A stretch of 64,000 nucleotides of DNA from Nocardioides albus (lineage in GTDB: Bacteria; Actinomycetota; Actinomycetes; Propionibacteriales; Nocardioidaceae): positions 1 to 64,000 of the forward strand of contig NZ_BMQT01000003.1 of the NCBI RefSeq assembly GCF_014648255.1, given 5' to 3'. Position 1 is the first letter of the stretch. The number at the start of each line of letters is the position of its first letter. Below, piece after piece: positions 1 through 64,000 of the stretch. Position numbers and translations under genes: made by a program. The notes below the pieces were generated by a model, which worked only from the letters and a program-made list of their open reading frames with translations, was not told where the DNA came from and did no database searches.

Positions 1-2
1 GA

Positions 3-224
3 TTCAGCCCAGCCGGTGACCGCCGGACAGGGAAACCGATAGGAACGAAACCCAGGGCGAATCACGACGACGCGACCGGCCTCTTCACCCCCACCGGGTC
101 CACCCAGCGGATTGTTGCCGACCCAACAGGTTTCCTGTGCCCCATCGTCGGGCTCACACAGGGACAGGCCCTACACGTGAGCGGCAGCTGGACCGTCAGC
201 GGTCTGACGATCACGAATCCGTGA
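3..224 (+). CDS. C-terminal fragment of an unidentified protein
   Basis: An open frame runs from the left edge to a TGA at 222-224 and gives the last 73 residues of a protein whose start lies outside the window. The tail is rich in Thr, Gly and Ser and ends LTITNP. I do not recognise a family. Support for a real gene is the strong hairpin terminator 35 bp after the stop. Codon use is less GC3-biased than in the neighbours, so it may be acquired DNA or not coding at all. Confidence 0.4.
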   Translation, partial: FSPAGDRRTGKPIGTKPRANHDDATGLFTPTGSTQRIVADPTGFLCPIVGLTQGQALHVSGSWTVSGLTITNP

Positions 225-258
225 TCGACCGTCACATCACCACCCAGTAGCCGAGCGA

Positions 259-285
259 AACTTGTCACGCGCATGACAAGTTTTT
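259..285 (+). terminator. Rho-independent terminator
   Basis: Nine-base arms (aacttgtca / tgacaagtt) flank a 6-nt loop and are followed by a T run. It closes the partial gene on the + strand. Because the left arm is preceded by an A run it may also stop leftward transcripts of the cobalamin operon. Confidence 0.75.
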
Positions 286-332
286 ACTCGGCCCCAGTCC
301 CAACCGTCCTCGATTACCGTGGCTCGAGAGCG

Positions 333-974
333 CTACCCGCCCCCGCGGACGATGCTCGCGAGCTCGGCCAAGGTGTCGATCCGATGGGTTGCCCGCGAGA
401 GATCCTGGGTCGCGGTGAAGCTGTTGCGTACGACCGCGCAGTCGATGCCCGCGGCAACGGCCGACGCGAGACCTCGGGACGAGTCCTCGACGACGAGCGT
501 CTCGTCACGGGTCGCGCCGAACCGCTTCAGCCCGGCCAAGTACGGCTCCGGGTGCGGCTTGGAGCGGTCGTAGTCCTCACGGACCAGCACGAAGTCCATG
601 AACCCGGTGATCTGCCGAGATCGGTGGATGAGGTCGAAGTCGGCCCGCTTCGCCGTGGTCACGATGGCCATCCGGACGTACTGCGACAGCTCGGCGAGCG
701 CGTCGACGACTCCGTCGATCTCGATCGCCTCGGTCCGCAGATACTCCTGGTAGTAGGCGTCCCGCGCCTCCCGCTGCCTGTCGATGACCGGCTCGTCGAC
801 ACCGGCCGCCCGAGCCTGGGCCCAGGCGCCCAGCCCCTGGCTCATGTCGCGGAGGTATCGCTCCTGATCCAGCGCCACACCGATCTCCGCCAACGCTCGT
901 TCGCCGGCCCTGAAGTACCAGAGCTCGGTGTCCACCAGGACACCGTCATGGTCGAAGAGGACGTACTTCTTCAC
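333..974 (-). CDS. HAD-superfamily hydrolase (phosphatase-like)
   Basis: A 213-residue haloacid dehalogenase-fold protein. Motif I is FDHDGVLVDT at residues 7-16 with the nucleophile and acid/base Asp pair at 8 and 10. A Thr-containing motif II (IVTTAKR), a Lys motif III (RSKPHPEP) and the acidic motif IV (LVVEDSSRG) follow in order, as in beta-phosphoglucomutase/phosphoglycolate-phosphatase relatives. The start is GTG. It lies 17 bp after bluB on the same strand, so it is probably the last gene of the cobalamin operon. Its substrate is unknown; a role on a corrinoid or ribazole phosphate is possible from position only. Confidence 0.85.
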   Translation of the reverse strand: MKKYVLFDHDGVLVDTELWYFRAGERALAEIGVALDQERYLRDMSQGLGAWAQARAAGVDEPVIDRQREARDAYYQEYLRTEAIEIDGVVDALAELSQYVRMAIVTTAKRADFDLIHRSRQITGFMDFVLVREDYDRSKPHPEPYLAGLKRFGATRDETLVVEDSSRGLASAVAAGIDCAVVRNSFTATQDLSRATHRIDTLAELASIVRGGG

Positions 975-991
975 GACCTGATCCTGACGGA

Positions 992-1609
992 CTACCCAAA
1001 CCTCTCCTCGTGCACCACCGTCGAGAGCGCGGAGCGGTGGCGCCAGCCGAAGCGCTCCAGGTCGGGGACGTCGGGGAGGTCGGCGACGGGGCCGACGCAG
1101 AGCCAGGCGACGGGACGTACGTGGTCGGGCAGGCCGACCAGGTCGCGCAGGAACTCCTCGCGGTAGAAGCTGACCCAGCCGACGCCGAGGCCCTCGGCGG
1201 TGGCGGCGAGCCAGAGGTTCTGGATGGCGAGGACGGTCGAGTAGAGGCCGGCGTCCGCGATCGCGTGGCGGCCGAGGACGTGGGACCCGCCGCGGGTCGG
1301 GTCGTAGCCGACGACCACGCCGAGGCCGGACTCGCAGATCCCCTCGATCTTGATCTTCGAGAACGTCTCGGACCGCTCCCCCGCCAGCGAGTCGGCGAAG
1401 ACCTCACGTTCGGTGGCGACGTGCTCGCGGAACGTACGCAGCGTCTCGGGCGAGCGCACCAGCACGAAGTCCCACGGCTGGGTCATCCCGACGCTGGGCG
1501 CCGCGTGGGCCGCCGACAGCACCCGCTCGAGCACCTCGGGGTCGACCGGCTCGCCGGTGAACTCGGCTCGGGTGTCGCGGCGGCGGTTGATGGCGTCGTA
1601 GAGATCCAT
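992..1609 (-). CDS. bluB: 5,6-dimethylbenzimidazole synthase BluB
   Basis: A 205-residue flavin destructase of the nitroreductase fold, which fragments reduced FMN to make the lower ligand of B12. The N terminus (YDAINRRRDTRAEF), the conserved APSVGMTQPWDFVLV segment and the GWVSFYR segment near the C terminus are typical. The open frame extends upstream, but the start chosen here is the ATG at 1609 because its A overlaps the cobM stop (TGATG), which indicates translational coupling. It is the fourth gene of the leftward cobalamin operon. Confidence 0.93.
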   Translation of the reverse strand: MDLYDAINRRRDTRAEFTGEPVDPEVLERVLSAAHAAPSVGMTQPWDFVLVRSPETLRTFREHVATEREVFADSLAGERSETFSKIKIEGICESGLGVVVGYDPTRGGSHVLGRHAIADAGLYSTVLAIQNLWLAATAEGLGVGWVSFYREEFLRDLVGLPDHVRPVAWLCVGPVADLPDVPDLERFGWRHRSALSTVVHEERFG

Positions 1610-2349
1610 CAGGCACGCACCCGGGCCGCGTCGTAGAGGAACGACTCGCCCCCGTCGCGGGCCAGCGCGGGCCCGGCGAGGATGACGGCTGCCTGGCGCA
1701 GGCCCGCGTCCTCGACCGCCTCGGCGATCGTAGCCACCGTCCCGCGCAGCACCAGCTCGTCGGGCTGGCTGGCGCGGTAGACGACCACGACCGGGCACTG
1801 CGGTCCGTAGTAGGGCAGCAGCTCGGCCATCAGCTCGCGGGTGCGCCGGATCGCGAGGTGGAGCACGAGGGTGGCGCCGGTCGCGGCGTACGCGGCCAGC
1901 GACTCCCCCTCCGGCATGGCCGTCGACCGGGCCTGGGTGCGGGTGAGCACCACCGACTGCGCCACCAGCGGGACGGTCAGCTCCCGGCCGACCGTTGCTG
2001 CCGCCGCGGCGTAGGCCGGGACTCCGGGAGTCACGTCCCACGGCACCTCGGCGGCATCGAGCCGCCGGGTCTGCTCGGCCACGGCCGAGTAGACCGACGG
2101 GTCCCCGGAGACGAGGCGTACGACCTGCTTGCCCTCGCGGTGGGCGGCGACGATCGCGGCGACGATCTGGTCCAGGTCCAGCTTCTGGGTGTCGACCAGC
2201 TCGGCCTCGGGGCTGCAGTGCGCCAGCACCTCGGGGTCCAGGTAGGTGCCCGGATAGAGCACCACGTCAGCGGCCGCGAGCATCCTCGTCGCGCGGACGG
2301 TGAGCAGGTCGGCCGCGCCGGGGCCGGCGCCGACGAAGTGGACGGTCAT
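1609..2349 (-). CDS. cobM: Precorrin-4 C11-methyltransferase
   Basis: A 246-residue SAM-dependent tetrapyrrole methylase (CobM/CbiF). It opens with VHFVGAGPGAADLLTVRA, the glycine-rich SAM loop, and carries RLVSGDPSVYSAVAEQ and the VTPGVPAYAAAAA loop around residues 80-115. It methylates C-11 of precorrin-4 in corrin ring synthesis. It shares one base with bluB downstream. A 130-bp gap with a large hairpin separates it from cobIJ upstream. Confidence 0.94.
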   Translation of the reverse strand: MTVHFVGAGPGAADLLTVRATRMLAAADVVLYPGTYLDPEVLAHCSPEAELVDTQKLDLDQIVAAIVAAHREGKQVVRLVSGDPSVYSAVAEQTRRLDAAEVPWDVTPGVPAYAAAAATVGRELTVPLVAQSVVLTRTQARSTAMPEGESLAAYAATGATLVLHLAIRRTRELMAELLPYYGPQCPVVVVYRASQPDELVLRGTVATIAEAVEDAGLRQAAVILAGPALARDGGESFLYDAARVRA

Positions 2350-2392
2350 GAGTCGGTTCCTCCATCAAGGCGGTGTCCTGAGCCTGTCGAAG

Positions 2393-2460
2393 GGTATGCA
2401 GGGCAAGGCACACATCCCTCGCGGAGCTCCGCCCGGGATGTGTGCCTTCGGCTGCATACC
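2393..2460. repeat. Long inverted repeat between cobIJ and cobM
   Basis: The arms begin ggtatgca and end tgcatacc; an inner pair aaggcacacatccc / gggatgtgtgcctt gives a nearly continuous stem of more than 20 bp with a small mismatch bulge. The left flank (gtcctgagcctgtcgaagg) resembles dispersed repeats common in actinobacteria. It occupies most of the only sizeable gap in the cob operon and could act as a partial terminator, an mRNA stabiliser or a mobile palindrome. Confidence 0.7.
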
Positions 2461-2479
2461 TTGACGAAGGCGCGGCCCA

Positions 2480-4162
2480 TCACCGTACGTACCTCGGCGT
2501 CCAGACCTGCCCGGCCGCGGTCGCCCGCGTCGAGCTCGCGCCCACGATGACCAGGCACTTCATGTCGATCGAGGCCGGGTCCAGCTCGCCGAGGGTGGTC
2601 ACGGTGAGCGACTCCTCGGCCCGTCCGACGTCGCGGCCGACGACCACGACGGTGTCAGGTTTGCGGTGCTCCAGGAGTACGTCGCGGGCGGTGCCGATCT
2701 GCTCGGTGCGCGAGCGCGAGGCCGGGTTGTAGATGGCCAGCACCAGGTCGGCGGCGGCCACCGCGCGCAGCCGCTCCTCAACGACCGGCCACGGCTTGAG
2801 CCGGTCGGAGAGCGACATCACCGCGAAGTCGGCCCCGACCGGAGCGCCCGCCCGTGCGGCCACCGCCTGGACGGCGCTGACCCCGGGCAGCACCCGGATG
2901 CGTACGTCGGCATAGTCCGCGTCCTCGGCCGCCTCGAAGACGGCCGATGCCATCCCGAAGACCCCGGCGTCACCGCCGGAGACGACGGCCACCCTCTCCC
3001 CCGCCTTCGCCAGGTCCAGCGCGTGCCGGGCCCGGTCGACCTCGACCGTGTTGCCCGACGCATGCCGCTGCAGGCCCTCGCGCTGGGGCACCCGGTTGAC
3101 GTAGGGCGCGTAGCCGACAACGTGGCCGACATCGGCAAGCGCGGCGGAGACCTCGGGGGTCAGCCATCCATCCGGTCCCGGCCCCAGCCCGACGACGAGC
3201 ACCTCACCGGAGGCCGAGCCGGTCGAGTCGCCCCCGCGCGTCACCTCGACGGACCCGACCTCCGGGAGCTCTTGTCCCGCTGGTTGAGCCGCCGCCCCCG
3301 CGCCCGTCGGTCGAGCCGCCGGAGCCGCTAGGCGGAGGCGTGTCGAGACCAACAGGGTCGAATCGAGCGCAGAGGGGACCGTGTTGGTCTCGACACGCTC
3401 GCTAGCGCTCACGGCTCGACCAGCGGGTGCGGTCGGGGCGGTGTCGCCGGGGACGACGATGAGGGAGAAGTAGGGCACCGATGACGGGTCGACGTCGGCG
3501 ACCGGGAGCCAGCGCTCCTCGGGCTGCGAGGCGCGCTCGACGTACCAGGCACCCTCGAGCCGCCCGGCAGCCGCGAGCGCGGAGCGCACCGCGGGGAAGG
3601 TGCGGCCGAGCTTCATGATGATGGCGGCCTCGGTGTCGGCGAGGCGCCGGGCGAGCTCGGGCTCGGGCAGGGTGCCGGGCAGGACGGTGAGGACGTCGGT
3701 CTGGCGTACCAGCGGCGTCGAGACGGCGGCGGTGGCGGCCGCGAAGGCCGGCACGCCGGGAACCACCGAGGTCGAATAGACCTCCTTGAAGCGGTCGTGG
3801 AGATACATCGAGGAGCCGTAGAAGAGCGGGTCGCCCTCGGCGAGCAGCACCACGTCGCGGCCGGCGTCGAGATGAGCCGAGAGCCGGACCGCGCAGGATT
3901 CGTAGAACTCGGCCATCGCGCCCACGTAGCCGCCGGGATGGGTCGTGGTGCCGGTGGTGACCGGGTAGCGCAGCTCCTCCTCGATCGCGTCGGCGGGGAT
4001 CAGCGAGGAGGCGATCCGGCGGGCGTGGGACTGCTTGCGCACACCGGCGTGGTAGGCGACCACCGGCGCCGCGCCGATCAGGCGGGCGGCCTTGAGGGTG
4101 ATCAGCTCCGGGTCGCCCGGGCCGATGCCGACGACGGCGAACTTCCCGCGTACGTCGGTCAT
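2480..4162 (-). CDS. cobIJ: Fused precorrin-2 C20- and precorrin-3B C17-methyltransferase
   Basis: A 560-residue fusion of two tetrapyrrole methylases, as in M. tuberculosis CobIJ. Residues 1-245 are CobI (precorrin-2 C20 methylation), with VVGIGPGDPELITLKA, LLAEGDPLFYGSSMYLHDRF and VVPGVPAFAAA. Residues about 318-560 are CobJ (ring contraction and C17 methylation), with VVGLGPGPDGWLTPE and VVSGGDAGVFGMASAV. The 70-residue linker contains an in-frame insertion of dispersed palindromic repeats (residues about 247-284). The ATG at 4162 overlaps the stop of the upstream cobG-cobH gene (ATGA), indicating coupling. Confidence 0.94.
   Translation of the reverse strand: MTDVRGKFAVVGIGPGDPELITLKAARLIGAAPVVAYHAGVRKQSHARRIASSLIPADAIEEELRYPVTTGTTTHPGGYVGAMAEFYESCAVRLSAHLDAGRDVVLLAEGDPLFYGSSMYLHDRFKEVYSTSVVPGVPAFAAATAAVSTPLVRQTDVLTVLPGTLPEPELARRLADTEAAIIMKLGRTFPAVRSALAAAGRLEGAWYVERASQPEERWLPVADVDPSSVPYFSLIVVPGDTAPTAPAGRAVSASERVETNTVPSALDSTLLVSTRLRLAAPAARPTGAGAAAQPAGQELPEVGSVEVTRGGDSTGSASGEVLVVGLGPGPDGWLTPEVSAALADVGHVVGYAPYVNRVPQREGLQRHASGNTVEVDRARHALDLAKAGERVAVVSGGDAGVFGMASAVFEAAEDADYADVRIRVLPGVSAVQAVAARAGAPVGADFAVMSLSDRLKPWPVVEERLRAVAAADLVLAIYNPASRSRTEQIGTARDVLLEHRKPDTVVVVGRDVGRAEESLTVTTLGELDPASIDMKCLVIVGASSTRATAAGQVWTPRYVR
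3309..3424. repeat. Pair of REP-like palindromes inside cobIJ
   Basis: At 3309-3350 there is the same 42-bp palindromic unit found at 11974-12015 and 31760-31801 (ggtcgagccgcc ... gtgtcgagacc). At 3381-3424 there is an inverted variant (gttggtctcgacacgctcg ... ggctcgaccagc). The two face each other about 30 bp apart and are translated as the CobI-CobJ linker without breaking the frame. Confidence 0.85.
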
Positions 4163-5646
4163 TCCTGCTCCTGGGCGAGTGCGTTGAGGGCGGACGAGGT
4201 CATCGCGGAGCCGCCGCGGCGACCACGCACGGTGACGAAGGGGATGTCGATGCCGTGCTCCTCGGCGAACGACGCGAGCGCCTCCTTGGACTCGGCCGCG
4301 CCGATGAAGCCGACCGGGCAGCCGACGATCGCGGCCGGTCGCGGCCCGCCGTCGAGGATCATCTCGAGCAGGTGGAAGAGGGCCGTCGGGGCGTTGCCGA
4401 TGGCGACCACGGCACCCTCCAGGTAGGGCTCCCACAGCGACAGCGCGGCGGCGGTGCGGGTCGTCGCCCACTCACGGGCGAGCGCCGGAACCCGGTCGTC
4501 GCCGAGCATGCAGAGCACCTCGTTGTCGCGCGGCAGCCGGCTGCGGGTGACCCCGGTGGCGACCATCGTCGCGTCGCACAGGATCGGGGCACCGGCCTCC
4601 AGCGCGCCCCGCGCGGCCTTCACCAGGTCGGGGTGGATGACCAGGTCGGAGGCGAGATCGACCTGCCCGCTGCCGTGGATCATCCGCACCGCGAGCCGCT
4701 CGGCGTCGGCCGGCACCGCGGAGAGGTCGGCCTCTTGCCGGATGGTCGCGAAGGAGTCGACGTAGATCGCCGGTCCCTGGTCGATGTAGTCGTAGCGCCG
4801 GGTCGGGCGCACCTGCGGCGAGGGTACGAACACGCCGCGCCACGGCGTCACCACGACCGCCGGCGCCCGCTCGGCGAGCGCCTCGATCGCGGTCCGGTCG
4901 AGAACCCCGTCGGCGGCGGGGACGTGCTCGCCACCGGGCACCTGCCCGAAGCCGAGCTCCTCGACCGCGGCGGGCACCCGAGCATCAGCCACGACCGGCT
5001 CGGCGAGCGGGGAGTCGAGCTCGGCGACGTGCCAGGGCGCCGAGGGGCCCTCACCGCGTACGTCCAGGAAGTGCGAGGCGAGCGCGACCAGCCGGGAGGC
5101 GGCCTCGGCGAGCGGTACGACGCCGCCCCACGTGTCGCCGATCCGGAGCTGCCCCTCGGTGGCGGACAGCGCCACCAGCCCGAGGTCGCACTCCCGCGAG
5201 ACCAGGTCGCCGCGACCGTCGTCGAGCACGAAGAGGAATCGGCCCGGGAGCGCGGCCAGGCGGGGCGAGCCGCACAGCAACCGGTCCAGCGACGCGGCGA
5301 CGCCACGCAGGTCGGCCGCTCCCCCGGCGATCCCGGTCTGCGGGGAGACCATCACGTTGCGTACGAGCTCGTGGGTCTGCGCCGGCACCAGTCCGGTCGC
5401 CTTCAGCGCAGTGAGCACCTCACCGGGAAGGGCTCCGTCGACACTCGGCAGGCCGCGGACCTGCAGGTTCGCGCGGCCGGTGAGGTGGATCTTGCCGTCG
5501 CCGTAGGTCTCGGCGACGGAGACGAGCGAGAGCAGCGAAGCAGTCGAGACGGACCCGCCGATCAGGCGCAGCCGCACGAGCAGCCCGTCCTCTGCCGGCC
5601 ACGGACGGCCGACTCCCGGGCACCGGTCGGTTCGGACTCGCGTCAT
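4159..5646 (-). CDS. CobG (truncated)-CobH fusion: precorrin-3B synthase-like plus precorrin-8X methylmutase
   Basis: A 495-residue protein. Residues 1 to about 275 match the N-terminal part of CobG, a sulfite/nitrite reductase-like precorrin-3B synthase (LTGRANLQVRG, HELVRNVMVSPQTG, LPGRFLFVLDDGRGD, VVVTPWRG). Residues about 283-495 are a complete CobH, which moves the C-11 methyl to C-12: YDYIDQGPAIYVDSFATIR, MIHGSGQVD with the catalytic His, ILCDATMVATG, AIGNAPTALF, GRRGGSAM. The CobG C-terminal segment that carries the four [4Fe-4S] cysteines in family members is absent, so CobG activity is doubtful while CobH should work. It is first in the operon, directly behind the riboswitch. Confidence 0.85.
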   Translation of the reverse strand: MTRVRTDRCPGVGRPWPAEDGLLVRLRLIGGSVSTASLLSLVSVAETYGDGKIHLTGRANLQVRGLPSVDGALPGEVLTALKATGLVPAQTHELVRNVMVSPQTGIAGGAADLRGVAASLDRLLCGSPRLAALPGRFLFVLDDGRGDLVSRECDLGLVALSATEGQLRIGDTWGGVVPLAEAASRLVALASHFLDVRGEGPSAPWHVAELDSPLAEPVVADARVPAAVEELGFGQVPGGEHVPAADGVLDRTAIEALAERAPAVVVTPWRGVFVPSPQVRPTRRYDYIDQGPAIYVDSFATIRQEADLSAVPADAERLAVRMIHGSGQVDLASDLVIHPDLVKAARGALEAGAPILCDATMVATGVTRSRLPRDNEVLCMLGDDRVPALAREWATTRTAAALSLWEPYLEGAVVAIGNAPTALFHLLEMILDGGPRPAAIVGCPVGFIGAAESKEALASFAEEHGIDIPFVTVRGRRGGSAMTSSALNALAQEQE

Positions 5647-5714
5647 CGGGACACCTGCTCTGCGTCATGTGCCCGATTTGGTATTGCAGCGCGGGGCACG
5701 TGGTGACCTGGCGG

Positions 5715-5930
5715 CGGGTGCCACCAGAGCCAGCAGGTCTTCGGACTCGGAATCGATCGGAGCGGAGCGCCTTCCCGGAGCCAGGCTCCAGTGACTGCCT
5801 TCCGCCGACATCGACCAGAAGAGCGTGCCCCGCCCGTCATCCTCACCGCTGCGCGTCAGTCCCGGACTCTCACCGGGTTCCCTGACCCCATCAGGATGGA
5901 GTACGACTGGCAGGGCGAGACTACCCACTT
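5715..5930 (-). promoter_or_regulatory. Cobalamin riboswitch
   Basis: Read leftward, the RNA has the conserved core gggaacccggtgagagtccg (about 5882-5863) followed by ctgacgcgcagcggtga, and downstream the B12 box agtccgaagacctgctggct (5747-5728). This is the AdoCbl-riboswitch signature. A gtgccc/gggcac helix (about 5698-5660) close to the ribosome binding site of the cobG-cobH gene may be the expression platform. It should lower expression of the cob operon when cobalamin is plentiful. Confidence 0.92.
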
Positions 5931-6029
5931 GCGGACATCGCGACGAATTGCTCGCTGTCCGGCCGCGGTCTGTGGCAATGTTCGGCTACTCGAATTCTGC
6001 TCCACGTCCTCCCACAGATGGAGTCTCCC

Positions 6030-7196
6030 GTGACCGGATCGACCCACCGGCAGCTGTTCGTCCTCGTGACCGTCTCGTCGCTCACGTTAGGCTTGACCGG
6101 GTGCTCCTCGAGCCCAGAGGCGAAGGTCTCGATCGGCCTGGTGGTCCCGGCCTCCGGAGCCCACGAGTCGATCGGCACCGATATGAGCCGGGGTTTCGAC
6201 CTCTACCTCGACCAGCACGACGGGCGGCTCGGCGGCAGGCTGGTCGAAGTCGTCGAGGCCGACGAGGGCGAGCACGTGCAGACCGGGGCCGCCGCGGTCG
6301 CCCGGCTGATCGAGGAGGACGAGGTCCATGCGGTCGTCGGGCTGGTCGGCTCGGAGGCGGCGCTCGCGGCCAAGGATGTGGCGATCGCCAACGAGACGCC
6401 GCTGATCGTGACCGGCGCCGGCGCCGACCGGTTCGCCGACGGCTCCGACTACCTGTGGCGTACGTCCTCGACCAACGCAGGCCTGGGCGGCGCGCTCGGG
6501 AAGGCGGTCACGACGGAGACCGATGGAGGCTCGGCGTACGTCATCGCCTCCGACGACGCCAGCGGGCACGAGCTCGCCGACAGCTTCATGATCGCCGTCG
6601 AGGCATCGGGCGGCAGCATCGCGGGCCAGGGCTACACGTCCAGCGCTGCGGACCGGGAGTGGTCGAGCATCTTCGCCAAGGCCAAGCAGTCGGGGGCGGA
6701 CGCCATCTACGCCGCCTATGCCGGGAAGCAGGCGGAGGCGTTCGTGCGCGCCTACCGTGAGTCCCGCACGGCTCGGAGGATCCCGCTCTACGGTCCCGGG
6801 TTCCTTACCGAGGGCGATGTCCTGACGACGTTGGCCGATGCTGCGACCGGGGTGCGGACCGCGCTGCACTACAGCGCAGCGGTCGACTCGCTGGCCAACG
6901 CCGCCTTCGTGCTGGACTACCGCGAGGCGTACGACGCCACTCCGACGGTCTACGCGGTGCAGGCCTACGACGCCGCGGCGGCCCTCGACAAGGCCCTCGC
7001 CCTCTCCGACGACCTCGATCGCAACGAGATCGCCGACTCCCTCGGGTCGGTCGGCACCATCGCCAGTCCGCGCGGGAACTGGTCCTTCGACCCCAACCAC
7101 AACCCCGACCAGCCCTACTTCCTGCGCGTGGTCGAGGGCGGGCCCGACGGACCCCGCAACGTGGTGCTGGCCGAGATCGCCTCGACGAGCAGCTGA
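6030..7196 (+). CDS. ABC transporter solute-binding lipoprotein (branched-chain amino acid type)
   Basis: About 388 residues, type I periplasmic-binding fold of the LivJ/amide-binding family. The signal peptide ends in the lipobox LGLTGC, so it is an anchored lipoprotein. Typical segments are VSIGLVVPASGAHESIG, VHAVVGLVGSEAALAAKDVAIANETPLI and YAVQAYDAAAALDKAL. The GTG at 6030 is preferred over the in-frame ATG at 6018 because ggag sits 6 nt before the GTG and nothing like a Shine-Dalgarno precedes the ATG. No permease or ATPase genes are adjacent; the ligand is unknown. It is divergent from the cob operon. Confidence 0.82.
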   Translation: MTGSTHRQLFVLVTVSSLTLGLTGCSSSPEAKVSIGLVVPASGAHESIGTDMSRGFDLYLDQHDGRLGGRLVEVVEADEGEHVQTGAAAVARLIEEDEVHAVVGLVGSEAALAAKDVAIANETPLIVTGAGADRFADGSDYLWRTSSTNAGLGGALGKAVTTETDGGSAYVIASDDASGHELADSFMIAVEASGGSIAGQGYTSSAADREWSSIFAKAKQSGADAIYAAYAGKQAEAFVRAYRESRTARRIPLYGPGFLTEGDVLTTLADAATGVRTALHYSAAVDSLANAAFVLDYREAYDATPTVYAVQAYDAAAALDKALALSDDLDRNEIADSLGSVGTIASPRGNWSFDPNHNPDQPYFLRVVEGGPDGPRNVVLAEIASTSS

Positions 7197-7198
7197 GG

Positions 7199-7993
7199 TC
7201 AGCTGGTCGCCAGGTGCAGCGCGAGACCGAGCCCGGCGAGACCGACGAGCCAGCGCAACGGACACTCAGGAGCGACCCGGACGATCCCGGGGCCCAGGAA
7301 GCCGCCGATCACCGCACCCAGCCCGAGGGCGATCGCCGCAGGCCAGTCGACCGGGGCGAAGAAGACGTACGCGATCGCGGCGGTGCCGTTGGCGACGCCG
7401 GTGGCGACGTTCTTGACCGCGTTGGTGACCGCGAGCGCCTCGGTGCGCTCGAGCACGAGCACGGCCAGCGCGATGATGCCGACGCCCGCGCCGAAGTAGC
7501 CGCCGTAGATGCCGAGCACGAAGACGATCACGCCCCAGCCGAAGGCGCGCGCCAACGTACGTCGCTGCTCGCCGTCTGCCGGAGAGTCCTGCCTCGGCGG
7601 CCTCGCAGCGGCGCGGGCAGCTGCCCAGGCGCGGATCCGGTCGCGGAGCAGCAGGAGGATCGCACCGCCACCGACGAGCCAGGGCACTATCGCCTCGAAC
7701 GCCTCCGCGGGCGTGGTGAGCAGCAGGGCCGCGCCGACCGCGCCGCCGAGGAACGAGGCCAGCCCCAGCCAGGCGATCCTCCTGCCCTGGCCGCGGAGCT
7801 CGCGGCGCGACCCGGCGATGGTGCCGCCGGTGACGCCGAACATCGCCACGGTGTTGGTGACGTTGGCGACGACCGGCGGCAGGCCCGCGGCCAGCAGGGA
7901 GGGGTAGCTGACCAGCGAGGCCAGACCGGCTACCGAGCCGGTCAGTCCAGCGCCGACGCCGGCGAGCAGGAGCCAAGCGAGCTCGGCGCTCAC
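7199..7993 (-). CDS. TSUP (TauE/SafE) family membrane permease
   Basis: 264 residues with seven to eight hydrophobic segments. The paired TSUP signatures are present: GVGAGLTGSVAGLASLVSYP near the N terminus and GIYGGYFGAGVGI in the second half. The frame continues upstream, but the GTG at 7993 starts directly at the first membrane helix and follows the gudD stop by 16 bp, so the gene is probably the last of the glucarate operon. Family members export sulfite, sulfoacetate or other small anions; the substrate here cannot be told. Confidence 0.85.
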   Translation of the reverse strand: MSAELAWLLLAGVGAGLTGSVAGLASLVSYPSLLAAGLPPVVANVTNTVAMFGVTGGTIAGSRRELRGQGRRIAWLGLASFLGGAVGAALLLTTPAEAFEAIVPWLVGGGAILLLLRDRIRAWAAARAAARPPRQDSPADGEQRRTLARAFGWGVIVFVLGIYGGYFGAGVGIIALAVLVLERTEALAVTNAVKNVATGVANGTAAIAYVFFAPVDWPAAIALGLGAVIGGFLGPGIVRVAPECPLRWLVGLAGLGLALHLATS

Positions 7994-8009
7994 CGGGCAG
8001 TCGTCCGGG

Positions 8010-9347
8010 TCAACGGACCAGGCACGGGCGCTTGGGGTCGAACGTCCACCCCGGCACCAGGTACTGCATGGCGACGCCGTCGTCGCGAACGCCGAGCCCG
8101 TGCTCGAGGTAGAGCTCGTGCGCGGCCGCGACCCGGTCGCGGTCGAGCCGGATCCCGAGCCCCGGGGCGGTCGGCACCGCGATGGCACCGTCGCGGATCT
8201 CCAGCGGCGACTCGGTCAACCCTTGGCCGTCCTGCCAGATCCAGTGGGTGTCCAGGGCGGTGATCTCCCCCGGTGCGGCGGCGCCGACGTGGGTGAACAT
8301 CGCCAGCGAGACGTCGAAGTGGTTGTTGGAGTGGGAGCCCCAGGTCAGCCCGAAGTCGTGGCACAGCTGGGCGACGCGGACCGAGCCGGACATGGTCCAG
8401 AAGTGCGGGTCGGCCAGCGGGATGTCGACGGCGTTCGTACGGATCGCGTGGGACATCTGGCGCCAGTCGGTGGCGATCATGTTGGTCGCGGTGCGCAGCC
8501 CGGTGGCGCGCTTGAACTCGGCCATGATCTCGCGGCCCGAGTAGCCGCCCTCGGCGCCGCAGGGGTCCTCGGCGTACGCGAGCACGTCGTCCTTGCCGCC
8601 CAGCAGCCGGACCGCGTCAGCAAGCAGCCAGCCGCCGTTGGGGTCGAGGGTGATCCTGGCGTCGGGGAAGCGCTCGTGGAGGGCGGTCACCGCGGCGACC
8701 TCCTCCTCACCGGCGAGGACGCCGCCCTTGAGCTTGAAGTCGGTGAAGCCGTAGCGGGCCTGGGCAGCCTCGGCGAGACGTACGACCGCCTCGGGGGTCA
8801 GCGCGACCTCTCTCCTGATGCGGCCCCAGTCGTCGGCGTCGTCGTCGCCTCGCAGGTAGGGCAGGTCGGTCTTGTCCGGGTCACCGACGTAGAAGAGGTA
8901 GCCGAGCATCGGCACGCTGTCGCGCTGCTGGCCGTCGCCGAGCAGCTCGGCGACCGGCACACCCTGGGCCTGACCTGCGAGATCGAGGAGCGCGGACTCC
9001 AGCGCGGTGACCGCGTGGACCGTCGTACGCAGGTCGAAGGTCTGCGCTCCGCGGCCACCCGCGTCGCGGTCGGCGAAGGTGTTCGCGACCTGGCGCAGGA
9101 GGCTGCGGTAGCGGGTGACCGGCTGGCCGACGAGCAGAGCGGCGGCCTCCTCGATGGTGCGCCGGATCGGCTCGCCGCCGGGGACCTCGCCGACGCCCTC
9201 GCGGCCCTCGGAGTCGGTGAGGATCGCGATGTTGCGGGTGAAGAACGGCGCGTGCGCGCCGCTGAGGTTGAGCAGCATCGAGTCGTGTCCGGCGACCGGG
9301 ACGACCTCGACCTTGGCGACGGTGGGCACAGTGCTGGTGTCGGTCAT
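8010..9347 (-). CDS. gudD: D-glucarate dehydratase
   Basis: 445 residues, the same length as E. coli GudD (about 446). Enolase superfamily: the KxK catalytic lysine motif DFKLKGG, metal ligands in ITLDPNGGW and the AEDPCG segment, and the general base His in [11 protein letters not shown]. It dehydrates D-glucarate (and L-idarate in some members) to 5-keto-4-deoxyglucarate. The ATG at 9347 overlaps the stop of the dehydrogenase gene upstream by 4 bp. With the two upstream genes it makes a complete route from glucarate to 2-oxoglutarate. Confidence 0.93.
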
Positions 9348-10837
9348 GGCAGCTGCAGCTCGCCGTCGATCCGGCGGGCGAGGTGCCACGGGTTGTCGTC
9401 GCGTACGGCTTCCGGGAGGATCGCGGCGGGGACGTCCTGGTAGGCGACCGGGCGCTGGAAGCGCTCGATCGCGAGGCTGCCGACCGAGGTGGTGCGGGAG
9501 TCGGAGGTGGCCGGGAACGGGCCGCCGTGGACCATCGAGTGACCGACCTCGACGCCGGTGGGCCAGCCGTTGAAGAGGATCCGGCCGGCCTTGAGCTCGA
9601 GGGCTGCGACGACCTGGGCCGCCGCGGCGTTGTCGGCGTCGGTGGCGTGGACGGTCGCGGTGAGCTGGCCCTCGAGGGCGTCCAGGCTGGGCAGCAGCTC
9701 GTCGACGGTGTCGTAACGGACCACGACGCCGGAGGCGCCGAAGACCTCGTCGGTCACGCCGTCGAGACGGGCGGCCTCGACGATCTGGGGCGCGGGGGCG
9801 TCGGTCTCACCGGGGGTGCCCTCGCCGACGACGGTGACGCCATCGGTGGCGCGGAGCGTGGCGGTGCCCTTCGCGTACGCCTGCGCGATCCCCGAGGTCA
9901 GCATGGTCGCACCAACGGCCTCGGCGGTGGCCCGGCCGGCTGCGGCCAGGAAGGCGTCGCCGGCCTCGCTCTTCGGGAGGAAGAGCAGACCGGGGTTGGT
10001 GCAGAACTGGCCGGCGCCGAGGGTCAGCGAGCCGACGTACGCCGTGGCGAGCGCCTCGACGTCGGACTCGAGCGCGCCGGGGAGGACGACGACGGGGTTG
10101 ATCGAGGACATCTCTGCGTAGACCGGGATCGGCTCGGGCCGGGCGGCCGCAGCCGCGGCGATCGCCAGCCCGCCACCACGGGAGCCGGTGAAGCCGACGG
10201 CCTTGATCCGCGGGTCGACGACCAGAGCCTGGCCGAGCTCGATGCCGGCCTTGAAGTCGGTGGAGAGGAGGTAGGAGAAGGTGCCGGCGGGCAGTCCGGC
10301 CTTCTGGACGGCGCGGGTGACGGCCTGGGCGACCAGGTAGCCGGTGATCGGGTGGGCCGGGTGGCCCTTCACGATCACCGGGCAGCCCGCGGCGAGCGCC
10401 GAGGCGGTGTCGCCGCCGGCAGTGGAGAAGGCAAGCGGGAAGTTGCTGGCACCGAAGACCGCCACCGGGCCCAGCGGGATCTGGCGCTGACGGATGTCGG
10501 CACGCGGGAGCGGGGTCCGATCGGGGAGCGCCGGGTCGATGCGTACGCCGAGGTGGTCGCCGCGGCGCACGACGCCCGCGAACATCTTCAGCTGGCCGGT
10601 GGTGCGGCCGACCTCGCCGCTGATCCGGCCCTCGGGCAGGTGCGACTCGGTGACAGCGGCCTCGACGATCTCGGCGCGGGCGGCCTCGATCTCGGCGGCG
10701 ACGGCTTCGAGGAAGTCCGCCCGCGCCTCAGGGGAGGTTGCGCGGTAGCCGGCGAAGGCCTCCGCGGCGGCGCTGGTGGCGGTGGTGACGTCGGGCTGCT
10801 CGGAGTCGGATCCGGCGATGATCGAGCGGTAACTCAT
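9344..10837 (-). CDS. 2-oxoglutarate semialdehyde (2,5-dioxovalerate) dehydrogenase, NADP-type ALDH
   Basis: 497-residue aldehyde dehydrogenase. The cofactor-binding region [20 protein letters not shown], the glutamate of [14 protein letters not shown] and the nucleophilic Cys at about 278 in [10 protein letters not shown] are intact. The sequence matches the KGSADH branch that ends oxidative pentose and hexarate pathways rather than succinic semialdehyde dehydrogenases. It is the middle gene of kdgD-KGSADH-gudD and has a strong ggaaggga ribosome binding site. Confidence 0.9.
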
Positions 10838-10886
10838 GGTCCCTTCCTATCGGGTGGGTTCTGAGGGCAGGTCGGGCAGGTCGGCG

Positions 10887-11801
10887 TCAGGAGATGCGGG
10901 CGATCAGCTCGCGCAGCTCGGCGATCTCGTCCTCGCGCAGGTCGGTCAGCGGCGGCCGGACCGGGCCCGCGGGGCGACCGACCGCGGCCAGCCCACCCTT
11001 GACGATCGACACGGCATAGCCCGCCGTGCGGTCGCGGATGTCGAGGTAGGGGATCACGAACTCGTTGAGACGACGGTAGACCTCGTCGCGGTCCTGGGCG
11101 CGGACGGCATCGTAGAACTCGATCGCCCACTTCGGTGCGAAGTTGAACAGCGCCGAGGAGTAGGTGCTCACGCCGAGCTGGAGCAGGGGCAGCGCGAAGG
11201 TCTCGGCCGTCGGCAGACCGCCGATGTAGGTGAGCCGGTCGCCGACCCGGGCGTAGGTGCGGGTCATCTGCTCGATGTTGCCGACGCCGTCCTTGAAGCC
11301 GATCAGCGTGGGGTTGCGGTCCGCGAGCTGCGCGACCGCCTCGTCGTGCAGGATCGCATTGGCGCGGCTGTAGACGATGACACCGAGACCGGTGGCCTCA
11401 CAGACGCGGCTGGCGTGCTCGACGAGCCCAGCCTGACCCGCCTCGGTGAGGTAGGGCGGCATCAGCAGCAGACCGTCGGCGCCCGCGGCCTCCGCCGCCT
11501 TCGCCTGCGCCACCGCGTTCGAGGTGCTGCCCGTCGCAGGCGCCAAGACCGGGACTGCACCCGCGACCTCGTCAACAGCCGCGCGTACGACGCGGTCGGT
11601 CTCCTCCAGGTTCAGCGAGAAGCCCTCACCGGTCCCGCCGGCCGCGAAGAGACCTGCGACCGGATACTGAGCCAACCAGCTCAAGTGTTTGCGGTAGCCC
11701 TCTTCATCGAACTGCAGATCCTCGGTGAAGTGAGTGACCGGGAACGAGAGAAGCCCGCTCTTGAGCTGGGCGGCCAGGTCGGTCGGGCTGTACTCGGTCA
11801 C
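10887..11801 (-). CDS. kdgD: 5-dehydro-4-deoxyglucarate dehydratase
   Basis: 304-residue member of the DHDPS/NAL aldolase family. It has the [13 protein letters not shown] phosphate/carboxylate loop, the YSRAN tyrosine motif and the Schiff-base Lys in [10 protein letters not shown]. It decarboxylates and dehydrates 5-keto-4-deoxyglucarate to 2-oxoglutarate semialdehyde. It is the first gene of the leftward operon; a promoter motif shared with three other units lies about 60-85 bp upstream. Confidence 0.93.
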
Positions 11802-11860
11802 GAGTCACGTCCTTCGGGGTTGGTGGTGCAGAAGTGGTGACCATCACGTTATGGACGGTC

Positions 11861-11884
11861 GGCGATGCCTGTCCAAGCCCGAAT
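11861..11884 (-). promoter_or_regulatory. Shared promoter/operator motif upstream of kdgD
   Basis: Read leftward: attcgggcttggacaggcat followed by cgcc. The core TTGGAC-N2-G-N-ATCGC (N is any base) recurs at 15046, 20005 and 43945. TTGGAC is spaced 17-18 bp from a cataac-like -10 hexamer, so it may be a -35 box with an operator in the spacer. Confidence 0.55.
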
Positions 11885-11950
11885 TTGAATCTCGTGATGC
11901 GTGCGGGGCATCGCGGGAGTTGGATGCGAGTTCGTAGAGACCTCATCTCC

Positions 11951-12015
11951 GCTGGTCGAGCCTCATCCCCGCTGGTCGAGCCGCCGGAGCCGCTAGGCGG
12001 AGGCGTGTCGAGACC
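11951..12015. repeat. REP-like palindromic unit
   Basis: A half unit (gctggtcgagcc at 11951) precedes a full 42-bp copy at 11974-12015 (ggtcgagccgcc ... gtgtcgagacc, followed by aacac). The same unit occurs in cobIJ and at 31760-31801. It sits 45 bp before the ~140-bp nested inverted-repeat element, the same order as at the second HNH locus. Confidence 0.85.
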
Positions 12016-12060
12016 AACACGGCTCCCTGCCGGAACGTCCCACCCGAAGGCTGGCCTGGG

Positions 12061-12201
12061 CCGCCGACCCGACTTCGAGGGTCTTCTCGACGAACACCGG
12101 AGTAAAGGACGGCCTTCGGCCGCCGGCTACGCCGGCCGCTACCGCGGTCCTTGACACCGGTGCCCGCCGAGAAAAAATTTGGCTGGCTATCGGGGCGGCG
12201 G
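12061..12201 (+). mobile_element. ~140-bp nested inverted-repeat element, copy A
   Basis: The ends are ccgccgacccga and tcggggcggcgg (11 of 12 pair). Inside, a stem aaggac/gtcctt encloses three consecutive hairpins (cggcc-ttc-ggccg, ccggc-tac-gccgg, ccgc-tacc-gcgg), and further outside ttctcg pairs with cgagaa. This gives a cloverleaf-like fold. Copies B (31858-31999) and C (13905-14044) have the same layout and length. The 216 bp between this copy and the HNH gene carry another hairpin (gtggccc-ttc-gggccac, 12259-12275). Confidence 0.75.
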
Positions 12202-12417
12202 CCCGGGTGTGGCGCAGCGGAATCTTGCTTCGAACGGGTGCTGCCGTGGGGCGGGAGGGTGGCCCTTCGGGCCACTTACCACCCACAGGTTTGAGGCCGT
12301 TCGCTCACCACGAAAAAGGCATTTGACCAGGGAGAATAGGTTCCCAGAACGGTGGTCGAGGAGTAGAATCAGAGCCATCACGACACGCCTCTGAACACTC
12401 GGAGAGGAGGGGCGGCG

Positions 12418-13680
12418 ATGAGCCTGGACGGCAGCATCGACCACTGGGGCATCAACCCCGCTGACGCGATCGATGCCGAACTGGCTGCCATCGAGTCCTC
12501 CCTCGACACCCTCCTGACCCGTGACCCTGCCTACTGGCGCACCAGCCAGAAGAAGACAGCCCTGGAACGGATCGAGCGACTGCAAGCGAAACAGGCCGCG
12601 TTGAAGCTGCGGATCCTGGCCGCTGCGGGGGATATCGCCGAGGAGACCGGCGCCAAAGACGTCTCCGGGTGGATGCTGACCGAACTGCTAGTCGACAAGA
12701 AGACCGGCCGCGCCGAAGTGAAATTCGCTGCCGCGGTGAGCAGATACGAGCTGGTCGCTGCCGGCCTCGCTGAGGGTGTCGTGTCCCAAGACAAAGCCCG
12801 GGTGATCACCAAAGCGCTCGAGGCGGTTGAGGCCGACCCGGCAGCCAGTCGTGAAGACCTGCTTCTCGCGGAGAAGCTGTTGGTCGACTACGCCACCCAG
12901 ATGACCGCCGAGGACCTCAAGAACGTCGGGAAACGGATCCTGTTCGAGGTCGACCCCGAACGCTTCGAAACCGCCGAGGCCAAAGCACTCCAACGCGAAG
13001 AAGAGGCCGCCCAACGGCGGACCTTCTTCCAGTCCCGCGCCAATGGGGATGGGACCGTGGACATCCACGCCCGCGTCTCGACCGCTGTCGCGATCAGGCT
13101 CCGCACGATCCTGGACTCCCTGGCGCAGCCCCGGAAGCTCTCGGCCGAGGACAAGGGCCGCAAGGCACCCTATGACCGGCTCCTGGGGCAGGCGTTCGCC
13201 CGGATCATCGAGACCTACGACGTCGACCAGCTCCCCCGCCATGGTGGCCACGCCACCACGGTGTTCATCACGATGAGCGTGGAGGATCTCCGCAACGACC
13301 TCGGTACCGCCGCGTTGGGGTTCGACGGGGACCAGATCACCGCCGCCGAGGCCCGCCGGATCGCCTGCAACGCCGACCTCATCCCCGTCGTCCTCGGCAC
13401 CGACTCCGAGATCCTCGACTTCGGCCGCAGCATCCGCCTAGCCCACCCCGTCCAACACCGAGCACTACGACTACGCGACAAGTGCTGCCAAGCCGAAGAC
13501 TGCGACGCCCCAGCAGCCTGGACCGAAGCACACCACCTGAAACCCTGGTCCGCAGGCGGCAGAACAGATCTGGCGAACATGGTGCTGTTGTGCCCCAGCG
13601 ACCATCGCCGGATCCACGACCCCGACTACACCCATGAGCGGCTACCGGACGGACGGATCCGGTTCACCCACCGCATCTGA
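12418..13680 (+). CDS. DUF222/13E12-family protein with C-terminal HNH endonuclease domain
   Basis: 420 residues. The N-terminal three quarters is a helical DUF222 (13E12 repeat) domain with Ala/Glu/Lys-rich stretches. An HNH nuclease domain lies at about residues 355-400: CCQAEDCDAP zinc-type cysteines, then AHHLKPWSAGGRTDLANMVLLC and the final DHRRIH histidine. A gagaggagg ribosome binding site precedes the ATG. The gene is flanked by inverted copies A and C of the ~140-bp element. The family is common in multiple copies in actinobacterial genomes (REP13E12 in M. tuberculosis); biochemical function is mostly unknown. Confidence 0.9.
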   Translation: MSLDGSIDHWGINPADAIDAELAAIESSLDTLLTRDPAYWRTSQKKTALERIERLQAKQAALKLRILAAAGDIAEETGAKDVSGWMLTELLVDKKTGRAEVKFAAAVSRYELVAAGLAEGVVSQDKARVITKALEAVEADPAASREDLLLAEKLLVDYATQMTAEDLKNVGKRILFEVDPERFETAEAKALQREEEAAQRRTFFQSRANGDGTVDIHARVSTAVAIRLRTILDSLAQPRKLSAEDKGRKAPYDRLLGQAFARIIETYDVDQLPRHGGHATTVFITMSVEDLRNDLGTAALGFDGDQITAAEARRIACNADLIPVVLGTDSEILDFGRSIRLAHPVQHRALRLRDKCCQAEDCDAPAAWTEAHHLKPWSAGGRTDLANMVLLCPSDHRRIHDPDYTHERLPDGRIRFTHRI

Positions 13681-13904
13681 CCGTGTCCGGCCTGCCCCGG
13701 GCCTGGCCGGCCCGGCTGTCCGACTCGAGCTTGTGAAAGTGTTCACGAGGTCGGACCCTCTGTCATAGCCAACGACAGGCGACCCCCGGCGCGAGTCAGA
13801 TGAGCGCCCCCAGCGGCCCCGGTCGGGGACCTCGCCCCAACAGGATCCATCGACCCGGGTCCTCAGTCCCGTACCCAACCCGAATATCGCTGCGCCATAC
13901 CCCG

Positions 13905-14044
13905 CCGCCGACCCGATAACCAGCCAAAATTTCTCGACGGATCACGGAGTCAAGGATCGCCGAAGGCGACCGGCGAAGCCGGCGGCCGAAGGCCGTCCTT
14001 GACGCCGGGAACCGTCGTGAACACCATCCACAACAGGTCGGCGG
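13905..14044 (-). mobile_element. ~140-bp nested inverted-repeat element, copy C
   Basis: Opposite orientation to copy A. The termini are ccgccgacccga (left) and ggtcggcgg (right). Read on the minus strand, tcaaggac and tccttga enclose cggcc-ttc-ggccg, ccggc-ttc-gccgg and tcgcc-ttc-ggcga. The third hairpin differs in sequence from copies A and B but still pairs, which argues for selection on structure. It lies between the HNH gene and lysR; the rest of this 408-bp gap shows nothing else. Confidence 0.72.
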
Positions 14045-14088
14045 CCCCAACAAAACGAAGAAGACCAACCCCGCGACACCCTCAGGAA

Positions 14089-15000
14089 CTACCGATTCAT
14101 CTCGATGATCGCATCCAAAACCCGCCGCACAACCGGACTAACAGACCCCCGCGCCCAGATCGCGTGCAGCTCCACCGGCCGCTCCGGATCCTTGTCCAGA
14201 CGGTTATCGCCGCCCCCGTGCTCGATCGGACGGAAGACGACGCCTTCGACGTGCAGCGAGCTGGCCGAGACCGGTACGAAGCCAACGCCACGGTCGGCGG
14301 AGACCAGGAGCATGGCGGTGAGGACCTGGTGGACGCGCTGCTCGATGCGGGGGTGGGCGTTGGCCAGGAAGCGTACGGAGAGCTCATGGAAGTAGCGCGA
14401 CTGCTGGGGGTGGTAGCCGATGACGGGCTCGCCCTCGAAGTCCTGCGGGGTCAGTGGACGATCCAGCTCGGCCAGTCGGTGACCCTGCGGCAGCACGGCC
14501 ATCAGCGGCTCACGGGAGATGACCCGTGAGGAGAGCAGCTCGGTGTCGAAGGGCGGGCGGGCCAGGCCGATGTCGATCTCGCCGTGGCGGATGCCGTCGA
14601 CCTGCGCGAGCGTGACCCGCTCGGAGAGACGTACCTCGACGTCGGGGACCTCGACGGTGAGGCGGCGCAGCAGCGGCCCCAGGATCGAGATGGCCGAGAC
14701 CGCGGTGAAGCCGAGCCGGACCACGCCGGCCGCACCGGCGTCGACCCGACGGGCCAGGTCACCAGCACTCTCGACCAGGTTGAGCATCCGGTAGGCCTCG
14801 TCGAGGAAGGCGGCTCCGGCGCCGGTGAGGGCGACCCGGCGGTTGTCCCGCTCGAACAGCTGCGCGCCGACCGCCTTCTCCAGCTTCTGGATCTGTCGCG
14901 ACAGCGGTGGTTGGGTCATCCGGAGCCGCTCGGCCGCCCGGCCGAAGTGGAGCTCCTCGGCGACCGCGACGAACGAACGCACCTGGTCGAGCGTGATCAT
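14089..15000 (-). CDS. LysR-family transcriptional regulator
   Basis: 303 residues. Winged helix-turn-helix at residues 1-60 (SFVAVAEELHFGRAAERLRMTQPPLSRQIQKLE), then a periplasmic-binding-like effector domain (VRLGFTAVSAISILGPLLRRL). It is divergent from tctC with a 153-bp shared control region that contains the motif at 15046-15069. By position it should control the tct operon, perhaps responding to an aldarate or tricarboxylate. Whether it reads the shared motif is not proven. Confidence 0.92.
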   Translation of the reverse strand: MITLDQVRSFVAVAEELHFGRAAERLRMTQPPLSRQIQKLEKAVGAQLFERDNRRVALTGAGAAFLDEAYRMLNLVESAGDLARRVDAGAAGVVRLGFTAVSAISILGPLLRRLTVEVPDVEVRLSERVTLAQVDGIRHGEIDIGLARPPFDTELLSSRVISREPLMAVLPQGHRLAELDRPLTPQDFEGEPVIGYHPQQSRYFHELSVRFLANAHPRIEQRVHQVLTAMLLVSADRGVGFVPVSASSLHVEGVVFRPIEHGGGDNRLDKDPERPVELHAIWARGSVSPVVRRVLDAIIEMNR

Positions 15001-15045
15001 CTGGCCAGAGTAGACGACGATGCACCAGGTGGAACACTCAATGCC

Positions 15046-15069
15046 GAATCGGGCTTGGACCGGTATCGC
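15046..15069 (+). promoter_or_regulatory. Shared promoter/operator motif upstream of tctC
   Basis: gaatcgggcttggaccggta followed by tcgc. The TTGGAC hexamer is 18 bp from tagtgt, consistent with -35 and -10 boxes. The ATCGC in the spacer is conserved in the other three copies. Confidence 0.6.
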
Positions 15070-15153
15070 TGAGGCTCTTAGTGTCGGTGGTCACACGACG
15101 TCGGGCCACCCCTTGCAACAATCCAGCCCGACCACCTGGACCTAGGAGCAACG

Positions 15154-16149
15154 ATGCGTACGACCACCCGCCTTCTCACCGCGACTGCCGGGGTCGCGGC
15201 CCTGGCCCTCTCCGCCTGCGGTGTCTCGAACACGACCGGGGGCAGCGGTGACGGCGAGGAGTATCCCTCCGGCAACGTCGAGATGTACGTCGGCGCCTCG
15301 GCCGGCGGGTCCAGCGACCTGATCAGCCGGGCCGTCTCCAAGGGTCTCTCCGACGAGCTCGGCGCCTCCTTCCCGGTGATCAACCAGGAAGGCGCCAACG
15401 GTGCGCTCGCCGCCAACAAGGTGGCGAAGGCCAAGGCCGACGGTCAGACCATCGCCATCCAGAACGCCTCTCTGTTCGCCATCACGCCGCTGGCGGTCAG
15501 CGAGGACGAGGTCACCGACCTCGACGACTTCGACGTGGTCCAGGGCGTCTCCCGCGACGACTACGTCATGGTCACCGGCCCGAAGAGCGGCTTCAAGACG
15601 CTCGACGACATCAAGGCCGCGAACAAGAAGATCACCTACGGCACCACCGGTGTCGGCACCGGCGCGCAGCTCTCCTGCGGCCTGACGTACGCCTCCGCCG
15701 ACGTCGAGGCCGAGGCCGTGCCGTTCGACGGCGGCGCGCCGGCCCTGACCGCGGTGCTCGGCAACCAGGTCGACACCGCCTGCATCCAGGTCGGCGAGGC
15801 GATCGAGAACATCGAGTCCGGCAAGCTGACCCCGCTCAGCGTCTTCGGCCCGGAGCGGGTGGAGTACCTTCCTGAGGTCCCGACCGCCAAGGAGCAGGGT
15901 CTCGACGTCGAGGTCGCACAGTACCGCTTCATGACCGTCCCGAAGGGCACCCCGGACAACGTCAAGGACACCATCGCCGAGGCGATGCAGGCGACGTTCA
16001 AGACCGAGGAGTACCAGGCCTTCAACAAGCAGAACAGCCTCACCCCAATGGAGATCTCCGGCGACGAGGTGGTGGCCCAGCTCGAGGAAGACAAGACGCG
16101 GTTCGCCGATCTGGTCGAGCAGTACGGTCTGGACCTCGGCCAGGGCTGA
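15154..16149 (+). CDS. tctC: Tripartite tricarboxylate transporter substrate-binding protein
   Basis: 331 residues, Bug/TctC family. A lipoprotein signal ends LALSAC at residue about 22. Typical elements are VGASAGGSSDLISRAVSKGL, the INQEGANGALAANKVAKAKADG loop, and the C-terminal VPKGTPDNVKDTIAEAM. It binds di/tricarboxylates or other organic acids outside the membrane and delivers them to TctAB. It has an aggag ribosome binding site and is first in tctC-tctB-tctA-usp-dehydratase; the linked dehydratase suggests that an aldarate is the ligand. Confidence 0.92.
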   Translation: MRTTTRLLTATAGVAALALSACGVSNTTGGSGDGEEYPSGNVEMYVGASAGGSSDLISRAVSKGLSDELGASFPVINQEGANGALAANKVAKAKADGQTIAIQNASLFAITPLAVSEDEVTDLDDFDVVQGVSRDDYVMVTGPKSGFKTLDDIKAANKKITYGTTGVGTGAQLSCGLTYASADVEAEAVPFDGGAPALTAVLGNQVDTACIQVGEAIENIESGKLTPLSVFGPERVEYLPEVPTAKEQGLDVEVAQYRFMTVPKGTPDNVKDTIAEAMQATFKTEEYQAFNKQNSLTPMEISGDEVVAQLEEDKTRFADLVEQYGLDLGQG

Positions 16150-16190
16150 ACAGCACCCGGCACGACGGAACCCACAACGAAGGCATGACG

Positions 16191-16721
16191 ATGAGCGACG
16201 AACGTACCCCAGCTCCTGACCAGGACATCCTGGCCGAGATCCAGGCAGAGGTGGCCCATGACCTGGAGGAGGAGCGACCTCCTGCCGGCGGACCGGCCTA
16301 CCAGGTGGTCGGTGCGCTCGTCGCTCTCGTCGTCGGCATCGGCGGCGCGGTCCTCTCCTACGGCTACGGCATGGGTACGCTGCGCCAGCCCGGACCCGGC
16401 ATGTGGCCGTTCGTGGTCAGCATCGCGATCGCCCTGATGGCGGTGGCGCTGCTCGTCGTCGGCCGCGGGCTGACCGACAGCGAGAAGTTCACCCGCTCCA
16501 GCGTGCTTCCCGCGGTCGGCCTGGTCACCTTCATCGTGCTGGCTCTGCTGATGCCCGTGATCGGCTTCGAGATCCCCTCGCTGCTGCTGTGCGTCGTCTG
16601 GCTGAGGTTCCTCGGCGGCGAGTCGTGGCGCAGCACGATCATCACCTCGATCGTCACGGTCGCCGCGTTCTACTTCCTGTTCCTCTACGGGCTGCGCATC
16701 CCGCTGCCCCACCTGTTCTGA
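16191..16721 (+). CDS. tctB: Tripartite tricarboxylate transporter small membrane subunit
   Basis: About 176 residues, TctB family, with a cytoplasmic N-terminal tail and four predicted membrane helices (for example ALVALVVGIGGAVLSYGYG and VLPAVGLVTFIVLALLMPV). The MGTLRQPGPGMWPF segment is the usual TctB signature. The ATG at 16191 is favoured over that at 16185 because gaagg lies 7 nt before it. Confidence 0.88.
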   Translation: MSDERTPAPDQDILAEIQAEVAHDLEEERPPAGGPAYQVVGALVALVVGIGGAVLSYGYGMGTLRQPGPGMWPFVVSIAIALMAVALLVVGRGLTDSEKFTRSSVLPAVGLVTFIVLALLMPVIGFEIPSLLLCVVWLRFLGGESWRSTIITSIVTVAAFYFLFLYGLRIPLPHLF

Positions 16722-16734
16722 GCGGAGCCCCCAA

Positions 16735-18273
16735 GTGGACGTCAACGCATTCCTCGACGGCTTCTCGCTCGTCACCGAACCGCAGAACCTGCTCTACTGC
16801 CTGATCGGCGTGCTCATCGGCATGCTGATCGGCGTACTCCCCGGCCTCGGGCCGGCGGCCACGATCGCCATCCTGCTGCCGATCACCTACAGCATCGACC
16901 CGGTCTCCGCCATCATCATGCTGGCCGGCATCTACTACGGCGCCCAGTACGGCGGCACGATCACCTCGGTGCTCCTCCGGCTGCCGGGTGAGGCCTCATC
17001 GGTGGTCACCGTCTTCGACGGCTTCGCCCTCGCCAAGCAGGGCAAGGCGGGGACGGCCCTCGGCATCGCCGCGATCGGCTCCTTCGTCGGCGCGACCGTC
17101 TCGATCCTCGGCCTGACCCTGGTGGCCCCGCTGATCGCCGGCTGGGCGCTCAACTTCGGCGACCCGGAGTACGCCGCACTGGCCCTGCTGGGAGTCCTGC
17201 TGGTCGCCACCATCGGCAACGGCAACAAGCTCAAGGCCATGATCGCCGCCGCGCTCGGCCTACTGCTGGCCACGGTCGGCCGCGACAGCTTCAGCGGCGC
17301 CGAGCGCTTCACGTTCGGCAGCCTGCAGCTGACCGAGGGCATCGACTTCGTGGTGGTCGCGATGGGTCTCTTCGGCGTCGGCGAGATCCTCTACAACCTC
17401 GAGGAACGCCACGGGAAGCCGCACGTCCCTGCCGCCATCGCCAACATCTGGCCCTCCCGCAAGGACCTCAAGCAGTCTTCCGGCGCCATCGGCCGCGGCT
17501 CGCTGATCGGCTTCGTCCTGGGCGTGCTGCCCGGTGGCGGCGCCGTGATGTCCTCGCTGGCCGCGTACGCCACGGAGAAGCGGATCTCGAAGCACCCCGA
17601 GCGCTTCGGCCGTGGCGCCATCGAGGGCGTCGCTGCCCCCGAGACCGCCAACAACGCCGCCGCGACCTCCTCGTTCATCCCGCTGCTGACCCTCGGCATC
17701 CCGGCCAACGCGTCGATGGCGATGCTCTTTGGCGCCCTGCTGATCCTCGGCATCTCGCCCGGTCCGCAGCTGGTCGAGGAGCGCCCCGACCTGTTCTGGG
17801 GCGTCATCAACTCGATGTACATCGGCAACCTGATCCTGCTGATCCTGAGCATCCCCCTGGTGGGCATCTTCGTCCGCATCCTGCGGGTCCGCCCGGCGAT
17901 CCTGGCCCCGATCACCGCACTGATCACGATCCTGGGCGTCTACACGATCAACAACTCCACCTTCGACATCTTCGTGATGATCGTCTTCGGCCTGATCGGC
18001 TACCTGATGAAGAAGGTCGGCTTCGAGCCCGGGCCGATGGTGCTCGCCTTCGTCCTCGGCTCGATCGTGGAGGACGGCTTCCGTCGCTCGATGCTGATCT
18101 TCGACGGTGACCCGACCGGGTTCTTCACCCGACCGATCTCGGGCACCATCCTGGCCGCCTTCGTCCTGGTGGCGCTCTGGCCGGCAGCGAAGGCGATCCT
18201 GGCCCGGCGCAAGACCGCCACCGTCACCCCGGCCCCGGCCGAGCGCGACGACGTCGACACCCCGACCCGCTGA
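16735..18273 (+). CDS. tctA: Tripartite tricarboxylate transporter large membrane subunit
   Basis: 512 residues, usual size for TctA, with about twelve hydrophobic segments. Conserved patches are GVLIGVLPGLGPAATIAILLP, ILMLAGIYYGAQYGG-like and the second GVLPGGGAVMSSLAAYATEKR, followed by GIPANASMAMLFGALL. It is the sodium-driven permease of the TctABC system. The GTG start lies 13 bp after tctB. Confidence 0.93.
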   Translation: MDVNAFLDGFSLVTEPQNLLYCLIGVLIGMLIGVLPGLGPAATIAILLPITYSIDPVSAIIMLAGIYYGAQYGGTITSVLLRLPGEASSVVTVFDGFALAKQGKAGTALGIAAIGSFVGATVSILGLTLVAPLIAGWALNFGDPEYAALALLGVLLVATIGNGNKLKAMIAAALGLLLATVGRDSFSGAERFTFGSLQLTEGIDFVVVAMGLFGVGEILYNLEERHGKPHVPAAIANIWPSRKDLKQSSGAIGRGSLIGFVLGVLPGGGAVMSSLAAYATEKRISKHPERFGRGAIEGVAAPETANNAAATSSFIPLLTLGIPANASMAMLFGALLILGISPGPQLVEERPDLFWGVINSMYIGNLILLILSIPLVGIFVRILRVRPAILAPITALITILGVYTINNSTFDIFVMIVFGLIGYLMKKVGFEPGPMVLAFVLGSIVEDGFRRSMLIFDGDPTGFFTRPISGTILAAFVLVALWPAAKAILARRKTATVTPAPAERDDVDTPTR

Positions 18274-18295
18274 CCCCGTCGAGAGAAGGCAGACC

Positions 18296-18691
18296 ATGAC
18301 CATCCTGATCGGCTACGTACCCACCCCAGTCGGTGAGGCGGCGCTCGAGGCCGGCCTGGCCGAAGCGGCTGCTCGCGGCGACGACGTCATCATCATCAAC
18401 AGCCCTCGCCGCGGCGCCACCGTGGATGCCGACCTCGTCGACGAGACCACCGCTGCAGAGCTCGTCGCCCGGGCCACCGCGGCCGGCGTGACCGCACGCG
18501 TCGACCACACCACGCACGGCGCCGACATCGTGGAGACCTTCGAGGCGCTGGTCGACTCGACCGGTGCCCGGCTGATCGTGATCGGCCTGCGCCGCCGCTC
18601 CCCGGTCGGCAAGGCGCTGTTGGGCAGCGACGCCCAGCGCATCCTGCTCGATGCCCGCGTGCCCGTTCTCGCGGTCAAGCCCACCGCATGA
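18296..18691 (+). CDS. UspA-type universal stress protein
   Basis: 131 residues with the single-domain Usp fold. It starts MTILIGYVPTPVGEAAL and ends with the nucleotide-binding loop GLRRRSPVGKALLGSDAQRILLDARVPVLAV (pattern G-2x-G-9x-G-S/T-like). The ATG at 18296 follows tctA by 22 bp with gagagaaggc as ribosome binding site; its stop overlaps the next start (ATGA). Usp proteins linked to TRAP and TTT transporters may bind ATP and tune uptake. Confidence 0.88.
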   Translation: MTILIGYVPTPVGEAALEAGLAEAAARGDDVIIINSPRRGATVDADLVDETTAAELVARATAAGVTARVDHTTHGADIVETFEALVDSTGARLIVIGLRRRSPVGKALLGSDAQRILLDARVPVLAVKPTA

Positions 18692-19965
18692 GCTCCAGCC
18701 GGATCTCCAAGGTCGTCGTCACCCCGGTCGCGTTCGCCGACCCACCGCTGCTCAACGTCGTCGGCGTCCACCAGCCGTGGGCGCTGCGCGCGATCGTCGA
18801 GCTCCACACCGACACCGGCCTGGTCGGCCTCGGGGAGACGTACGCCGACGAGACCCATCTCGCCCGGCTGGACGCCGTGGCCCAGGCGCTCCCCGGCTCG
18901 GACCCCTACGACGCCAACGCCCTGAGACGGCTCGTCGTCGACGTGCTCGGCAAGGAGACCGGCGGGGCCGGTGCCTCCTTCGGCGGCATGCTCGACGTCT
19001 CCTCCGCAGTCGACACCGTCTACTCCCCCTTCGAGGTCGCCTGCCTCGACCTGGTCGGCCGAGAGACCGGCCGGCCGGTGAGCGACCTGCTCGGCGGCGC
19101 GGTGCGCGACCGGGTGCCGTTCAGCGGCTACCTCTTCTACAAGTGGGCGGGCCACCCCGGCTCTGCCGACGGTGGGCCCGACGACGACTGGGGCGAGGCG
19201 CTGAACCCCGACCAGATCGTCGCCCAGGCCAAACGCATGGTCGAGGGCTGGGGCTTCGGCTCGCTCAAGCTCAAGGGCGGGGTCTTCCACCCCGACGAGG
19301 AGTGTGCCGCGATCGAGGCGCTGCGCGATGCCTTCCCGGACCTGCCGCTCCGGCTCGACCCCAACGGCGCCTGGACCCCGGAGACGTCGGTGAAGGTCGC
19401 CGAGCGGCTGGCCGGCGTCGTGGAGTATCTCGAGGACCCCACCCCGGGCATCGATGGGATGGCCCAGGTCGCGGCTCGCACCGACGTACCTCTGGCGACC
19501 AACATGTGCGTGATCGCCTTCGAGCACCTCAAACCGGCGATCGCCGCCGACGCGGTCCAGATCGTGCTCTCCGACCATCATCTGTGGGGTGGGCTGCGCC
19601 GCTCGGCGCTGCTGGGCGGCATCACCGACACCTTCGGGATGGGTCTGTCGATGCACAGCAACTCCCACCTCGGCGTCTCGCTGGCCGCGATGGTCCAGCT
19701 AGCCGCCGCGACGCCGAACCTGACCTACGCCTGCGACACCCACTATCCGTGGAAGACCCAGGACGTCGTACGTTCCGGGGTGCTCGACTTCGACGACGGC
19801 TCGGTCGCTGTTCCGACCGGTCCTGGCCTGGGCGTGGAGCTCGACCGGGATCTGCTCGGTGAGCTGCACGAGCAGTACCTCAGCTGCGGCGTACGCCGCC
19901 GGGAGGACACCGTCTACATGCGTTCGATCGAGCCTGGATTCACTCCGAACACCTCCCGCTGGTGA
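18688..19965 (+). CDS. Glucarate dehydratase-like enolase-superfamily enzyme
   Basis: 425 residues with about the same core as GudD: SLKLKGGVFHPDEE (KxK), LRLDPNGAWT, YLEDPTPG, ATNMCV and the His base in MGLSMHSNSHLG. It differs from the gene at 8010-9347 in the lid region, so its substrate may be another aldarate such as galactarate or idarate. It is translationally coupled to the usp gene and ends the tct operon. Confidence 0.85.
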   Translation: MSSSRISKVVVTPVAFADPPLLNVVGVHQPWALRAIVELHTDTGLVGLGETYADETHLARLDAVAQALPGSDPYDANALRRLVVDVLGKETGGAGASFGGMLDVSSAVDTVYSPFEVACLDLVGRETGRPVSDLLGGAVRDRVPFSGYLFYKWAGHPGSADGGPDDDWGEALNPDQIVAQAKRMVEGWGFGSLKLKGGVFHPDEECAAIEALRDAFPDLPLRLDPNGAWTPETSVKVAERLAGVVEYLEDPTPGIDGMAQVAARTDVPLATNMCVIAFEHLKPAIAADAVQIVLSDHHLWGGLRRSALLGGITDTFGMGLSMHSNSHLGVSLAAMVQLAAATPNLTYACDTHYPWKTQDVVRSGVLDFDDGSVAVPTGPGLGVELDRDLLGELHEQYLSCGVRRREDTVYMRSIEPGFTPNTSRW

Positions 19966-20004
19966 CCCTCGTCGACAATGCCCTGAGGGTATCGACTGAT
20001 GCGA

Positions 20005-20027
20005 TATTCGGCTTGGACACGAATCGC
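20005..20027 (+). promoter_or_regulatory. Shared promoter/operator motif upstream of the TRAP operon
   Basis: tattcggcttggacacgaat followed by cgc. TTGGAC is 18 bp from cagtct. Here ATTCG and CGAAT also form an inverted repeat around the hexamer. It lies about 80 bp before the GTG of the first gene. Confidence 0.55.
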
Positions 20028-20102
20028 CAATCCTGACAGTCTCCTGTGACCAGGGCCACAAGTGGGCCCGGTCACAGAACGACGAGCCAGGAGTAGACAC
20101 CG

Positions 20103-21311
20103 GTGACACAGTTGGATGCAGGCGAGACCGAGGCGATACCGCCGGTACCGGTCGTCGGCTACGCCTATCCCTGGGACGTAGTCGACGATCCCAAGTTCGC
20201 AGATCGCGCCCGGAGCCTCGGCGTCTCGAAGATCGCCCTCGCCGCCGCCTACCACACCACGCGCGCCGCGACCCCGCTCCACCCCGAGCACCGCATCGTC
20301 GAGGCCCGCAGCGCGGCGCTCTACCGCCCGGTGCGCACCGAGGCGTGGGACGGCGCCCGGCTGGTGCCGCCGCCCGCCACCTGGGTCGCCGCCGAGGATC
20401 CCTACGGCGAGGCGACCGCCATCCTGACCGACGCGGGGTTCGAGGTCGCCGCCTGGATCGTGCTGACCCACTCCAGCCGCCTCGGCGAGGCCAATCCCGA
20501 CCTCGCGGTCGTCAACTGCTGGGGCGAGCCCTACGCGTACGCACTGTGTGCCCGCCACGAGGACGTCCGCCGCTACGCGGAGACCCTGGCCGCCGAGGCC
20601 GTCCGCGACACCCCGACCTCGACGGTCATCCTGGAGGCCTGCGGCCAGCTCGGCTTCGGCCACGGGGGCCACCATGAGAAGACCGACGGTGCCTACGACG
20701 CCGCCACCCAGCAGCTGCTCTCGATCTGCTGCTGCGCGGACTGCCGTGAGGACTGGGCCGGCCGCGGGCTCGACGCCGACGCCACCGTGGCGGCCCTGCG
20801 CGCCGCGACCGGCCCTGACGCCGCTGACGCCACCGTTGACGCCGAGGCCCTGGACACGATCCTCGCCTCCCGCCACGCCGCGGCCGACGAGCTCCGCCAC
20901 CAGGTGATCGCCGCCGTACGCGAGGCCGCCCCCGCTGTCGTCGAGATCGCCCTGCACGCCCAGCCCGACCCCTGGGCCACCGGCGCCAACCCGGGTCTGA
21001 CCCCGACCGCCGCCGACGACGTCGACGTGGTCATCGCCGCCTGCTGGCCGACCACCGAGGCCTCGGTGGAGACCGGGCGTCGGCTGGCCGGGGCGGTCGC
21101 CGGCAAGGCGGTCGCCGCTGCGTACGTCACTGTTCTCCCGCCCACCACCGAGGACGCCTTCGGTGGACATGTGCGGGCCCTGGTCGATGCCGGGATCGAC
21201 CAGATCCACCTCTACCACCTCGGTCTGGCGGGCGCGGACAGGCAACACCTGCTCGCCGCGGCGACCGAGGTCCCCCACCACCGCCGCGACGAGGACGGAC
21301 TGACGGTATGA
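20103..21311 (+). CDS. Uncharacterised barrel-like protein with a Cys-rich motif, TRAP-linked
   Basis: 402 residues. I do not know a characterised homologue. The pattern (GYAYPWDVV at the start, KIALAAAYHTTR, FEVAAWIVLTHSSRLGEANPDLAVVNCWG, a long helical second half) recalls TIM-barrel glycoside hydrolase-like hypothetical proteins that carry a C-F-C-x2-C signature; here it reads SICCCADCRED at about residue 205. GTG start, 80 bp after the shared promoter motif, and its stop overlaps dctQ by 4 bp. Its place at the head of a uronate uptake operon suggests action on an oligouronide or an imported acid sugar. Confidence 0.7.
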   Translation: MTQLDAGETEAIPPVPVVGYAYPWDVVDDPKFADRARSLGVSKIALAAAYHTTRAATPLHPEHRIVEARSAALYRPVRTEAWDGARLVPPPATWVAAEDPYGEATAILTDAGFEVAAWIVLTHSSRLGEANPDLAVVNCWGEPYAYALCARHEDVRRYAETLAAEAVRDTPTSTVILEACGQLGFGHGGHHEKTDGAYDAATQQLLSICCCADCREDWAGRGLDADATVAALRAATGPDAADATVDAEALDTILASRHAAADELRHQVIAAVREAAPAVVEIALHAQPDPWATGANPGLTPTAADDVDVVIAACWPTTEASVETGRRLAGAVAGKAVAAAYVTVLPPTTEDAFGGHVRALVDAGIDQIHLYHLGLAGADRQHLLAAATEVPHHRRDEDGLTV

Positions 21312-21823
21312 ACACACGCAACGAGAACGGGGCCTTCCACCGCGCCTGGCGCGCGGTCGACCTCGTCTTCGAGATCTTCTGCCTCCTGTGCCTGCTGGCC
21401 ACGCTGCTGATCGTGCTCTGGCAGGTCTTCAGCCGCGAGCTGCTGAGCAACTCCCCCAGCTGGAGCGAGGAGAGCGCCCGGATCCTGCTGGTCTGGATCG
21501 GCTTCCTCGGCGCCACGATCGGCTTCCGCGAGGGCGCCCACATCGCGGTCACCTTCCTGGTGGACAGGTTCCCGGCGACCCTCCAGTCGGTGATCGACCG
21601 CGCCGTCCAGGTGCTGCTGATGTTCTTCGGGCTCTTCCTGATCGTCCAGGGCAGCCAGTTCGTCGCCGATGCCATGGCCGCGACCCTGCCCGGCACCGGG
21701 CTCCCGCGCAGCGTTCTCTACATCATGATGCCGGTCGCCGGCGCCATGCTCATCCTCTACACCGTCCTCCAGGCCTTCGGCATCAACACCCAGCGGTACG
21801 CCGAGTCCGACGAGATCGACTGA
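21308..21823 (+). CDS. dctQ: TRAP transporter small membrane subunit
   Basis: 171 residues, DctQ family, four membrane helices. The conserved WSEESARILLVWIGFLGATIGFREGAHIAV block is clear. It pairs with DctM to form the permease. Coupled to the preceding gene by an ATGA overlap. Confidence 0.92.
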   Translation: MNTRNENGAFHRAWRAVDLVFEIFCLLCLLATLLIVLWQVFSRELLSNSPSWSEESARILLVWIGFLGATIGFREGAHIAVTFLVDRFPATLQSVIDRAVQVLLMFFGLFLIVQGSQFVADAMAATLPGTGLPRSVLYIMMPVAGAMLILYTVLQAFGINTQRYAESDEID

Positions 21824-21838
21824 GCCGGGAGCCCCCAC

Positions 21839-23134
21839 ATGCCTATCGACCCGCTTGCCATCACCATCCTGCTCGGCAGCTTCGCCGCCCTGATCCTGCT
21901 CCGTGTGCCGGTGGCCCTCGCCCTCGCCCTGGCCGCCATCTTCGAGGCCCTCTACATCGGCCTTCCGCTGACCATCGTCGGCCAGCGGATGGTCGCCGGA
22001 CTCGACACCTTCGCCCTGCTCGCGATCCCGTTCTTCATCCTCGGCGGAGAGATCATGGGCGCCGGCGGCATCTCCCGGCGCCTGATCGCCCTGGCCGGCC
22101 TGCTCGTCGGCTGGGTCCGCGGCGGCCTCGGGATGGTCAACATCGGCGCCTCGACCTTCTTCGGTGCCCTGTCGGGCTCCTCCGTCGCGGATGTCTCCGC
22201 GATCGGCTCGGTGACCATCCCGATGATGAAGAAGCGCGGCTACGACACCGACTACGCCGTCGCGGTCACCGTCTCCGGCGCCACCCAGGCGGTCATGATC
22301 CCGCCGAGCCACAACCTGATCATCTACTCGATGGCCGCCGGGGGCGTCTCCATCGGCGCCCTGTTCACCGCGGGTGTCGTGCCCGGGATCATGCTCGGCG
22401 CCTCGCTGATGGTGATGGCGTACATCGTGGCGGTCAAGCGCGGCTACCCGAAGGAGGAGCTCGTCCCGATCAAGGAGGTCCCGAAGATCGTGGCCGAGGG
22501 CCTGCTCAGCCTGCTGATGCCGGTGATCATCCTGGGCGGCATCCTCAGCGGGCTCTTCACCGCGACCGAGTCGGCGGCGATCGCCTGCCTGTACGCCTTC
22601 ATCCTGACCTTCTTCGTCTACCGCGACCTGCCGCTCAAGGCAATGGTCCCGATCATGCAGAGCGCGCTGCGCACCCTCGGCGTGGTGCTGTTCATCATCG
22701 CCGCCGCCGGCGCCTTCGGCTACTTCCTGGCGTTCCTGCAGGTGCCCAAGCTGGCCACCGACGCCCTGCTCGGCGTCTCCGACAACATCGTCGTCGTCCT
22801 GCTCCTGGTCAACCTGCTGCTGCTCGTGCTCGGCGCGATCATGGACATGGCCCCGCTGATCGTGATCATGACCCCGATCCTGCTGCCGGTAGCCACCGGG
22901 CTCGGCATGGACCCGGTCCAGTTCGGGATCATGCTCGTCTTCAACCTGGCCATCGGCCTGATCACGCCACCGGTCGGCAACGTCCTCTTCGTCGGCTGCG
23001 CCATCGGACGTACGTCGATCGAGAAGGTCATGAAGATGGTCGGCCTCTTCCTGATCCCGATGCTCATCGTCCTGATGCTGATCACCTACGTCCCGTTCTT
23101 CTCCCTCGCCCTCCCCGATGTCCTGGGTCAGTGA
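21839..23134 (+). CDS. dctM: TRAP transporter large membrane subunit
   Basis: 431 residues, full length for DctM, about twelve membrane segments. Signatures include FALLAIPFFILGGEIMGAGGISRRLIALA, NIGASTFFGALSGSSVADVSAIGSV and VMIPPSHNLIIYS. It is the sodium-coupled permease for the solute bound by DctP. It starts 15 bp after dctQ. Confidence 0.94.
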   Translation: MPIDPLAITILLGSFAALILLRVPVALALALAAIFEALYIGLPLTIVGQRMVAGLDTFALLAIPFFILGGEIMGAGGISRRLIALAGLLVGWVRGGLGMVNIGASTFFGALSGSSVADVSAIGSVTIPMMKKRGYDTDYAVAVTVSGATQAVMIPPSHNLIIYSMAAGGVSIGALFTAGVVPGIMLGASLMVMAYIVAVKRGYPKEELVPIKEVPKIVAEGLLSLLMPVIILGGILSGLFTATESAAIACLYAFILTFFVYRDLPLKAMVPIMQSALRTLGVVLFIIAAAGAFGYFLAFLQVPKLATDALLGVSDNIVVVLLLVNLLLLVLGAIMDMAPLIVIMTPILLPVATGLGMDPVQFGIMLVFNLAIGLITPPVGNVLFVGCAIGRTSIEKVMKMVGLFLIPMLIVLMLITYVPFFSLALPDVLGQ

Positions 23135-23184
23135 GCTCGGGCCAACCAGCTCGGTCAAGTAGTCACCATCGAAAGGAACCAACC

Positions 23185-24237
23185 ATGAACACCGCATCCC
23201 CCAGACCGGTCGCCCGGCGCTCACTGTTCAAAGCCGGCGCCTTCGGCGCCGCGGCCGTCGCCGGCGGCCTCGCCCTCAGCGCGTGCGGCGGAGGGTCTCT
23301 CGCCGGCAGCGGCGGTGGCGGCGGAGGGTCGAAGACCTTCAAGCTCGCCGAGACCCACCCCGACGACTACCCGACCACCCTGGGTGACCAGAAGTTCGCC
23401 GAGCTGGCCGAGAAGTACAGCGACGGCCGGATCAAGATCCAGGTCTACCCGAACGCCCAGCTGGGCGAGGAGTCCGACGCCATCGAGCAGGTGCAGATGG
23501 GCTCGATCGAGATGACCCGGATCAGCTCGGCCCCGATGGGCGAGTTCGTGCCCGCGATGGGCCTGTTCAGCCTGCCGTACCTCTTCGACGACGCCGACCA
23601 CCTGTGGCGCTTCCTCGACAGCGAGAGCGGCAAGAAGCTGCTCGCCGAGACCGAGAGCGCCGGCTTCAAGGGCCTGGGCTACTTCGACCCCGGCGCTCGC
23701 AGCTTCTACACCTCGAAGAAGCCGATCAAGGCGCCGGCGGACGTCAAGGGACTCAAGATCCGGGTCCAGGAGTCACAGGTGCAGATCGACTTCATCAAGG
23801 CGCTCGGCGGTTCCCCCACCCCGATGGACTACGGCGAGGTCTACAGCTCGCTGCAGAGCGGGCTGCTCGACGGCGCCGAGAACAACGAGCCGTCCTACCT
23901 CTCCGCCTCCCACTACGAGGTCGCGAAGAACTACACCCTGGACCGCCACATGCGCGTCGCCGAGGTGCTGCTCATCAACAAGGACACCTTCGACGGGCTC
24001 GACGCCAAGGACCAGGAGGCCCTCCAGAAGGCCGCCACCGAGGCCGCTCCGTTCCAGCGCGAGAAGTGGGACGCCCAGGTCGATTCCGACCTCGAGAAGC
24101 TCCGCGGCGAGGGGATCACGATCAACGAGATCACCGACCTGGCCCCCTGGCGCGAGGCGACCAAGTCGGTCATCGACAAGCACGGTGCCGAGCTCGGCGA
24201 GTACCTCGACGCCGTCGAAGAGCTCCGCACCGCCTGA
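23185..24237 (+). CDS. dctP: TRAP transporter solute-binding lipoprotein
   Basis: 350 residues. The N terminus combines a twin-arginine motif (ARRSLFKAG) with a lipobox (ALSAC) and a Gly/Ser linker, so it is a Tat-exported lipoprotein. The DctP-fold markers [46 protein letters not shown] are intact, including the Arg that binds the ligand carboxylate. Family members with this pattern bind uronates such as galacturonate and glucuronate, in keeping with the uronate dehydrogenase gene that follows. Confidence 0.92.
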   Translation: MNTASPRPVARRSLFKAGAFGAAAVAGGLALSACGGGSLAGSGGGGGGSKTFKLAETHPDDYPTTLGDQKFAELAEKYSDGRIKIQVYPNAQLGEESDAIEQVQMGSIEMTRISSAPMGEFVPAMGLFSLPYLFDDADHLWRFLDSESGKKLLAETESAGFKGLGYFDPGARSFYTSKKPIKAPADVKGLKIRVQESQVQIDFIKALGGSPTPMDYGEVYSSLQSGLLDGAENNEPSYLSASHYEVAKNYTLDRHMRVAEVLLINKDTFDGLDAKDQEALQKAATEAAPFQREKWDAQVDSDLEKLRGEGITINEITDLAPWREATKSVIDKHGAELGEYLDAVEELRTA

Positions 24238-24269
24238 TCACCCCTGATCCCACCCAACCGGAAGGAACC

Positions 24270-25094
24270 ATGTCCGAGACCGTACTCATCACCGGCGCCA
24301 ACGGCGTCGTCGGGCGGCTGATGCGCCCCCGCCTCGCCCGCGAGGGCCGGGTGCTTCGCCTCCTCGACATCGTACGTCCCGAGCCCGCCGCCGAGGGCGA
24401 GGCCGTCGAGGTCATCGAGGCAACGGTGACCGACGAGGCGGCGATGCGCGCCGCCTGCGAGGGCGTGGACGCGATCATCCACCTGGGTGGCATCAGCGTC
24501 GAGGCCCCGTGGGCCGACATCCTCTCGGCCAACATCGACGGCACCCGGGTGGTCCTCGAGGCCGCCCGGGACGCCGGCGTACGTCGCGTCGTGCTCGCCT
24601 CGAGCAACCACGCGACCGGCTTCTACGACCTCGATTCGGCTCCGGCGGGCGGCCTCCCGGCAGACGTCTTCCCCCGGCCCGACACCTACTACGGGGTCAG
24701 CAAGGTCGCGATCGAGGCCCTCGGGAGCCTCTTCCACGACCGCTACGGCATCGACGTCACCGCGCTGCGGATCGGCTCGTGCTTCGAGAAGCCGTGGGAC
24801 CGCCGCTCGTTGTGGACCTGGATGTCCCCCGACGACGGCGCCCGCCTCTTGGAGGCGTGCCTGGCGACCCCCGAGCCCGGCTACCGGGTGGTGTGGGGCA
24901 TCTCCCGCAACACCCGCAACTGGTGGTCGCTGGAGGCCGGCGAGGCGATCGGCTACCACCCGCAGGACGACTCCGAGGTCTTCGCAGCCGAGCTGCTCGG
25001 TGACGGTGTCGACGACGGCCCCCAGGGGCCGGAGGAGCGGCTGGCGGGCGGCAAGTTCTGCTTCACCCCGCTCGGCGAGCACCAGGAGAAGTAA
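24270..25094 (+). CDS. udh: Uronate dehydrogenase (NAD)
   Basis: 274-residue extended SDR. NAD-binding motif VLITGANGVVGRLMRPRLA at the N terminus, the SSN segment and the catalytic Tyr-Lys in YYGVSKVAIEALG. The length and the C-terminal WGISRNTRNWW block fit bacterial uronate dehydrogenases, which oxidise galacturonate or glucuronate to the aldarolactone. Products feed the dehydratases in this window. Last gene of the rightward operon, followed by a terminator. Confidence 0.9.
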   Translation: MSETVLITGANGVVGRLMRPRLAREGRVLRLLDIVRPEPAAEGEAVEVIEATVTDEAAMRAACEGVDAIIHLGGISVEAPWADILSANIDGTRVVLEAARDAGVRRVVLASSNHATGFYDLDSAPAGGLPADVFPRPDTYYGVSKVAIEALGSLFHDRYGIDVTALRIGSCFEKPWDRRSLWTWMSPDDGARLLEACLATPEPGYRVVWGISRNTRNWWSLEAGEAIGYHPQDDSEVFAAELLGDGVDDGPQGPEERLAGGKFCFTPLGEHQEK

Positions 25095-25121
25095 CCGGTC
25101 TCGACAACAGGCCCCATGGGG

Positions 25122-25160
25122 AACGGGTGGCCCGGCGATCGCCGGGCCACCCGTTCTCTT
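25122..25160 (+). terminator. Strong terminator hairpin after udh
   Basis: A perfect 34-bp palindrome (17-bp arms beginning aacgggtggcccggc) followed by ctcttt. It separates udh from the convergent pectate lyase gene and may work in both directions. Confidence 0.85.
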
Positions 25161-25181
25161 TGCTCAGCCGGTCTCAGCCGG

Positions 25182-27011
25182 TCAGGAAGCCGACGCGCGG
25201 ATCAGCGTGCCGAGGTTCTCGACGAACGTCGAGGTGTTGATCAGCTGAGGCGGCTCGGCCGGCTGGTAAGGCGGCACCGCCGGCGGGTTGTTGGCCGGGT
25301 AGGGCGAGGTGTCGAAGGTGTCGCCGACGTGCTTGCTCATGTACGCCTTCCCGTCGTAGGGGTGCTTGGTCCCCGGACCGCGGAACGGGTTGGTGATCGC
25401 CTCGGCCGAGGAGAGCCAGTAGCCCTTCTCACCGAGATCGGTGATCACCTCCGCGACCTCGGCATCGTCGGGCCGGTCGACCTCGTGGGAGGTGTCACGC
25501 AGCAGCTCGAGCAGACCCAGGTCGTGCAGCGAGAAGAACGGCGGCAGGTCGTAGGACTCCCCCGGCGTCAGGGGTGAGCGGGCCACCAGGTCGGCGACCT
25601 CGGCATCGGAGAGCGCCCGCAGCCGGTCGTACTCGGAGCGCAGCCGCGCCTCGGGAACCGAGCGGCCGCCGGAGTAGTGGCTGAGCGTGTCGCGGTGGTC
25701 GTAGTCGTAGTAGTAGGCGCCGTTGACGATGTTCGAGCCGAACCGGTGCACGAACAGCGCCCGGTTGGTCCCGGGCTCGACGAACGTCGGGTGCGTACGG
25801 CTCGCGATCAGCGGGTTCTCCGCCTTCTGCTGATCGGTCAGCCGGCAGCTCGCCAGCCAGTCCAGCGCCGCCGGGACGCCGTCGAGGAATGAGCGGTCGC
25901 CGGTGAGCTGGAAGTAGGTGAACAACTGCTCGACGTTGGTCTGCGTGGTGTGGGTGGCCAGCGCACGCGGCTCGTAGGACCGGCCGGCGGCCACCGCGCC
26001 CGCCGGGCGTCCGTCCAGGTCCTCGGCGAGGTGCTGGAGGCCCCAGCCGGCCTGGGGTGCGGACTGCTGCATGCGACGTACGCACTCCATGGCCCGGCGC
26101 ACCGGCTCGACCAGGTCGTCGCGGCCGAGCGAGACGACGCACATCAGCATCAGCTTGATGTTCTCGCCGAGCACGTTGTCGTTGAAGGTGACGTGCTGGG
26201 TGTAGTCGCCGTCGACCATCCCGGGCTTGGCGTCTGCAGGGAGCCAGGACGGCCGCTTCTTCGGCCACGGCATCTCGGTCGTCGCCTTCGGGTCGACCGG
26301 CCACCGCTGCGGCCAGCCTCCGTCCCCGACTCCCCCGCTGATCTGGGCGTCGGTGATGAACGCGATCACCTTGTTCAGCGACCGCTTGAAGCCCCGGTCG
26401 CGCGGGTCGAGCAGGTGGAGACGCAGGATCAGCTGGGCGGCCGTCGAGGTGGCCGCGTCGTCGAAGGTGGAGTTGTCGTAGAGGTGCTGGAACTCCTCCA
26501 GGCGCCAGCCGTTGATCCCGATCGACTCGTACCAGCGCTTCAGCGACTTCGGGCCGGCGAAGTCGTGGATGTAGTTCCAGCCGCCCTCGGGGCGCTGGGC
26601 GCGGACGAGCGCCCGGCCGGTGCGACGAGCAGCGTCCAGGAACCGCTTCTCGCCCGTCGCGACGTACGAATCGAGCAGGGCGTGACCGACGGTCGGCGTG
26701 CCTGGGGGCTGGACCCAGCACATGGTGCGCCGGGCCTCCATCTCGCCCCACGTCAGCGACATGTCGGGGCGGTAGCTCCAGACGTAGGCGCCCTCGTAGG
26801 AGACTGTCTCGTCCATATACGACGCCGCGCGGAGCATCGCGTCGCGGACACCCTCGGCGGAGGTCGCCGTCGCGGCTGCGGCGGACGAGGTGAGGCCGGC
26901 GACGGTGAGGCCGCTCGCGGCACCGACGAGCGGGGCGGCCGTGGCTGCTTGGACGAGACGACGACGGCTCAGGGCCGAGCTCGGTGGGGACTTCTTCGCA
27001 GGTGAGTTCAT
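25182..27011 (-). CDS. Tat-exported pectate lyase, PL10-like
   Basis: 609 residues. Tat signal LSRRRLVQAATAAPLVGAASG with an Ala-rich hydrophobic stretch. The body is an (alpha/alpha)-toroid type lyase: GGWNYIHDF, GDGGWPQRWPV and DYTQHVTFNDNVLGENIKLML resemble the PL10 blocks GGWPQ and TFND with the catalytic-region residues. It should cleave polygalacturonate outside the cell. The start is set at the ATG at 27011; the open frame further upstream lacks a signal-like sequence. It is third in a leftward operon with a galactarate dehydratase and FadR regulator. Confidence 0.82.
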   Translation of the reverse strand: MNSPAKKSPPSSALSRRRLVQAATAAPLVGAASGLTVAGLTSSAAAATATSAEGVRDAMLRAASYMDETVSYEGAYVWSYRPDMSLTWGEMEARRTMCWVQPPGTPTVGHALLDSYVATGEKRFLDAARRTGRALVRAQRPEGGWNYIHDFAGPKSLKRWYESIGINGWRLEEFQHLYDNSTFDDAATSTAAQLILRLHLLDPRDRGFKRSLNKVIAFITDAQISGGVGDGGWPQRWPVDPKATTEMPWPKKRPSWLPADAKPGMVDGDYTQHVTFNDNVLGENIKLMLMCVVSLGRDDLVEPVRRAMECVRRMQQSAPQAGWGLQHLAEDLDGRPAGAVAAGRSYEPRALATHTTQTNVEQLFTYFQLTGDRSFLDGVPAALDWLASCRLTDQQKAENPLIASRTHPTFVEPGTNRALFVHRFGSNIVNGAYYYDYDHRDTLSHYSGGRSVPEARLRSEYDRLRALSDAEVADLVARSPLTPGESYDLPPFFSLHDLGLLELLRDTSHEVDRPDDAEVAEVITDLGEKGYWLSSAEAITNPFRGPGTKHPYDGKAYMSKHVGDTFDTSPYPANNPPAVPPYQPAEPPQLINTSTFVENLGTLIRASAS

Positions 27012-27090
27012 CCCTCCATCGTGACGAGGCTCACATGCCCGCCGCCAATACCGATTCCGACTCGCACGATGCCCGCGGGGGCACGGGAGA

Positions 27091-27774
27091 TCAGTGCTGC
27101 AGACGCCTGCGGGTGCCGCCCAGATGCACTCGCATCGCGGCCCGCGCGGTGTCGACATCACCGGAGAGGATCGCCGTCGCGACGTTCTCGTGCTCGCGCT
27201 GCACCCGCTCGACATGGAGGGTGTCGCTGGGCGAATAGGCGTCGCCGAGGCGGGTGCGCGGCAGCATGATCATCATCGGACCCAGCGAGTCCATCAGGTC
27301 GAGATAGAACCGGTTGCCGGTCGCGGCCGCGACCGCCCGATGGAAGGCGAAGTCGGCCTCCACCGCGCCGTCAGGACCGGCGGTCGCCAGTGCGGAGAGC
27401 GCCTCCTCGATCGAGCGCGAGCTCTGCTCGTCGAGGTGGGCGGCGGCCAGAGCCGCCGCCTCGCACTCCACGCCGAGGCGGAAGTCGACCATGTCGAGCA
27501 CGTCGTGCTGGGTGCGGATCGCAGAGGACTCCAGCGCGAACGGCGAGGGCTCCGGCACCGCCAGGACGAAGGATCCGCGCCCCTGGAATGTCTCGACCAG
27601 ACCCTCTGCACGCAGTCGGGTCACCGCCTCGCGCGCCACCGTCCGCGACACGCCGTAGGTGCCGACCAGGTCGGACTCCGAGGGCAGCTTCGCCCCCGGC
27701 GCGAGGTCCCCAGCCAGGATCTGGTCCTTGATCCCGGAGACGACGCGGTCGGCGAGCCCGGCGCTCATAGTCAT
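27091..27774 (-). CDS. GntR/FadR-family transcriptional regulator
   Basis: 227 residues. N-terminal GntR winged helix (GAKLPSESDLVGTYGVSRTVAREAVTRLRAEGLVETFQGRGSFV) and a C-terminal FCD effector domain with metal-type His residues (EADFAFHRAVAAATGN). Its start overlaps the stop of the dehydratase gene by 4 bp. It probably represses its own operon through the FadR-type palindrome at 28919-28929, with an acid sugar as inducer. Confidence 0.91.
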   Translation of the reverse strand: MTMSAGLADRVVSGIKDQILAGDLAPGAKLPSESDLVGTYGVSRTVAREAVTRLRAEGLVETFQGRGSFVLAVPEPSPFALESSAIRTQHDVLDMVDFRLGVECEAAALAAAHLDEQSSRSIEEALSALATAGPDGAVEADFAFHRAVAAATGNRFYLDLMDSLGPMMIMLPRTRLGDAYSPSDTLHVERVQREHENVATAILSGDVDTARAAMRVHLGGTRRRLQH

Positions 27775-28892
27775 GCGGTGAACTTAGCGCTCTCCACGGT
27801 CAGCTTGCGCATCTGGTCGCTGAGCGTGAAGCCGAGACCCGGGCGGTCCGGCACCCACATCTGGCCGTCGTGGATGTCGATGCGCTCCTCGAAGAGCGGG
27901 TTGAGCCACTCGAAGTGCTCGACCCACGGCTCGGTCGGGTAGGCCGCGGCCAGGTGCAGGTGGATCTCCATCGCGTAGTGGGGCGCGAGCGCCAGACCGG
28001 CGTGGGCGGCGAGGGTGGCGAACTTCAGGAACGGGGTGATCCCGCCGATGCGCGGCGCGTCGGGCTGCACGATGCCGCGGTAGCCGGCGTCGATCAGCGC
28101 CATGTGCTCGGGAACCGAGGTCAGCATCTCGCCGGTCGCGATCGGGGTGTCGAAGACGCGCGAGAGGTCGGCGTGGCCGACCGCGTCCCAGGCGTCGAGC
28201 GGCTCCTCGATCCAGATCAGGTCGAACTGCTCGAGCTCGCGGCACATCAGGCGGGCGCGGGCGCGGTCCCACTGCTGGTTGGCGTCGACCATGAGCGGGG
28301 TGTCACCGAGGTGCTCGCGGATCGCGGCGACCCGGCGCAGGTCCTCGGCCCAGTCGGGCTGGCCGACCTTGATCTTGATGCCGCCGATGCCGGCCTCGAG
28401 CGACGCGGTCGCCTTCTCCTTGATCTCCTCCACGCTCGCCTGGAGGAAGCCGCCGGAGGTGTTGTAGACCCGGCAGGAGTCGCGGTGGGCGCCGAGCAGC
28501 TTGGCCAGCGGCAGGCCGGCACGGTGCGCCTTGAGGTCGTAGAGCGCCACGTCGAGGGCGGCCACGGCCTGGGTCGCGACACCACTGCGACCGACGGAGG
28601 CCCCGGCCCACATCAGCGACTCGTAGATCTTGGCGATGTCGGAGGGGTCCTGGCCGATGGCGACCTGGGCGATCTCCTTGAGGTGGGCGTACTGCGCCGG
28701 GCCACCGGCCCGCTTGGAGTAGCTGAAGCCCATGCCCTCGAAGCCCTGCTCGGTGGTCACCTCGACGAAGAGCAGCACGGTCTCGGTGAGCGGCTTCTGC
28801 CGCCCGGTGAGCACCTTGGCGTCACTGACCGGGTTGTCGAGAGGGAGGACGACGTGGGAGAGGTTCAGTGACGTGATGCGGTCGGCGGCCAT
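27771..28892 (-). CDS. L-talarate/galactarate dehydratase-like enolase-superfamily enzyme
   Basis: 373 residues of the mandelate racemase subgroup. It carries GGIKIKVGQPDW (KxK), metal ligands in LMVDANQQWD, WIEEPLDAWD and ATGEMLTS, and the His/Asp dyad side QPDAPRIGGITPFLK with a late APHYAMEIHLHLA. This matches the talarate/galactarate dehydratase (TalrD/GalrD) group better than GudD. It dehydrates galactarate, the product of galacturonate oxidation, so it connects udh to kdgD. First gene of its operon. Confidence 0.84.
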   Translation of the reverse strand: MAADRITSLNLSHVVLPLDNPVSDAKVLTGRQKPLTETVLLFVEVTTEQGFEGMGFSYSKRAGGPAQYAHLKEIAQVAIGQDPSDIAKIYESLMWAGASVGRSGVATQAVAALDVALYDLKAHRAGLPLAKLLGAHRDSCRVYNTSGGFLQASVEEIKEKATASLEAGIGGIKIKVGQPDWAEDLRRVAAIREHLGDTPLMVDANQQWDRARARLMCRELEQFDLIWIEEPLDAWDAVGHADLSRVFDTPIATGEMLTSVPEHMALIDAGYRGIVQPDAPRIGGITPFLKFATLAAHAGLALAPHYAMEIHLHLAAAYPTEPWVEHFEWLNPLFEERIDIHDGQMWVPDRPGLGFTLSDQMRKLTVESAKFTA

Positions 28893-28918
28893 GGCGGGGT
28901 GCTCCTCGATGGGCTAAG

Positions 28919-28929
28919 TTGTATTACAA
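28919..28929. promoter_or_regulatory. FadR-type operator
   Basis: TTGTATTACAA is a perfect palindrome about its central base and fits the TNGT-N(0-3)-ACNA consensus of FadR/LldR-type GntR regulators. It lies in the 76-bp divergent promoter between the dehydratase and hydroxyacid oxidase genes. Confidence 0.65.
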
Positions 28930-28968
28930 GTTCAGAACTTATCCGATGAGTGACGAGGAGTCCAGAGG

Positions 28969-30201
28969 GTGCAGTATTCCCCGACCATCAGACAAGTCCC
29001 CCGATGGCGCGATCTCGCGCCCTTCCTGCAGCCGCGCCCGTTCCGCTGGCGAGCCGCCGACCGTCGACTGGCTCGTTGCCTCAGCGTCGACGACCTCGAG
29101 CGTGCAGCCCGAAGGCGGGTGCCGACGGCGGTCTGGGACTACGTCTACGGCGGCTCGGACGGAGAGCACGCGATGCACCGGAACCGGGAGACCTTCGACC
29201 GCGTGGAGCTGCGACCCACGGCCTTCGGCCAGGTGGCCGAGCCGGAGGTGCGTACGACGATCCTCGGGCGGCCGGCGGCGGCTCCCATCGTGCTGGCACC
29301 GACCGGCTACACCCGGCTCAGCCACCACACCGGCGAGCGGGCGGTCGCCGCGGCGGCGGCCGCGGCCGGGCTGCCCTACACGCTCTCGACGTACGCGACG
29401 ACGTCGATCACCGACGTCGCCGACGCGGCGCCGCAGGGACGCAACTGGTTCCAGGTCTACCTGATGAAGGACCGGGCGGTGACCCTGGACCACATCAACG
29501 AGGCGGCCTCGCAGGGGTATGAGGCGCTGATGCTGACCATCGACACGACCGTGACGGGGATGAAGCGCAAGGACAAGCTCAACGGGTTCGCGATCCCGCC
29601 CCAGCTGAGCCTGCGTACGTTCGCGGGCATGGCCCGCCACCCGGGCTGGGTCGCCAACATCCTGAGCACCGAGCCGCTGCGGTTCGCGACCTTCCCCGAG
29701 GGGTCGCACTACGGTCGCTGGGGCATGTCCAACGAGCTGCGCGAACAGGCGATCCGGCCCACTGACATCAGCTGGCTCAAGGAGCACTGGGACGGTCCGG
29801 TGGTGGTCAAAGGAGTGCTCTCGGTCGCGGACGCGGTCGCCTGTGTCGATGCCGGCGCCGACGCGTTGGTCCTCTCCAACCACGGCGGCCGCCAGCTCGA
29901 CCGCGCGCCGGTGCCGCTGGAGCTGCTGCCGGCGGTCGTCGACGCGGTGGGCTCTCGGACCGAGGTGTTCATCGACTCCGGCGTCCGCTCCGGCGGCGAC
30001 ATCGCCGCGGCGCTCGGGCTCGGTGCCCGAGGCGTGATGATCGGGCGCCCCTACCTCTACGGCCTGATGGTCGGTGGTCGACAGGGCGTCGACGCCACCT
30101 TGGGGCTGCTGGCCGAGGAGCTGCGGCGGGCGATGTGCCTGCTCGGCGCTCCCGACATCGCCTCTCTCGGCCCCGAGCACGTACGTCTGCGGTCGGCATG
30201 A
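28969..30201 (+). CDS. FMN-dependent alpha-hydroxyacid oxidase/dehydrogenase
   Basis: 410 residues, LldD/glycolate oxidase family. FMN and active-site elements: APTGYTRLSHHTGE, GRNWFQVYLMKDR with the substrate Tyr, TIDTTVTGMKRKD, VVKGVLS, and the catalytic SNHGGRQLDRAP followed by DSGVRSGGDIAAALGLGARGVMIGRPYLYGL. It oxidises an L-2-hydroxyacid such as L-lactate. GTG start. Its stop overlaps the next start (ATGA). It shares a control region with the FadR operon. Confidence 0.9.
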   Translation: MQYSPTIRQVPRWRDLAPFLQPRPFRWRAADRRLARCLSVDDLERAARRRVPTAVWDYVYGGSDGEHAMHRNRETFDRVELRPTAFGQVAEPEVRTTILGRPAAAPIVLAPTGYTRLSHHTGERAVAAAAAAAGLPYTLSTYATTSITDVADAAPQGRNWFQVYLMKDRAVTLDHINEAASQGYEALMLTIDTTVTGMKRKDKLNGFAIPPQLSLRTFAGMARHPGWVANILSTEPLRFATFPEGSHYGRWGMSNELREQAIRPTDISWLKEHWDGPVVVKGVLSVADAVACVDAGADALVLSNHGGRQLDRAPVPLELLPAVVDAVGSRTEVFIDSGVRSGGDIAAALGLGARGVMIGRPYLYGLMVGGRQGVDATLGLLAEELRRAMCLLGAPDIASLGPEHVRLRSA

Positions 30202-31598
30202 CCAGCCTCGTATCCAGCCTGCGCGCCGCCCTCGGCGAGAGCGCCGTGCTGACCGATCCGGCCGACATGGCGGCGTACGTCACCGACTGGACCGGCAGCT
30301 TCACCGGCACCGCCCTCGCGGTGGTGCGCCCGGCCTCGACCGAGCAGGTCGCGACCGTGGTCCGGCTGTGCGCGGCAGCGGGAGTCGGGGTCGTCCCGCA
30401 GGGCGGCAACACCGGCCTCGTCGGCGGCGGCGTACCGGATTCCGGCGGGGACCAGATCGTGCTCTCGCTCGGCCGGATGCGCCGGGTCCGGGAGGTCGAC
30501 CCGGTCGCCGACACGCTGGTGGCCGAGGCCGGCGCGGCCCTGGCCACCGTTCAGGATGCCGCCGCGGCCGCAGGGCGGCTCTTCCCGCTCTCGCTCGGCT
30601 CGGAGGGATCGTGCACCATCGGCGGCACGATCGCGACCAACGCCGGCGGCACCGCGGTCCTGCGGTACGGGATGATGCGCGAGCTGGTGCTGGGCCTGGA
30701 GGTCGTGCTCCCCGACGGCCGGGTCTGGGACGGGCTGCGGCCGCTGCGCAAGGACAACACCGGCTACGACCTCAAGCAGCTGTTCATCGGCTCCGAGGGC
30801 ACCCTCGGCGTCGTCACCGCAGCGGTGCTGCGGCTGCTGCCCGCGACACCGCGCCGGGCGACGGCGGTCGTGGCGCTCGAGTCGGTGGAGGCGGCGACGT
30901 CGCTCCTCCCCCTGATCCGCGAGCACGGCGGCGGCCAGCTGACCACCTGGGAGCTGCTCGGGCGCCAGGCCGTCGACCTGGTCCTCGCCCACCTGCCGGG
31001 CGTGCGCGACCCGTTCGCGGACCGGCACGAGTGGTACGGCCTCGTCGAGCTCGCCGGCACCTCCGCCGACGTCGACGAGCGGCTGGAGTCCGCTCTCGAA
31101 GCCGCCACCTCGCAGGGACTGCTCGTCGACGCCGTCGTTGCCGGCAGCCCCGCCCAGCGGGACTCGCTGTGGGCGCTCCGGGAAGGCGTCTCCGAGGCAC
31201 AGAAGAGCGAGGGCGCGACGCTCAAGCACGACGTCACGCTCCCCATCACCACCCTGTCCCGGTTCGTCGCCGACGTCGGCCCTCGGTTGCTGGAGGCGCT
31301 CCCGGGGCTGCGGCTGGTGACGTACGGCCACGTCGGGGATGGCAACCTGCACTACAACATCTCCGCCCCCGTAGGCTCCGACGCGGCGTTGAAGCGGGAC
31401 GCTCCTGCGCTGACCCGGATCGTCTACGACGCCGTCACCGCGCTCGGGGGCAGCATCTCTGCCGAGCACGGGATCGGTGCGCTCAAGCGGGATGCCGCGG
31501 CGGCGTACAAGTCGGGTGTCGAGGTCGACCTGCTGCGGGCGGTCAAGCAGGCGATCGACCCTGGTGGGGTCATGAACCCGCGCAAGGTGCTGGTTTGA
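30198..31598 (+). CDS. FAD-linked D-2-hydroxyacid dehydrogenase
   Basis: 466 residues, GlcD/DLD family of the vanillyl-alcohol oxidase fold. FAD-binding PCMH domain in the first half (GVGVVPQGGNTGLVGGGVP, FPLSLGSEGSCTIGGTIATNAGGTAVLRYG) and a FAD_oxidase_C domain with metal-type histidines (VTYGHVGDGNLHYNIS, SAEHGIGALKR). It uses D-lactate, D-2-hydroxyglutarate or a related acid. Coupled to the FMN oxidase, so the pair could handle both enantiomers of one substrate. Confidence 0.9.
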   Translation: MTSLVSSLRAALGESAVLTDPADMAAYVTDWTGSFTGTALAVVRPASTEQVATVVRLCAAAGVGVVPQGGNTGLVGGGVPDSGGDQIVLSLGRMRRVREVDPVADTLVAEAGAALATVQDAAAAAGRLFPLSLGSEGSCTIGGTIATNAGGTAVLRYGMMRELVLGLEVVLPDGRVWDGLRPLRKDNTGYDLKQLFIGSEGTLGVVTAAVLRLLPATPRRATAVVALESVEAATSLLPLIREHGGGQLTTWELLGRQAVDLVLAHLPGVRDPFADRHEWYGLVELAGTSADVDERLESALEAATSQGLLVDAVVAGSPAQRDSLWALREGVSEAQKSEGATLKHDVTLPITTLSRFVADVGPRLLEALPGLRLVTYGHVGDGNLHYNISAPVGSDAALKRDAPALTRIVYDAVTALGGSISAEHGIGALKRDAAAAYKSGVEVDLLRAVKQAIDPGGVMNPRKVLV

Positions 31599-31600
31599 TG

Positions 31601-31756
31601 CCGCTGGTCGAGCCGCCTCGCCCCGCTGGTCGAGCCGCCTCACCCCGCTGGTCGAGCCGCCTTACCCCGCTGGTCGAGCCGCCTCACCCCGCTGGCCGAG
31701 CCGCCTCACCCCGCTGGCCGAGCCGCCTCACCCCGCTGGCCGAGCCGCCTCACCCC
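31601..31756. repeat. 22-bp tandem array derived from the REP-like unit
   Basis: Seven copies of a 22-bp unit (ccgctggtcgagccgcctca plus cc), at 31603, 31625, 31647, 31669, 31691, 31713 and 31735, lead directly into a full REP unit at 31757. Three units read ggccgag instead of ggtcgag. The array begins 2 bp after the stop of the FAD dehydrogenase gene. Confidence 0.95.
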
Positions 31757-31806
31757 GCTGGTCGAGCCGCCGGAGCCGCTAGGCGGAGGCGTGTCGAGAC
31801 CAACAC
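31757..31806. repeat. REP-like palindromic unit
   Basis: Full copy of the 42-bp unit (31760-31801) plus the aacac tail, identical in this core to the copy at 11974-12015. It terminates the 22-bp array and is followed 56 bp later by copy B of the ~140-bp element. Confidence 0.9.
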
Positions 31807-31857
31807 GGTTGGTTCGGGAAACCTCGCTACGCGACTGTTTCTTCGTTTCAAGGTTCG

Positions 31858-31999
31858 CCGCCGACCCTTGATTGATTGTTTCTCGATCGGGTGCCGCCTC
31901 AAGGACGGGCCTTCGGCCCGCCGGCTTCGCCGGCCGCGTTCGCGGTCCTTGACCCGGCACCCGATCGAGAAAAGAATTTCGCCAGTATCGGGGCGGCGG
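31858..31999 (+). mobile_element. ~140-bp nested inverted-repeat element, copy B
   Basis: Best preserved copy. The termini are ccgccgaccc and tcggggcggcgg. An outer stem of 18 perfect base pairs (TTTCTCGATCGGGTGCCG at 31879-31896 with its complement at 31955-31972) encloses a second stem caaggac/gtccttg, which encloses three hairpins: cgggcc-ttc-ggcccg, ccggc-ttc-gccgg and ccgc-gttc-gcgg. The HNH gene begins about 108 bp downstream. Confidence 0.8.
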
Positions 32000-32107
32000 C
32001 GAGGGTGTGGCGCGGAGATCACGTTACATGTTCACCGACCGCATAATTCGGGGATGACCAGCACAAACAGGTAGACTCGGGGTGGTGTTGCGCATATAAT
32101 TGGCTGT

Positions 32108-33406
32108 ATGAACGAGACCATCGACCAACTCCTCACCGGGCCGCCCCTGGGCGCGTCCGAGAGTGAATTGGTCGACTGGATTTCTCGACTCGAAGAGGTC
32201 AAGTGCGTCGCCGAGGCGGTGCAGGCAGAAGCGGCGGTACGTCTCGAGGACGCTGTCCGCACCCGGCAGGCTGAGGCTGGGGTTCCTGCCCGCAAGCTCG
32301 GCGAAGGGGTCGCCTCCCAGGTCGCGTTGGCGCGACGGGTCTCACCCGTCAAGGGCACCAGTTTCCTTGGCCTGGCGAAGGTCTTGGTGGCAGAGATGCC
32401 CCACACGTACGCGTTGATGAGAGCAGGCCTGTTCTCGCAGTGGCAGGCCAGCATCCTCGCCCGCGAGACCGCCTGCCTCTCGGTCGAGGACCGTCGGGTC
32501 ATCGACTACCAGCTCTGCGCACTCGGTGACGACGGGCAGGCTCCGAAGGTCGTGGCCATGGGCCCACGGCAGCTCGAGAACGCCGCCAAGAAGCTCGCCA
32601 TCACCCTCGACCAAGAATCCGTCGTCAACCGAGCAGCAAACGCAGAGAAAGACCGCCGGGTCAGCGTCCGACCCGCACCGGACACCATGACCTGGCTCGG
32701 CGCACTGCTCCCCGTCAAGGACGGTGTCGCTGTTTATGCGGCACTCGACCAGGCCGCGAAGGCTGCGCAGGCGGCCGGTGATGAACGGACCCGGGGCCAG
32801 GTCATGGCCGACACCCTCATCGACCGAGTCACCGGACGCGCGGGCACCGAAGGCGTGAAGCCTCGGATCGAGGTCAAGATCGTGATGACCGCAGACTCCC
32901 TCACCAACGACAGCAACCAGCCCGCCATGATCGAGGGCTACGGCCCCGTCCCCGCAGGCTGGGCCCGCGAAGCACTCGCCGACGCCGAGGTCTTCGTCCG
33001 GAGACTGTTCACCGACCATGCCGGCCAGTTGGTCGCGATGGAGTCCCGCTCACGCAAGGCGCCCGACGGACTCGCGGAGTTCATCACCACCCGAGACGGC
33101 GGGATCTGCCGCACCGTCGGCTGCGACGCCCCGATCCGCAACGTCGACCACGTAGAACGCCACGCGGACGGCGGGAAGACCAGCGCGACGAACCTCCAAG
33201 GCTTGTGCGAGCGATGCAATCAAGCCAAGGAAGCCCTCGGCTGGCAAGCCAGGCCCGGACCAGACGGCAGCATCATCACCATCACGCCCACTGGTCATAC
33301 CTACGTCAGTCCACCACCCGAGACCTGGCGACCGGACCCACCGCCGCTGTCCCGAGCAGAGTTCACCCTGCGCGACGTACTCCTCGACCACCGCCGCGCC
33401 GCGTGA
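32108..33406 (+). CDS. DUF222/13E12-family HNH endonuclease-like protein
   Basis: 432 residues. DUF222 helical domain over about residues 20-300 and a C-terminal HNH domain: CRTVGCDAPIRNVDHVERHADGGKTSATNLQGLCERCNQAK (split across residues 331-372) with both zinc-type Cys pairs. The protein is clearly distant from the other HNH protein in the window (different N terminus and spacing), yet its upstream DNA has the same REP unit and ~140-bp element. No obvious Shine-Dalgarno. Confidence 0.9.
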   Translation: MNETIDQLLTGPPLGASESELVDWISRLEEVKCVAEAVQAEAAVRLEDAVRTRQAEAGVPARKLGEGVASQVALARRVSPVKGTSFLGLAKVLVAEMPHTYALMRAGLFSQWQASILARETACLSVEDRRVIDYQLCALGDDGQAPKVVAMGPRQLENAAKKLAITLDQESVVNRAANAEKDRRVSVRPAPDTMTWLGALLPVKDGVAVYAALDQAAKAAQAAGDERTRGQVMADTLIDRVTGRAGTEGVKPRIEVKIVMTADSLTNDSNQPAMIEGYGPVPAGWAREALADAEVFVRRLFTDHAGQLVAMESRSRKAPDGLAEFITTRDGGICRTVGCDAPIRNVDHVERHADGGKTSATNLQGLCERCNQAKEALGWQARPGPDGSIITITPTGHTYVSPPPETWRPDPPPLSRAEFTLRDVLLDHRRAA

Positions 33407-33495
33407 GAGGCGGAGGCAGCGCCTGCCGCGCACCGCAGCGATGGTCGACTCGTCGATGACCAGCAGGCTTCTACGCCGGTCAGACCCCTACTCGG

Positions 33496-34233
33496 TCAGC
33501 GATTGTGAGCCACGGTGCGGTTGAGGAGAGGGAGCAGGCGGTCCCAGTGGCGCTGAAGTCCGGCGGGATCGAAGGCGTCGGTGTCGGACATGGTGAACCC
33601 GTGAACGGTGCCGGGGTAGACCTCGGAGGTGTAGTCGACCTTCGCGGCGTCGAGGACCCGGTTGAGCTCGCCGAGGGCCTCGGGCGTCAGGTCACTTTCT
33701 GCGTGGCCGAAGTGGACTTGGGCGGTGATCTCGGCGAAGCCGTCTGGCCCGACCACGCCAACAGGCGCGTGGAATGCGGCGAGAGCCGCCACTTGGTCGG
33801 GGTGGGCCGCGGCGGTGCGCACCGCCAGAAGACCACCTATGCAGTAGCCGGTCACTGCTACCGGTCCGGCGTCGACCTCGGGCTGGGTGGTGAGGAACCT
33901 GAGGTAGGCGTCGGCATCGCTCAGGACACGTTCGGTGGTGTGCGCCTCGATCAGGGGCATCAACTGGGCGATGAGGCCGGACCGAACCTCTTCTCCGATG
34001 TGCTCAGGAAGCTCGATCACCGGTGCCGGGCCGTGCCGGTAGAAGTAGTTGGGCACGAGTACGTAGTACCCGTGCCCAGCCAGCTCGACGGCCATCTCCT
34101 TCAGCACCGGCCGGATACCGAAGGCGTCCGCGTACATCAGCACCCCTGGGTGCCGCTCGCCGTCGTCGGGGAACGCGGCGAAGGCGGCAGCCTGGCCGTC
34201 CGCGGTGGGAATCTGCAACATCTTGGTTGGCAT
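33496..34233 (-). CDS. Dienelactone hydrolase family protein
   Basis: 245-residue alpha/beta hydrolase. The nucleophile is the Cys in VTGYCIGGLLAV (dienelactone hydrolase type G-x-C-x-G-G), with the acid in the FGHAESDLTPEAL region and the His in YPGTVHGFTM. The ATG at 34233 is preceded by aggagacttc, a clear ribosome binding site; the open frame upstream of it is ignored. It stands alone between the second HNH gene and araA; the 237 bp upstream to araA show no gene. Confidence 0.87.
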   Translation of the reverse strand: MPTKMLQIPTADGQAAAFAAFPDDGERHPGVLMYADAFGIRPVLKEMAVELAGHGYYVLVPNYFYRHGPAPVIELPEHIGEEVRSGLIAQLMPLIEAHTTERVLSDADAYLRFLTTQPEVDAGPVAVTGYCIGGLLAVRTAAAHPDQVAALAAFHAPVGVVGPDGFAEITAQVHFGHAESDLTPEALGELNRVLDAAKVDYTSEVYPGTVHGFTMSDTDAFDPAGLQRHWDRLLPLLNRTVAHNR

Positions 34234-34470
34234 GAAGTCTCCTGTCGGGGTTGATGAGTTGAGCTTGAGATCAACACGACGGAGGAGGCGGACCACGCGC
34301 AGGAACGCAAGATCCTCGACCGAACAGCGGGCCCGCACCGGCCCCTACGACGCTCAGCAGAGCACCGGGTCACCAATCTGTGCGTGGCGCAAGGCCGTCC
34401 CGGTGTTCATGGCCGAGCAGCGTAGCCCAACGGACAGAAGGGCGACGCCAGCACCCACCACGCGCCGAGC

Positions 34471-35997
34471 TCACAGCCCCTGAGCGACGCGGTAGAACAC
34501 CTGGTTCCAGCGCACCTGGTCGGCGAAGCCGCGGCGGGTGGTGGACTCGTCGATGACCAGCAGCTCGGTGCGGGCGATGTCGGCGAAGACCTCGAAGGCC
34601 TCGATGCCGGCGGCGGTCGACATCACCGTGTGGTGGGCACCGCCGGCGGTCAGCCAGGCCTCGGCCGAGGTGGTGAAGTCGGGGCGCGGGGACCACACGG
34701 CCCGGGCGACCGGCAGGTTCGGCAGCGCCTGGGTCGGCGGGACCACGTCGACGACGTTGGCGGTCAGCCGGAAGCGGTCACGCATGTCGGCGAGCGAGAC
34801 GACCACCGCACCATCGACCGGGTCGGCGTCGAAGACCATCCGGACCGGGTCCTCGCGGTCGCCGATCCCGAGCGGGTGGATCTCGACCTTCGGCTTAGAG
34901 GTGGTCAGCGAGGGGCAGATCTCGAGCATGTGGGCGCCGAGGATGACCTCCTCGCCGGGGGTGAGGTCGTAGGTGTAGTCCTCCATCAGGGAGGCGCCGC
35001 CGGGCAGCCCCTCCCCCATCACCTTCGCGGCCCGCACCAGGACCGCGGTCTTCCAGTCGCCCTCGGCGCCGAAACCGTAGCCCTTGCTCATCAGCCGCTG
35101 AACCGCGATGCCGGGGAGCTGGCGCAGACCGCCCAGGTCCTCGAAGCTGGTGGTGAACGCCATCGCGTCACGCTCGACCAGGAACGCCTCCATGGCGATC
35201 TCCTGGCGAGCGGCGTACCGGAGCGACTCGTGGCGCTCGCCGCCACGGCGGAGCTCGGGGACGACGTCGTAGAGGTCCTCGTACTCGGCGACGAGAGCGT
35301 CCACGGCGGCCTCGTCGACGGCCTCGACAGCAGCGACCAGGTCGTTGACGCCCCACGTGTTGACCGAGACTCCGAAGCGCAGCTCGGCCTCGGTCTTATC
35401 GCCCTCGGTGACCGCGACGTTGCGCATGTTGTCGCCGAACCGCACCAGGTTCAGCTCATGGGTCGCCGCCCAGCCCGCGGCTCCGCGGATCCAGGTGCCG
35501 ACACGTCGGGTGACCGCCGGGTTGGAGACGTGGCCGACGACGGTGGTGCGGGCGACACCGAGACGGGTCGCGATGTAGGCGTACTCCCGGTCGCCATGGG
35601 CGGCCTGGTTGAGGTTCATGAAGTCCATGTCGATCTCCGACCAGGGGAGCTCGACGTTGGCCTGGGTGTGCAGGTGCAGGAGCGGCTTCTGGAGGGCGTC
35701 CAGACCGGCGATCCACATCTTGGCCGGGCTGAAGGTGTGCATCCAGGTGATGACGCCGAGGACGTTGTCGTCGGAGCTCGCCTCGAGCATCGCGCGACGG
35801 ATCGACGCGGAGTCCTTCAGGACGGGCTTCCACACGACCTTCGCCGGTACGTCCGAGGAGGCGTCGAGGGCGCGGGCGACCTCCTGGGACTGCTCGGCCA
35901 CCTGGCGAAGGGTCTCCTCGCCGTAGAGGTCCTGGCTTCCGGTGAAGAACCAGACCTCGCGGTCGCCATAGGGTTTCGGCGTGGTGGGCTTGCTCAT
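34471..35997 (-). CDS. araA: L-arabinose isomerase
   Basis: 508 residues, the usual length. Begins [26 protein letters not shown], a hallmark of AraA; metal ligands are in the [14 protein letters not shown] and EDYTYD regions and in [18 protein letters not shown]. It converts L-arabinose to L-ribulose. The ATG at 35997 follows ggaagga; it is last in araB-araD-araA, 42 bp after araD. Confidence 0.96.
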
Positions 35998-36039
35998 GTG
36001 GGGTCCTTCCAAAGCTGACGTGGTTGTTCGAGGCACAGC

Positions 36040-36729
36040 TCAGTGCTGGCCGTAGACGTTCTGGTAGCGGTCGTAGAGCGAGTCGATGTGGCTCTGCTCG
36101 ATCGGCAGCGGCTGGCCGAGCTGGCGTGCGATGTGCACGGTGCGGGCGACCTCCTCGCACATCACCGCGGCCTTGACCGCGGAGCGGCCGTCCTTGCCGA
36201 TGGTGAACGGCCCGTGGTTCCGCATCAGCACCGCCGGGCTGCGCGACTCCCGCAGCGTCTCGACGATGCCGTGCCCGATCGAGTCGTCGCCGATGACCGC
36301 GAACGGGCCGACCGGGACCGGTCCGCCGAACTCGTCGGCCATCATCGTGAGCACGCAGGGGATCTCCTCCCCGCGGGCGGCCCAGGCGGTGGCGTACGTG
36401 GAGTGGGTGTGGACCACTCCCCCGACGTCAGGCATGTTGGCATAGACGTACGCGTGGGCGGCCGTGTCCGACGAGGGCGACCGATCGCCCTCGACGAGGT
36501 TGCCGGCCAGGTCGCACACGACCATCGCCTCGGCGGTGATGTCCTCGTAGGCGACGCCGGACGGCTTGATGACCAGCAGGTCCTCGCCGTCGGGGTTGGG
36601 CACGCGCTCGGAGACGTTTCCGGCGGTCCACACGACCAGCTCCCAGCGGGGCAGCTCGGCGTGCAGTGCGGCGACGCGCTCCTTGGCGGCGTCGACGGCG
36701 GTGCGAAGAGCGGCGGGAACGCCCGTCAT
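36040..36729 (-). CDS. araD: L-ribulose-5-phosphate 4-epimerase
   Basis: 229 residues, class II aldolase fold. Zinc-binding histidines in VVHTHSTYATAWA and the later MRNHGPFTIG; the substrate-phosphate loop is TAGNVSERVP. It makes D-xylulose 5-phosphate. The start overlaps the araB stop (TGATG). Confidence 0.94.
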   Translation of the reverse strand: MTGVPAALRTAVDAAKERVAALHAELPRWELVVWTAGNVSERVPNPDGEDLLVIKPSGVAYEDITAEAMVVCDLAGNLVEGDRSPSSDTAAHAYVYANMPDVGGVVHTHSTYATAWAARGEEIPCVLTMMADEFGGPVPVGPFAVIGDDSIGHGIVETLRESRSPAVLMRNHGPFTIGKDGRSAVKAAVMCEEVARTVHIARQLGQPLPIEQSHIDSLYDRYQNVYGQH

Positions 36730-38372
36730 CACTGGTCTCCTTCTTGTACGTCTCGTGCGCCGGCTGCGGCGGGGGCGAGCGAGGCCACAGCGGCACGCTC
36801 GATGTCCAGGCCCGCCTCGTAGCGCTCGAGGAAGGTCCGGAACCCGGCCACGTCGGCGGCGTCCGGCTCGACGACCTCGAGGTCGATGTCGCCGAAGACG
36901 CGCTCGGCGAGGTAGGCGCTCAGGGTGAGGTCGCCGTCGGCCTCGGCCGCCCGGGCGTACGCAGCCAGGACCGCGATCCCCCAGGCACCGCCTTCGCCGG
37001 CGGTGCGGCCGACGGCGACCGGGGCGCCGATCGCCGCGGCGAGCAGCCGCTGCGCGACGCCGGCGGTGCGGAACAGGCCGCCGTGGGCGAACATCGCATC
37101 GATCTCGACACCCTGGTCGGCGAGGACGCGCATGCCGAGGGCGAGGGTGCCGAAGACGCCGTAGACCTGGGCGCGGGCGAACCCTGCGAGGTCGAGGCGG
37201 CTGCCGGGGGTGCGTACGAACAGCGGACGGCCCTCGTCGAGGCCGGTGATCGGCTCGCCGGCCAGGTAGTTGTAGGCGAGCAGCCCGCCGCCGTCGGACG
37301 AGCCATTAAGGGCTGCGGTGAGCAGAGCGCCGAAGACGGCGTCGGGCTCGCAGGGGTGGCCGAGCGCGGCCGCGAACTCACCGAAGACACCGGCCCAGGC
37401 ATTGAGCTCGCTGGCGCCGTTGTTGCAGTGCACCATCGCGACCGGGTCGCCGGCCGGAGTGGTGACGATGTCGATGGCGTGGTGGACCGTCGCCAGCGGC
37501 GCCTCGAGGACGACCATCGCGAAGATCGAGGTGCCGGCGCTGACGTTGCCGGTGCGCTTGGCGACCGAGTTGGTCGCGACCATGCCGGTGCCGGCGTCGC
37601 CCTCGGGCGGACACAGCGGGATACCGGGCTGCAGCGTGCCGGACGGGTCGAGCAGCGCGGCACCGTCGGGGGTGAGCCGGCCGGCGTCGGCGCCTGCCGG
37701 GAGAACCTGCGGGAGCAGCCCCTCGACCCGCAGACCGGGACGCTTGGCGGCGGCCAGGTGGCCGAGCTGCTCGAGCATCCGCTGGTCGTACGTTCCGGTG
37801 GCTGGGTCGATGGGGAAGACGCCGGAGGCGTCGCCGACGCCGAGCACGTGCTTGCCGGTCAGCGCTCGATGGACGTAGCCCGCGAGGGTGGTCAGCGAGG
37901 CGATCTCGGGCAGGTGGGGCTCGTCGTCGAGGATCGCCTGGTAGAGGTGGGCGACCGACCAACGAAGCGGGATGTTGGTGCCGAGAATCTCCGACAGCTC
38001 GGCGGCGGCGACCGCGGTGTTGGTATTGCGCCAGGTGCGGAACGGCACCAGCAGCTCGCCGGTCTCGTCGAAGGCGAGGTAGCCGTGCATCATCGCCGAG
38101 ACGCCGATCGACCCGAACGTGGTCGGACGGGTGCCGTAGCGGCGCTCGACCTCGTCGCCGAGGGCTGTGACAGCGCCCTGTACGCCTGCCCAGACCGCCT
38201 CGAGCGAGTAGGTCCAGAGGCCGTCGACGAGCTCGTTCTCCCACAGATGGGAGCCGGTCGCGACGGACGCGTGGTCGGGCCCGATCAGGCACGCCTTGAT
38301 CGTGGTGGAGCCCAGCTCGATACCGAGCGAGGTCTCTCCGAGGTCAGGCAGCCGGCCTGGTTGCTGCGTCAT
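36729..38372 (-). CDS. araB: Ribulokinase-type FGGY carbohydrate kinase
   Basis: 547 residues. N-terminal FGGY domain LGIELGSTTIKACLIGPDH, the MHGYLAFDETGELLVPFRTWRN segment, GNVSAGTSIFAMVVLE and the C-terminal ATP-site AHGGLFRTAGVAQRLLAAAIGAPV. With araD and araA in the same operon it should phosphorylate L-ribulose; it resembles the FGGY subgroup often labelled xylulokinase-like in actinobacteria. The start is the ATG at 38372, 5 nt after cggag, rather than the adjacent GTG. Confidence 0.9.
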   Translation of the reverse strand: MTQQPGRLPDLGETSLGIELGSTTIKACLIGPDHASVATGSHLWENELVDGLWTYSLEAVWAGVQGAVTALGDEVERRYGTRPTTFGSIGVSAMMHGYLAFDETGELLVPFRTWRNTNTAVAAAELSEILGTNIPLRWSVAHLYQAILDDEPHLPEIASLTTLAGYVHRALTGKHVLGVGDASGVFPIDPATGTYDQRMLEQLGHLAAAKRPGLRVEGLLPQVLPAGADAGRLTPDGAALLDPSGTLQPGIPLCPPEGDAGTGMVATNSVAKRTGNVSAGTSIFAMVVLEAPLATVHHAIDIVTTPAGDPVAMVHCNNGASELNAWAGVFGEFAAALGHPCEPDAVFGALLTAALNGSSDGGGLLAYNYLAGEPITGLDEGRPLFVRTPGSRLDLAGFARAQVYGVFGTLALGMRVLADQGVEIDAMFAHGGLFRTAGVAQRLLAAAIGAPVAVGRTAGEGGAWGIAVLAAYARAAEADGDLTLSAYLAERVFGDIDLEVVEPDAADVAGFRTFLERYEAGLDIERAAVASLAPAAAGARDVQEGDQ

Positions 38373-38440
38373 CACGGCTCCGTTTCTGCCCGACGGCTCG
38401 GGGTGGGGTTCGAGGCGATGTGAACGCTAACATGGACGGG

Positions 38441-38587
38441 CCGAAGCGTCACCCCCGTCGGCCGAAGCGTCACCCCCGTCGGCCGAAGCGTCACCCCCGT
38501 CGGCCGAAGCGTCACCCCCGTCGGCCGAAGCGTCACCCCCGTCGGCCGAAGCGTCACCCCCGTCGGCCGAAGCGTCACCCCGGTCGG
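38441..38587. repeat. 21-bp tandem array 1 upstream of araB
   Basis: Seven near-identical units ccgaagcgtcacccccgtcg plus g, at 38441, 38462, 38483, 38504, 38525, 38546 and 38567. Each unit is partly palindromic (ccga ... tcgg). The array begins about 70 bp before the araB start, so it covers its promoter or leader region. One frame could be read as a 7-residue repeat (RPTGVTL), but nothing supports coding. Confidence 0.95.
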
Positions 38588-38620
38588 CCGAGTTGGCAAC
38601 GTTGTGCCAACTCGGCCGAC
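38583..38620. terminator. Perfect inverted repeat between the two arrays
   Basis: Sixteen-base perfect arms (gtcggccgagttggca / tgccaactcggccgac) around acgttg. The outer ends match the repeat-unit ends. No T run follows on either strand, so it may be an operator or transcript-stabilising hairpin rather than a classic terminator of lacI. Confidence 0.6.
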
Positions 38621-38720
38621 GTACCTGACGTCTCGGCCGACGTACTTGACGTCTCGACCGACGTACTTGACGTCTCGACCGACCTACCTGACGTCTCGGC
38701 CGACCTACCTGACGTCTCGG
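38616..38720. repeat. 21-bp tandem array 2 at the lacI 3' end
   Basis: Five units ccgacgtacctgacgtctcg plus g, with small variants (cgtactt, cctacct), at 38616, 38637, 38658, 38679 and 38700. Ends ccga/tcgg resemble array 1. The last unit contains the lacI stop codon (38705-38707), so the array starts inside the coding sequence. Confidence 0.95.
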
Positions 38721-39736
38721 CTGGGCGACAGTGGGGCTGCCGAGTCCCGCACGATCAGCTCCGGGGCCAGCAGCGGCGGCGCCTCGACGGTCCCGTCGGC
38801 GATGGCCTTCGTGGCCACCTCGACCGCGAGCTCGCCCAGCGAGGCGAAGTCCTGGCGGACGGTGGTCAGCGGCGGCCACAGGTAGGCCGCGTCAGGGACG
38901 TCGTCGAAGCCGACGACGCTCACGTCCTGCGGGACCCGTCGGCCCGCCTCGCGCAGCGCTCGGATCACGCCGAGCGCCATCGAGTCGTTGGCCGCGAAGA
39001 CCGCGGTGACCGAGGCGTCCCGGGCGATCTCGGCGCCGGCCTCGTACCCGCTCCGGCTCGACCAGTCGCCGAAGATCTCGGGCCCCGGTTGCGCGTCGCC
39101 GTCCCGGAGCGCAGCGAGCCATCCCTCCCGGCGCTGCCGGGCGTCGATCCAGCCGACTGGACCGGCCACATGGGCGATGGTGCGGTGGCCGAGGTCGAGC
39201 AGGTACTGCGTGGCGAGCACGGCGCCGGCGTGCTGGTCGATCCCCACCGAGCGCACCCCGGCGGGCGGGTCGCTGTGGATCATCACCACCTCGACCGTGG
39301 TGGCGAGCTGGGCGACCAGGTCCTCGAAGGACTGGTGGGAGACGCCTAGGAGCACGGCCTCGACCGCGTCGTCGAGCAACGCCTCGATCGCCCGCTCCGC
39401 GGAGGTCGCCTCCAGGTGCGGCACCGGGCTCAGGATGATGTCGTAGCCGGCGCGCTGTCCGGCCTGGTGTACCGAGGCGGCCAGCGTGCCCGGCCCGTAG
39501 AGGTGCGGTTGGGTGTAGAGCAGACCCAGCCGTCCCGATTTCCGCGTCACCAGAGCCCGCGCCGACTTGTTGCGCCGGTAGCCCAGCTCCTCGATCGCCG
39601 CGAGCACCCGGTCGCGGGTGTCGCCGCGTACGGCATCGGAGCCGTTGACCACCCGCGACACGGTCTGGTGAGAGACTCCTGCTCGGGCCGCCACATCAGC
39701 CATGCTCGGCGCGTTCTTCGACTCCCCGTGGACCAT
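38705..39736 (-). CDS. LacI-family transcriptional regulator
   Basis: 343 residues. LacI helix-turn-helix plus hinge at the N terminus (SMADVAARAGVSHQTVSRVVNGSDAVRGDTRDRVLAAIEELGYRRNKSARAL) and a ribose-binding-like effector domain (AVFAANDSMALGVIRALREAGRRVPQDVSVVGFDDVPDAAYLWPPLTTVRQD). It lies just upstream of araB on the same strand and is the likely arabinose-responsive repressor. Its last residues (PSRDVR) are encoded by the tandem-repeat unit. Confidence 0.93.
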   Translation of the reverse strand: MVHGESKNAPSMADVAARAGVSHQTVSRVVNGSDAVRGDTRDRVLAAIEELGYRRNKSARALVTRKSGRLGLLYTQPHLYGPGTLAASVHQAGQRAGYDIILSPVPHLEATSAERAIEALLDDAVEAVLLGVSHQSFEDLVAQLATTVEVVMIHSDPPAGVRSVGIDQHAGAVLATQYLLDLGHRTIAHVAGPVGWIDARQRREGWLAALRDGDAQPGPEIFGDWSSRSGYEAGAEIARDASVTAVFAANDSMALGVIRALREAGRRVPQDVSVVGFDDVPDAAYLWPPLTTVRQDFASLGELAVEVATKAIADGTVEAPPLLAPELIVRDSAAPLSPSRDVR

Positions 39737-39779
39737 GCGGTGATCCTAAGCGGGCTCGCTCCGAACGGCTGGGAGGGCC

Positions 39780-40140
39780 TCAGATCTCCTCGAGCTCGGG
39801 CAGCCCGTGACGTGCGCGGGTGAGGGCCGCGGCGAGCGGGGCGCAGCGCCGGGGACCAGCGACGCGAGCTCCACTGCGCCTGCTCTTCGAGCTTGGTCGC
39901 GGTGCTCTCGTCGTAGCGACGGTAGTGCGCCCGGCCGAGAGCATCCACCCGCTGCTGCCAGGTCGAGTCGAGCAACCTATGCGGCGTACGCCATCCGGCC
40001 GCCGACAGCTCCCGCGCCGCGGCGACCGCGATGCCGGCCTCCTACGCGTACGTCGTCCCGCCGGCGTCCAGCAGACGCCGCACCAGGTCGCGCTCCCGTT
40101 TGCTCACTCCGTCGACGTACCCGACCCGCGCCGGGGCCAT
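39780..40140 (-). pseudogene. Decayed endonuclease III-like protein gene
   Basis: Read leftward from an ATG at 40140: VSKRERDLVRRLLDAGGTTYA, then an in-frame TAG, EAGI, and directly AVAAARELSAAGWRTPHRLLDSTWQQRVDALGRAHYRRYDESTATKL (split here only by reading). This recalls a conserved actinobacterial endonuclease III-related protein, but the segment between EAGI and AVAAAREL is missing and a later frame change leads to the end HGLPELEEI. Stop, deletion and frameshift together indicate a dead gene. The rest of the gap 39737-40209 shows nothing else. Confidence 0.6.
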
Positions 40141-40209
40141 GCGCACGGGAGCCATATGCTGCCGTGACCGTCGGGTGCGGGGCTCGACGCTGACGGAACG
40201 GAGCCATCG

Positions 40210-41328
40210 GTGCGCGTGCTGCTGTCGACGTACGGGTCGCGGGGAGACGTCGAGCCGATGGTCGCTCTCGCGGTGCAGCTGCAGCGGCGGGGCGCGGATG
40301 TGCGGATGTGCGCACCGCCGGACCAGGAGTTCGTCGACCTGCTGGAGCGGGAGGGCGTGCCGTACGTCCCGTTCCTCACGTCGTGGCGTTCCTGGGAGCG
40401 CCCGCCGACCCCCGAGGAGCGCCACCAGCGGGTGGCCGATTTCATCACCGCGCAGCACGACACCGTCGCCGACGCCGCCGCGGGATGTGACCTGCTGGTC
40501 GCCACCGCCATGTCGCAGTTCGTCGCGCCGTCGGTGGCCGAGAGCCTGGGCATCCCCTACCACTACGCCCTCTTCTGCCCCGACGTCGTCGACGGCCTCG
40601 ACGGGCGCGGCTTCAACGACCTGTTCGGGGCGCCTCTCGACGCGCACCGAGCCTCGATCGGGCTGCCGGCCGTCGATGACGTCGGCGAGTTCATGTTCAC
40701 CGCTCGACCGCTCCTCGCGGCCGATCCCACGCTCGGCCCGTGGACCAGGAGCTCCAACCTAGACGTCGTGCAGACCGGCGCGTGGATGCTGGCGGACGAC
40801 CGACCGCTGCCGGACGACCTGCTCGGGTTCCTCGACAGCGGGGAGCAGCCGGTCTATGTCGGCTTCGGCAGCATGCGCACCGTCGGGGAGGAGACCGTAC
40901 GGGTCGCGATCGAGGCCGTCCGCGCCCACGGGCGCCGGGTGGTCATCGGCCGCGGATGGGCGGGGCTCGACGTGATCGACGGCCGCGAGGACTGCTTCGT
41001 CATCGGCGAGGTCAACCACCAGAGGCTCTTCAGCCGAGTCGCTGCCGTCGCCCACCACGGTGGCGCGGGCACCACGAACACGGCCTACCGGGCAGGCGTC
41101 CCGCAGGTGGTCGTGCCGCAGGCAGGCGACCAGATCTACTGGGCCGGGCGGGTGGCCGACCTCGGCGCCGGGATCGCTCACGACGGCGCGGCCCCGACAG
41201 TCGAGTCGCTCACCGCCGCGCTGGCGCCTGAGGTCCGTGCCCGCGCGACCGCGCTGGCCGCCGAGGCCGGAGCTCGCGACGACGGGGCCGCCGTGGCTGC
41301 CGAGCTGCTGCTCACCGGCGGAGCCTGA
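40210..41328 (+). CDS. GT1-type glycosyltransferase (UGT/GtfE-like)
   Basis: 372 residues, GT-B fold. N-terminal domain starts MRVLLSTYGSRGDVEPMVALAVQLQRRGADV, the common beginning of antibiotic and sterol glycosyltransferases. The nucleotide-sugar motif is AHHGGAGTTNTAYRAGVPQVVVPQAGDQ near residue 285. GTG start. Acceptor unknown; there are no biosynthetic genes nearby. Confidence 0.9.
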   Translation: MRVLLSTYGSRGDVEPMVALAVQLQRRGADVRMCAPPDQEFVDLLEREGVPYVPFLTSWRSWERPPTPEERHQRVADFITAQHDTVADAAAGCDLLVATAMSQFVAPSVAESLGIPYHYALFCPDVVDGLDGRGFNDLFGAPLDAHRASIGLPAVDDVGEFMFTARPLLAADPTLGPWTRSSNLDVVQTGAWMLADDRPLPDDLLGFLDSGEQPVYVGFGSMRTVGEETVRVAIEAVRAHGRRVVIGRGWAGLDVIDGREDCFVIGEVNHQRLFSRVAAVAHHGGAGTTNTAYRAGVPQVVVPQAGDQIYWAGRVADLGAGIAHDGAAPTVESLTAALAPEVRARATALAAEAGARDDGAAVAAELLLTGGA

Positions 41329-41331
41329 GCC

Positions 41332-42648
41332 TCAACGACCGAGCACGTGGCGCAGCGCGGCCTCCAGCGAAGGATGACGGAACTCGTGGCCCGCGAGCGC
41401 AGCCGGCTCGACCCGCTGGCTCGCCAGCGCCATCTCCTCGGCCCCCTCCTTGCCGAGCAGGAGCCGCGGACCGAGAGCCGGAGTCGGCAACAGCGAGGGC
41501 CGGTGGAGCACGCGCGCGAGGGTCTGCGCGTAGACCCGGCCGGTGACGGGCTCGGGGGCGACCGCGTTGACCGGACCCGCCAGCGTCTCGTCGAGGAGCG
41601 CACGGTGGTAGATGTCGACGAGGTCGTCGATGCCTATCCAGCTCAGCCACTGCTCACCGCTGCCGAGCCGGCCACCCAGCCCGGCCGCGAAGAGCGGTCG
41701 CTGGAGCCTCAGTGCTCCTCCGGCGGGAGTCTGGACGATCCCGGTCCTCACCGCGACGGTCCGTGGCCCGTCGACCCGGCTCGCCGCCTCCCAGTCGGCG
41801 ACGACCTCGGCGAGGAACCCAGCGCCCGGCGCCGAGGACTCGGTGAGCACCTCGTCCCCCCGGTCGGCGCCGTAGATCCCGATCGCGGAGGCGCCGACGA
41901 AGGCTCGTACGCCGCTGCGGGCCGCCGCCTCCGCGAGCCGTCGGGTCGGCTCGATCCGGGAGTCGCGGATCGCCGCCTTGTGCGCCGCGGTGAAGCGGCC
42001 GGCGATCGACGCCCCGGCCAGGTGGACGACAGCGTCGACCCCGTCGAGCAGATCCGGCGCCGGCGCGGACGGATCCCAGCGGCGTTCACCCTCATCCTCC
42101 GGCGCGTGCCGGACCAGCCGGATCACCCGATGGCCACCGGTGGTGAGGAGCGGGACCAGGGCCCGCCCGACGGTCCCGCTGGAGCCGGTGACCGCGACGG
42201 TGAGGGTCTTGCCCGCTGCGTACGTCCGATGGTGGGCGGCGAGATCGCCGGTCAGCTGGGCGTGGCGGTAGCCGAGCATGCGGTCCACCATCCGCCCGAT
42301 CACGTTCGTCTCGATCCGGTCGGTGATCAGGGTTGCGGGACCGTCGGCCGCGAACTCGTGTCGGTGGGTCCACGACAGCGGCCGCAGCGAGGCGAGCCGG
42401 TCGGTGAACAGGTGCGGTGCCTCGTAGCCGGCAGGGTCGTGGCGGGCCACCCAGTCCACGCCACGGCCGAGCGAGATCACCGCGGTGCCGTCGGCCAGGT
42501 CGGTCGCCTCCACCCGCGCCTCCCCCGGCATCCACGGCGGCATCAGCCGGTGGATCGCCCCGGGGCGGCGATGCCACTCGAAGACCTCCTCGACCGGCGC
42601 CTCGACGCGCGTCGTCAGCGAATGGACCCGGACCAGAGGCGACGTCAT
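41332..42648 (-). CDS. TIGR01777-type NAD-dependent epimerase with N-terminal SRPBCC domain
   Basis: 438 residues. Residues 1-150 form an SRPBCC (START-like) ligand-binding domain (SLTTRVEAPVEEVFEWHRRPGAIHRLMPPWMP). Residues about 155-390 are an atypical SDR (VAVTGSSGTVGRALVPLLTTGGHRVIRLVR, VVHLAGASIAGRFTAAHKAAIRDSR, IGIYGADRG) and the end is DUF1731 (GKEGAEEMALASQRVEPAALAGHEFRHPSLEAAL). The fusion is common in actinobacteria; substrate unknown. ATG at 42648 chosen; a GTG at 42672 is possible. Confidence 0.87.
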   Translation of the reverse strand: MTSPLVRVHSLTTRVEAPVEEVFEWHRRPGAIHRLMPPWMPGEARVEATDLADGTAVISLGRGVDWVARHDPAGYEAPHLFTDRLASLRPLSWTHRHEFAADGPATLITDRIETNVIGRMVDRMLGYRHAQLTGDLAAHHRTYAAGKTLTVAVTGSSGTVGRALVPLLTTGGHRVIRLVRHAPEDEGERRWDPSAPAPDLLDGVDAVVHLAGASIAGRFTAAHKAAIRDSRIEPTRRLAEAAARSGVRAFVGASAIGIYGADRGDEVLTESSAPGAGFLAEVVADWEAASRVDGPRTVAVRTGIVQTPAGGALRLQRPLFAAGLGGRLGSGEQWLSWIGIDDLVDIYHRALLDETLAGPVNAVAPEPVTGRVYAQTLARVLHRPSLLPTPALGPRLLLGKEGAEEMALASQRVEPAALAGHEFRHPSLEAALRHVLGR

Positions 42649-42697
42649 ACCGCTAGCCTCGCCCGGATCCACCGTGCGAACAACCTCCCTTGCCGGT

Positions 42698-43846
42698 TCA
42701 GCCGTGGAAGTCCTTCACCATCTGCTTGGCGATGATCAGCTTCTGGATCTCGCTGGTGCCCTCGTAGAGCCGGAACAGCCGTGCGTCGCGGTAGAACCGC
42801 TCGACCGGCACCTCACGCATGTAGCCGAGGCCGCCGTGGATCTGGACCGCGCGGTCGGCGATCCGGTCGACCGCCTCGGAGCAGAACAGCTTGCACAGCG
42901 ACGGCGCCATCCGGCGATCGCTGCCGTCGTCCCAGCTGCGGGCCGCCTCGAGGACCATCGCGCGACCGGCGTACGCCTCGGTCCGGCTCTCGGCGAGCAT
43001 CGCCTGGATCAGCTGGAACTCTGCCAGCTTCTGGCCACCCTGACCGTTCGTCGTCGCGTGGCGCAGGCTCTCCTCGATCAGCCGGTCGGCCAGACCGACG
43101 GTCATCGCCGCGATGTGCAGCCGGCCCTTGGCCAGCGAGCGCATCGCCGCGGAGAAGCCCTCCCCCTCGACCTCGCCGACGAGGTTCTCGGCGGGCACCC
43201 GGACGCCGTCGAGGAAGATCTCGGACGTCGAGGTGCCGCGCTGGCCCATCTTGTGGTCTCGCGGACCGACGGTGACGCCGGGAGTATCGGTCGGCACCAC
43301 GAACACCGAGATGTTCCGTGCACCCTCGCTGAGGTCGCCGGTGCGGGCGAACACCATGAGCAGATCGGCCCAGGCTGCATTGGTGATGAAGCGCTTCTGT
43401 CCGTCGAGGACGTACTCGTCGCCCGAGCGAACCGCACGGGTGCGCAGGCCGCTCGGGTCGGAGCCTGCCTCGGGCTCGGTGAGCGCGAACGAGGCCACCA
43501 GCTCACCGCTCGCCAGCCCCGGCAGGTATCGCTGCTTCTGCCGCTCGGTGCCACAGTTGACCAGCACCTGACCGGCGATGCCGTTGTTGGTGCCGAACAT
43601 GGAACGGAACGACGGCGTGGTCCAGCCGAGCTCCATCGCCAGCCGGACCTCCTCCGACATGGTGACGCCGAGACCCCCGTACTCCTCGGGGATGGCATAG
43701 CCGAACAGCCCCATGGCGGCGGCCTGCTGACGGAGCCGGTCGGGGATCTGGTCGGTCTCCTCGATCTCGTCCTCGGCCGGGACGACCTCCTTGCGGACGA
43801 ACGCGCGGACGGCGTCGAGGATCGACGTGAACTCGTCGGGCTCCAT
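42698..43846 (-). CDS. Acyl-CoA dehydrogenase
   Basis: 382 residues. Conserved blocks ALTEPEAGSDPSGLRTRAV (FAD), GQKRFITNAAWADLLMVFART, FLDGVRVPAENLVGEVEGEGF, AVQIHGGLGYMREVPVERFYRDAR and the catalytic Glu in RLFRLYEGTSEIQKLIIAKQMV. FAD flavoenzyme that makes an enoyl-CoA. The ATG at 43846 follows gaaggagc. Divergent from the hydroxyacid dehydrogenase gene. Confidence 0.92.
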   Translation of the reverse strand: MEPDEFTSILDAVRAFVRKEVVPAEDEIEETDQIPDRLRQQAAAMGLFGYAIPEEYGGLGVTMSEEVRLAMELGWTTPSFRSMFGTNNGIAGQVLVNCGTERQKQRYLPGLASGELVASFALTEPEAGSDPSGLRTRAVRSGDEYVLDGQKRFITNAAWADLLMVFARTGDLSEGARNISVFVVPTDTPGVTVGPRDHKMGQRGTSTSEIFLDGVRVPAENLVGEVEGEGFSAAMRSLAKGRLHIAAMTVGLADRLIEESLRHATTNGQGGQKLAEFQLIQAMLAESRTEAYAGRAMVLEAARSWDDGSDRRMAPSLCKLFCSEAVDRIADRAVQIHGGLGYMREVPVERFYRDARLFRLYEGTSEIQKLIIAKQMVKDFHG

Positions 43847-43944
43847 GGTGCTGCTCCTTCGTGCGGGACGGTCAGGTGGATGATTGTCCCAACTGGACCC
43901 CAACCTCTCTGGCCAATTCTCCTAGGGCATCGTGCGATGCCGTT

Positions 43945-43965
43945 GCGATGTTGGACGCGTATCGC
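43945..43965 (+). promoter_or_regulatory. Shared promoter/operator motif upstream of the hydroxyacid dehydrogenase gene
   Basis: gcgatgttggacgcgtatcg followed by c: GCGAT and ATCGC flank 11 bases, a LysR-like T-N11-A dyad, and TTGGAC is 18 bp from tagcct. It is 24 kb to 32 kb away from the other three copies. Confidence 0.5.
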
Positions 43966-44022
43966 TTCGGCTCCTAGCCTCAGGATCTCCGACGTCATCG
44001 AACCAGGAGCACCAGGAGCACC

Positions 44023-44985
44023 GTGAGCCGCCGCATCCTTCAAGTGGGACCGCTCAAGCCGTCGCTGGCCGCCACCCTCACCGAGGAGTACGACGCCCTC
44101 GTGCTGCCCGACGGCGACCACCGAGCCGCGTTCCTCGCTGACCACGGCCCCTCGATCGGTGCCGTGGTGACGACCGGGCGCACCGGCGTACCGGCTGATC
44201 TGATGGCGCAGCTCCCCTCGCTCGGCGTCATCGTCAACTTCGGGGTCGGCTACGACACCACCGACGTCGAGGCCGCCGCCGAACGTGGCGTCCTGGTCGC
44301 CAACACCCCTGACGTCCTGACCGACTGCGTCGCCGACACCGCGGTCGGCCTCACCATCGACACCCTGCGCCGGCTCAGCGCCGCCGACCGGTTCGTACGC
44401 CGCGGCGACTGGTCCGGGGCCTCCTACCCCCTGACCCGCAAGGTCTCGGGCAAGCGGGTCGGCATCGTGGGCCTGGGCCGGATCGGCCAGGCGATCGCGA
44501 CCCGCTTCGAGGCCTTCGGCTGCCCGATCTCCTACCACTCCCGCCGCGAGGTCGAAGGATCCACCTACACCTACGCCGCCTCCCCCACCGACCTTGCAGC
44601 CGACGTCGACATCCTGGTCCTCGCCACCTCCGGCGGCAGCGGTACGCAGCACCTCGTCGACCGCACGGTGCTCGAGGCGCTCGGCCCCGAGGGCTACCTG
44701 ATCAACATCGCGCGCGGCTCTGTCGTCGACCAGGACGCGCTGGTCGACCTGCTGATCACGGGTGGCATCGCCGGCGCCGGCCTCGATGTCTATACCGAGG
44801 AGCCCACGGTCCCCGCAGAGCTGATGGCCCTCGACAACGTGGTGCTCCTCCCCCACCTGGCCAGCGGCACCGTCGAGACCCGCGCCGCCATGGAGCAGCT
44901 GACCCTCGACAACCTCGACCGCTGGCTCGCCGACGGGACCGTCCTCACCCCTGTCCCGGAGGTCACCCCTCGGGGTGCAACGTGA
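44023..44985 (+). CDS. D-isomer-specific 2-hydroxyacid dehydrogenase
   Basis: 320 residues. NAD-binding motif VSGKRVGIVGLGRIGQAIATRFEAFG, catalytic Arg in NIARGSVVDQDALVDLL, Glu in LDVYTEEPTVP and His in VVLLPHLASGT. It resembles hydroxypyruvate/glyoxylate reductases. GTG start. Its 3' end overlaps the convergent membrane protein gene by 23 bp. Confidence 0.92.
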   Translation: MSRRILQVGPLKPSLAATLTEEYDALVLPDGDHRAAFLADHGPSIGAVVTTGRTGVPADLMAQLPSLGVIVNFGVGYDTTDVEAAAERGVLVANTPDVLTDCVADTAVGLTIDTLRRLSAADRFVRRGDWSGASYPLTRKVSGKRVGIVGLGRIGQAIATRFEAFGCPISYHSRREVEGSTYTYAASPTDLAADVDILVLATSGGSGTQHLVDRTVLEALGPEGYLINIARGSVVDQDALVDLLITGGIAGAGLDVYTEEPTVPAELMALDNVVLLPHLASGTVETRAAMEQLTLDNLDRWLADGTVLTPVPEVTPRGAT

Positions 44986-46237
44986 TCTCGGTGATCCGGT
45001 TGCCGTTGCGGGCAGCCACCTCCAAGGTGCCGCCCGGCACGGCCAGCACCTCCCTGACCTGCGGGATGTGTCCCAGCCGGGAGATGAGATAGCCCGCGAT
45101 GGTCTCGTAGCCGCCGTCCTCGAGCACGATGCCCGTGGCGTCCGCGAAGTCCTCGATCGTCATCGCGCCGTCGAACCGGGACAGGTCACCGTGGTCACGG
45201 ACCCGGGTCTCGCCGTGGTCGTACTCGTCTCGGATGTCGCCGATCATCTCCTCGACGAGGTCCTCGAGGGTCACGATGCCGTCGGTGCCGCCGTACTCGT
45301 CGACGACCATCGCCAGATGGGTGCCGCCCTCTCGCATCGTGGCGACCGACGGGATCACCCGCTTGCTTCCGGGCAACGAGAGCACCGGTCGGCACACGTC
45401 CTGGATCGTGCGCTGGTCGGTCGCGACGACACCGAGCAGGTCGCGTACGTGCAGGAACCCGAGAATGTCGTCGAAGCCCTTCCCGGTCACCGGGTAGCGG
45501 GAGTAGGGCAGGTCGCGCACCTTGTCGGCGGCCGCCGGAAGCGGCATCGAGGCGGGCAGGAAGGTGACGTCGCCGCGCGGACGCATCACCTCTCTCAAGG
45601 TCGTCTCGGTGGTGGCGAACACGTCACGGAGGATCCTGCGCTCCTCCTCCTCGAGGTCCTGATTGGTGGAGACCATCTCGCGCAGCTCCTCCTCCGAGAC
45701 CTGCTCGGCGGAGGCCTTCGGATCGCCGCCGAGCAGCCGCACCACGGCGTCGGTGGAGACCGAGAGCAGCCAGATGACCGGCCGCATCACGTTGGCGAAC
45801 CGGTCCAGCACAGGAGCCACGGCGAGCGAGATGCCCGCGGCCTTCTGCAGCGCCAGCCGTTTGGGCACCAGCTCGCCCAGCACCAGGGAGAGGTAGGCGA
45901 TGAACAGGGTCAGCACGATCAGCGCCGTGGTCTCGGCGAGCGCCTCGCCCATACCGAGGCGCTCGAGGTAGGGCGCGACGTCGGGAGCGATCGTCGACCC
46001 ACCGTAGGCGGCGGAGAGGAAGCCCGCGACGGTCACACCGATCTGCACCGCGGCCAGGAATCGGTTGGGATCGCGGGCGACCTGTGCCACCCGGGCCCCG
46101 CGAGGCCCCTGACGTTCCATGGCGGCCAGCTGGCTCTCGCGCAACGACACCAGCGCCAGCTCGGTTGCCGCGAACACGCCGCCGACGAGCACGAACACCA
46201 GGACCAGCCCGAGGCTGAGGAATGTCTGCGTGTCCAT
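44963..46237 (-). CDS. CNNM/HlyC-CorC family membrane protein with CBS domains
   Basis: 424 residues. An N-terminal DUF21 membrane domain with about four helices (FLSLGLVLVFVLVGGVFAATELALVSLRESQLAA; GVTVAGFLSAAYGGS; LVLGELVPKRLALQ), two CBS domains (VMRPRGDVTFLPAS ... HVRDLL; MVVDEYGGTDGIVTLEDLVEEMIGDIRDEYD) and a C-terminal CorC_HlyC domain. Members move or regulate Mg2+ and other divalent ions. Confidence 0.93.
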   Translation of the reverse strand: MDTQTFLSLGLVLVFVLVGGVFAATELALVSLRESQLAAMERQGPRGARVAQVARDPNRFLAAVQIGVTVAGFLSAAYGGSTIAPDVAPYLERLGMGEALAETTALIVLTLFIAYLSLVLGELVPKRLALQKAAGISLAVAPVLDRFANVMRPVIWLLSVSTDAVVRLLGGDPKASAEQVSEEELREMVSTNQDLEEEERRILRDVFATTETTLREVMRPRGDVTFLPASMPLPAAADKVRDLPYSRYPVTGKGFDDILGFLHVRDLLGVVATDQRTIQDVCRPVLSLPGSKRVIPSVATMREGGTHLAMVVDEYGGTDGIVTLEDLVEEMIGDIRDEYDHGETRVRDHGDLSRFDGAMTIEDFADATGIVLEDGGYETIAGYLISRLGHIPQVREVLAVPGGTLEVAARNGNRITEITLHPEG

Positions 46238-46331
46238 CAGGCCCGCCCACCTGTCTTGTCGAACCCAGGTGAGCGGTAGGAACTTCGAGGCCTCTTCTTC
46301 ACACAGAAGAATCTACCGCCACCCCTGCGCG

Positions 46332-48644
46332 TCAGCCCGATTCCGACCCGGCATCCTCCAGGCGAACCACTACCCCCTTCGAGGTGGGGGTGTTGCTGCC
46401 CTCGGCGACGCTGTCGAGAGGAACGAGGACGTTCGTCTCCGGATAGTACGCCGCAGCCGACCCCCGGCTCGCCGGGTAGCCGACCAGGGTGAACCCGGGT
46501 GCCCGCCGCTCGACGCCGTCGTCCCAGACCCCGACGATGTCCACGAGGTCGCCGTCGGCGAACCCCAGCTCGGCGATGTCGGCAGGGTTGACCATCACCA
46601 CCCGACGGGCCTGGTGGATACCGCGATAGCGGTCGTCCATCGCGTACGGGATGGTGTTCCACTGGTCGTGGGAGCGCAGCGTCTGCAGGATCAGGTGACC
46701 TGGCGGCGCCTCCAGCCAGGTCAGGTCGTTGCAGGTGAACACGGCCTTGCCGCTCGGGGTGCGGTAGACGCCGGAGTTGACCGGGTTCGGGAGGACGAAG
46801 CCGGCAGGATCCTTTATCCGCTCGTTGAAGTGCTCGAACCCCGGCACCACCCGGGCGATCCGATCGCGGATCCGGCCGTAGTCAGCCTCGAAGTCCGCCC
46901 AACGGATGCCGTAGCGGCCACCGATCGTGGCCTGCGCGATCCGCGAGACGATCGCGACCTCGCTGAGCAGACTCGCCGAGGCGGGTTCGAGCCTGCCGCG
47001 GGTCGCGTGCACCGAGCTCATCGAGTCCTCGACGGTCACGAACTGCTCGCCGCTCGCCTGGACGTCGATGTCGCTGCGACCCAGCGTGGGCAGGATCAGT
47101 GCCGTCTCCCCCACCACCGTGTGGGAGCGGTTGAGCTTGGTGGAGATCTGGACCGTCAGGCTGCAGCTCCGCAGCGCGGCCTCGGCGACGTCGCTGTCCG
47201 AGATCGCCCGGACGAAGTTGCCGGCGACGCCTACGAAGACCTTCGCCTTCCCGTCCCGCATCGCCCGGACCGCGTCGACCGAGTCGTACCCGTGCTTGCG
47301 CGGTGGATCGAACCCGAACTCGGCACCGAGCGCGTCCAGGAAGGAGTCGGGCATCTTCTCCCAGATGCCCATGGTCCGGTCGCCCTGCACGTTGGAGTGG
47401 CCACGGACCGGGCAGACTCCCGCCCCGGGCTTGCCGATGTTGCCCCGCAGCATGAGGAAGTTGACCACCTCGCGGATCGTCGGCACACCGTGCTTGTGCT
47501 GGGTCAGCCCCATCGCCCAGCAGACGATGACCGAACGGCTCGCCAGCACCTGCTCGTGGACCGCCTCGATCTCCTCCCGGGTCAGGCCTGTGGCCTCGAG
47601 CGCCTCGTCCCAGGTGATCGTGCGGGCGTGCTCGGCGTAGGCGTAGAACCCGGTCGTGTACTCCGCGATGTACTCCCAGTCCAGCACGCCGCCGCCCGCT
47701 TGCCGGTCGGTCTCGAGCAGACGGCGGTTGAGCATCTGGAACAGGGCGAGGTCGCCGCCGGGGCGGATCTGCAGGAACTGGTCGGCGATCTGGGTCCCGC
47801 GGCCGACCACGCCACGAGCCTTCTGCGGGTTCTTGAACCGCATGAGCCCGGCCTCCGGCAGCGTGTTGACCGCGATCACCTTGCCCCCGCGCTGCTTGGT
47901 CTCCTCCAGCGCGGACAGCATCCGCGGGTGGTTCGTCCCCGGGTTCTGACCGACGACGAACACGAGGTCTGCGTTGTAGATGTCCTCGAGCTGGACGCTG
48001 CCCTTGCCGATTCCGAGCGTCTCGTTGAGCGCCGAGCCACTGGACTCATGGCACATGTTCGAGCAGTCGGGCAGGTTGTTCGTGCCGAACGCCCGGGCGA
48101 AGAGCTGCACCAGGAACGCGGCCTCGTTGCTCAGCCTGCCCGAGACGTAGAACAGCGCCTCGTCGGGAGAGTCCAGGCCGTTGAGCTCTGCGCCGATGGT
48201 CTCGAACGCCTCTTCCCAGGTGATCGGCTCGTAGTGCGTCGCGCCGGGTCGCTTGACCATCGGCTCCGTCAGCCGACCCTGCTGGTTGAGCCAGTGGTCC
48301 GACCTCTCGTCGAGCTCCGCGACCGAGTGCTTCTCGAAGAGCTCCCGCGTCACCCGGCGCGAGGTCGCTTCGTCGGCGATGTGCTTGGCGCCGTTCTCGC
48401 AGTACTCGTTCCTCGCCCGATGTCCCGGATCGGGCCAGGCACATCCCGGACAGTCGATCCCGCCGGCCTGATTGAGGTTCAACAACGTCAAGGCCGTACG
48501 CCGCACCGTCGTCTGCTTCAACGAGTACTCGATCGCCTTGCGCACCGCCGGGACACCGGCGGCCCACGTCTTCGGCTCGCTGACATCGGGAGCGTCCACC
48601 GGTTCGTCCACCGGGTACGCACCGTCCGCGTCTCGCTTCACCAC
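46332..48644 (-). CDS. FdhF/YdeP-family molybdopterin oxidoreductase (formate dehydrogenase alpha-like)
   Basis: 770 residues. N-terminal cysteines in GIDCPGCAWPDPGHRARNEYCENGAKH, then molybdopterin domain blocks ITWEEAFETIGAEL, NMCHESSGSALNETLGIGKG, VVGQNPGTNHPRML, GNIGKPGAGVCPVRGHSNVQGDRTMGI, and a C-terminal molydop-binding domain (VVMVNPADIAELGFADGDLVDI). GTG start after gagggag. It follows the BCCT transporter gene by 24 bp. Next to formaldehyde-releasing demethylases it may complete oxidation of one-carbon units, but true formate activity is not shown by sequence. Confidence 0.87.
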   Translation of the reverse strand: MVKRDADGAYPVDEPVDAPDVSEPKTWAAGVPAVRKAIEYSLKQTTVRRTALTLLNLNQAGGIDCPGCAWPDPGHRARNEYCENGAKHIADEATSRRVTRELFEKHSVAELDERSDHWLNQQGRLTEPMVKRPGATHYEPITWEEAFETIGAELNGLDSPDEALFYVSGRLSNEAAFLVQLFARAFGTNNLPDCSNMCHESSGSALNETLGIGKGSVQLEDIYNADLVFVVGQNPGTNHPRMLSALEETKQRGGKVIAVNTLPEAGLMRFKNPQKARGVVGRGTQIADQFLQIRPGGDLALFQMLNRRLLETDRQAGGGVLDWEYIAEYTTGFYAYAEHARTITWDEALEATGLTREEIEAVHEQVLASRSVIVCWAMGLTQHKHGVPTIREVVNFLMLRGNIGKPGAGVCPVRGHSNVQGDRTMGIWEKMPDSFLDALGAEFGFDPPRKHGYDSVDAVRAMRDGKAKVFVGVAGNFVRAISDSDVAEAALRSCSLTVQISTKLNRSHTVVGETALILPTLGRSDIDVQASGEQFVTVEDSMSSVHATRGRLEPASASLLSEVAIVSRIAQATIGGRYGIRWADFEADYGRIRDRIARVVPGFEHFNERIKDPAGFVLPNPVNSGVYRTPSGKAVFTCNDLTWLEAPPGHLILQTLRSHDQWNTIPYAMDDRYRGIHQARRVVMVNPADIAELGFADGDLVDIVGVWDDGVERRAPGFTLVGYPASRGSAAAYYPETNVLVPLDSVAEGSNTPTSKGVVVRLEDAGSESG

Positions 48645-48668
48645 AACCGCTCCCTCTCGCGACTCGTG

Positions 48669-50444
48669 CTAGCCGGCCGACCGGGGCAGCTCGTCGGCCA
48701 GCTCGACCACCGGCTCCTCGGCAGGCGCGTCGGGGTCGCGGGAGACCCGGATGACGAAGTCGTCACCGTGCTCGGAGACCCCGTAGACCACTGCCTGCTC
48801 GACGGCCCTGGAGGCGTACTCGGCGCGGACCACCAGCGGGTCTGCCCGGAGGTCCTTCACCAGGGACACGCACAACGCGATCATGACCAGCACGAACGGC
48901 ACGGCGGCGACGATGGTGAGCGTCTGCAGGCCGCTCAACGCGTCGGTGCCGCCGACCAGGAGCATCACCGCGGCGACGGCACCGGTGGCGACGCCCCAGA
49001 AGATCACCGTCGGCTTCCCGGGCTCGATGGAGCCGCGCTCGGAGAGAGTGGCCATCACGATCGAGGCTGCATCCGCCCCCGAGACGAAGAAGAGCGCGAC
49101 CAGGATCATGACGACGACGCTGGCCACGGTGGCGAGCGGGAAGGACTCCAGGGTGGTGAACAGCTGGGTCTCCACACCGCCCGCGGCGGCGATGTCCACG
49201 CCGTTCTGCTGCAGGTCGATCGCCGCGCCACCGAAGATCGCGAACCAGGCCAGGCTCACCAGCGACGGGACGAGCAGCACGCCGGTCACGAACTGGCGAA
49301 TGGTCCGGCCCCGGGAGATCCGCGCGATGAACATGCCGACGAACGGCGTCCAGGAGAGCCACCAGGCCCAGTAGAAGACCGTCCAGCTCGACAGCCACGC
49401 CGCGGTCTCGGAGCCCTCGGCCGACGTACGCGCCGACATCATCGCCACCTCCTGGAAGTAGCTCCCGACGGTCGTCGGGATCAGGCTGAGGATGAAGACT
49501 GTCGGCCCGGCCAGGAAGACGAACAGCGCAAGGGAGACGGCGAGCACCATGTTGATGTTCGAGAGCCACTGGATCCCCTTGGCCACGCCGGAGACCGCCG
49601 AGACGACGAACCCGACCGTGAGCACTGCGATGATCGCGACCAGGATGCCGTTGCCGGTCGAGCCGATCCCGCCGACGATCTCGAGCCCGCTGCGGATCTG
49701 GAGCGCCCCCAGGCCCAGCGACGCCGCCGACCCGAAGAGCGTCGCGAAGATCGCGAGCATGTCGATGATCTTCCCGCCGGCACCGTGAGCGTGGCGCCCG
49801 AGGAGGGGCTCGAACACCGAGCTGATGAGCAGACCTCGGCCCTTACGGAAGACGCTGTACGCGATCGCGAGCCCGACCAGGGCGTAGATCGCCCACGGGT
49901 GGATCCCCCAGTGGAAGAGGGTTGTGGCCATGGCCGTCTGGATCTGCTCGGACTGGCCGTCACCGGCCGTGCCCGGCGGCGGCGCGACGTAGTGGCTGAT
50001 CGGCTCGCTGACGCCGTAGAAGATCAGGCCGATCCCCATGCCGGCGCTGAACATCATCGTGATCCACGAGACCGTACGGAACTCGGGCTGCTCACCGTCC
50101 CTGCCGAGCGGGATGTTCCCGAACTTGCCGAACGCCAGCCACAGCACGAACCCGACGAAGGTCGACGCCGCGGTGACGAAGAGCCAGCCCAGGTTGGCCA
50201 TCACCCACGACAGCGAACGCCCCGAGACGGATGCCAGCGACTCGGTGCTGACGAATCCCCAGACCAGGAAGCCGACCGCGATGACCGCTGAGACCCCGAA
50301 GACGACGCGGTCGAGCCCGCCGGTGTCCTTGGCAGGCTCCTCGGGAGGACAGTCGAGGGCCGGATGGGTCGGAACCCCGTTCTGGCCGACCGCCGGGCGT
50401 GACACCTCCGGGGAAAGGTCTCCGCTGCCTGCAGTTGATCTCAT
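48669..50444 (-). CDS. BCCT-family betaine/choline/carnitine transporter
   Basis: 591 residues, about twelve membrane helices. Markers are MMFSAGMGIGLIFYGVSEPISHY, TTLFHWGIHPWAIYALVGLAIAYSVFRKG and the conserved WTVFYWAWWLSWTPFVGMFIARISRGRTIRQF. The C-terminal tail is about 90 residues with an acidic end. The ATG at 50444 has ggag 6 nt before it and is preferred over an upstream start at 50495. Likely substrate is glycine betaine given the demethylase genes close by. Confidence 0.93.
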   Translation of the reverse strand: MRSTAGSGDLSPEVSRPAVGQNGVPTHPALDCPPEEPAKDTGGLDRVVFGVSAVIAVGFLVWGFVSTESLASVSGRSLSWVMANLGWLFVTAASTFVGFVLWLAFGKFGNIPLGRDGEQPEFRTVSWITMMFSAGMGIGLIFYGVSEPISHYVAPPPGTAGDGQSEQIQTAMATTLFHWGIHPWAIYALVGLAIAYSVFRKGRGLLISSVFEPLLGRHAHGAGGKIIDMLAIFATLFGSAASLGLGALQIRSGLEIVGGIGSTGNGILVAIIAVLTVGFVVSAVSGVAKGIQWLSNINMVLAVSLALFVFLAGPTVFILSLIPTTVGSYFQEVAMMSARTSAEGSETAAWLSSWTVFYWAWWLSWTPFVGMFIARISRGRTIRQFVTGVLLVPSLVSLAWFAIFGGAAIDLQQNGVDIAAAGGVETQLFTTLESFPLATVASVVVMILVALFFVSGADAASIVMATLSERGSIEPGKPTVIFWGVATGAVAAVMLLVGGTDALSGLQTLTIVAAVPFVLVMIALCVSLVKDLRADPLVVRAEYASRAVEQAVVYGVSEHGDDFVIRVSRDPDAPAEEPVVELADELPRSAG

Positions 50445-50565
50445 GACGCGCTCCGATCGAGGGCTCTGGGAATGAGCAGCATCTGTCGGTGCCATCGAGG
50501 CTCCGGGCGCGGCACTTCAGTGGGGCGCTATCCCGGTCAGACGCTGATATACTAGTCACCATATA

Positions 50566-50579
50566 TGTGATGCATCACA
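50566..50579. promoter_or_regulatory. Palindromic operator candidate, BCCT-gntR intergenic region
   Basis: TGTGATGCATCACA is a perfect 14-bp palindrome next to an AT-rich stretch (tatactag) in an otherwise GC-rich genome. A related site CTGATGTATCAG lies at 50667-50678; the TGATG-ATCA cores are exactly 100 bp apart. The divergent GntR regulator is the obvious candidate to bind both. Confidence 0.55.
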
Positions 50580-50666
50580 CGAGCAAGGACCAGATCGCGA
50601 CGCTGAGCAGCGTGGCTCCGCACGGCCACAACGGTCGCCGGCGTCCGGCACGTCATTGCCCGCCGA

Positions 50667-50678
50667 CTGATGTATCAG
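50667..50678. promoter_or_regulatory. Second operator candidate near the gntR promoter
   Basis: CTGAT-GT-ATCAG, related to the site at 50566-50579 and followed by taagatggtt, a possible -10 region for the gntR transcript. Confidence 0.45.
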
Positions 50679-50730
50679 CCTAAGATGGTTAAAAGTGCAC
50701 AGGCAGGAACGGACGAGTAGGCATGGCCCC

Positions 50731-51405
50731 ATGACGGTTGACGAGATCCTGGCAACGACGGCGAACCCACCCGCCACCTCCCTTGCCGAGCAGGCCTACC
50801 TCTACATCCGCGACCGCCTGGTGATGCTCGACATCCGGCCGGGAGCGCCGATCAACGACGCCCAGATCGCGGCGGCCATCGGCATGGGCCGCACCCCGGT
50901 GCGGGAGGCGATCAAGCGCCTCGAGGCCGACCACCTGGTCCACTCCTTCCCACGCCGCGGCACCTTCGCGACGACCATCGACGCGACCGAGCTGAGCGCG
51001 ATCACCGAGATCCGGCGCCAGCTCGCCCCCTACGCCTCCCGCGCCGCGGCGGAGCGGGCGACACCGCAGCAGCGCGAGCAGATGCGCGCGCTCGCGGCCC
51101 AGATCGGCAAGGGCAAGCTCGGCGACGGCGACCGCACCGCCCTGATGCAGGTCGACAAGGCCGCCCACAGCCTGATCTACCGGTCCAGCGGCAACGCCCA
51201 CCTCGAGGACATCCTGATCAGGTACGACAACCTCGCCGTCCGGATCTGGTGGATGGTCATCGACCGTCTTCCCGACCTGGCCCACCACGTCATCGAGCAG
51301 GCGCAGCTTCTCGGCGTGGTCGCAGATGGTGATGGCGACCGCGCCGAGAAGCTCACTCTCGAGCACATCGGTGACTTCGAGCGCGAGATCCGTCAGGTCC
51401 TCTGA
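50731..51405 (+). CDS. GntR-family transcriptional regulator
   Basis: About 224 residues. GntR winged helix (AEQAYLYIRDRLVMLDIRPGAPINDAQIAAAIGMGRTPVREAIKRLEADHLVHSFPRRGTFATTI) plus an FCD ligand domain. The ATG at 50731 is the likely start; an in-frame GTG at 50695 would add 12 residues. It is divergent from the BCCT gene, which it may control, and its stop abuts the convergent gbcB stop. Confidence 0.9.
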   Translation: MTVDEILATTANPPATSLAEQAYLYIRDRLVMLDIRPGAPINDAQIAAAIGMGRTPVREAIKRLEADHLVHSFPRRGTFATTIDATELSAITEIRRQLAPYASRAAAERATPQQREQMRALAAQIGKGKLGDGDRTALMQVDKAAHSLIYRSSGNAHLEDILIRYDNLAVRIWWMVIDRLPDLAHHVIEQAQLLGVVADGDGDRAEKLTLEHIGDFEREIRQVL

Positions 51406-52572
51406 TCAGCAGTCCAGCTGGATGTCTCCCAGCGGCTTGGAGCAGCAGATCAGCACCTTCTGGTTGGCGATCTCCTTCGGTCGGATGCCGCCGTTGTGGT
51501 TCATCTCGACCTCGCCGGAGAGCATCGACACCTTGCAGGTCCCGCACATGCCCTGACCGCAGGCGGCCAAGGGCCGCATGCCGGCGGCGACCGCCGCCTC
51601 CAGGATGGTCTCGTCCGGGCCACAGGTGATCATCCGGCCGCTGCGTGCGAACTCGACCGAGAACCCGGCTGCGGCCTCCTCGTCGGAGCCCTCCTCGACC
51701 GGCGGCGCGGCCGCCGGAGCAGACACCTCGGGAGCGCCGAAGTCGAAACTCTCCTCGTGGTATTTCTCCATGTCGTAGCCGAGGTCTTCGAGCAGAGACC
51801 TGGCCGCCGCCATGTAGCCCGCCGGGCCGCAGATGAAGGTCTCCCGCTCGTTGAGGTCCGGCGCCAAGATCTCGAGGACCGGCTTGGAGATGCGTCCCTG
51901 CAGCCCCATCCAGCGCTCGGTCGGGGCATCGCCCTCGCAGATCTCCGCCACCCGCAGGTTGGGCATCAGGCGCGCCATCGCCTCGAGCTCGCCGCGGTAG
52001 ATGATGTCGGCCGGCGTACGCGCGCTGTGCACGAAGAGGATGTCCGCCTCGGACCCGAGGTCATACAGCGTCCGGGTCATCGAGAGCACCGGGGTGATGC
52101 CGCTCCCGGCCGAGAGGAACAGGTATTTCGGCACGTCCTCCTCCGGCAGCACGAAGGCACCCGCCGGAGCGTGCATCGAGATCCAGCTCCCTGGCTCGAG
52201 GTTGTCGTGGAGCCAGTTCGACACGATGCCGCCGGGGACCCGCTTGATCGTGATCGCCATCCGGTCGGGCCTGGTCGGCGGGGAGGCGATCGTGTAGCAC
52301 CGGGTCATCATCTGGCCGTCGATCTCGACCCGCATCGTGATGAACTGGCCCGCCTCGAAGTCGAAGGGACGCCTGTCACGGGTCGTGAAGACGAAGGTCT
52401 TCACGTCGTGGGTGACCGCCAGGACCTGGCTGCACACCAGGTCCACCACGTCGCTCTCGGCCCAGCAGGGCTCCAGCATCCGCTTGCTTCGGACGACCGC
52501 CGGGCGGCCGTTCTGCAGGCCGAACGAGTTCGGCTCGGACACCTCGGGGATGTCCGTCTCCATGATCGTCAT
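51406..52572 (-). CDS. gbcB: Ferredoxin-NAD(P)H reductase component of glycine betaine-type Rieske monooxygenase
   Basis: 388 residues. FAD-binding domain (FEAGQFITMRVEIDGQMMTRCYTIASPP), NAD domain (FLSAGSGITPVLSMTRTLY, FICGPAGYMAAARSLLEDLGY), a linker rich in Ala/Pro/Glu and a C-terminal plant-type [2Fe-2S] domain with CGQGMCGTCKVSML and the last Cys in VLICCSKPLGD. It passes electrons to the oxygenase encoded just upstream (18-bp gap). GbcB and stachydrine demethylase reductases share this layout. Confidence 0.87.
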   Translation of the reverse strand: MTIMETDIPEVSEPNSFGLQNGRPAVVRSKRMLEPCWAESDVVDLVCSQVLAVTHDVKTFVFTTRDRRPFDFEAGQFITMRVEIDGQMMTRCYTIASPPTRPDRMAITIKRVPGGIVSNWLHDNLEPGSWISMHAPAGAFVLPEEDVPKYLFLSAGSGITPVLSMTRTLYDLGSEADILFVHSARTPADIIYRGELEAMARLMPNLRVAEICEGDAPTERWMGLQGRISKPVLEILAPDLNERETFICGPAGYMAAARSLLEDLGYDMEKYHEESFDFGAPEVSAPAAAPPVEEGSDEEAAAGFSVEFARSGRMITCGPDETILEAAVAAGMRPLAACGQGMCGTCKVSMLSGEVEMNHNGGIRPKEIANQKVLICCSKPLGDIQLDC

Positions 52573-52590
52573 GTCTGCTCCCGGATCCTG

Positions 52591-53850
52591 CTAGACGTTG
52601 GCTTGGACGCGTTGGACGTACCAGGTGACGAAGGCGTCGACCTCGCCCTCGACCGTCGAGTAGGGGCCGGGCACGTAGCCCGGGTCCGCGACTCCACGCT
52701 GCGTGCTCTCGACCAGGGCACGGTCCTGGTCGTTGGTGGCCCGCCACACCGAGGTGAGCGACTCGACCGAGTAGTCGACCCCTTCGACGGCCTCCGGGTT
52801 CACCAGCCAGGTCGTCCGGACCAGCGTCCGGTCGACCGCGAGCGGGATCACCGAGAAGACCACAGCGTGGTCACCGAGGAAGTGGAACCACGAGTTGGGC
52901 TGCATGTGCAGCGAGAGGTCTCCGAACCTGGGGTCCTCGATGGACCCCATCAGCTTGGCGCAGAGCTGCTGTCCGTCGGGACCGAACGAGGCGCCGGCAC
53001 CGTCGAGAGGCAGGTGCGAGATCTGGAACGCCGTCGCGCGGCCCTCGAGCTCACAGCGTTCGCCGACCGGGAACCCGATGGCCTCGCAGGCCTTCTCCAG
53101 CTGAGCCTGCGCCTCCTGGTAGCGCTCGAAGGTCGACTGCATCCGCGGCGGCACGTCCTCAGCCTCGTAGCGGCTGATCGGGAAGTACGCCGTCACGAGC
53201 TCGGGGTGGGAGGCATCGCAGTGGTGACACTCGCGGTTGTTCTCCATCACCAGCTTCCAGTTGCCCTCCTCGACGATGTCGGTCTGGTGGGCGACCTTCG
53301 CCGTGGCCAGCGAGTAGGGCTTCAGGTAGGGCTCGATGAACTGGCTGACCTCGTCGAAGTCGGCCGGCGGCTCATCGGACAGGCAGAGGAAGACCAGCCC
53401 GCCGACGGCACGGACGTTCACCGGCTTGAGCCCGAACTTGTCGTACTCGAACGAGTCCTGCTGCGACTCGGCGAAGATGAGGCTGCCGTCGACCCGGTAG
53501 GTCCACTGGTGATAGGGGCAGACGATGTTGCCGATCGAGCCGCAGGCGGACTCGAGCAGCCGTGATCCACGGTGTCGGCACACGTTCCGGAAGGCGCGCA
53601 CGTTCTCGTCGTCGTCGCGAACGACGATCACGGAGTGAGCGCCCACCTCGATGGTGACGTAGTCACCGGGGTCCGGGATCTCGGCCTCGGCGACGGCGAA
53701 GATCCAGTGCTGCCCGAAGACGACGTCGAGGTCCTGCTCGTAGATCTCCGAGCTGGTGTAGAACGGCGCCTCCAGGCTGTAGCCCGATGCTCGCCTGTCC
53801 GCCAAGGACGCCAGGTCTGCAGGCGCCGTTTCGATGCTCATTCGCGTCAC
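52591..53850 (-). CDS. gbcA: Rieske aromatic-ring-type oxygenase subunit, glycine betaine demethylase-like
   Basis: 419 residues. Rieske [2Fe-2S] ligands in CRHRGSRLLESACGSIGNIVCPYHQWTY (C-x-H ... C-x2-H) and a mononuclear iron site ENNRECHHCDASHPELVTAYFP with the bridging acid region. This pattern (NNRECYHC-like) marks the GbcA/stachydrine/carnitine branch that removes N-methyl groups, releasing formaldehyde. The GTG at 53850, 6 nt after gggagag, is the preferred start; ATG at 53841 is an alternative. Confidence 0.86.
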   Translation of the reverse strand: MTRMSIETAPADLASLADRRASGYSLEAPFYTSSEIYEQDLDVVFGQHWIFAVAEAEIPDPGDYVTIEVGAHSVIVVRDDDENVRAFRNVCRHRGSRLLESACGSIGNIVCPYHQWTYRVDGSLIFAESQQDSFEYDKFGLKPVNVRAVGGLVFLCLSDEPPADFDEVSQFIEPYLKPYSLATAKVAHQTDIVEEGNWKLVMENNRECHHCDASHPELVTAYFPISRYEAEDVPPRMQSTFERYQEAQAQLEKACEAIGFPVGERCELEGRATAFQISHLPLDGAGASFGPDGQQLCAKLMGSIEDPRFGDLSLHMQPNSWFHFLGDHAVVFSVIPLAVDRTLVRTTWLVNPEAVEGVDYSVESLTSVWRATNDQDRALVESTQRGVADPGYVPGPYSTVEGEVDAFVTWYVQRVQANV

Positions 53851-53920
53851 GTTGATCTCTCCCACGCTCAAACCGGGCAGATTCCGGGTTCAGATAAAGG
53901 CGGACCGCCAGATGGCGGTT

Positions 53921-53937
53921 GTTTCACTCTGCAAAAC
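53921..53937. promoter_or_regulatory. Operator candidate upstream of gbcA
   Basis: GTTTC-actctgc-AAAAC fits GTTTC-N7-GAAAC with one mismatch. The motif recurs at 54900-54916 and 55073-55089 around iclR and fdhA. Confidence 0.55.
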
Positions 53938-54045
53938 TGCTGCGCAGAACGCAACAGCGATTCTGCCGCGCGTTCCGAGACGCTGTCAACGACTCCGTGT
54001 GGATTCCCTCACAGGATTTACAGGCGCGTCACGACGCAGGAACGC

Positions 54046-54082
54046 CACGTGGCCCGCATGCACCAGGCATGCGGGCCACGTG
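54046..54082 (-). terminator. Hairpin terminator after iclR
   Basis: Perfect 15-bp arms (cacgtggcccgcatg / catgcgggccacgtg) with a 7-nt loop, 44 bp beyond the iclR stop and before the gbcA promoter. It has no T run, as is common in high-GC actinobacteria. Confidence 0.75.
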
Positions 54083-54125
54083 ATCAGGCCGGATCCTCGC
54101 CTCGGCCGGGGCAGGTCAGGTCAGG

Positions 54126-54908
54126 TCACTCGGCCTTGGGAAAGCCGTTCCGCTCGGAGATCGCCGCAGCGGCCGCGAGCACGTGCTCGGCCAGCTCGGA
54201 CGCATTCTCGGATGTGATGCGGAACGACGGGCCGGAGACCACGACGGCAGCGATCACCCCACCACCGAGGGAGCGGATCGGCGCGGCCACGCCAGCCAGA
54301 CCGATCTCGTGCTCGTCGACGGAGTAGGCGTAGCCCAGCCGCCTGACCTCGGCGAGCTGCGTCTCGAGCCGCTCCGAGTCGACCACGGTCTCCTCGGTGT
54401 AACGCTCGAGCCCACGGTCCAGGATGTGCTGACGTTCCTCCGGCCGCATCATCGCCAGAAAGACCTGGCCGGACGCAGTGGTGTGCAGGGGGCTCCGCTG
54501 GCCGACCCAGTTCACCGAGGTGATCTCGGCGCTGCCGATCACCTGGTCGATCGTGATGGCCTCCTCACCATCGTTGATGACAATGTTGACGGTCTCCCCG
54601 ACCTCGTCGGCCAACGCCATGCAGATCGGGCGACTCGTGACCGAAAGGTCGTGCTTGCGAGTCGCGCCCGCGGCGAGCTGGATGACCCCATAGCCGAGCT
54701 GATAATGCCCGCGGCTCGAGTTCTGCTCCACGAGCCCGCGGGCCTCGAGCGTCGCCAGCAGCCGGAACACCGTGGACTTGTGCACCCCCAGCTCCTCGGA
54801 GATCGGCGTGACTCCGACAGCACCCCGACGGGCGAGCACCTGGAGGATGGAGATGGCTCGGTCAACTGAGTGAACGGTCGTGCTCCGTGTTTCGCTCGTG
54901 TTGCTCAT
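54126..54908 (-). CDS. IclR-family transcriptional regulator
   Basis: 260 residues. N-terminal winged helix (SVDRAISILQVLARRGAVGVTPISEELGVHKSTVFRLLATLEARGLVEQN) and an IclR effector domain (LHTTASGQVFLAMM, YAYSVDEHEIGLAGVAAPI). It lies between gbcA and fdhA, divergent from fdhA. A palindrome overlapping its own start codon resembles those upstream of gbcA and fdhA, so it likely controls all three. Confidence 0.92.
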   Translation of the reverse strand: MSNTSETRSTTVHSVDRAISILQVLARRGAVGVTPISEELGVHKSTVFRLLATLEARGLVEQNSSRGHYQLGYGVIQLAAGATRKHDLSVTSRPICMALADEVGETVNIVINDGEEAITIDQVIGSAEITSVNWVGQRSPLHTTASGQVFLAMMRPEERQHILDRGLERYTEETVVDSERLETQLAEVRRLGYAYSVDEHEIGLAGVAAPIRSLGGGVIAAVVVSGPSFRITSENASELAEHVLAAAAAISERNGFPKAE

Positions 54909-54916
54909 GCTGAAAC
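54900..54916. promoter_or_regulatory. Operator candidate overlapping the iclR start
   Basis: On the minus strand GTTTC-agcatga-GCAAC, one mismatch from GTTTC-N7-GAAAC; the ATG of iclR lies within it. Binding here would allow autoregulation. Confidence 0.5.
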
Positions 54917-55054
54917 AGTATGCCTCTTCGGCAGGTCTCCCCCAGAGACCCCTACTGCCGAGTAGGCCCGTGGCGGCTCACCGGGCACCGCGCCGCAAGC
55001 CTTGAATTCGTCCCCGAAAGGGTCTTGATGGCGATGCCGCCGACGGTCTAGTTT

Positions 55055-55089
55055 GTTTCATATAGCGCTCTTGTTTCGCTATGAGAAAC
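55055..55089. promoter_or_regulatory. Operator candidate upstream of fdhA
   Basis: A perfect GTTTC-gctatga-GAAAC at 55073-55089, preceded by another GTTTC half site at 55055-55059, in an AT-rich stretch that probably holds the fdhA promoter. Confidence 0.6.
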
Positions 55090-55146
55090 ACTCTTGCAAT
55101 CTGAACTACGCCGGACGCCCCACCCGGGGCAGGAAGAAGAGACGCC

Positions 55147-56358
55147 ATGGCAGACAACAGAGTCGTCGTCTACAAGGGGCCGGGCGAGGTGGCCGTCGAG
55201 ACCATCGAATACCCGAAGCTGGAGCTCCCCGAGGACGTCGTCAGCGGCCTGGGCATCAAGCGCGCCGCCCCGCACGCGGTGATCCTCAAGCTCGTGACCA
55301 GCAACATCTGCGGCAGCGACCAGCACATGGTGCGTGGCCGGACGACGGCGCCTGTGGGCCAGACCCTCGGCCACGAGATCACCGGCGAGATCGTCGAGAT
55401 CGGGGACGACGTCCTCTTCCACGAGGTGGGTGACATCTGCTCGGTGCCGTTCAACATCGCCTGCGGGCGCTGTCGCATGTGCAACGAGGGCAAGACCGGC
55501 ATCTGCCTCAACGTGAACCCGGCACGGGCCGGCGCGGCGTACGGCTATGTCGACATGGGCGGCTGGATCGGCGGCCAGGCGGAGTACGTCATGGTCCCGT
55601 TCGCCGACTTCAACCTGCTGAAGTTCCCCGACCGCGACCAGGCGCTGGAGAAGATCCTCGACCTGACGATGCTCTCCGACATCTTCCCGACCGGCTACCA
55701 CGGCGCCTACACCGCCGGCGTCACCACAGGGTCGACGGTGTACGTGGCGGGCGCGGGCCCGGTCGGGCTCGCCGCGGCGTACTCGGCACAGCTGCTCGGC
55801 GCCGCGACCGTCATCGTCGGAGACATGAACGCGGACCGGCTGAAGCAGGCCGCCAGCTTCGGCTGCGCCACGGCGGACCTGTCCGGCGGCGACGCACTCG
55901 CGGACATCATCGCCGACATCGTCGGGGAGCCGGTGGTCGATGCAGCCGTCGACGCGGTCGGCTTCGAGGCCCGCGGCCACGGCCGCGACGCCGCCGAGCA
56001 GCCTGCCACCGTCCTCAACGACATCATGGACGTGGCCCGCGCCGGCGCATCGCTCGGCATCCCCGGCCTGTACGTCACCGGTGACCCGGGCGCCGTCGAC
56101 GACGCCGCCAAGCAGGGGCAGATCGGCGTCCGGCTCGGCCTGGGCTGGGCCAAGTCGCACACCTTCGTGACCGGCCAGTGCCCGGTGAAGCAGTACAACC
56201 GCCAGCTGATGAACTTGATCCTCGCCGACAAGGCCCACATCGCCGACGCCGTCAACGCGAAGGCCATCAGCCTCGACGAGGCTCCGGAGAGCTACGCCGC
56301 GTTCGACCAGGGCGCGGCCACCAAGTACGTGATCGACCCGCACGGCATGGTGCGCTGA
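55147..56358 (+). CDS. fdhA: Formaldehyde dehydrogenase, glutathione-independent, zinc-type
   Basis: 403 residues, zinc-dependent medium-chain dehydrogenase. Catalytic zinc ligand in NICGSDQHMVRGRTT and GHEITGEIVEIG; structural zinc cysteines CGRCRMCNEGKTGICLNVNP; NAD domain VYVAGAGPVGLAAAYSAQLLGA. Length and sequence (starts NRVVVYKGPGEV) match the Pseudomonas-type dismutating formaldehyde dehydrogenase. It would remove the formaldehyde released by betaine and sarcosine demethylation. Confidence 0.94.
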   Translation: MADNRVVVYKGPGEVAVETIEYPKLELPEDVVSGLGIKRAAPHAVILKLVTSNICGSDQHMVRGRTTAPVGQTLGHEITGEIVEIGDDVLFHEVGDICSVPFNIACGRCRMCNEGKTGICLNVNPARAGAAYGYVDMGGWIGGQAEYVMVPFADFNLLKFPDRDQALEKILDLTMLSDIFPTGYHGAYTAGVTTGSTVYVAGAGPVGLAAAYSAQLLGAATVIVGDMNADRLKQAASFGCATADLSGGDALADIIADIVGEPVVDAAVDAVGFEARGHGRDAAEQPATVLNDIMDVARAGASLGIPGLYVTGDPGAVDDAAKQGQIGVRLGLGWAKSHTFVTGQCPVKQYNRQLMNLILADKAHIADAVNAKAISLDEAPESYAAFDQGAATKYVIDPHGMVR

Positions 56359-56374
56359 CCCGGCCGGACAGCAC

Positions 56375-56417
56375 AACGGTCCTGTCCCCGGCCAGATTGG
56401 CCGGGGGCAGGACCGTT
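56375..56417 (+). terminator. Terminator after fdhA
   Basis: Arms aacggtcctg-t-ccccggcc and ggccgggg-g-caggaccgtt with a 5-nt loop, followed by tttcacc. Lies between convergent fdhA and folC and may serve both. Confidence 0.85.
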
Positions 56418-56449
56418 TCACCTGCCCGAGCTTCACATGGCCGCGGGGT

Positions 56450-57787
56450 TCACAGACCGAGCAGGCGACGCGCCTCGCCGACGGTGACGACGGAGCCGGT
56501 GACCAGCACCTGGCCGTCGCCGTGCCTGGAGGCGGCTTCGGTCGCCTCCTGCAGGGCATCGGCCAGGTCGTCGACCTCCATGACCCGGTCCGCGCCCAGG
56601 ATCTTCCGCGCCGCGACGGCGACGTCTTGTGAGGAGAGCGATCTCGGGCTGCTGTTCCGGGTGCAGACCATCGTGGCCACGACGGGCTCGAGCTCTGCGA
56701 GCATGCCGGCGAGGTCCTTGTCGCCCAGCGCGGCGACCACGGCGACGGTCGGCCGTCGGCCCAGGTCGGACAGGCCGGCCGCCAGGGCCCGGGCGCCGTC
56801 GGGGTTGTGGGCGGCGTCGAGGATCACGGCAGGGGTGCCGGGCAGCACCTCGAGGCGGCCGGGTGACCTGACCGAACCCAGGGCTCGTCGCAGCGCGTCC
56901 GGCGGGACCACGTCCTCCAGGAGGGCTTCGACGCTCGCGATCGCGAGCACGGCGTTGTGGGCCTGGTGACGTCCATGAAGCGACAGCGGGACATCCTGGT
57001 AGCGACCCGCGAGCCCGTCGACCGAGATGATCTGCCCGCTGCCGAGAGCGCGGCGACCGCTCAGGCAGAAGTCACGCCCCTCGACCATGAGCCGCGCGAG
57101 ATGCGCGTCGGCGTGAGATCGCAGCAGCTGCTCGACATCGAGTGCCTGCCGCGCCGTCACGGCCAGCGCACCCGGCTTGATGATCCCGGCCTTCTCGGCC
57201 GCGATGTCGAGCCTGGTCGGGCCCAGGTGGTCGACGTGGTCGAGGCCGATCGGAAGGATCGCGGCGACCTCGGCGTCGATGACGTTGGTCGCGTCCCACA
57301 TGCCGCCCATGCCGACCTCGACCGCGGCGACGTCGATGCCGGCGGTCGAGAACGCCTGGTAGGCCATGGCGACCGTCATCTCGAAGAACGACAGCGACGT
57401 GGCGCTCCCCCCGTCGACGGTCTCGGCAGCGGGCAGGACGTCGCGATAAGCACGGACGAAGCCGCTCCGCGAGATCGGCCGGCCACCGATGCTGATCCGC
57501 TCCCGGATGTCGGTGAGGTGGGGACTGGTGAACCTGCCCAGCGACGAGCCCAGCTCGCTCAGGATCGCTTCCACCATCCGCGCGGTGCTCGTCTTGCCGT
57601 TGGTGCCGGTGATGTGGATCGACCTATAGTCCCGCTGCGGCTGGCCGAGCGCGGCCATCACGGCCCGGATGCGCTCCAGCGACGGGGCGATCCTGGTCTC
57701 GGGCCAACGGGCGAGGAGCTGACGTTCCACCTCGGTGGCGTCGAGCTCGGCAGCCGGAGCCGTCGCAACGGCCGGCCGGTGGCTCAT
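56450..57787 (-). CDS. folC: Folylpolyglutamate synthase/dihydrofolate synthase-type ligase
   Basis: 445 residues of the Mur ligase superfamily. P-loop SIHITGTNGKTSTARMVEAIL, FTSPHLTDIRERI, VAAVEVGMGGMWDATNVI, GLDHVDHLGPTRLDIAAEKAGIIK, and the C-terminal ILDAAHNPDGARALA. The ATG at 57787 overlaps the folP stop. It is the last gene of the sarcosine oxidase operon seen here and may extend or make folate for the enzymes upstream. Confidence 0.9.
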   Translation of the reverse strand: MSHRPAVATAPAAELDATEVERQLLARWPETRIAPSLERIRAVMAALGQPQRDYRSIHITGTNGKTSTARMVEAILSELGSSLGRFTSPHLTDIRERISIGGRPISRSGFVRAYRDVLPAAETVDGGSATSLSFFEMTVAMAYQAFSTAGIDVAAVEVGMGGMWDATNVIDAEVAAILPIGLDHVDHLGPTRLDIAAEKAGIIKPGALAVTARQALDVEQLLRSHADAHLARLMVEGRDFCLSGRRALGSGQIISVDGLAGRYQDVPLSLHGRHQAHNAVLAIASVEALLEDVVPPDALRRALGSVRSPGRLEVLPGTPAVILDAAHNPDGARALAAGLSDLGRRPTVAVVAALGDKDLAGMLAELEPVVATMVCTRNSSPRSLSSQDVAVAARKILGADRVMEVDDLADALQEATEAASRHGDGQVLVTGSVVTVGEARRLLGL

Positions 57788-58665
57788 CGCTCCCCTGCCA
57801 GGGCGGCAACCCGTTCGGCTCCGAGCGCGCGGCCGTGCAGGCGGGCGGCGACCCTGGCGGCGGCAGCCGGACCCGAGGCCGAGTGCACGCGCACTCCCCA
57901 GGCACCTCCGTACGCCGCGATGGCCGCGACGGCGTCGGACGCCTCGTCGCGGTCGGCGGCGACGTCCGGGGCACGCCTGCCGTACGCGGAGGCGTCGGCG
58001 AGGAATCGTTTGCGGGAGGCGCCGACGAGGACCGGGAAGCCGAGCCCACGCAGCGTCTCCAGGGCCCCGAGCAGCTCCCAGGACTGGGCGGAGCTCTTCG
58101 CGAAACCCAGCCCCGGATCGAGGATGATCCGCTCGGGACGTACTCCTGTGTGGAGTGCGGCGTCGACCCGGCCACGGAGCTCGGCGCACACGTCGTCGAC
58201 GACGGAGTCGTAGAAGCAGAAGTCGTCCATCCGGGTGGAGTGCGCCCGCCAGTGCATGAGTACGCAGGTGACGTCCACCTCGGCGAGGAAGGGCAGCATC
58301 TCCGGGTCGGCGAGCCCGCCGGAGACGTCGTTCACGATGACGGCCCCGGCCGCGACGGCCTGCCGGGCGACCGATGCGCGCATGGTGTCCACCGAGACCG
58401 GGAACCCGTGGCGGGCGAGCGCCTCGACCACCGGGATCACCCGGGCTAGCTCCTCGGCCTCGTCGACCCGCCGCGCACCGGGCCGGGTGGACTCGCCGCC
58501 GACGTCGAGGAGGTCGGCGCCGTCCTGCATGAGCTCGTGCCCCCGGCGTACGGCCGCGTCGACGTCGAGGAAGAGTCCACCGTCGGAGAACGAGTCGGGG
58601 GTGACGTTGATGATGCCCATCACCTGACAGCGCTGAGCGGCCGTCGGGACGTCCGCGGTGCTCAT
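57784..58665 (-). CDS. folP: Dihydropteroate synthase
   Basis: 293-residue TIM barrel. Signatures [62 protein letters not shown] and the closing GVRVHSASG. It condenses p-aminobenzoate with the pterin pyrophosphate. ATGA overlap with folD. Being inside a catabolic operon suggests it is a second, dedicated copy; the primary folate locus is not in the window. Confidence 0.93.
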
Positions 58666-59546
58666 GCCAGCGCCCCGGCGATCGTCACCCGATCAGCCAG
58701 CTGCTGTTCGGCGATCTCGACGATGTTGGTCAGCAGCATGGCGCGGGTCATCGGTCCCACTCCCCCGGTGGCGCCGCTCATCTTCCCTGCGACGACGTCC
58801 ACGTTCGGGTCGACGTCGCCCAGGATGCCCTCGATGGTGCGGGTGATGCCAACCGACAGGACGGTCGCACCGGGGCTGACCCAGTCGGGCTTCACCAGGT
58901 GCGCGACGCCCGCCGCGGCGACGATGACGTCCGAGGCCCGGGCGTGGGCGGCGACGTCGCGGGTCTCGATGTTGCACAGGGTCACGGTGGCGTGCTCGGT
59001 CGGGCGGGTGAGCATGAGCCCCAGGGGCCTGCCGACGGTCAGGCCGCAGCCGATGATGCAGAACCGCTGTCCGGTGATCGGCACGTCGTGCTGTCGCAGG
59101 AGCTCGATGATCCCGCGCGGCGTGCACGGCAGAGGCCCCGGGGTCCCGAGCACCAGCTTGCCGAGGTTCGTCGGGTGGAGCCCGTCGGCGTCCTTGGCCG
59201 GGTCGATGAGCTCCAGGACCCGGTGGGTGTCGACGTGCGGAGGCAGCGGCAGCTGGACGATGAAGCCGGTGCAGGTCGGATCGTCGTTGAGCTGTTCCAC
59301 CGCGGCCTCGATCTCCGGCTGCGATGCGGAGGCAGGGAGCTCGATCCGGATCGAGGCGATGCCCACCTCGGCGCAGTCGCGGTGCTTGCCCGCGACGTAC
59401 GACCGGGAACCCGGGTCCTCACCGACGAGGATGGTGCCGAGTCCGGGGTCGATACCCGCCTCGTGCAGTGCCTTCACCCGTTCGGCGAGGCCGGCCTTCA
59501 GGTCAGCAGCGACGCGCCTGCCGTCGATCTTTGCTGCGATGCTCAT
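58662..59546 (-). CDS. folD: Methylene-tetrahydrofolate dehydrogenase/cyclohydrolase
   Basis: 294 residues. Catalytic Lys-Tyr region [47 protein letters not shown] and the dinucleotide site [17 protein letters not shown], then [14 protein letters not shown]. It oxidises 5,10-methylene-THF (formed by sarcosine oxidase when THF is present) to 10-formyl-THF. It is 29 bp after sdaA. Confidence 0.94.
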
Positions 59547-59575
59547 GCGCTTCTCCTTGTCGCGAGGCGCCGATG

Positions 59576-60949
59576 TCAGCACTCGATGACGTTGACGGCG
59601 AGGCCTCCGCGAGAGGTCTCCTTGTACTTGATCTTCATGTCGGCCCCGGTCTCGCGCATGGTCTTGATCGCGGCGTCGAGAGAGACCCGGTGGCTGCCGT
59701 CGCCGCGGGCGGCGATGCGGGCGGCGTTGATGGCCTTGTTGCTGGCGATCGCGTTGCGCTCGATGCACGGGATCTGCACCAGCCCGCCGACCGGGTCGCA
59801 GGTGAGACCGAGGTTGTGCTCGATCCCGATCTCGGCGGCGTTCTCCACCTGCTCCGGGCTGCCGCCCAGCACCTCACAGAGGGCACCGGCCGCCATCGCG
59901 CAGGCCGAGCCGACCTCGCCCTGACAGCCGACCTCGGCACCGGAGATGGACGCGTTGATCTTGAACAGGATCCCGACCGCGGCGGCGGCGAGGAGGAACC
60001 TCACGATCCCGTCCTCGTCCGCGCTGGGCACGAACTTCTCGTAGTAGTGGAGGACGGCCGGGACGATACCGGCCGCACCGTTGGTCGGCGCGGTCACGAT
60101 CCGTCCACCGGACGCGTTCTCCTCGTTGACGGCGAGGGCGAAGAGGTTGACCCAGTCCATCGCCCGGAGCGGGTCGGTGTCGTCGGTGACGGAGTGGAGG
60201 TGGGTGTAGAGACCCGGGGCGCGTCGTGGGACCTTCAGCCCGCCGGGCAGCGTGGGCTCGGTGCGGGTGCAGCCGTTGTGCACGCACTCCTGCATCACCG
60301 ACCAGATGTGCAGCAGCTCGGCGCGCACCTCGTCCTCGGTGCGCCACGACATCTCGTTGGCCATCATCACGTCGCTGATCCGCTTGCCGGACCTGGCGCA
60401 GGTCGCGAGCAGCTCAGCACCGGTGGTGAAGGGGTACGGGATCGGGGTCGCGTCCGCGACGATCCGGTCGGCACCGGCGGCGGCCTCGTCCACGACGAAG
60501 CCGCCACCGACCGAGTAGTAGGTGCTCTCCAGGAGCCGCGCCCCGGTGCCGTCGAAGGCGCGGAAGATCATGCCGTTCGGGTGCGCGGGAAGGGTCTTGG
60601 TGCGATGCATGACGACGTCGTCGGCACCGAACTCGATGTCCCGTGCACCGCAGAGCCGCAGCCGACCGACGGCACGGACCTCGTCCACGCGAGCATCGGC
60701 GTTGTCCGTGTCGACCGTCTCGGGTCGGTTGCCCTCGAGACCGAGGATGACCGCCTTGTCGGAGCCGTGACCGTGGCCGGTGGCGCCGAGCGACCCGAAC
60801 AGCTCCGCCTCGACCCGGGCCACACCGTCGAGCAGCGAGCCTTCCTTCAGGGCGTCGGTGAACTGCACCGCCGCGCGCATCGGGCCGACCGTGTGGGACG
60901 ACGACGGCCCGATGCCGACGGAGAACATGTCGAACACGCTGAGTGCCAT
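59576..60949 (-). CDS. sdaA: L-serine dehydratase (iron-sulfur type)
   Basis: 457 residues, single-chain SdaA with beta and alpha domains fused. [18 protein letters not shown] at the start, [53 protein letters not shown] and [23 protein letters not shown] supply the [4Fe-4S] cysteines. It deaminates serine to pyruvate, consuming serine formed from glycine plus methylene-THF. Overlaps the soxG stop (TGATG). Confidence 0.94.
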
Positions 60950-61581
60950 CAGCCGGATCCCGACACCTTGAACTCGGCCATGGCGTCGATCAGCCAGCGG
61001 CCCAGAAAGTCGGCGTACGAGGCGCGCGGAAGGATTCGATAGGAGTCGTTCTCGACCTTCCAGAGCAGCACCGGGACACGTCCGATGCTGGTGGCCACCG
61101 CGGTTCCGGGCGCGAAGGCCCGGGGATGGAGGTCGAGCGGGCAGCCCTTCTCGAGCACCGCCCGCGCCGACGCGCCTTCGAGCCGGAGCGTGGTGCGGTT
61201 GGCCGAGAGGTCGAGGACCGCGACACCATCCTCCGAGGCGCCCGCGCGCAGGTAGGACACCAGGGTGGAGCCGGCCACGTTCTGGGAGATGACGAGGAAC
61301 TCGTCGGGCGAGAGCCACAGGACCGCGACGTCGTGGCCGACAGCGACCTCACCGCAACGAGCCGGGAGCTCGGTGCCGAGGACCTTGGCCAGACGCTCCC
61401 GGTCGGGCGAGCCGATCGGCACGCGCAGGCCCACCATGGTGAGGAACTGCTCCTCACGCACCCGAACGCCCCGCGCGCCCGAGACGCCGGCGTCGACGAA
61501 GTCACCGTGGAGATGCTGGGCCGGGCTGACACGCAACTCGTTGATCGTCTTGTCGAGCGGCTCGATCGTGGTCTCAACCAT
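60949..61581 (-). CDS. soxG: Sarcosine oxidase gamma subunit
   Basis: 210 residues. GcvT-like small subunit: [85 protein letters not shown]. Starts inside the end of soxA (8-bp overlap), which fixes the ATG at 61581. Confidence 0.92.
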
Positions 61582-64000
61582 CGCGGCGGCTTCCTTCCGG
61601 GTCGTAGAGGACGGTCTCGGCGACGACGACGTCGACCAGTCGGTCTCCGACGGGCGCGACGAGGGTCTGGCCGATGCGGTTGCGGCCATCCTTGATGAGC
61701 GCCAGGGCGAACGAGCGCCCGAGCGCGGCACTGTGGTAGCTGGAGGTCACGTGCCCGAGCATCGGCACCGGTCCGTCGGCGGGGGTGATCGGCGTACCGG
61801 CCTCGACCAGCTGGGTGCCCTCGGGTAGCCGGAAGGTCGTGTCGACGGGCAGCACCGAGACGAGGTGCTTCCGGTCGGTGCGGGCGGTGTCGGCCCGGCT
61901 GTAGGACCGCTTTCCGACGAAGTCCTTCACCTTGGAGACGATCCATTCCATGCCCGCGTCCTGCGGGGTGACCGTGCCGTCGGTGTCCTGTCCGACGATC
62001 GGGTAGCCCTTCTCCGCGCGGAGGACGTGCATGGTCTCGGTGCCGTACGGGGTGATCGACCATTCCTGGCCGGCGGCGTGGATCTCCTCCCACACCCGCT
62101 GACCGAACCAGGCCTCGACGTTGACCTCGAAGGCGAGCTCCCCGGAGAAGGAGATCCGGCACACCCGCGCCGGGATGCCCGAGGCGAGCGTGGTCTCGCG
62201 GAAGGTCATGAACGGGAACGCGTCGTTGCTGACGTCCAGGTCCGGCGCGATCTTGGCGATCACGTCGCGCGACCTCGGCCCGACGACGGCGACGGTGGCC
62301 CACTGCTCGGTGACCGAGGTGAAGCTGACCTCGAGGGCCGGCCACTCGGTCTGGTGCCACTCCTCGAGCCAGTCGAGGACCTTGGCGGCGCCGCCGGTGG
62401 TCGTCGTCATGAAGTAGCGGCCCTCGTCGAGGCGGAGCGTGACACCGTCGTCGAAGATCATCCCGTCGGGCGTGCACATGACGCCGTAGCGGGCGGAACC
62501 GGGCGCGAGCTTCTTGAAGCCGTTGGTGTAGATCCGGTTCAGAAACTCACCGGCGTCGCTCCCCCACACCTCGATCTTGCCCAGCGTGGTCGCGTCCATC
62601 ATGCCGACCGACTCGCGGACCGCGGCACACTCGCGGAGCACGGCCTCGTCCAGCGACTCGCCGTTCTGCGGGTAGTACCACGGCCGCAGCCACTGTCCCA
62701 CGATCTCCATCTCCGCCCCGTGCGCGACGTGCCAGGGGTGGATCGAGGTCAGCCGGGCCGGGTCGAACAGGTCGCCACGCTCGCGTCCGGCGAGCGCGAC
62801 GAACGGGACCGGAGCGTACGGCGCACGGTACGTCGTCGTGCCGATCTCACCCGGGCTGCGACCGTCGTTGAGCGCGGCCGCGATGACCCCGATGGCGTTG
62901 ACGCCGGAGGTCTTGCCCTGGTCGTTGGCGGTGCTGATGGACGTGTAGCGCTTGATGTGCTCGACGCTGCGCATGCCGGCGCCGGTGGCGCGTAGTACGT
63001 CGTGCACCGTCTGGTCCCGCTGGAGGTCGACGAAGTGGTCGACCAGGTCCTCGAGCGGTACGCCGTCCTCGGCCGCGAGCCACAGGCTGCGGGTCGTACC
63101 GCTGCCCGTCACTGCGGGCAAGGGCTCGATCGGCGCCTCCAGCTCACCGACGAAGCCGGCAGCAAGCAGAGCCGTCGAGGCCGCATACCGGCCCTCGGCG
63201 AGGCACGCGTCGAGGCTGTAGCTGCCGCGGGCCGATCCGATGATCTGCTGGCCGGGGACCTCCCCGTCGGGGACGAAGCCGGCCAGGTCCTCGTCCCAGC
63301 GGACCTTGCCCTGCCGCTGGCTGTGCAGGTGGACCACCGGGCTCCAGCCGCCGGCGACGGCGACCAGGTCACAGGCGATCTCCCGCCGACCGCCGACCGC
63401 GGTGCCGTCGGCGTCGATCGCCGACACGGTCGCGGCGGTGACCCGCGGGTCGCCGGCGGTGCCGAGGACGGCGGAGCCGAAGAGCACCTCGATGCCGGCC
63501 TCCTCGGCCCGTCGAGCGGCCTCGGACTGCTCGGCGCGGGCGTCGACGACGGCCGCGACGGTGACTCCGGCGGCCGTCAGGTCGGCGGCGACCTCGTAGG
63601 CGCTGTCGTTCGTGGTGGCGAGCAGTATCTCGGCTCCTGCCGCGACGCCGTACCTGTTCAGGTAGGTGCGGACGGCAGAGGCGAGCATGACGCCGGGGCG
63701 GTCGTTGTCGGCGAACACGAGCGGGCGCTCGTGAGCCCCGGTCGCGACGATGACCTGTTGTGCCCGGATGTGCCACAGGCGCTGCCGCGACAGGCCGGTG
63801 AGCGCTTCCTTGGCGGAGGCGTCGAGGGGGTCGAGCCGACTCTCGAGCGCGATCACGTAGTTGGCGTCGTAGCTGCCGAAGGCGTTGGTCCGAGTGAGGA
63901 CGGTGACCTCCGGGGAGGCCGCGAGCTCCTCGGCGACCTCGCGCAGCCAGGTGTCGCTGTCCACGCCGTCGATCTCTAGGCCGCGGGTCGAGAGGAGGGA
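61574..64000 (-). CDS. soxA: Sarcosine oxidase alpha subunit, 5' end outside the window
   Basis: The last 808 residues; the N-terminal [2Fe-2S]/NAD part lies beyond the right edge (full proteins are about 950-1000). Seen here are the dinucleotide-binding oxidoreductase domain ([53 protein letters not shown]; an [20 protein letters not shown] loop), the [29 protein letters not shown] hinge and a C-terminal aminomethyltransferase domain (MFDDG-like [36 protein letters not shown]). Heterotetrameric SoxBDAG oxidises sarcosine to glycine, making methylene-THF when THF is bound. soxB and soxD are expected just to the right. Confidence 0.94.

Follow-up and report, generated by a model that had tools for sequence, protein, structure and literature searches.

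The long hairpin at positions 31879-31972 of a 64,000-nucleotide stretch of Nocardioides albus DNA (the window) belongs to a cross-shaped folding module, which is a repeated unit at a set place beside dispersed DUF222-HNH genes in Nocardioides. At the level of sequence comparison, the elements are dispersed, carry intact genes and are present at some orthologous sites and absent from others, and their modules have a set geometry, form inverted pairs and covary in their fold. We give about even chances to a reading in which the hairpin is the structured module at the 5' end of a DUF222-HNH element that is dispersed, insertion-like and accompanied by MITE-like derivatives, and in which the HNH protein encoded by the element would bind or nick it.

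Structure of the module

The module around the hairpin, copy B, covers 31857-32000 on the + strand (about 143-144 nt) and scores 143.7 bits with our RNA covariance model R1, in whose building set it was included. An earlier note had reported a perfect 18-bp stem, and its coordinates proved exact: repeat search and folding place the arms of this stem, P1 (TTTCTCGATCGGGTGCCG), at 31879-31896 and 31955-31972. The second stem and three hairpins described inside it are also present. P2 (TCAAGGAC/GTCCTTGA, 8 bp, arms at 31899-31906 and 31945-31952) leads to a head of three hairpins on the + strand, at 31907-31919 (5 bp, TTC loop, with GC/CG swaps in other copies), 31920-31934 (6 bp, TTC loop) and 31935-31944 (3 bp, GTTC loop), joined in a four-way junction with no unpaired base. 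The folds further reveal an outer stem, absent from the earlier note, formed by GCCGCCGACCC/GGGGCGGCGGC at 31857-31867 and 31990-32000, with 10 pairs and one A-G mismatch.

The stability attributed to this structure from the letters alone is borne out, since none of 200 shuffled sequences was equally stable with RNA or DNA parameters on either strand. RNA folding of 31860-31990 yielded -76.9 kcal/mol on the + strand (z -8.3) and -77.6 kcal/mol on the - strand (z -6.9); folding of 31857-32000 with DNA parameters yielded -57.3 (z -7.7) and -56.6 (z -7.8), respectively. The size of the fold is far beyond the need of a terminator. As the note had also observed, no T run lies 3' of the stem in copy B, which therefore lacks the combination of GC stem and T run that defines an intrinsic terminator; a simple T-run terminator at the module is rejected. 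The run that had been seen to follow the stem in copies A and C was found there too, an ATTT being common to copies A, B and C. The perfection of P1 in copy B is unusual: all 17 modelled P1 pairs are Watson-Crick in 17 of the 123 distinct copies, copy B included, and the middle of P1 is mismatched in the remaining seven copies of the B gene family.

Copies A (12060-12202, + strand) and C (13904-14045, - strand), both identified with the RNA model, are the two ends of one element, inverted around a second DUF222-HNH gene of the ORF2 family (12418-13680, + strand, from gene and domain searches). This pairing was absent from the earlier note, which had asked for agreement of the fold between copies. 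Such agreement is partial for the single-sequence folds of A and C, and the consensus over all copies is well supported. The outer stem forms in every DNA and RNA fold of both. Folded as DNA, copy C has the three-hairpin head on both strands; copy A retains the head above a shortened P1 on the + strand, and on the - strand its P1 is complete but the head is rearranged. Folded as RNA, copy A adopts the complete fold on the - (outward) strand only, and copy C has a rearranged head on both strands.

Association with DUF222-HNH genes

Model R1, built from 27 copies of the same genome, copy B among them, retrieved 29 full modules in that genome, besides a partial module and a site lying at the end of a contig. 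DUF222-HNH genes adjoin 27 of the 29: 22 modules lie beside genes found by the DUF222 profile and 5 before diverged genes that the Pfam search missed, one of which is seemingly frame-shifted. The two full modules with no adjoining DUF222-HNH gene are L175 and L176. Across the genus, module matches occur in 15 of 118 sampled Nocardioides genomes, including the present one, and in seven of the 118 at least 25 of the 27 candidates scored per genome match. Close relatives of the gene were found, among named genomes, in Nocardioides luteus, N. turkmenicus, Nocardioides sp. YR527 and MAG-46. Of 34 close loci, R1 matches 24 (L049 and L066 only partially or weakly), and the ten loci with no match all start at most 405 bp from a contig edge.

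None of 46 distant DUF222-HNH loci, from other Nocardioides, mycobacteria, Arthrobacter and Sinomonas, matches R1. The module as a general DUF222 feature is thus out, and DUF222-HNH nucleases in general do not need it, which counts against our main reading. An upstream inverted repeat exceeds the best control in four of the 33 distant loci that have a control, most strongly in L077 (score 17).

In all eight B-family copies of the genome, the module lies 108 bp upstream of the ATG. We then surveyed 60 loci of up to 5 kb each from five relatives, restricted to model matches with E <= 1e-15; these loci were picked from the best-scoring listed matches and so are not a random sample. They contain 82 modules, 69 of which adjoin a DUF222-HNH gene (49 in front, 20 inverted behind). 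All eight B-family cases among them repeat the 108-bp spacing; for the ORF2 family, values of about 137 or 206-220 bp predominate. Loci of N. luteus have greater distances, with 322-463 bp separating module and gene in L051, L054, L065, L067 and L070, and the module is doubled in L051, L054 and L058. B-family elements have a module at one end only; in the sister ORF2 family, a second, inverted module is often found 3' of the gene, as for copies A and C of the window. The single module of the B family and the N. luteus spacing both weigh against the reading of the module as an element end.

The other 13 modules in these loci have no gene, and ten of them make up five inverted pairs. Gene-less pairs have their ends in common with gene-bearing elements and enclose small palindromes such as GTGAACGAATTTTCGTTCAC; they look like non-autonomous (MITE-like) derivatives. 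In genome G078, at least nine further gene-less inverted pairs occur among the listed matches. Of seven loci read there, five have a common segment of about 460-470 bp and two a shorter one, with a diverged module and different inner palindromes. That G078 is rich in gene-less pairs and yet has one DUF222 match argues against the main reading, keeping in mind that the profile can miss diverged genes, as it did in the present genome.

The inner palindromes vary among loci. The GTGAACGAATTTTCGTTCAC type is seen in gene-less pairs L266, L267, L269, L270 and L299, similar palindromes (GAACGTTCGTTC) accompany the solo modules L175 and L176, and the inner repeats of G078 are of another sequence, of the CACTCCTG type.

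The copy B gene and its surroundings

The gene behind copy B (32108-33406, + strand) encodes a 432-amino-acid protein with DUF222 and HNH domains according to Pfam. DUF222-HNH genes are common in actinobacteria, and to our knowledge their function has not been established. Eight full-length copies of the gene, copy B being one of them, lie on six contigs of the genome and have 88-100% protein identity to copy B, the value being 88-93% for the others. All eight are open, with a median dN/dS of 0.13 and a maximum of 0.20 over 28 pairs, as expected under purifying selection. Residues C334, C339, D347, H348, N362, C367 and N371 are invariant in 43 aligned sequences, L083 having been excluded for its internal stops; with both domains and conserved metal and active-site residues, the protein belongs to the DUF222-HNH (13E12) family. 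The copy B and ORF2 genes are 25% identical over 136 aligned residues.

Among the eight copies, homology sets in at a REP-like palindrome with 22-bp tandem units and stops near the stop codon; additional common sequence follows the gene in L002 and L003. The palindrome (31758-31808, + strand), detected by repeat comparison, is common to copies A, B and most 5' modules of the genome. The tandem units (CCGCTGGTCGAGCCGCCTCACC, 31601-31776, + strand) are part of the repeat-rich left side of the inserted segment; this repeat family is absent from the empty L005 site, and similar units, variable in number, adjoin other copies of the element.

A promoter-like TAGACT-17-TATAAT (32072-32100, + strand), identified by consensus match, ends 7 nt before the ATG, so that a leaderless mRNA is likely. 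The TATAAT is present in 8 of the 8 B-family copies; a weaker match (9/12) lies inside the module at 31949-31977. With its likely promoter between module and ATG, the gene's own mRNA probably does not include the module, which weakens the case for a 5'-leader regulator.

Database searches gave few leads on the protein. Plasmid DNA had no match, and no close relative was found among phage proteins (six records, best identity 40.5%) or plasmid proteins (seven records, best identity 47.5%). A PDB sequence search was uninformative, and a fold search with a mediocre AlphaFold model (mean pLDDT 74) had a best PDB E value of 0.4. PHROGs matches were mostly to HNH families, and PADLOC gave one weak match, to type IV restriction (E 4e-4), for the second (ORF2) gene only.

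Several further features of these regions and of the window may be recorded. The tandem units of copy B number eight (CCGCTGGTCGAGCCGCC type, 31601-31776) and directly follow a FAD-oxidase-like gene. Small paralogous genes (MNNLLNRLVGDKKAWKRMEARAAELPADYRTVYSEMKSYMW... in L002) follow immediately downstream of the element B copies L002 and L003, and relatives also have similar flanks in pairs. Directly behind element B, a 25-bp stretch of the end of an araA-like gene is repeated at 96% (33442-33466 and 34539-34563), as if the hydrolase gene in between had been inserted, which is a conjecture. Elsewhere in the window, the only Rfam match at gathering score is a cobalamin riboswitch (5715-5925, - strand, 82 bits). 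Two facing REP-like palindromes at 3276-3427 (GCGTGTCGAGACCAACA, 3338-3354/3382-3398) have no module match, and a region of short direct repeats at 38420-38620, with RRPKRHP units in the ORF translation, contains a 16-bp perfect hairpin (38583-38598/38605-38620).

Presence and absence at orthologous sites

Comparison of orthologous sites rests on copies B, L005 and L008, the A-C element and a gene-less pair of G072. In relative G001, both genes flanking copy B are found with no element between them, 64 bp separating the flank matches; this empty site has diverged, so that the ends of the element are not exact. The site of L005 measures 20 bp in G052, against about 1.8 kb in the present genome, and the element is present in G039. 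L008 is common to the present genome and G039; in five other relatives, the interval between the flank matches contains neither the gene nor a module, the sequence of two of these five having been looked at. At the site of the G072 pair, at least one module is found at the same place in several relatives, and none in G001. Both dispersed copies and presence or absence at orthologous sites, as looked for in a mobile element with inverted structured ends, are observed. On the opposite side, five of seven relatives have the A-C element at the same place (in the remaining two, contigs break at this point), and it is therefore at least old at that site. We observed neither a transposition event nor an excision product or a cut, and inspection of the examined sites by eye revealed no clear target duplication; all of this speaks against the main reading.

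The empty G001 site of the gene-less pair contains a small ordinary hairpin between the same convergent genes. This brings forward the main rival, possible though on the whole unlikely, that modules act as bidirectional terminators or insulators between the nuclease gene and its neighbours, gene-less copies being common terminators of convergent genes. Besides the G001 hairpin, it would agree with a module located upstream of the gene's likely promoter and with a 3' module facing the gene's own mRNA. Furthermore, convergent genes flank 9 of the 13 gene-less elements and 19 of the 46 gene-bearing ones, versus 8 convergent pairs among 39 neighbour pairs in the window, a count made with a rough home-made gene caller that leaves out 16 of 75 loci having no called neighbour. 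However, convergent intergenic sites are also simply the least harmful ones for insertion. The module has no T run, no terminator was found at it, and it is far larger than termination needs. The strand folded in transcripts of convergent neighbours would be the inward one, in contrast to the bias presented below, which favours the outward one, and termination alone accounts neither for the fixed distance from genes of one family nor for the dispersed inverted pairs.

Covariation and the probable folding strand

The alignment of modules comprises 129 rows, 126 of them distinct, all of which were counted for covariation. Standard pairs fill 92.3% of pair cells, a percentage raised by the fitting of the alignment to the model, and 19 pairs have changed on both sides. 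For covariation, the alignment scores 0.163; shuffles score 0.056 (none of 500 reaches the observed value) and slid structures at most 0.042. One of five covariation measures is contrary, further pair types numbering 34 versus 39.4 in shuffles. Helices 1, 3, 4 and 5, which are the outer stem and the three hairpins, are paired in 92.9-100% of cells; the middle of P1 is the least paired and most variable part between copies.

Mismatches are unevenly distributed between strands. The strand-bias, single-base and P1 counts omit the last three rows of the alignment, which are second-strand reads of modules already included, leaving 123 distinct copies. The inward strand, which reads towards the gene, has 165 A-C cells and 49 G-U cells; a single pair contributes 37 of these G-U cells, and three pairs contribute 111 of the A-C cells. 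Events counted on a tree follow the same direction, with 40 changes from Watson-Crick to A-C and 11 from Watson-Crick to G-U. Inward-strand A-C mismatches are G-U pairs on the opposite strand. The A-C:G-U ratio is 111:21 in front modules, 37:17 in rear modules and 17:11 in gene-less ones. Single-base changes show no such bias (paired columns, 42 C>T and 41 G>A; unpaired columns, 31 and 27). The RNA energy of the consensus fold is lower on the outward strand in 114 of the 123 copies; in unrestricted minimum energies, the bias is weaker and favours the outward strand in 70 of 123. The aligned copies are related, so that none of these counts is made of independent observations. Mutation patterns thus favour the outward-facing strand as the one that would fold, and the bias suggests that selection acts on one strand, as RNA or as DNA, on that side. 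The contrary covariation measure, the 70 of 123 copies and the relatedness of copies are to be held against the main reading.

The same data bear on the idea that the module is a passive quasi-palindrome, which would owe its pairing to template-switch correction as the DNA replicates and would simply travel with the gene. The distribution of P1, perfect in 17 of 123 copies including B and mismatched in most, is what quasi-palindrome correction would give, and matches are confined to 15 of the 118 genomes of the genus. Yet the outer stem and hairpins stay paired while identity between the two genes is 25%, and the excess of A-C over G-U comes with no matching single-base bias. We regard a passive origin as quite improbable.

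We find it unlikely, if less so, that the module is a structured non-coding RNA, transcribed from the outward strand as a partner of the HNH protein in the manner of HEARO or omega-RNA. Fold covariation, the lower consensus RNA energy of the outward strand and the complete RNA fold of copy A on that strand only would all suit such an RNA, and the HNH part weakly resembles the IscB model (21.8 bits versus a cut-off of 175). Against it, Pfam finds DUF222 and HNH models only and no RuvC domain, no Rfam family matches at gathering score, the minimum-energy RNA fold of copy C rearranges the head on both strands, and distant DUF222-HNH genes lack the module. In the copy B region, moreover, we found no promoter-like site for an outward transcript, and no guide-like flank at the end.

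Comparison with known systems

The earlier note had proposed a folded substrate or structured RNA and named candidate families. A tie between the fold and the HNH gene is plausible in view of set spacing, covariation and strand bias; the named families fail. For the group-I-like candidate, no group I intron or other Rfam RNA matched the module at gathering score; a lax search returned only a eukaryotic snoRNA match, and a further weak match was to a microRNA family, both below gathering scores. REP/RAYT and IS200/IS605 elements are moved by a Y1 transposase, and the Y1_Tnp domain (PF01797) was found in none of eight genomes, although the same search was positive in 5 of 14 control genomes; both candidates are rejected on this ground. 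Elements of the IS605 type carry subterminal hairpins on one strand at both ends. Here, modules at the two ends are inverted, and the B family has one module. An element moved by a Y1 HUH enzyme is therefore largely refuted and highly improbable, for all that inverted pairs and an adjacent REP-like palindrome resemble REPINs.

RAYT genes are an example of a nuclease gene carried between two REP modules. The parts consulted of a study of REPINs and RAYT transposases (PMC3116915) describe intergenic palindromic modules, often in inverted pairs, and the likeness to the present elements lies in these modules, in the inverted pairs and in a nuclease gene between two of them. The differences are that the partner here is DUF222-HNH instead of a Y1/HUH enzyme, that the module is 143 nt long with a three-hairpin head, and that the gene itself is multi-copy. 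The mycobacterial REP13E12 or 13E12 family, treated as repetitive DNA in the portion consulted of one article (PMC10589994), likewise consists of multi-copy DUF222-HNH repeats; a probable difference is that none of the 46 distant DUF222 loci (30 mycobacterial by title) matches the module. HEARO and IscB omega-RNA, according to the sections consulted (PMC9755519), provide another case of a structured element directly upstream of an HNH-domain nuclease gene. In the present case, the RuvC plus HNH effector of such systems and a HEARO Rfam RNA upstream of the gene were looked for and not found, and the module seemingly lies outside the gene's transcript.

MITEs of insertion sequences are gene-less derivatives keeping both ends. 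The gene-less derivatives described above also keep both ends; they differ in that the gene between the ends of the full element is DUF222-HNH, and in that no target duplication was found by eye.

A possible class of nuclease-driven elements

Set spacing, inverted ends and gene-less pairs fit the end of an element, and by analogy with RAYT/REPIN and IS/MITE systems we infer that the encoded nuclease would recognise the module. The module would fold as a single strand, more probably the outward one, either as RNA or as DNA exposed in replication or repair. In this form it would be the cis-acting end that the HNH protein of the same element binds or nicks; repair or copying at the cut might then spread the element. 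As a more tentative proposal, which we hold possible rather than probable, this would define a class of mobile elements in which a DUF222-HNH endonuclease, instead of a DDE or HUH enzyme or a recombinase, acts on a cross-shaped, three-hairpin end, functional as a single strand of RNA or DNA facing outward, and can mobilise gene-less derivatives in trans.

The consulted parts of the literature on DUF222-HNH/13E12 repeats, Nocardioides palindromes, REPIN/RAYT and HEARO/IscB contain no description of the module or of its link to the gene, and Nocardioides is not mentioned in the consulted part of a REP survey (PMC3733652). The protein family is known as a repeated one, and a separate element class is possible.

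A covarying structure at a set place beside DUF222-HNH genes in one group of bacteria is a concrete candidate substrate for these proteins. Such a substrate would show whether nuclease-driven mobile elements include DUF222-HNH genes as one more kind. Should the modules terminate transcription instead, they would provide many natural terminators, ready for use in GC-rich bacteria.
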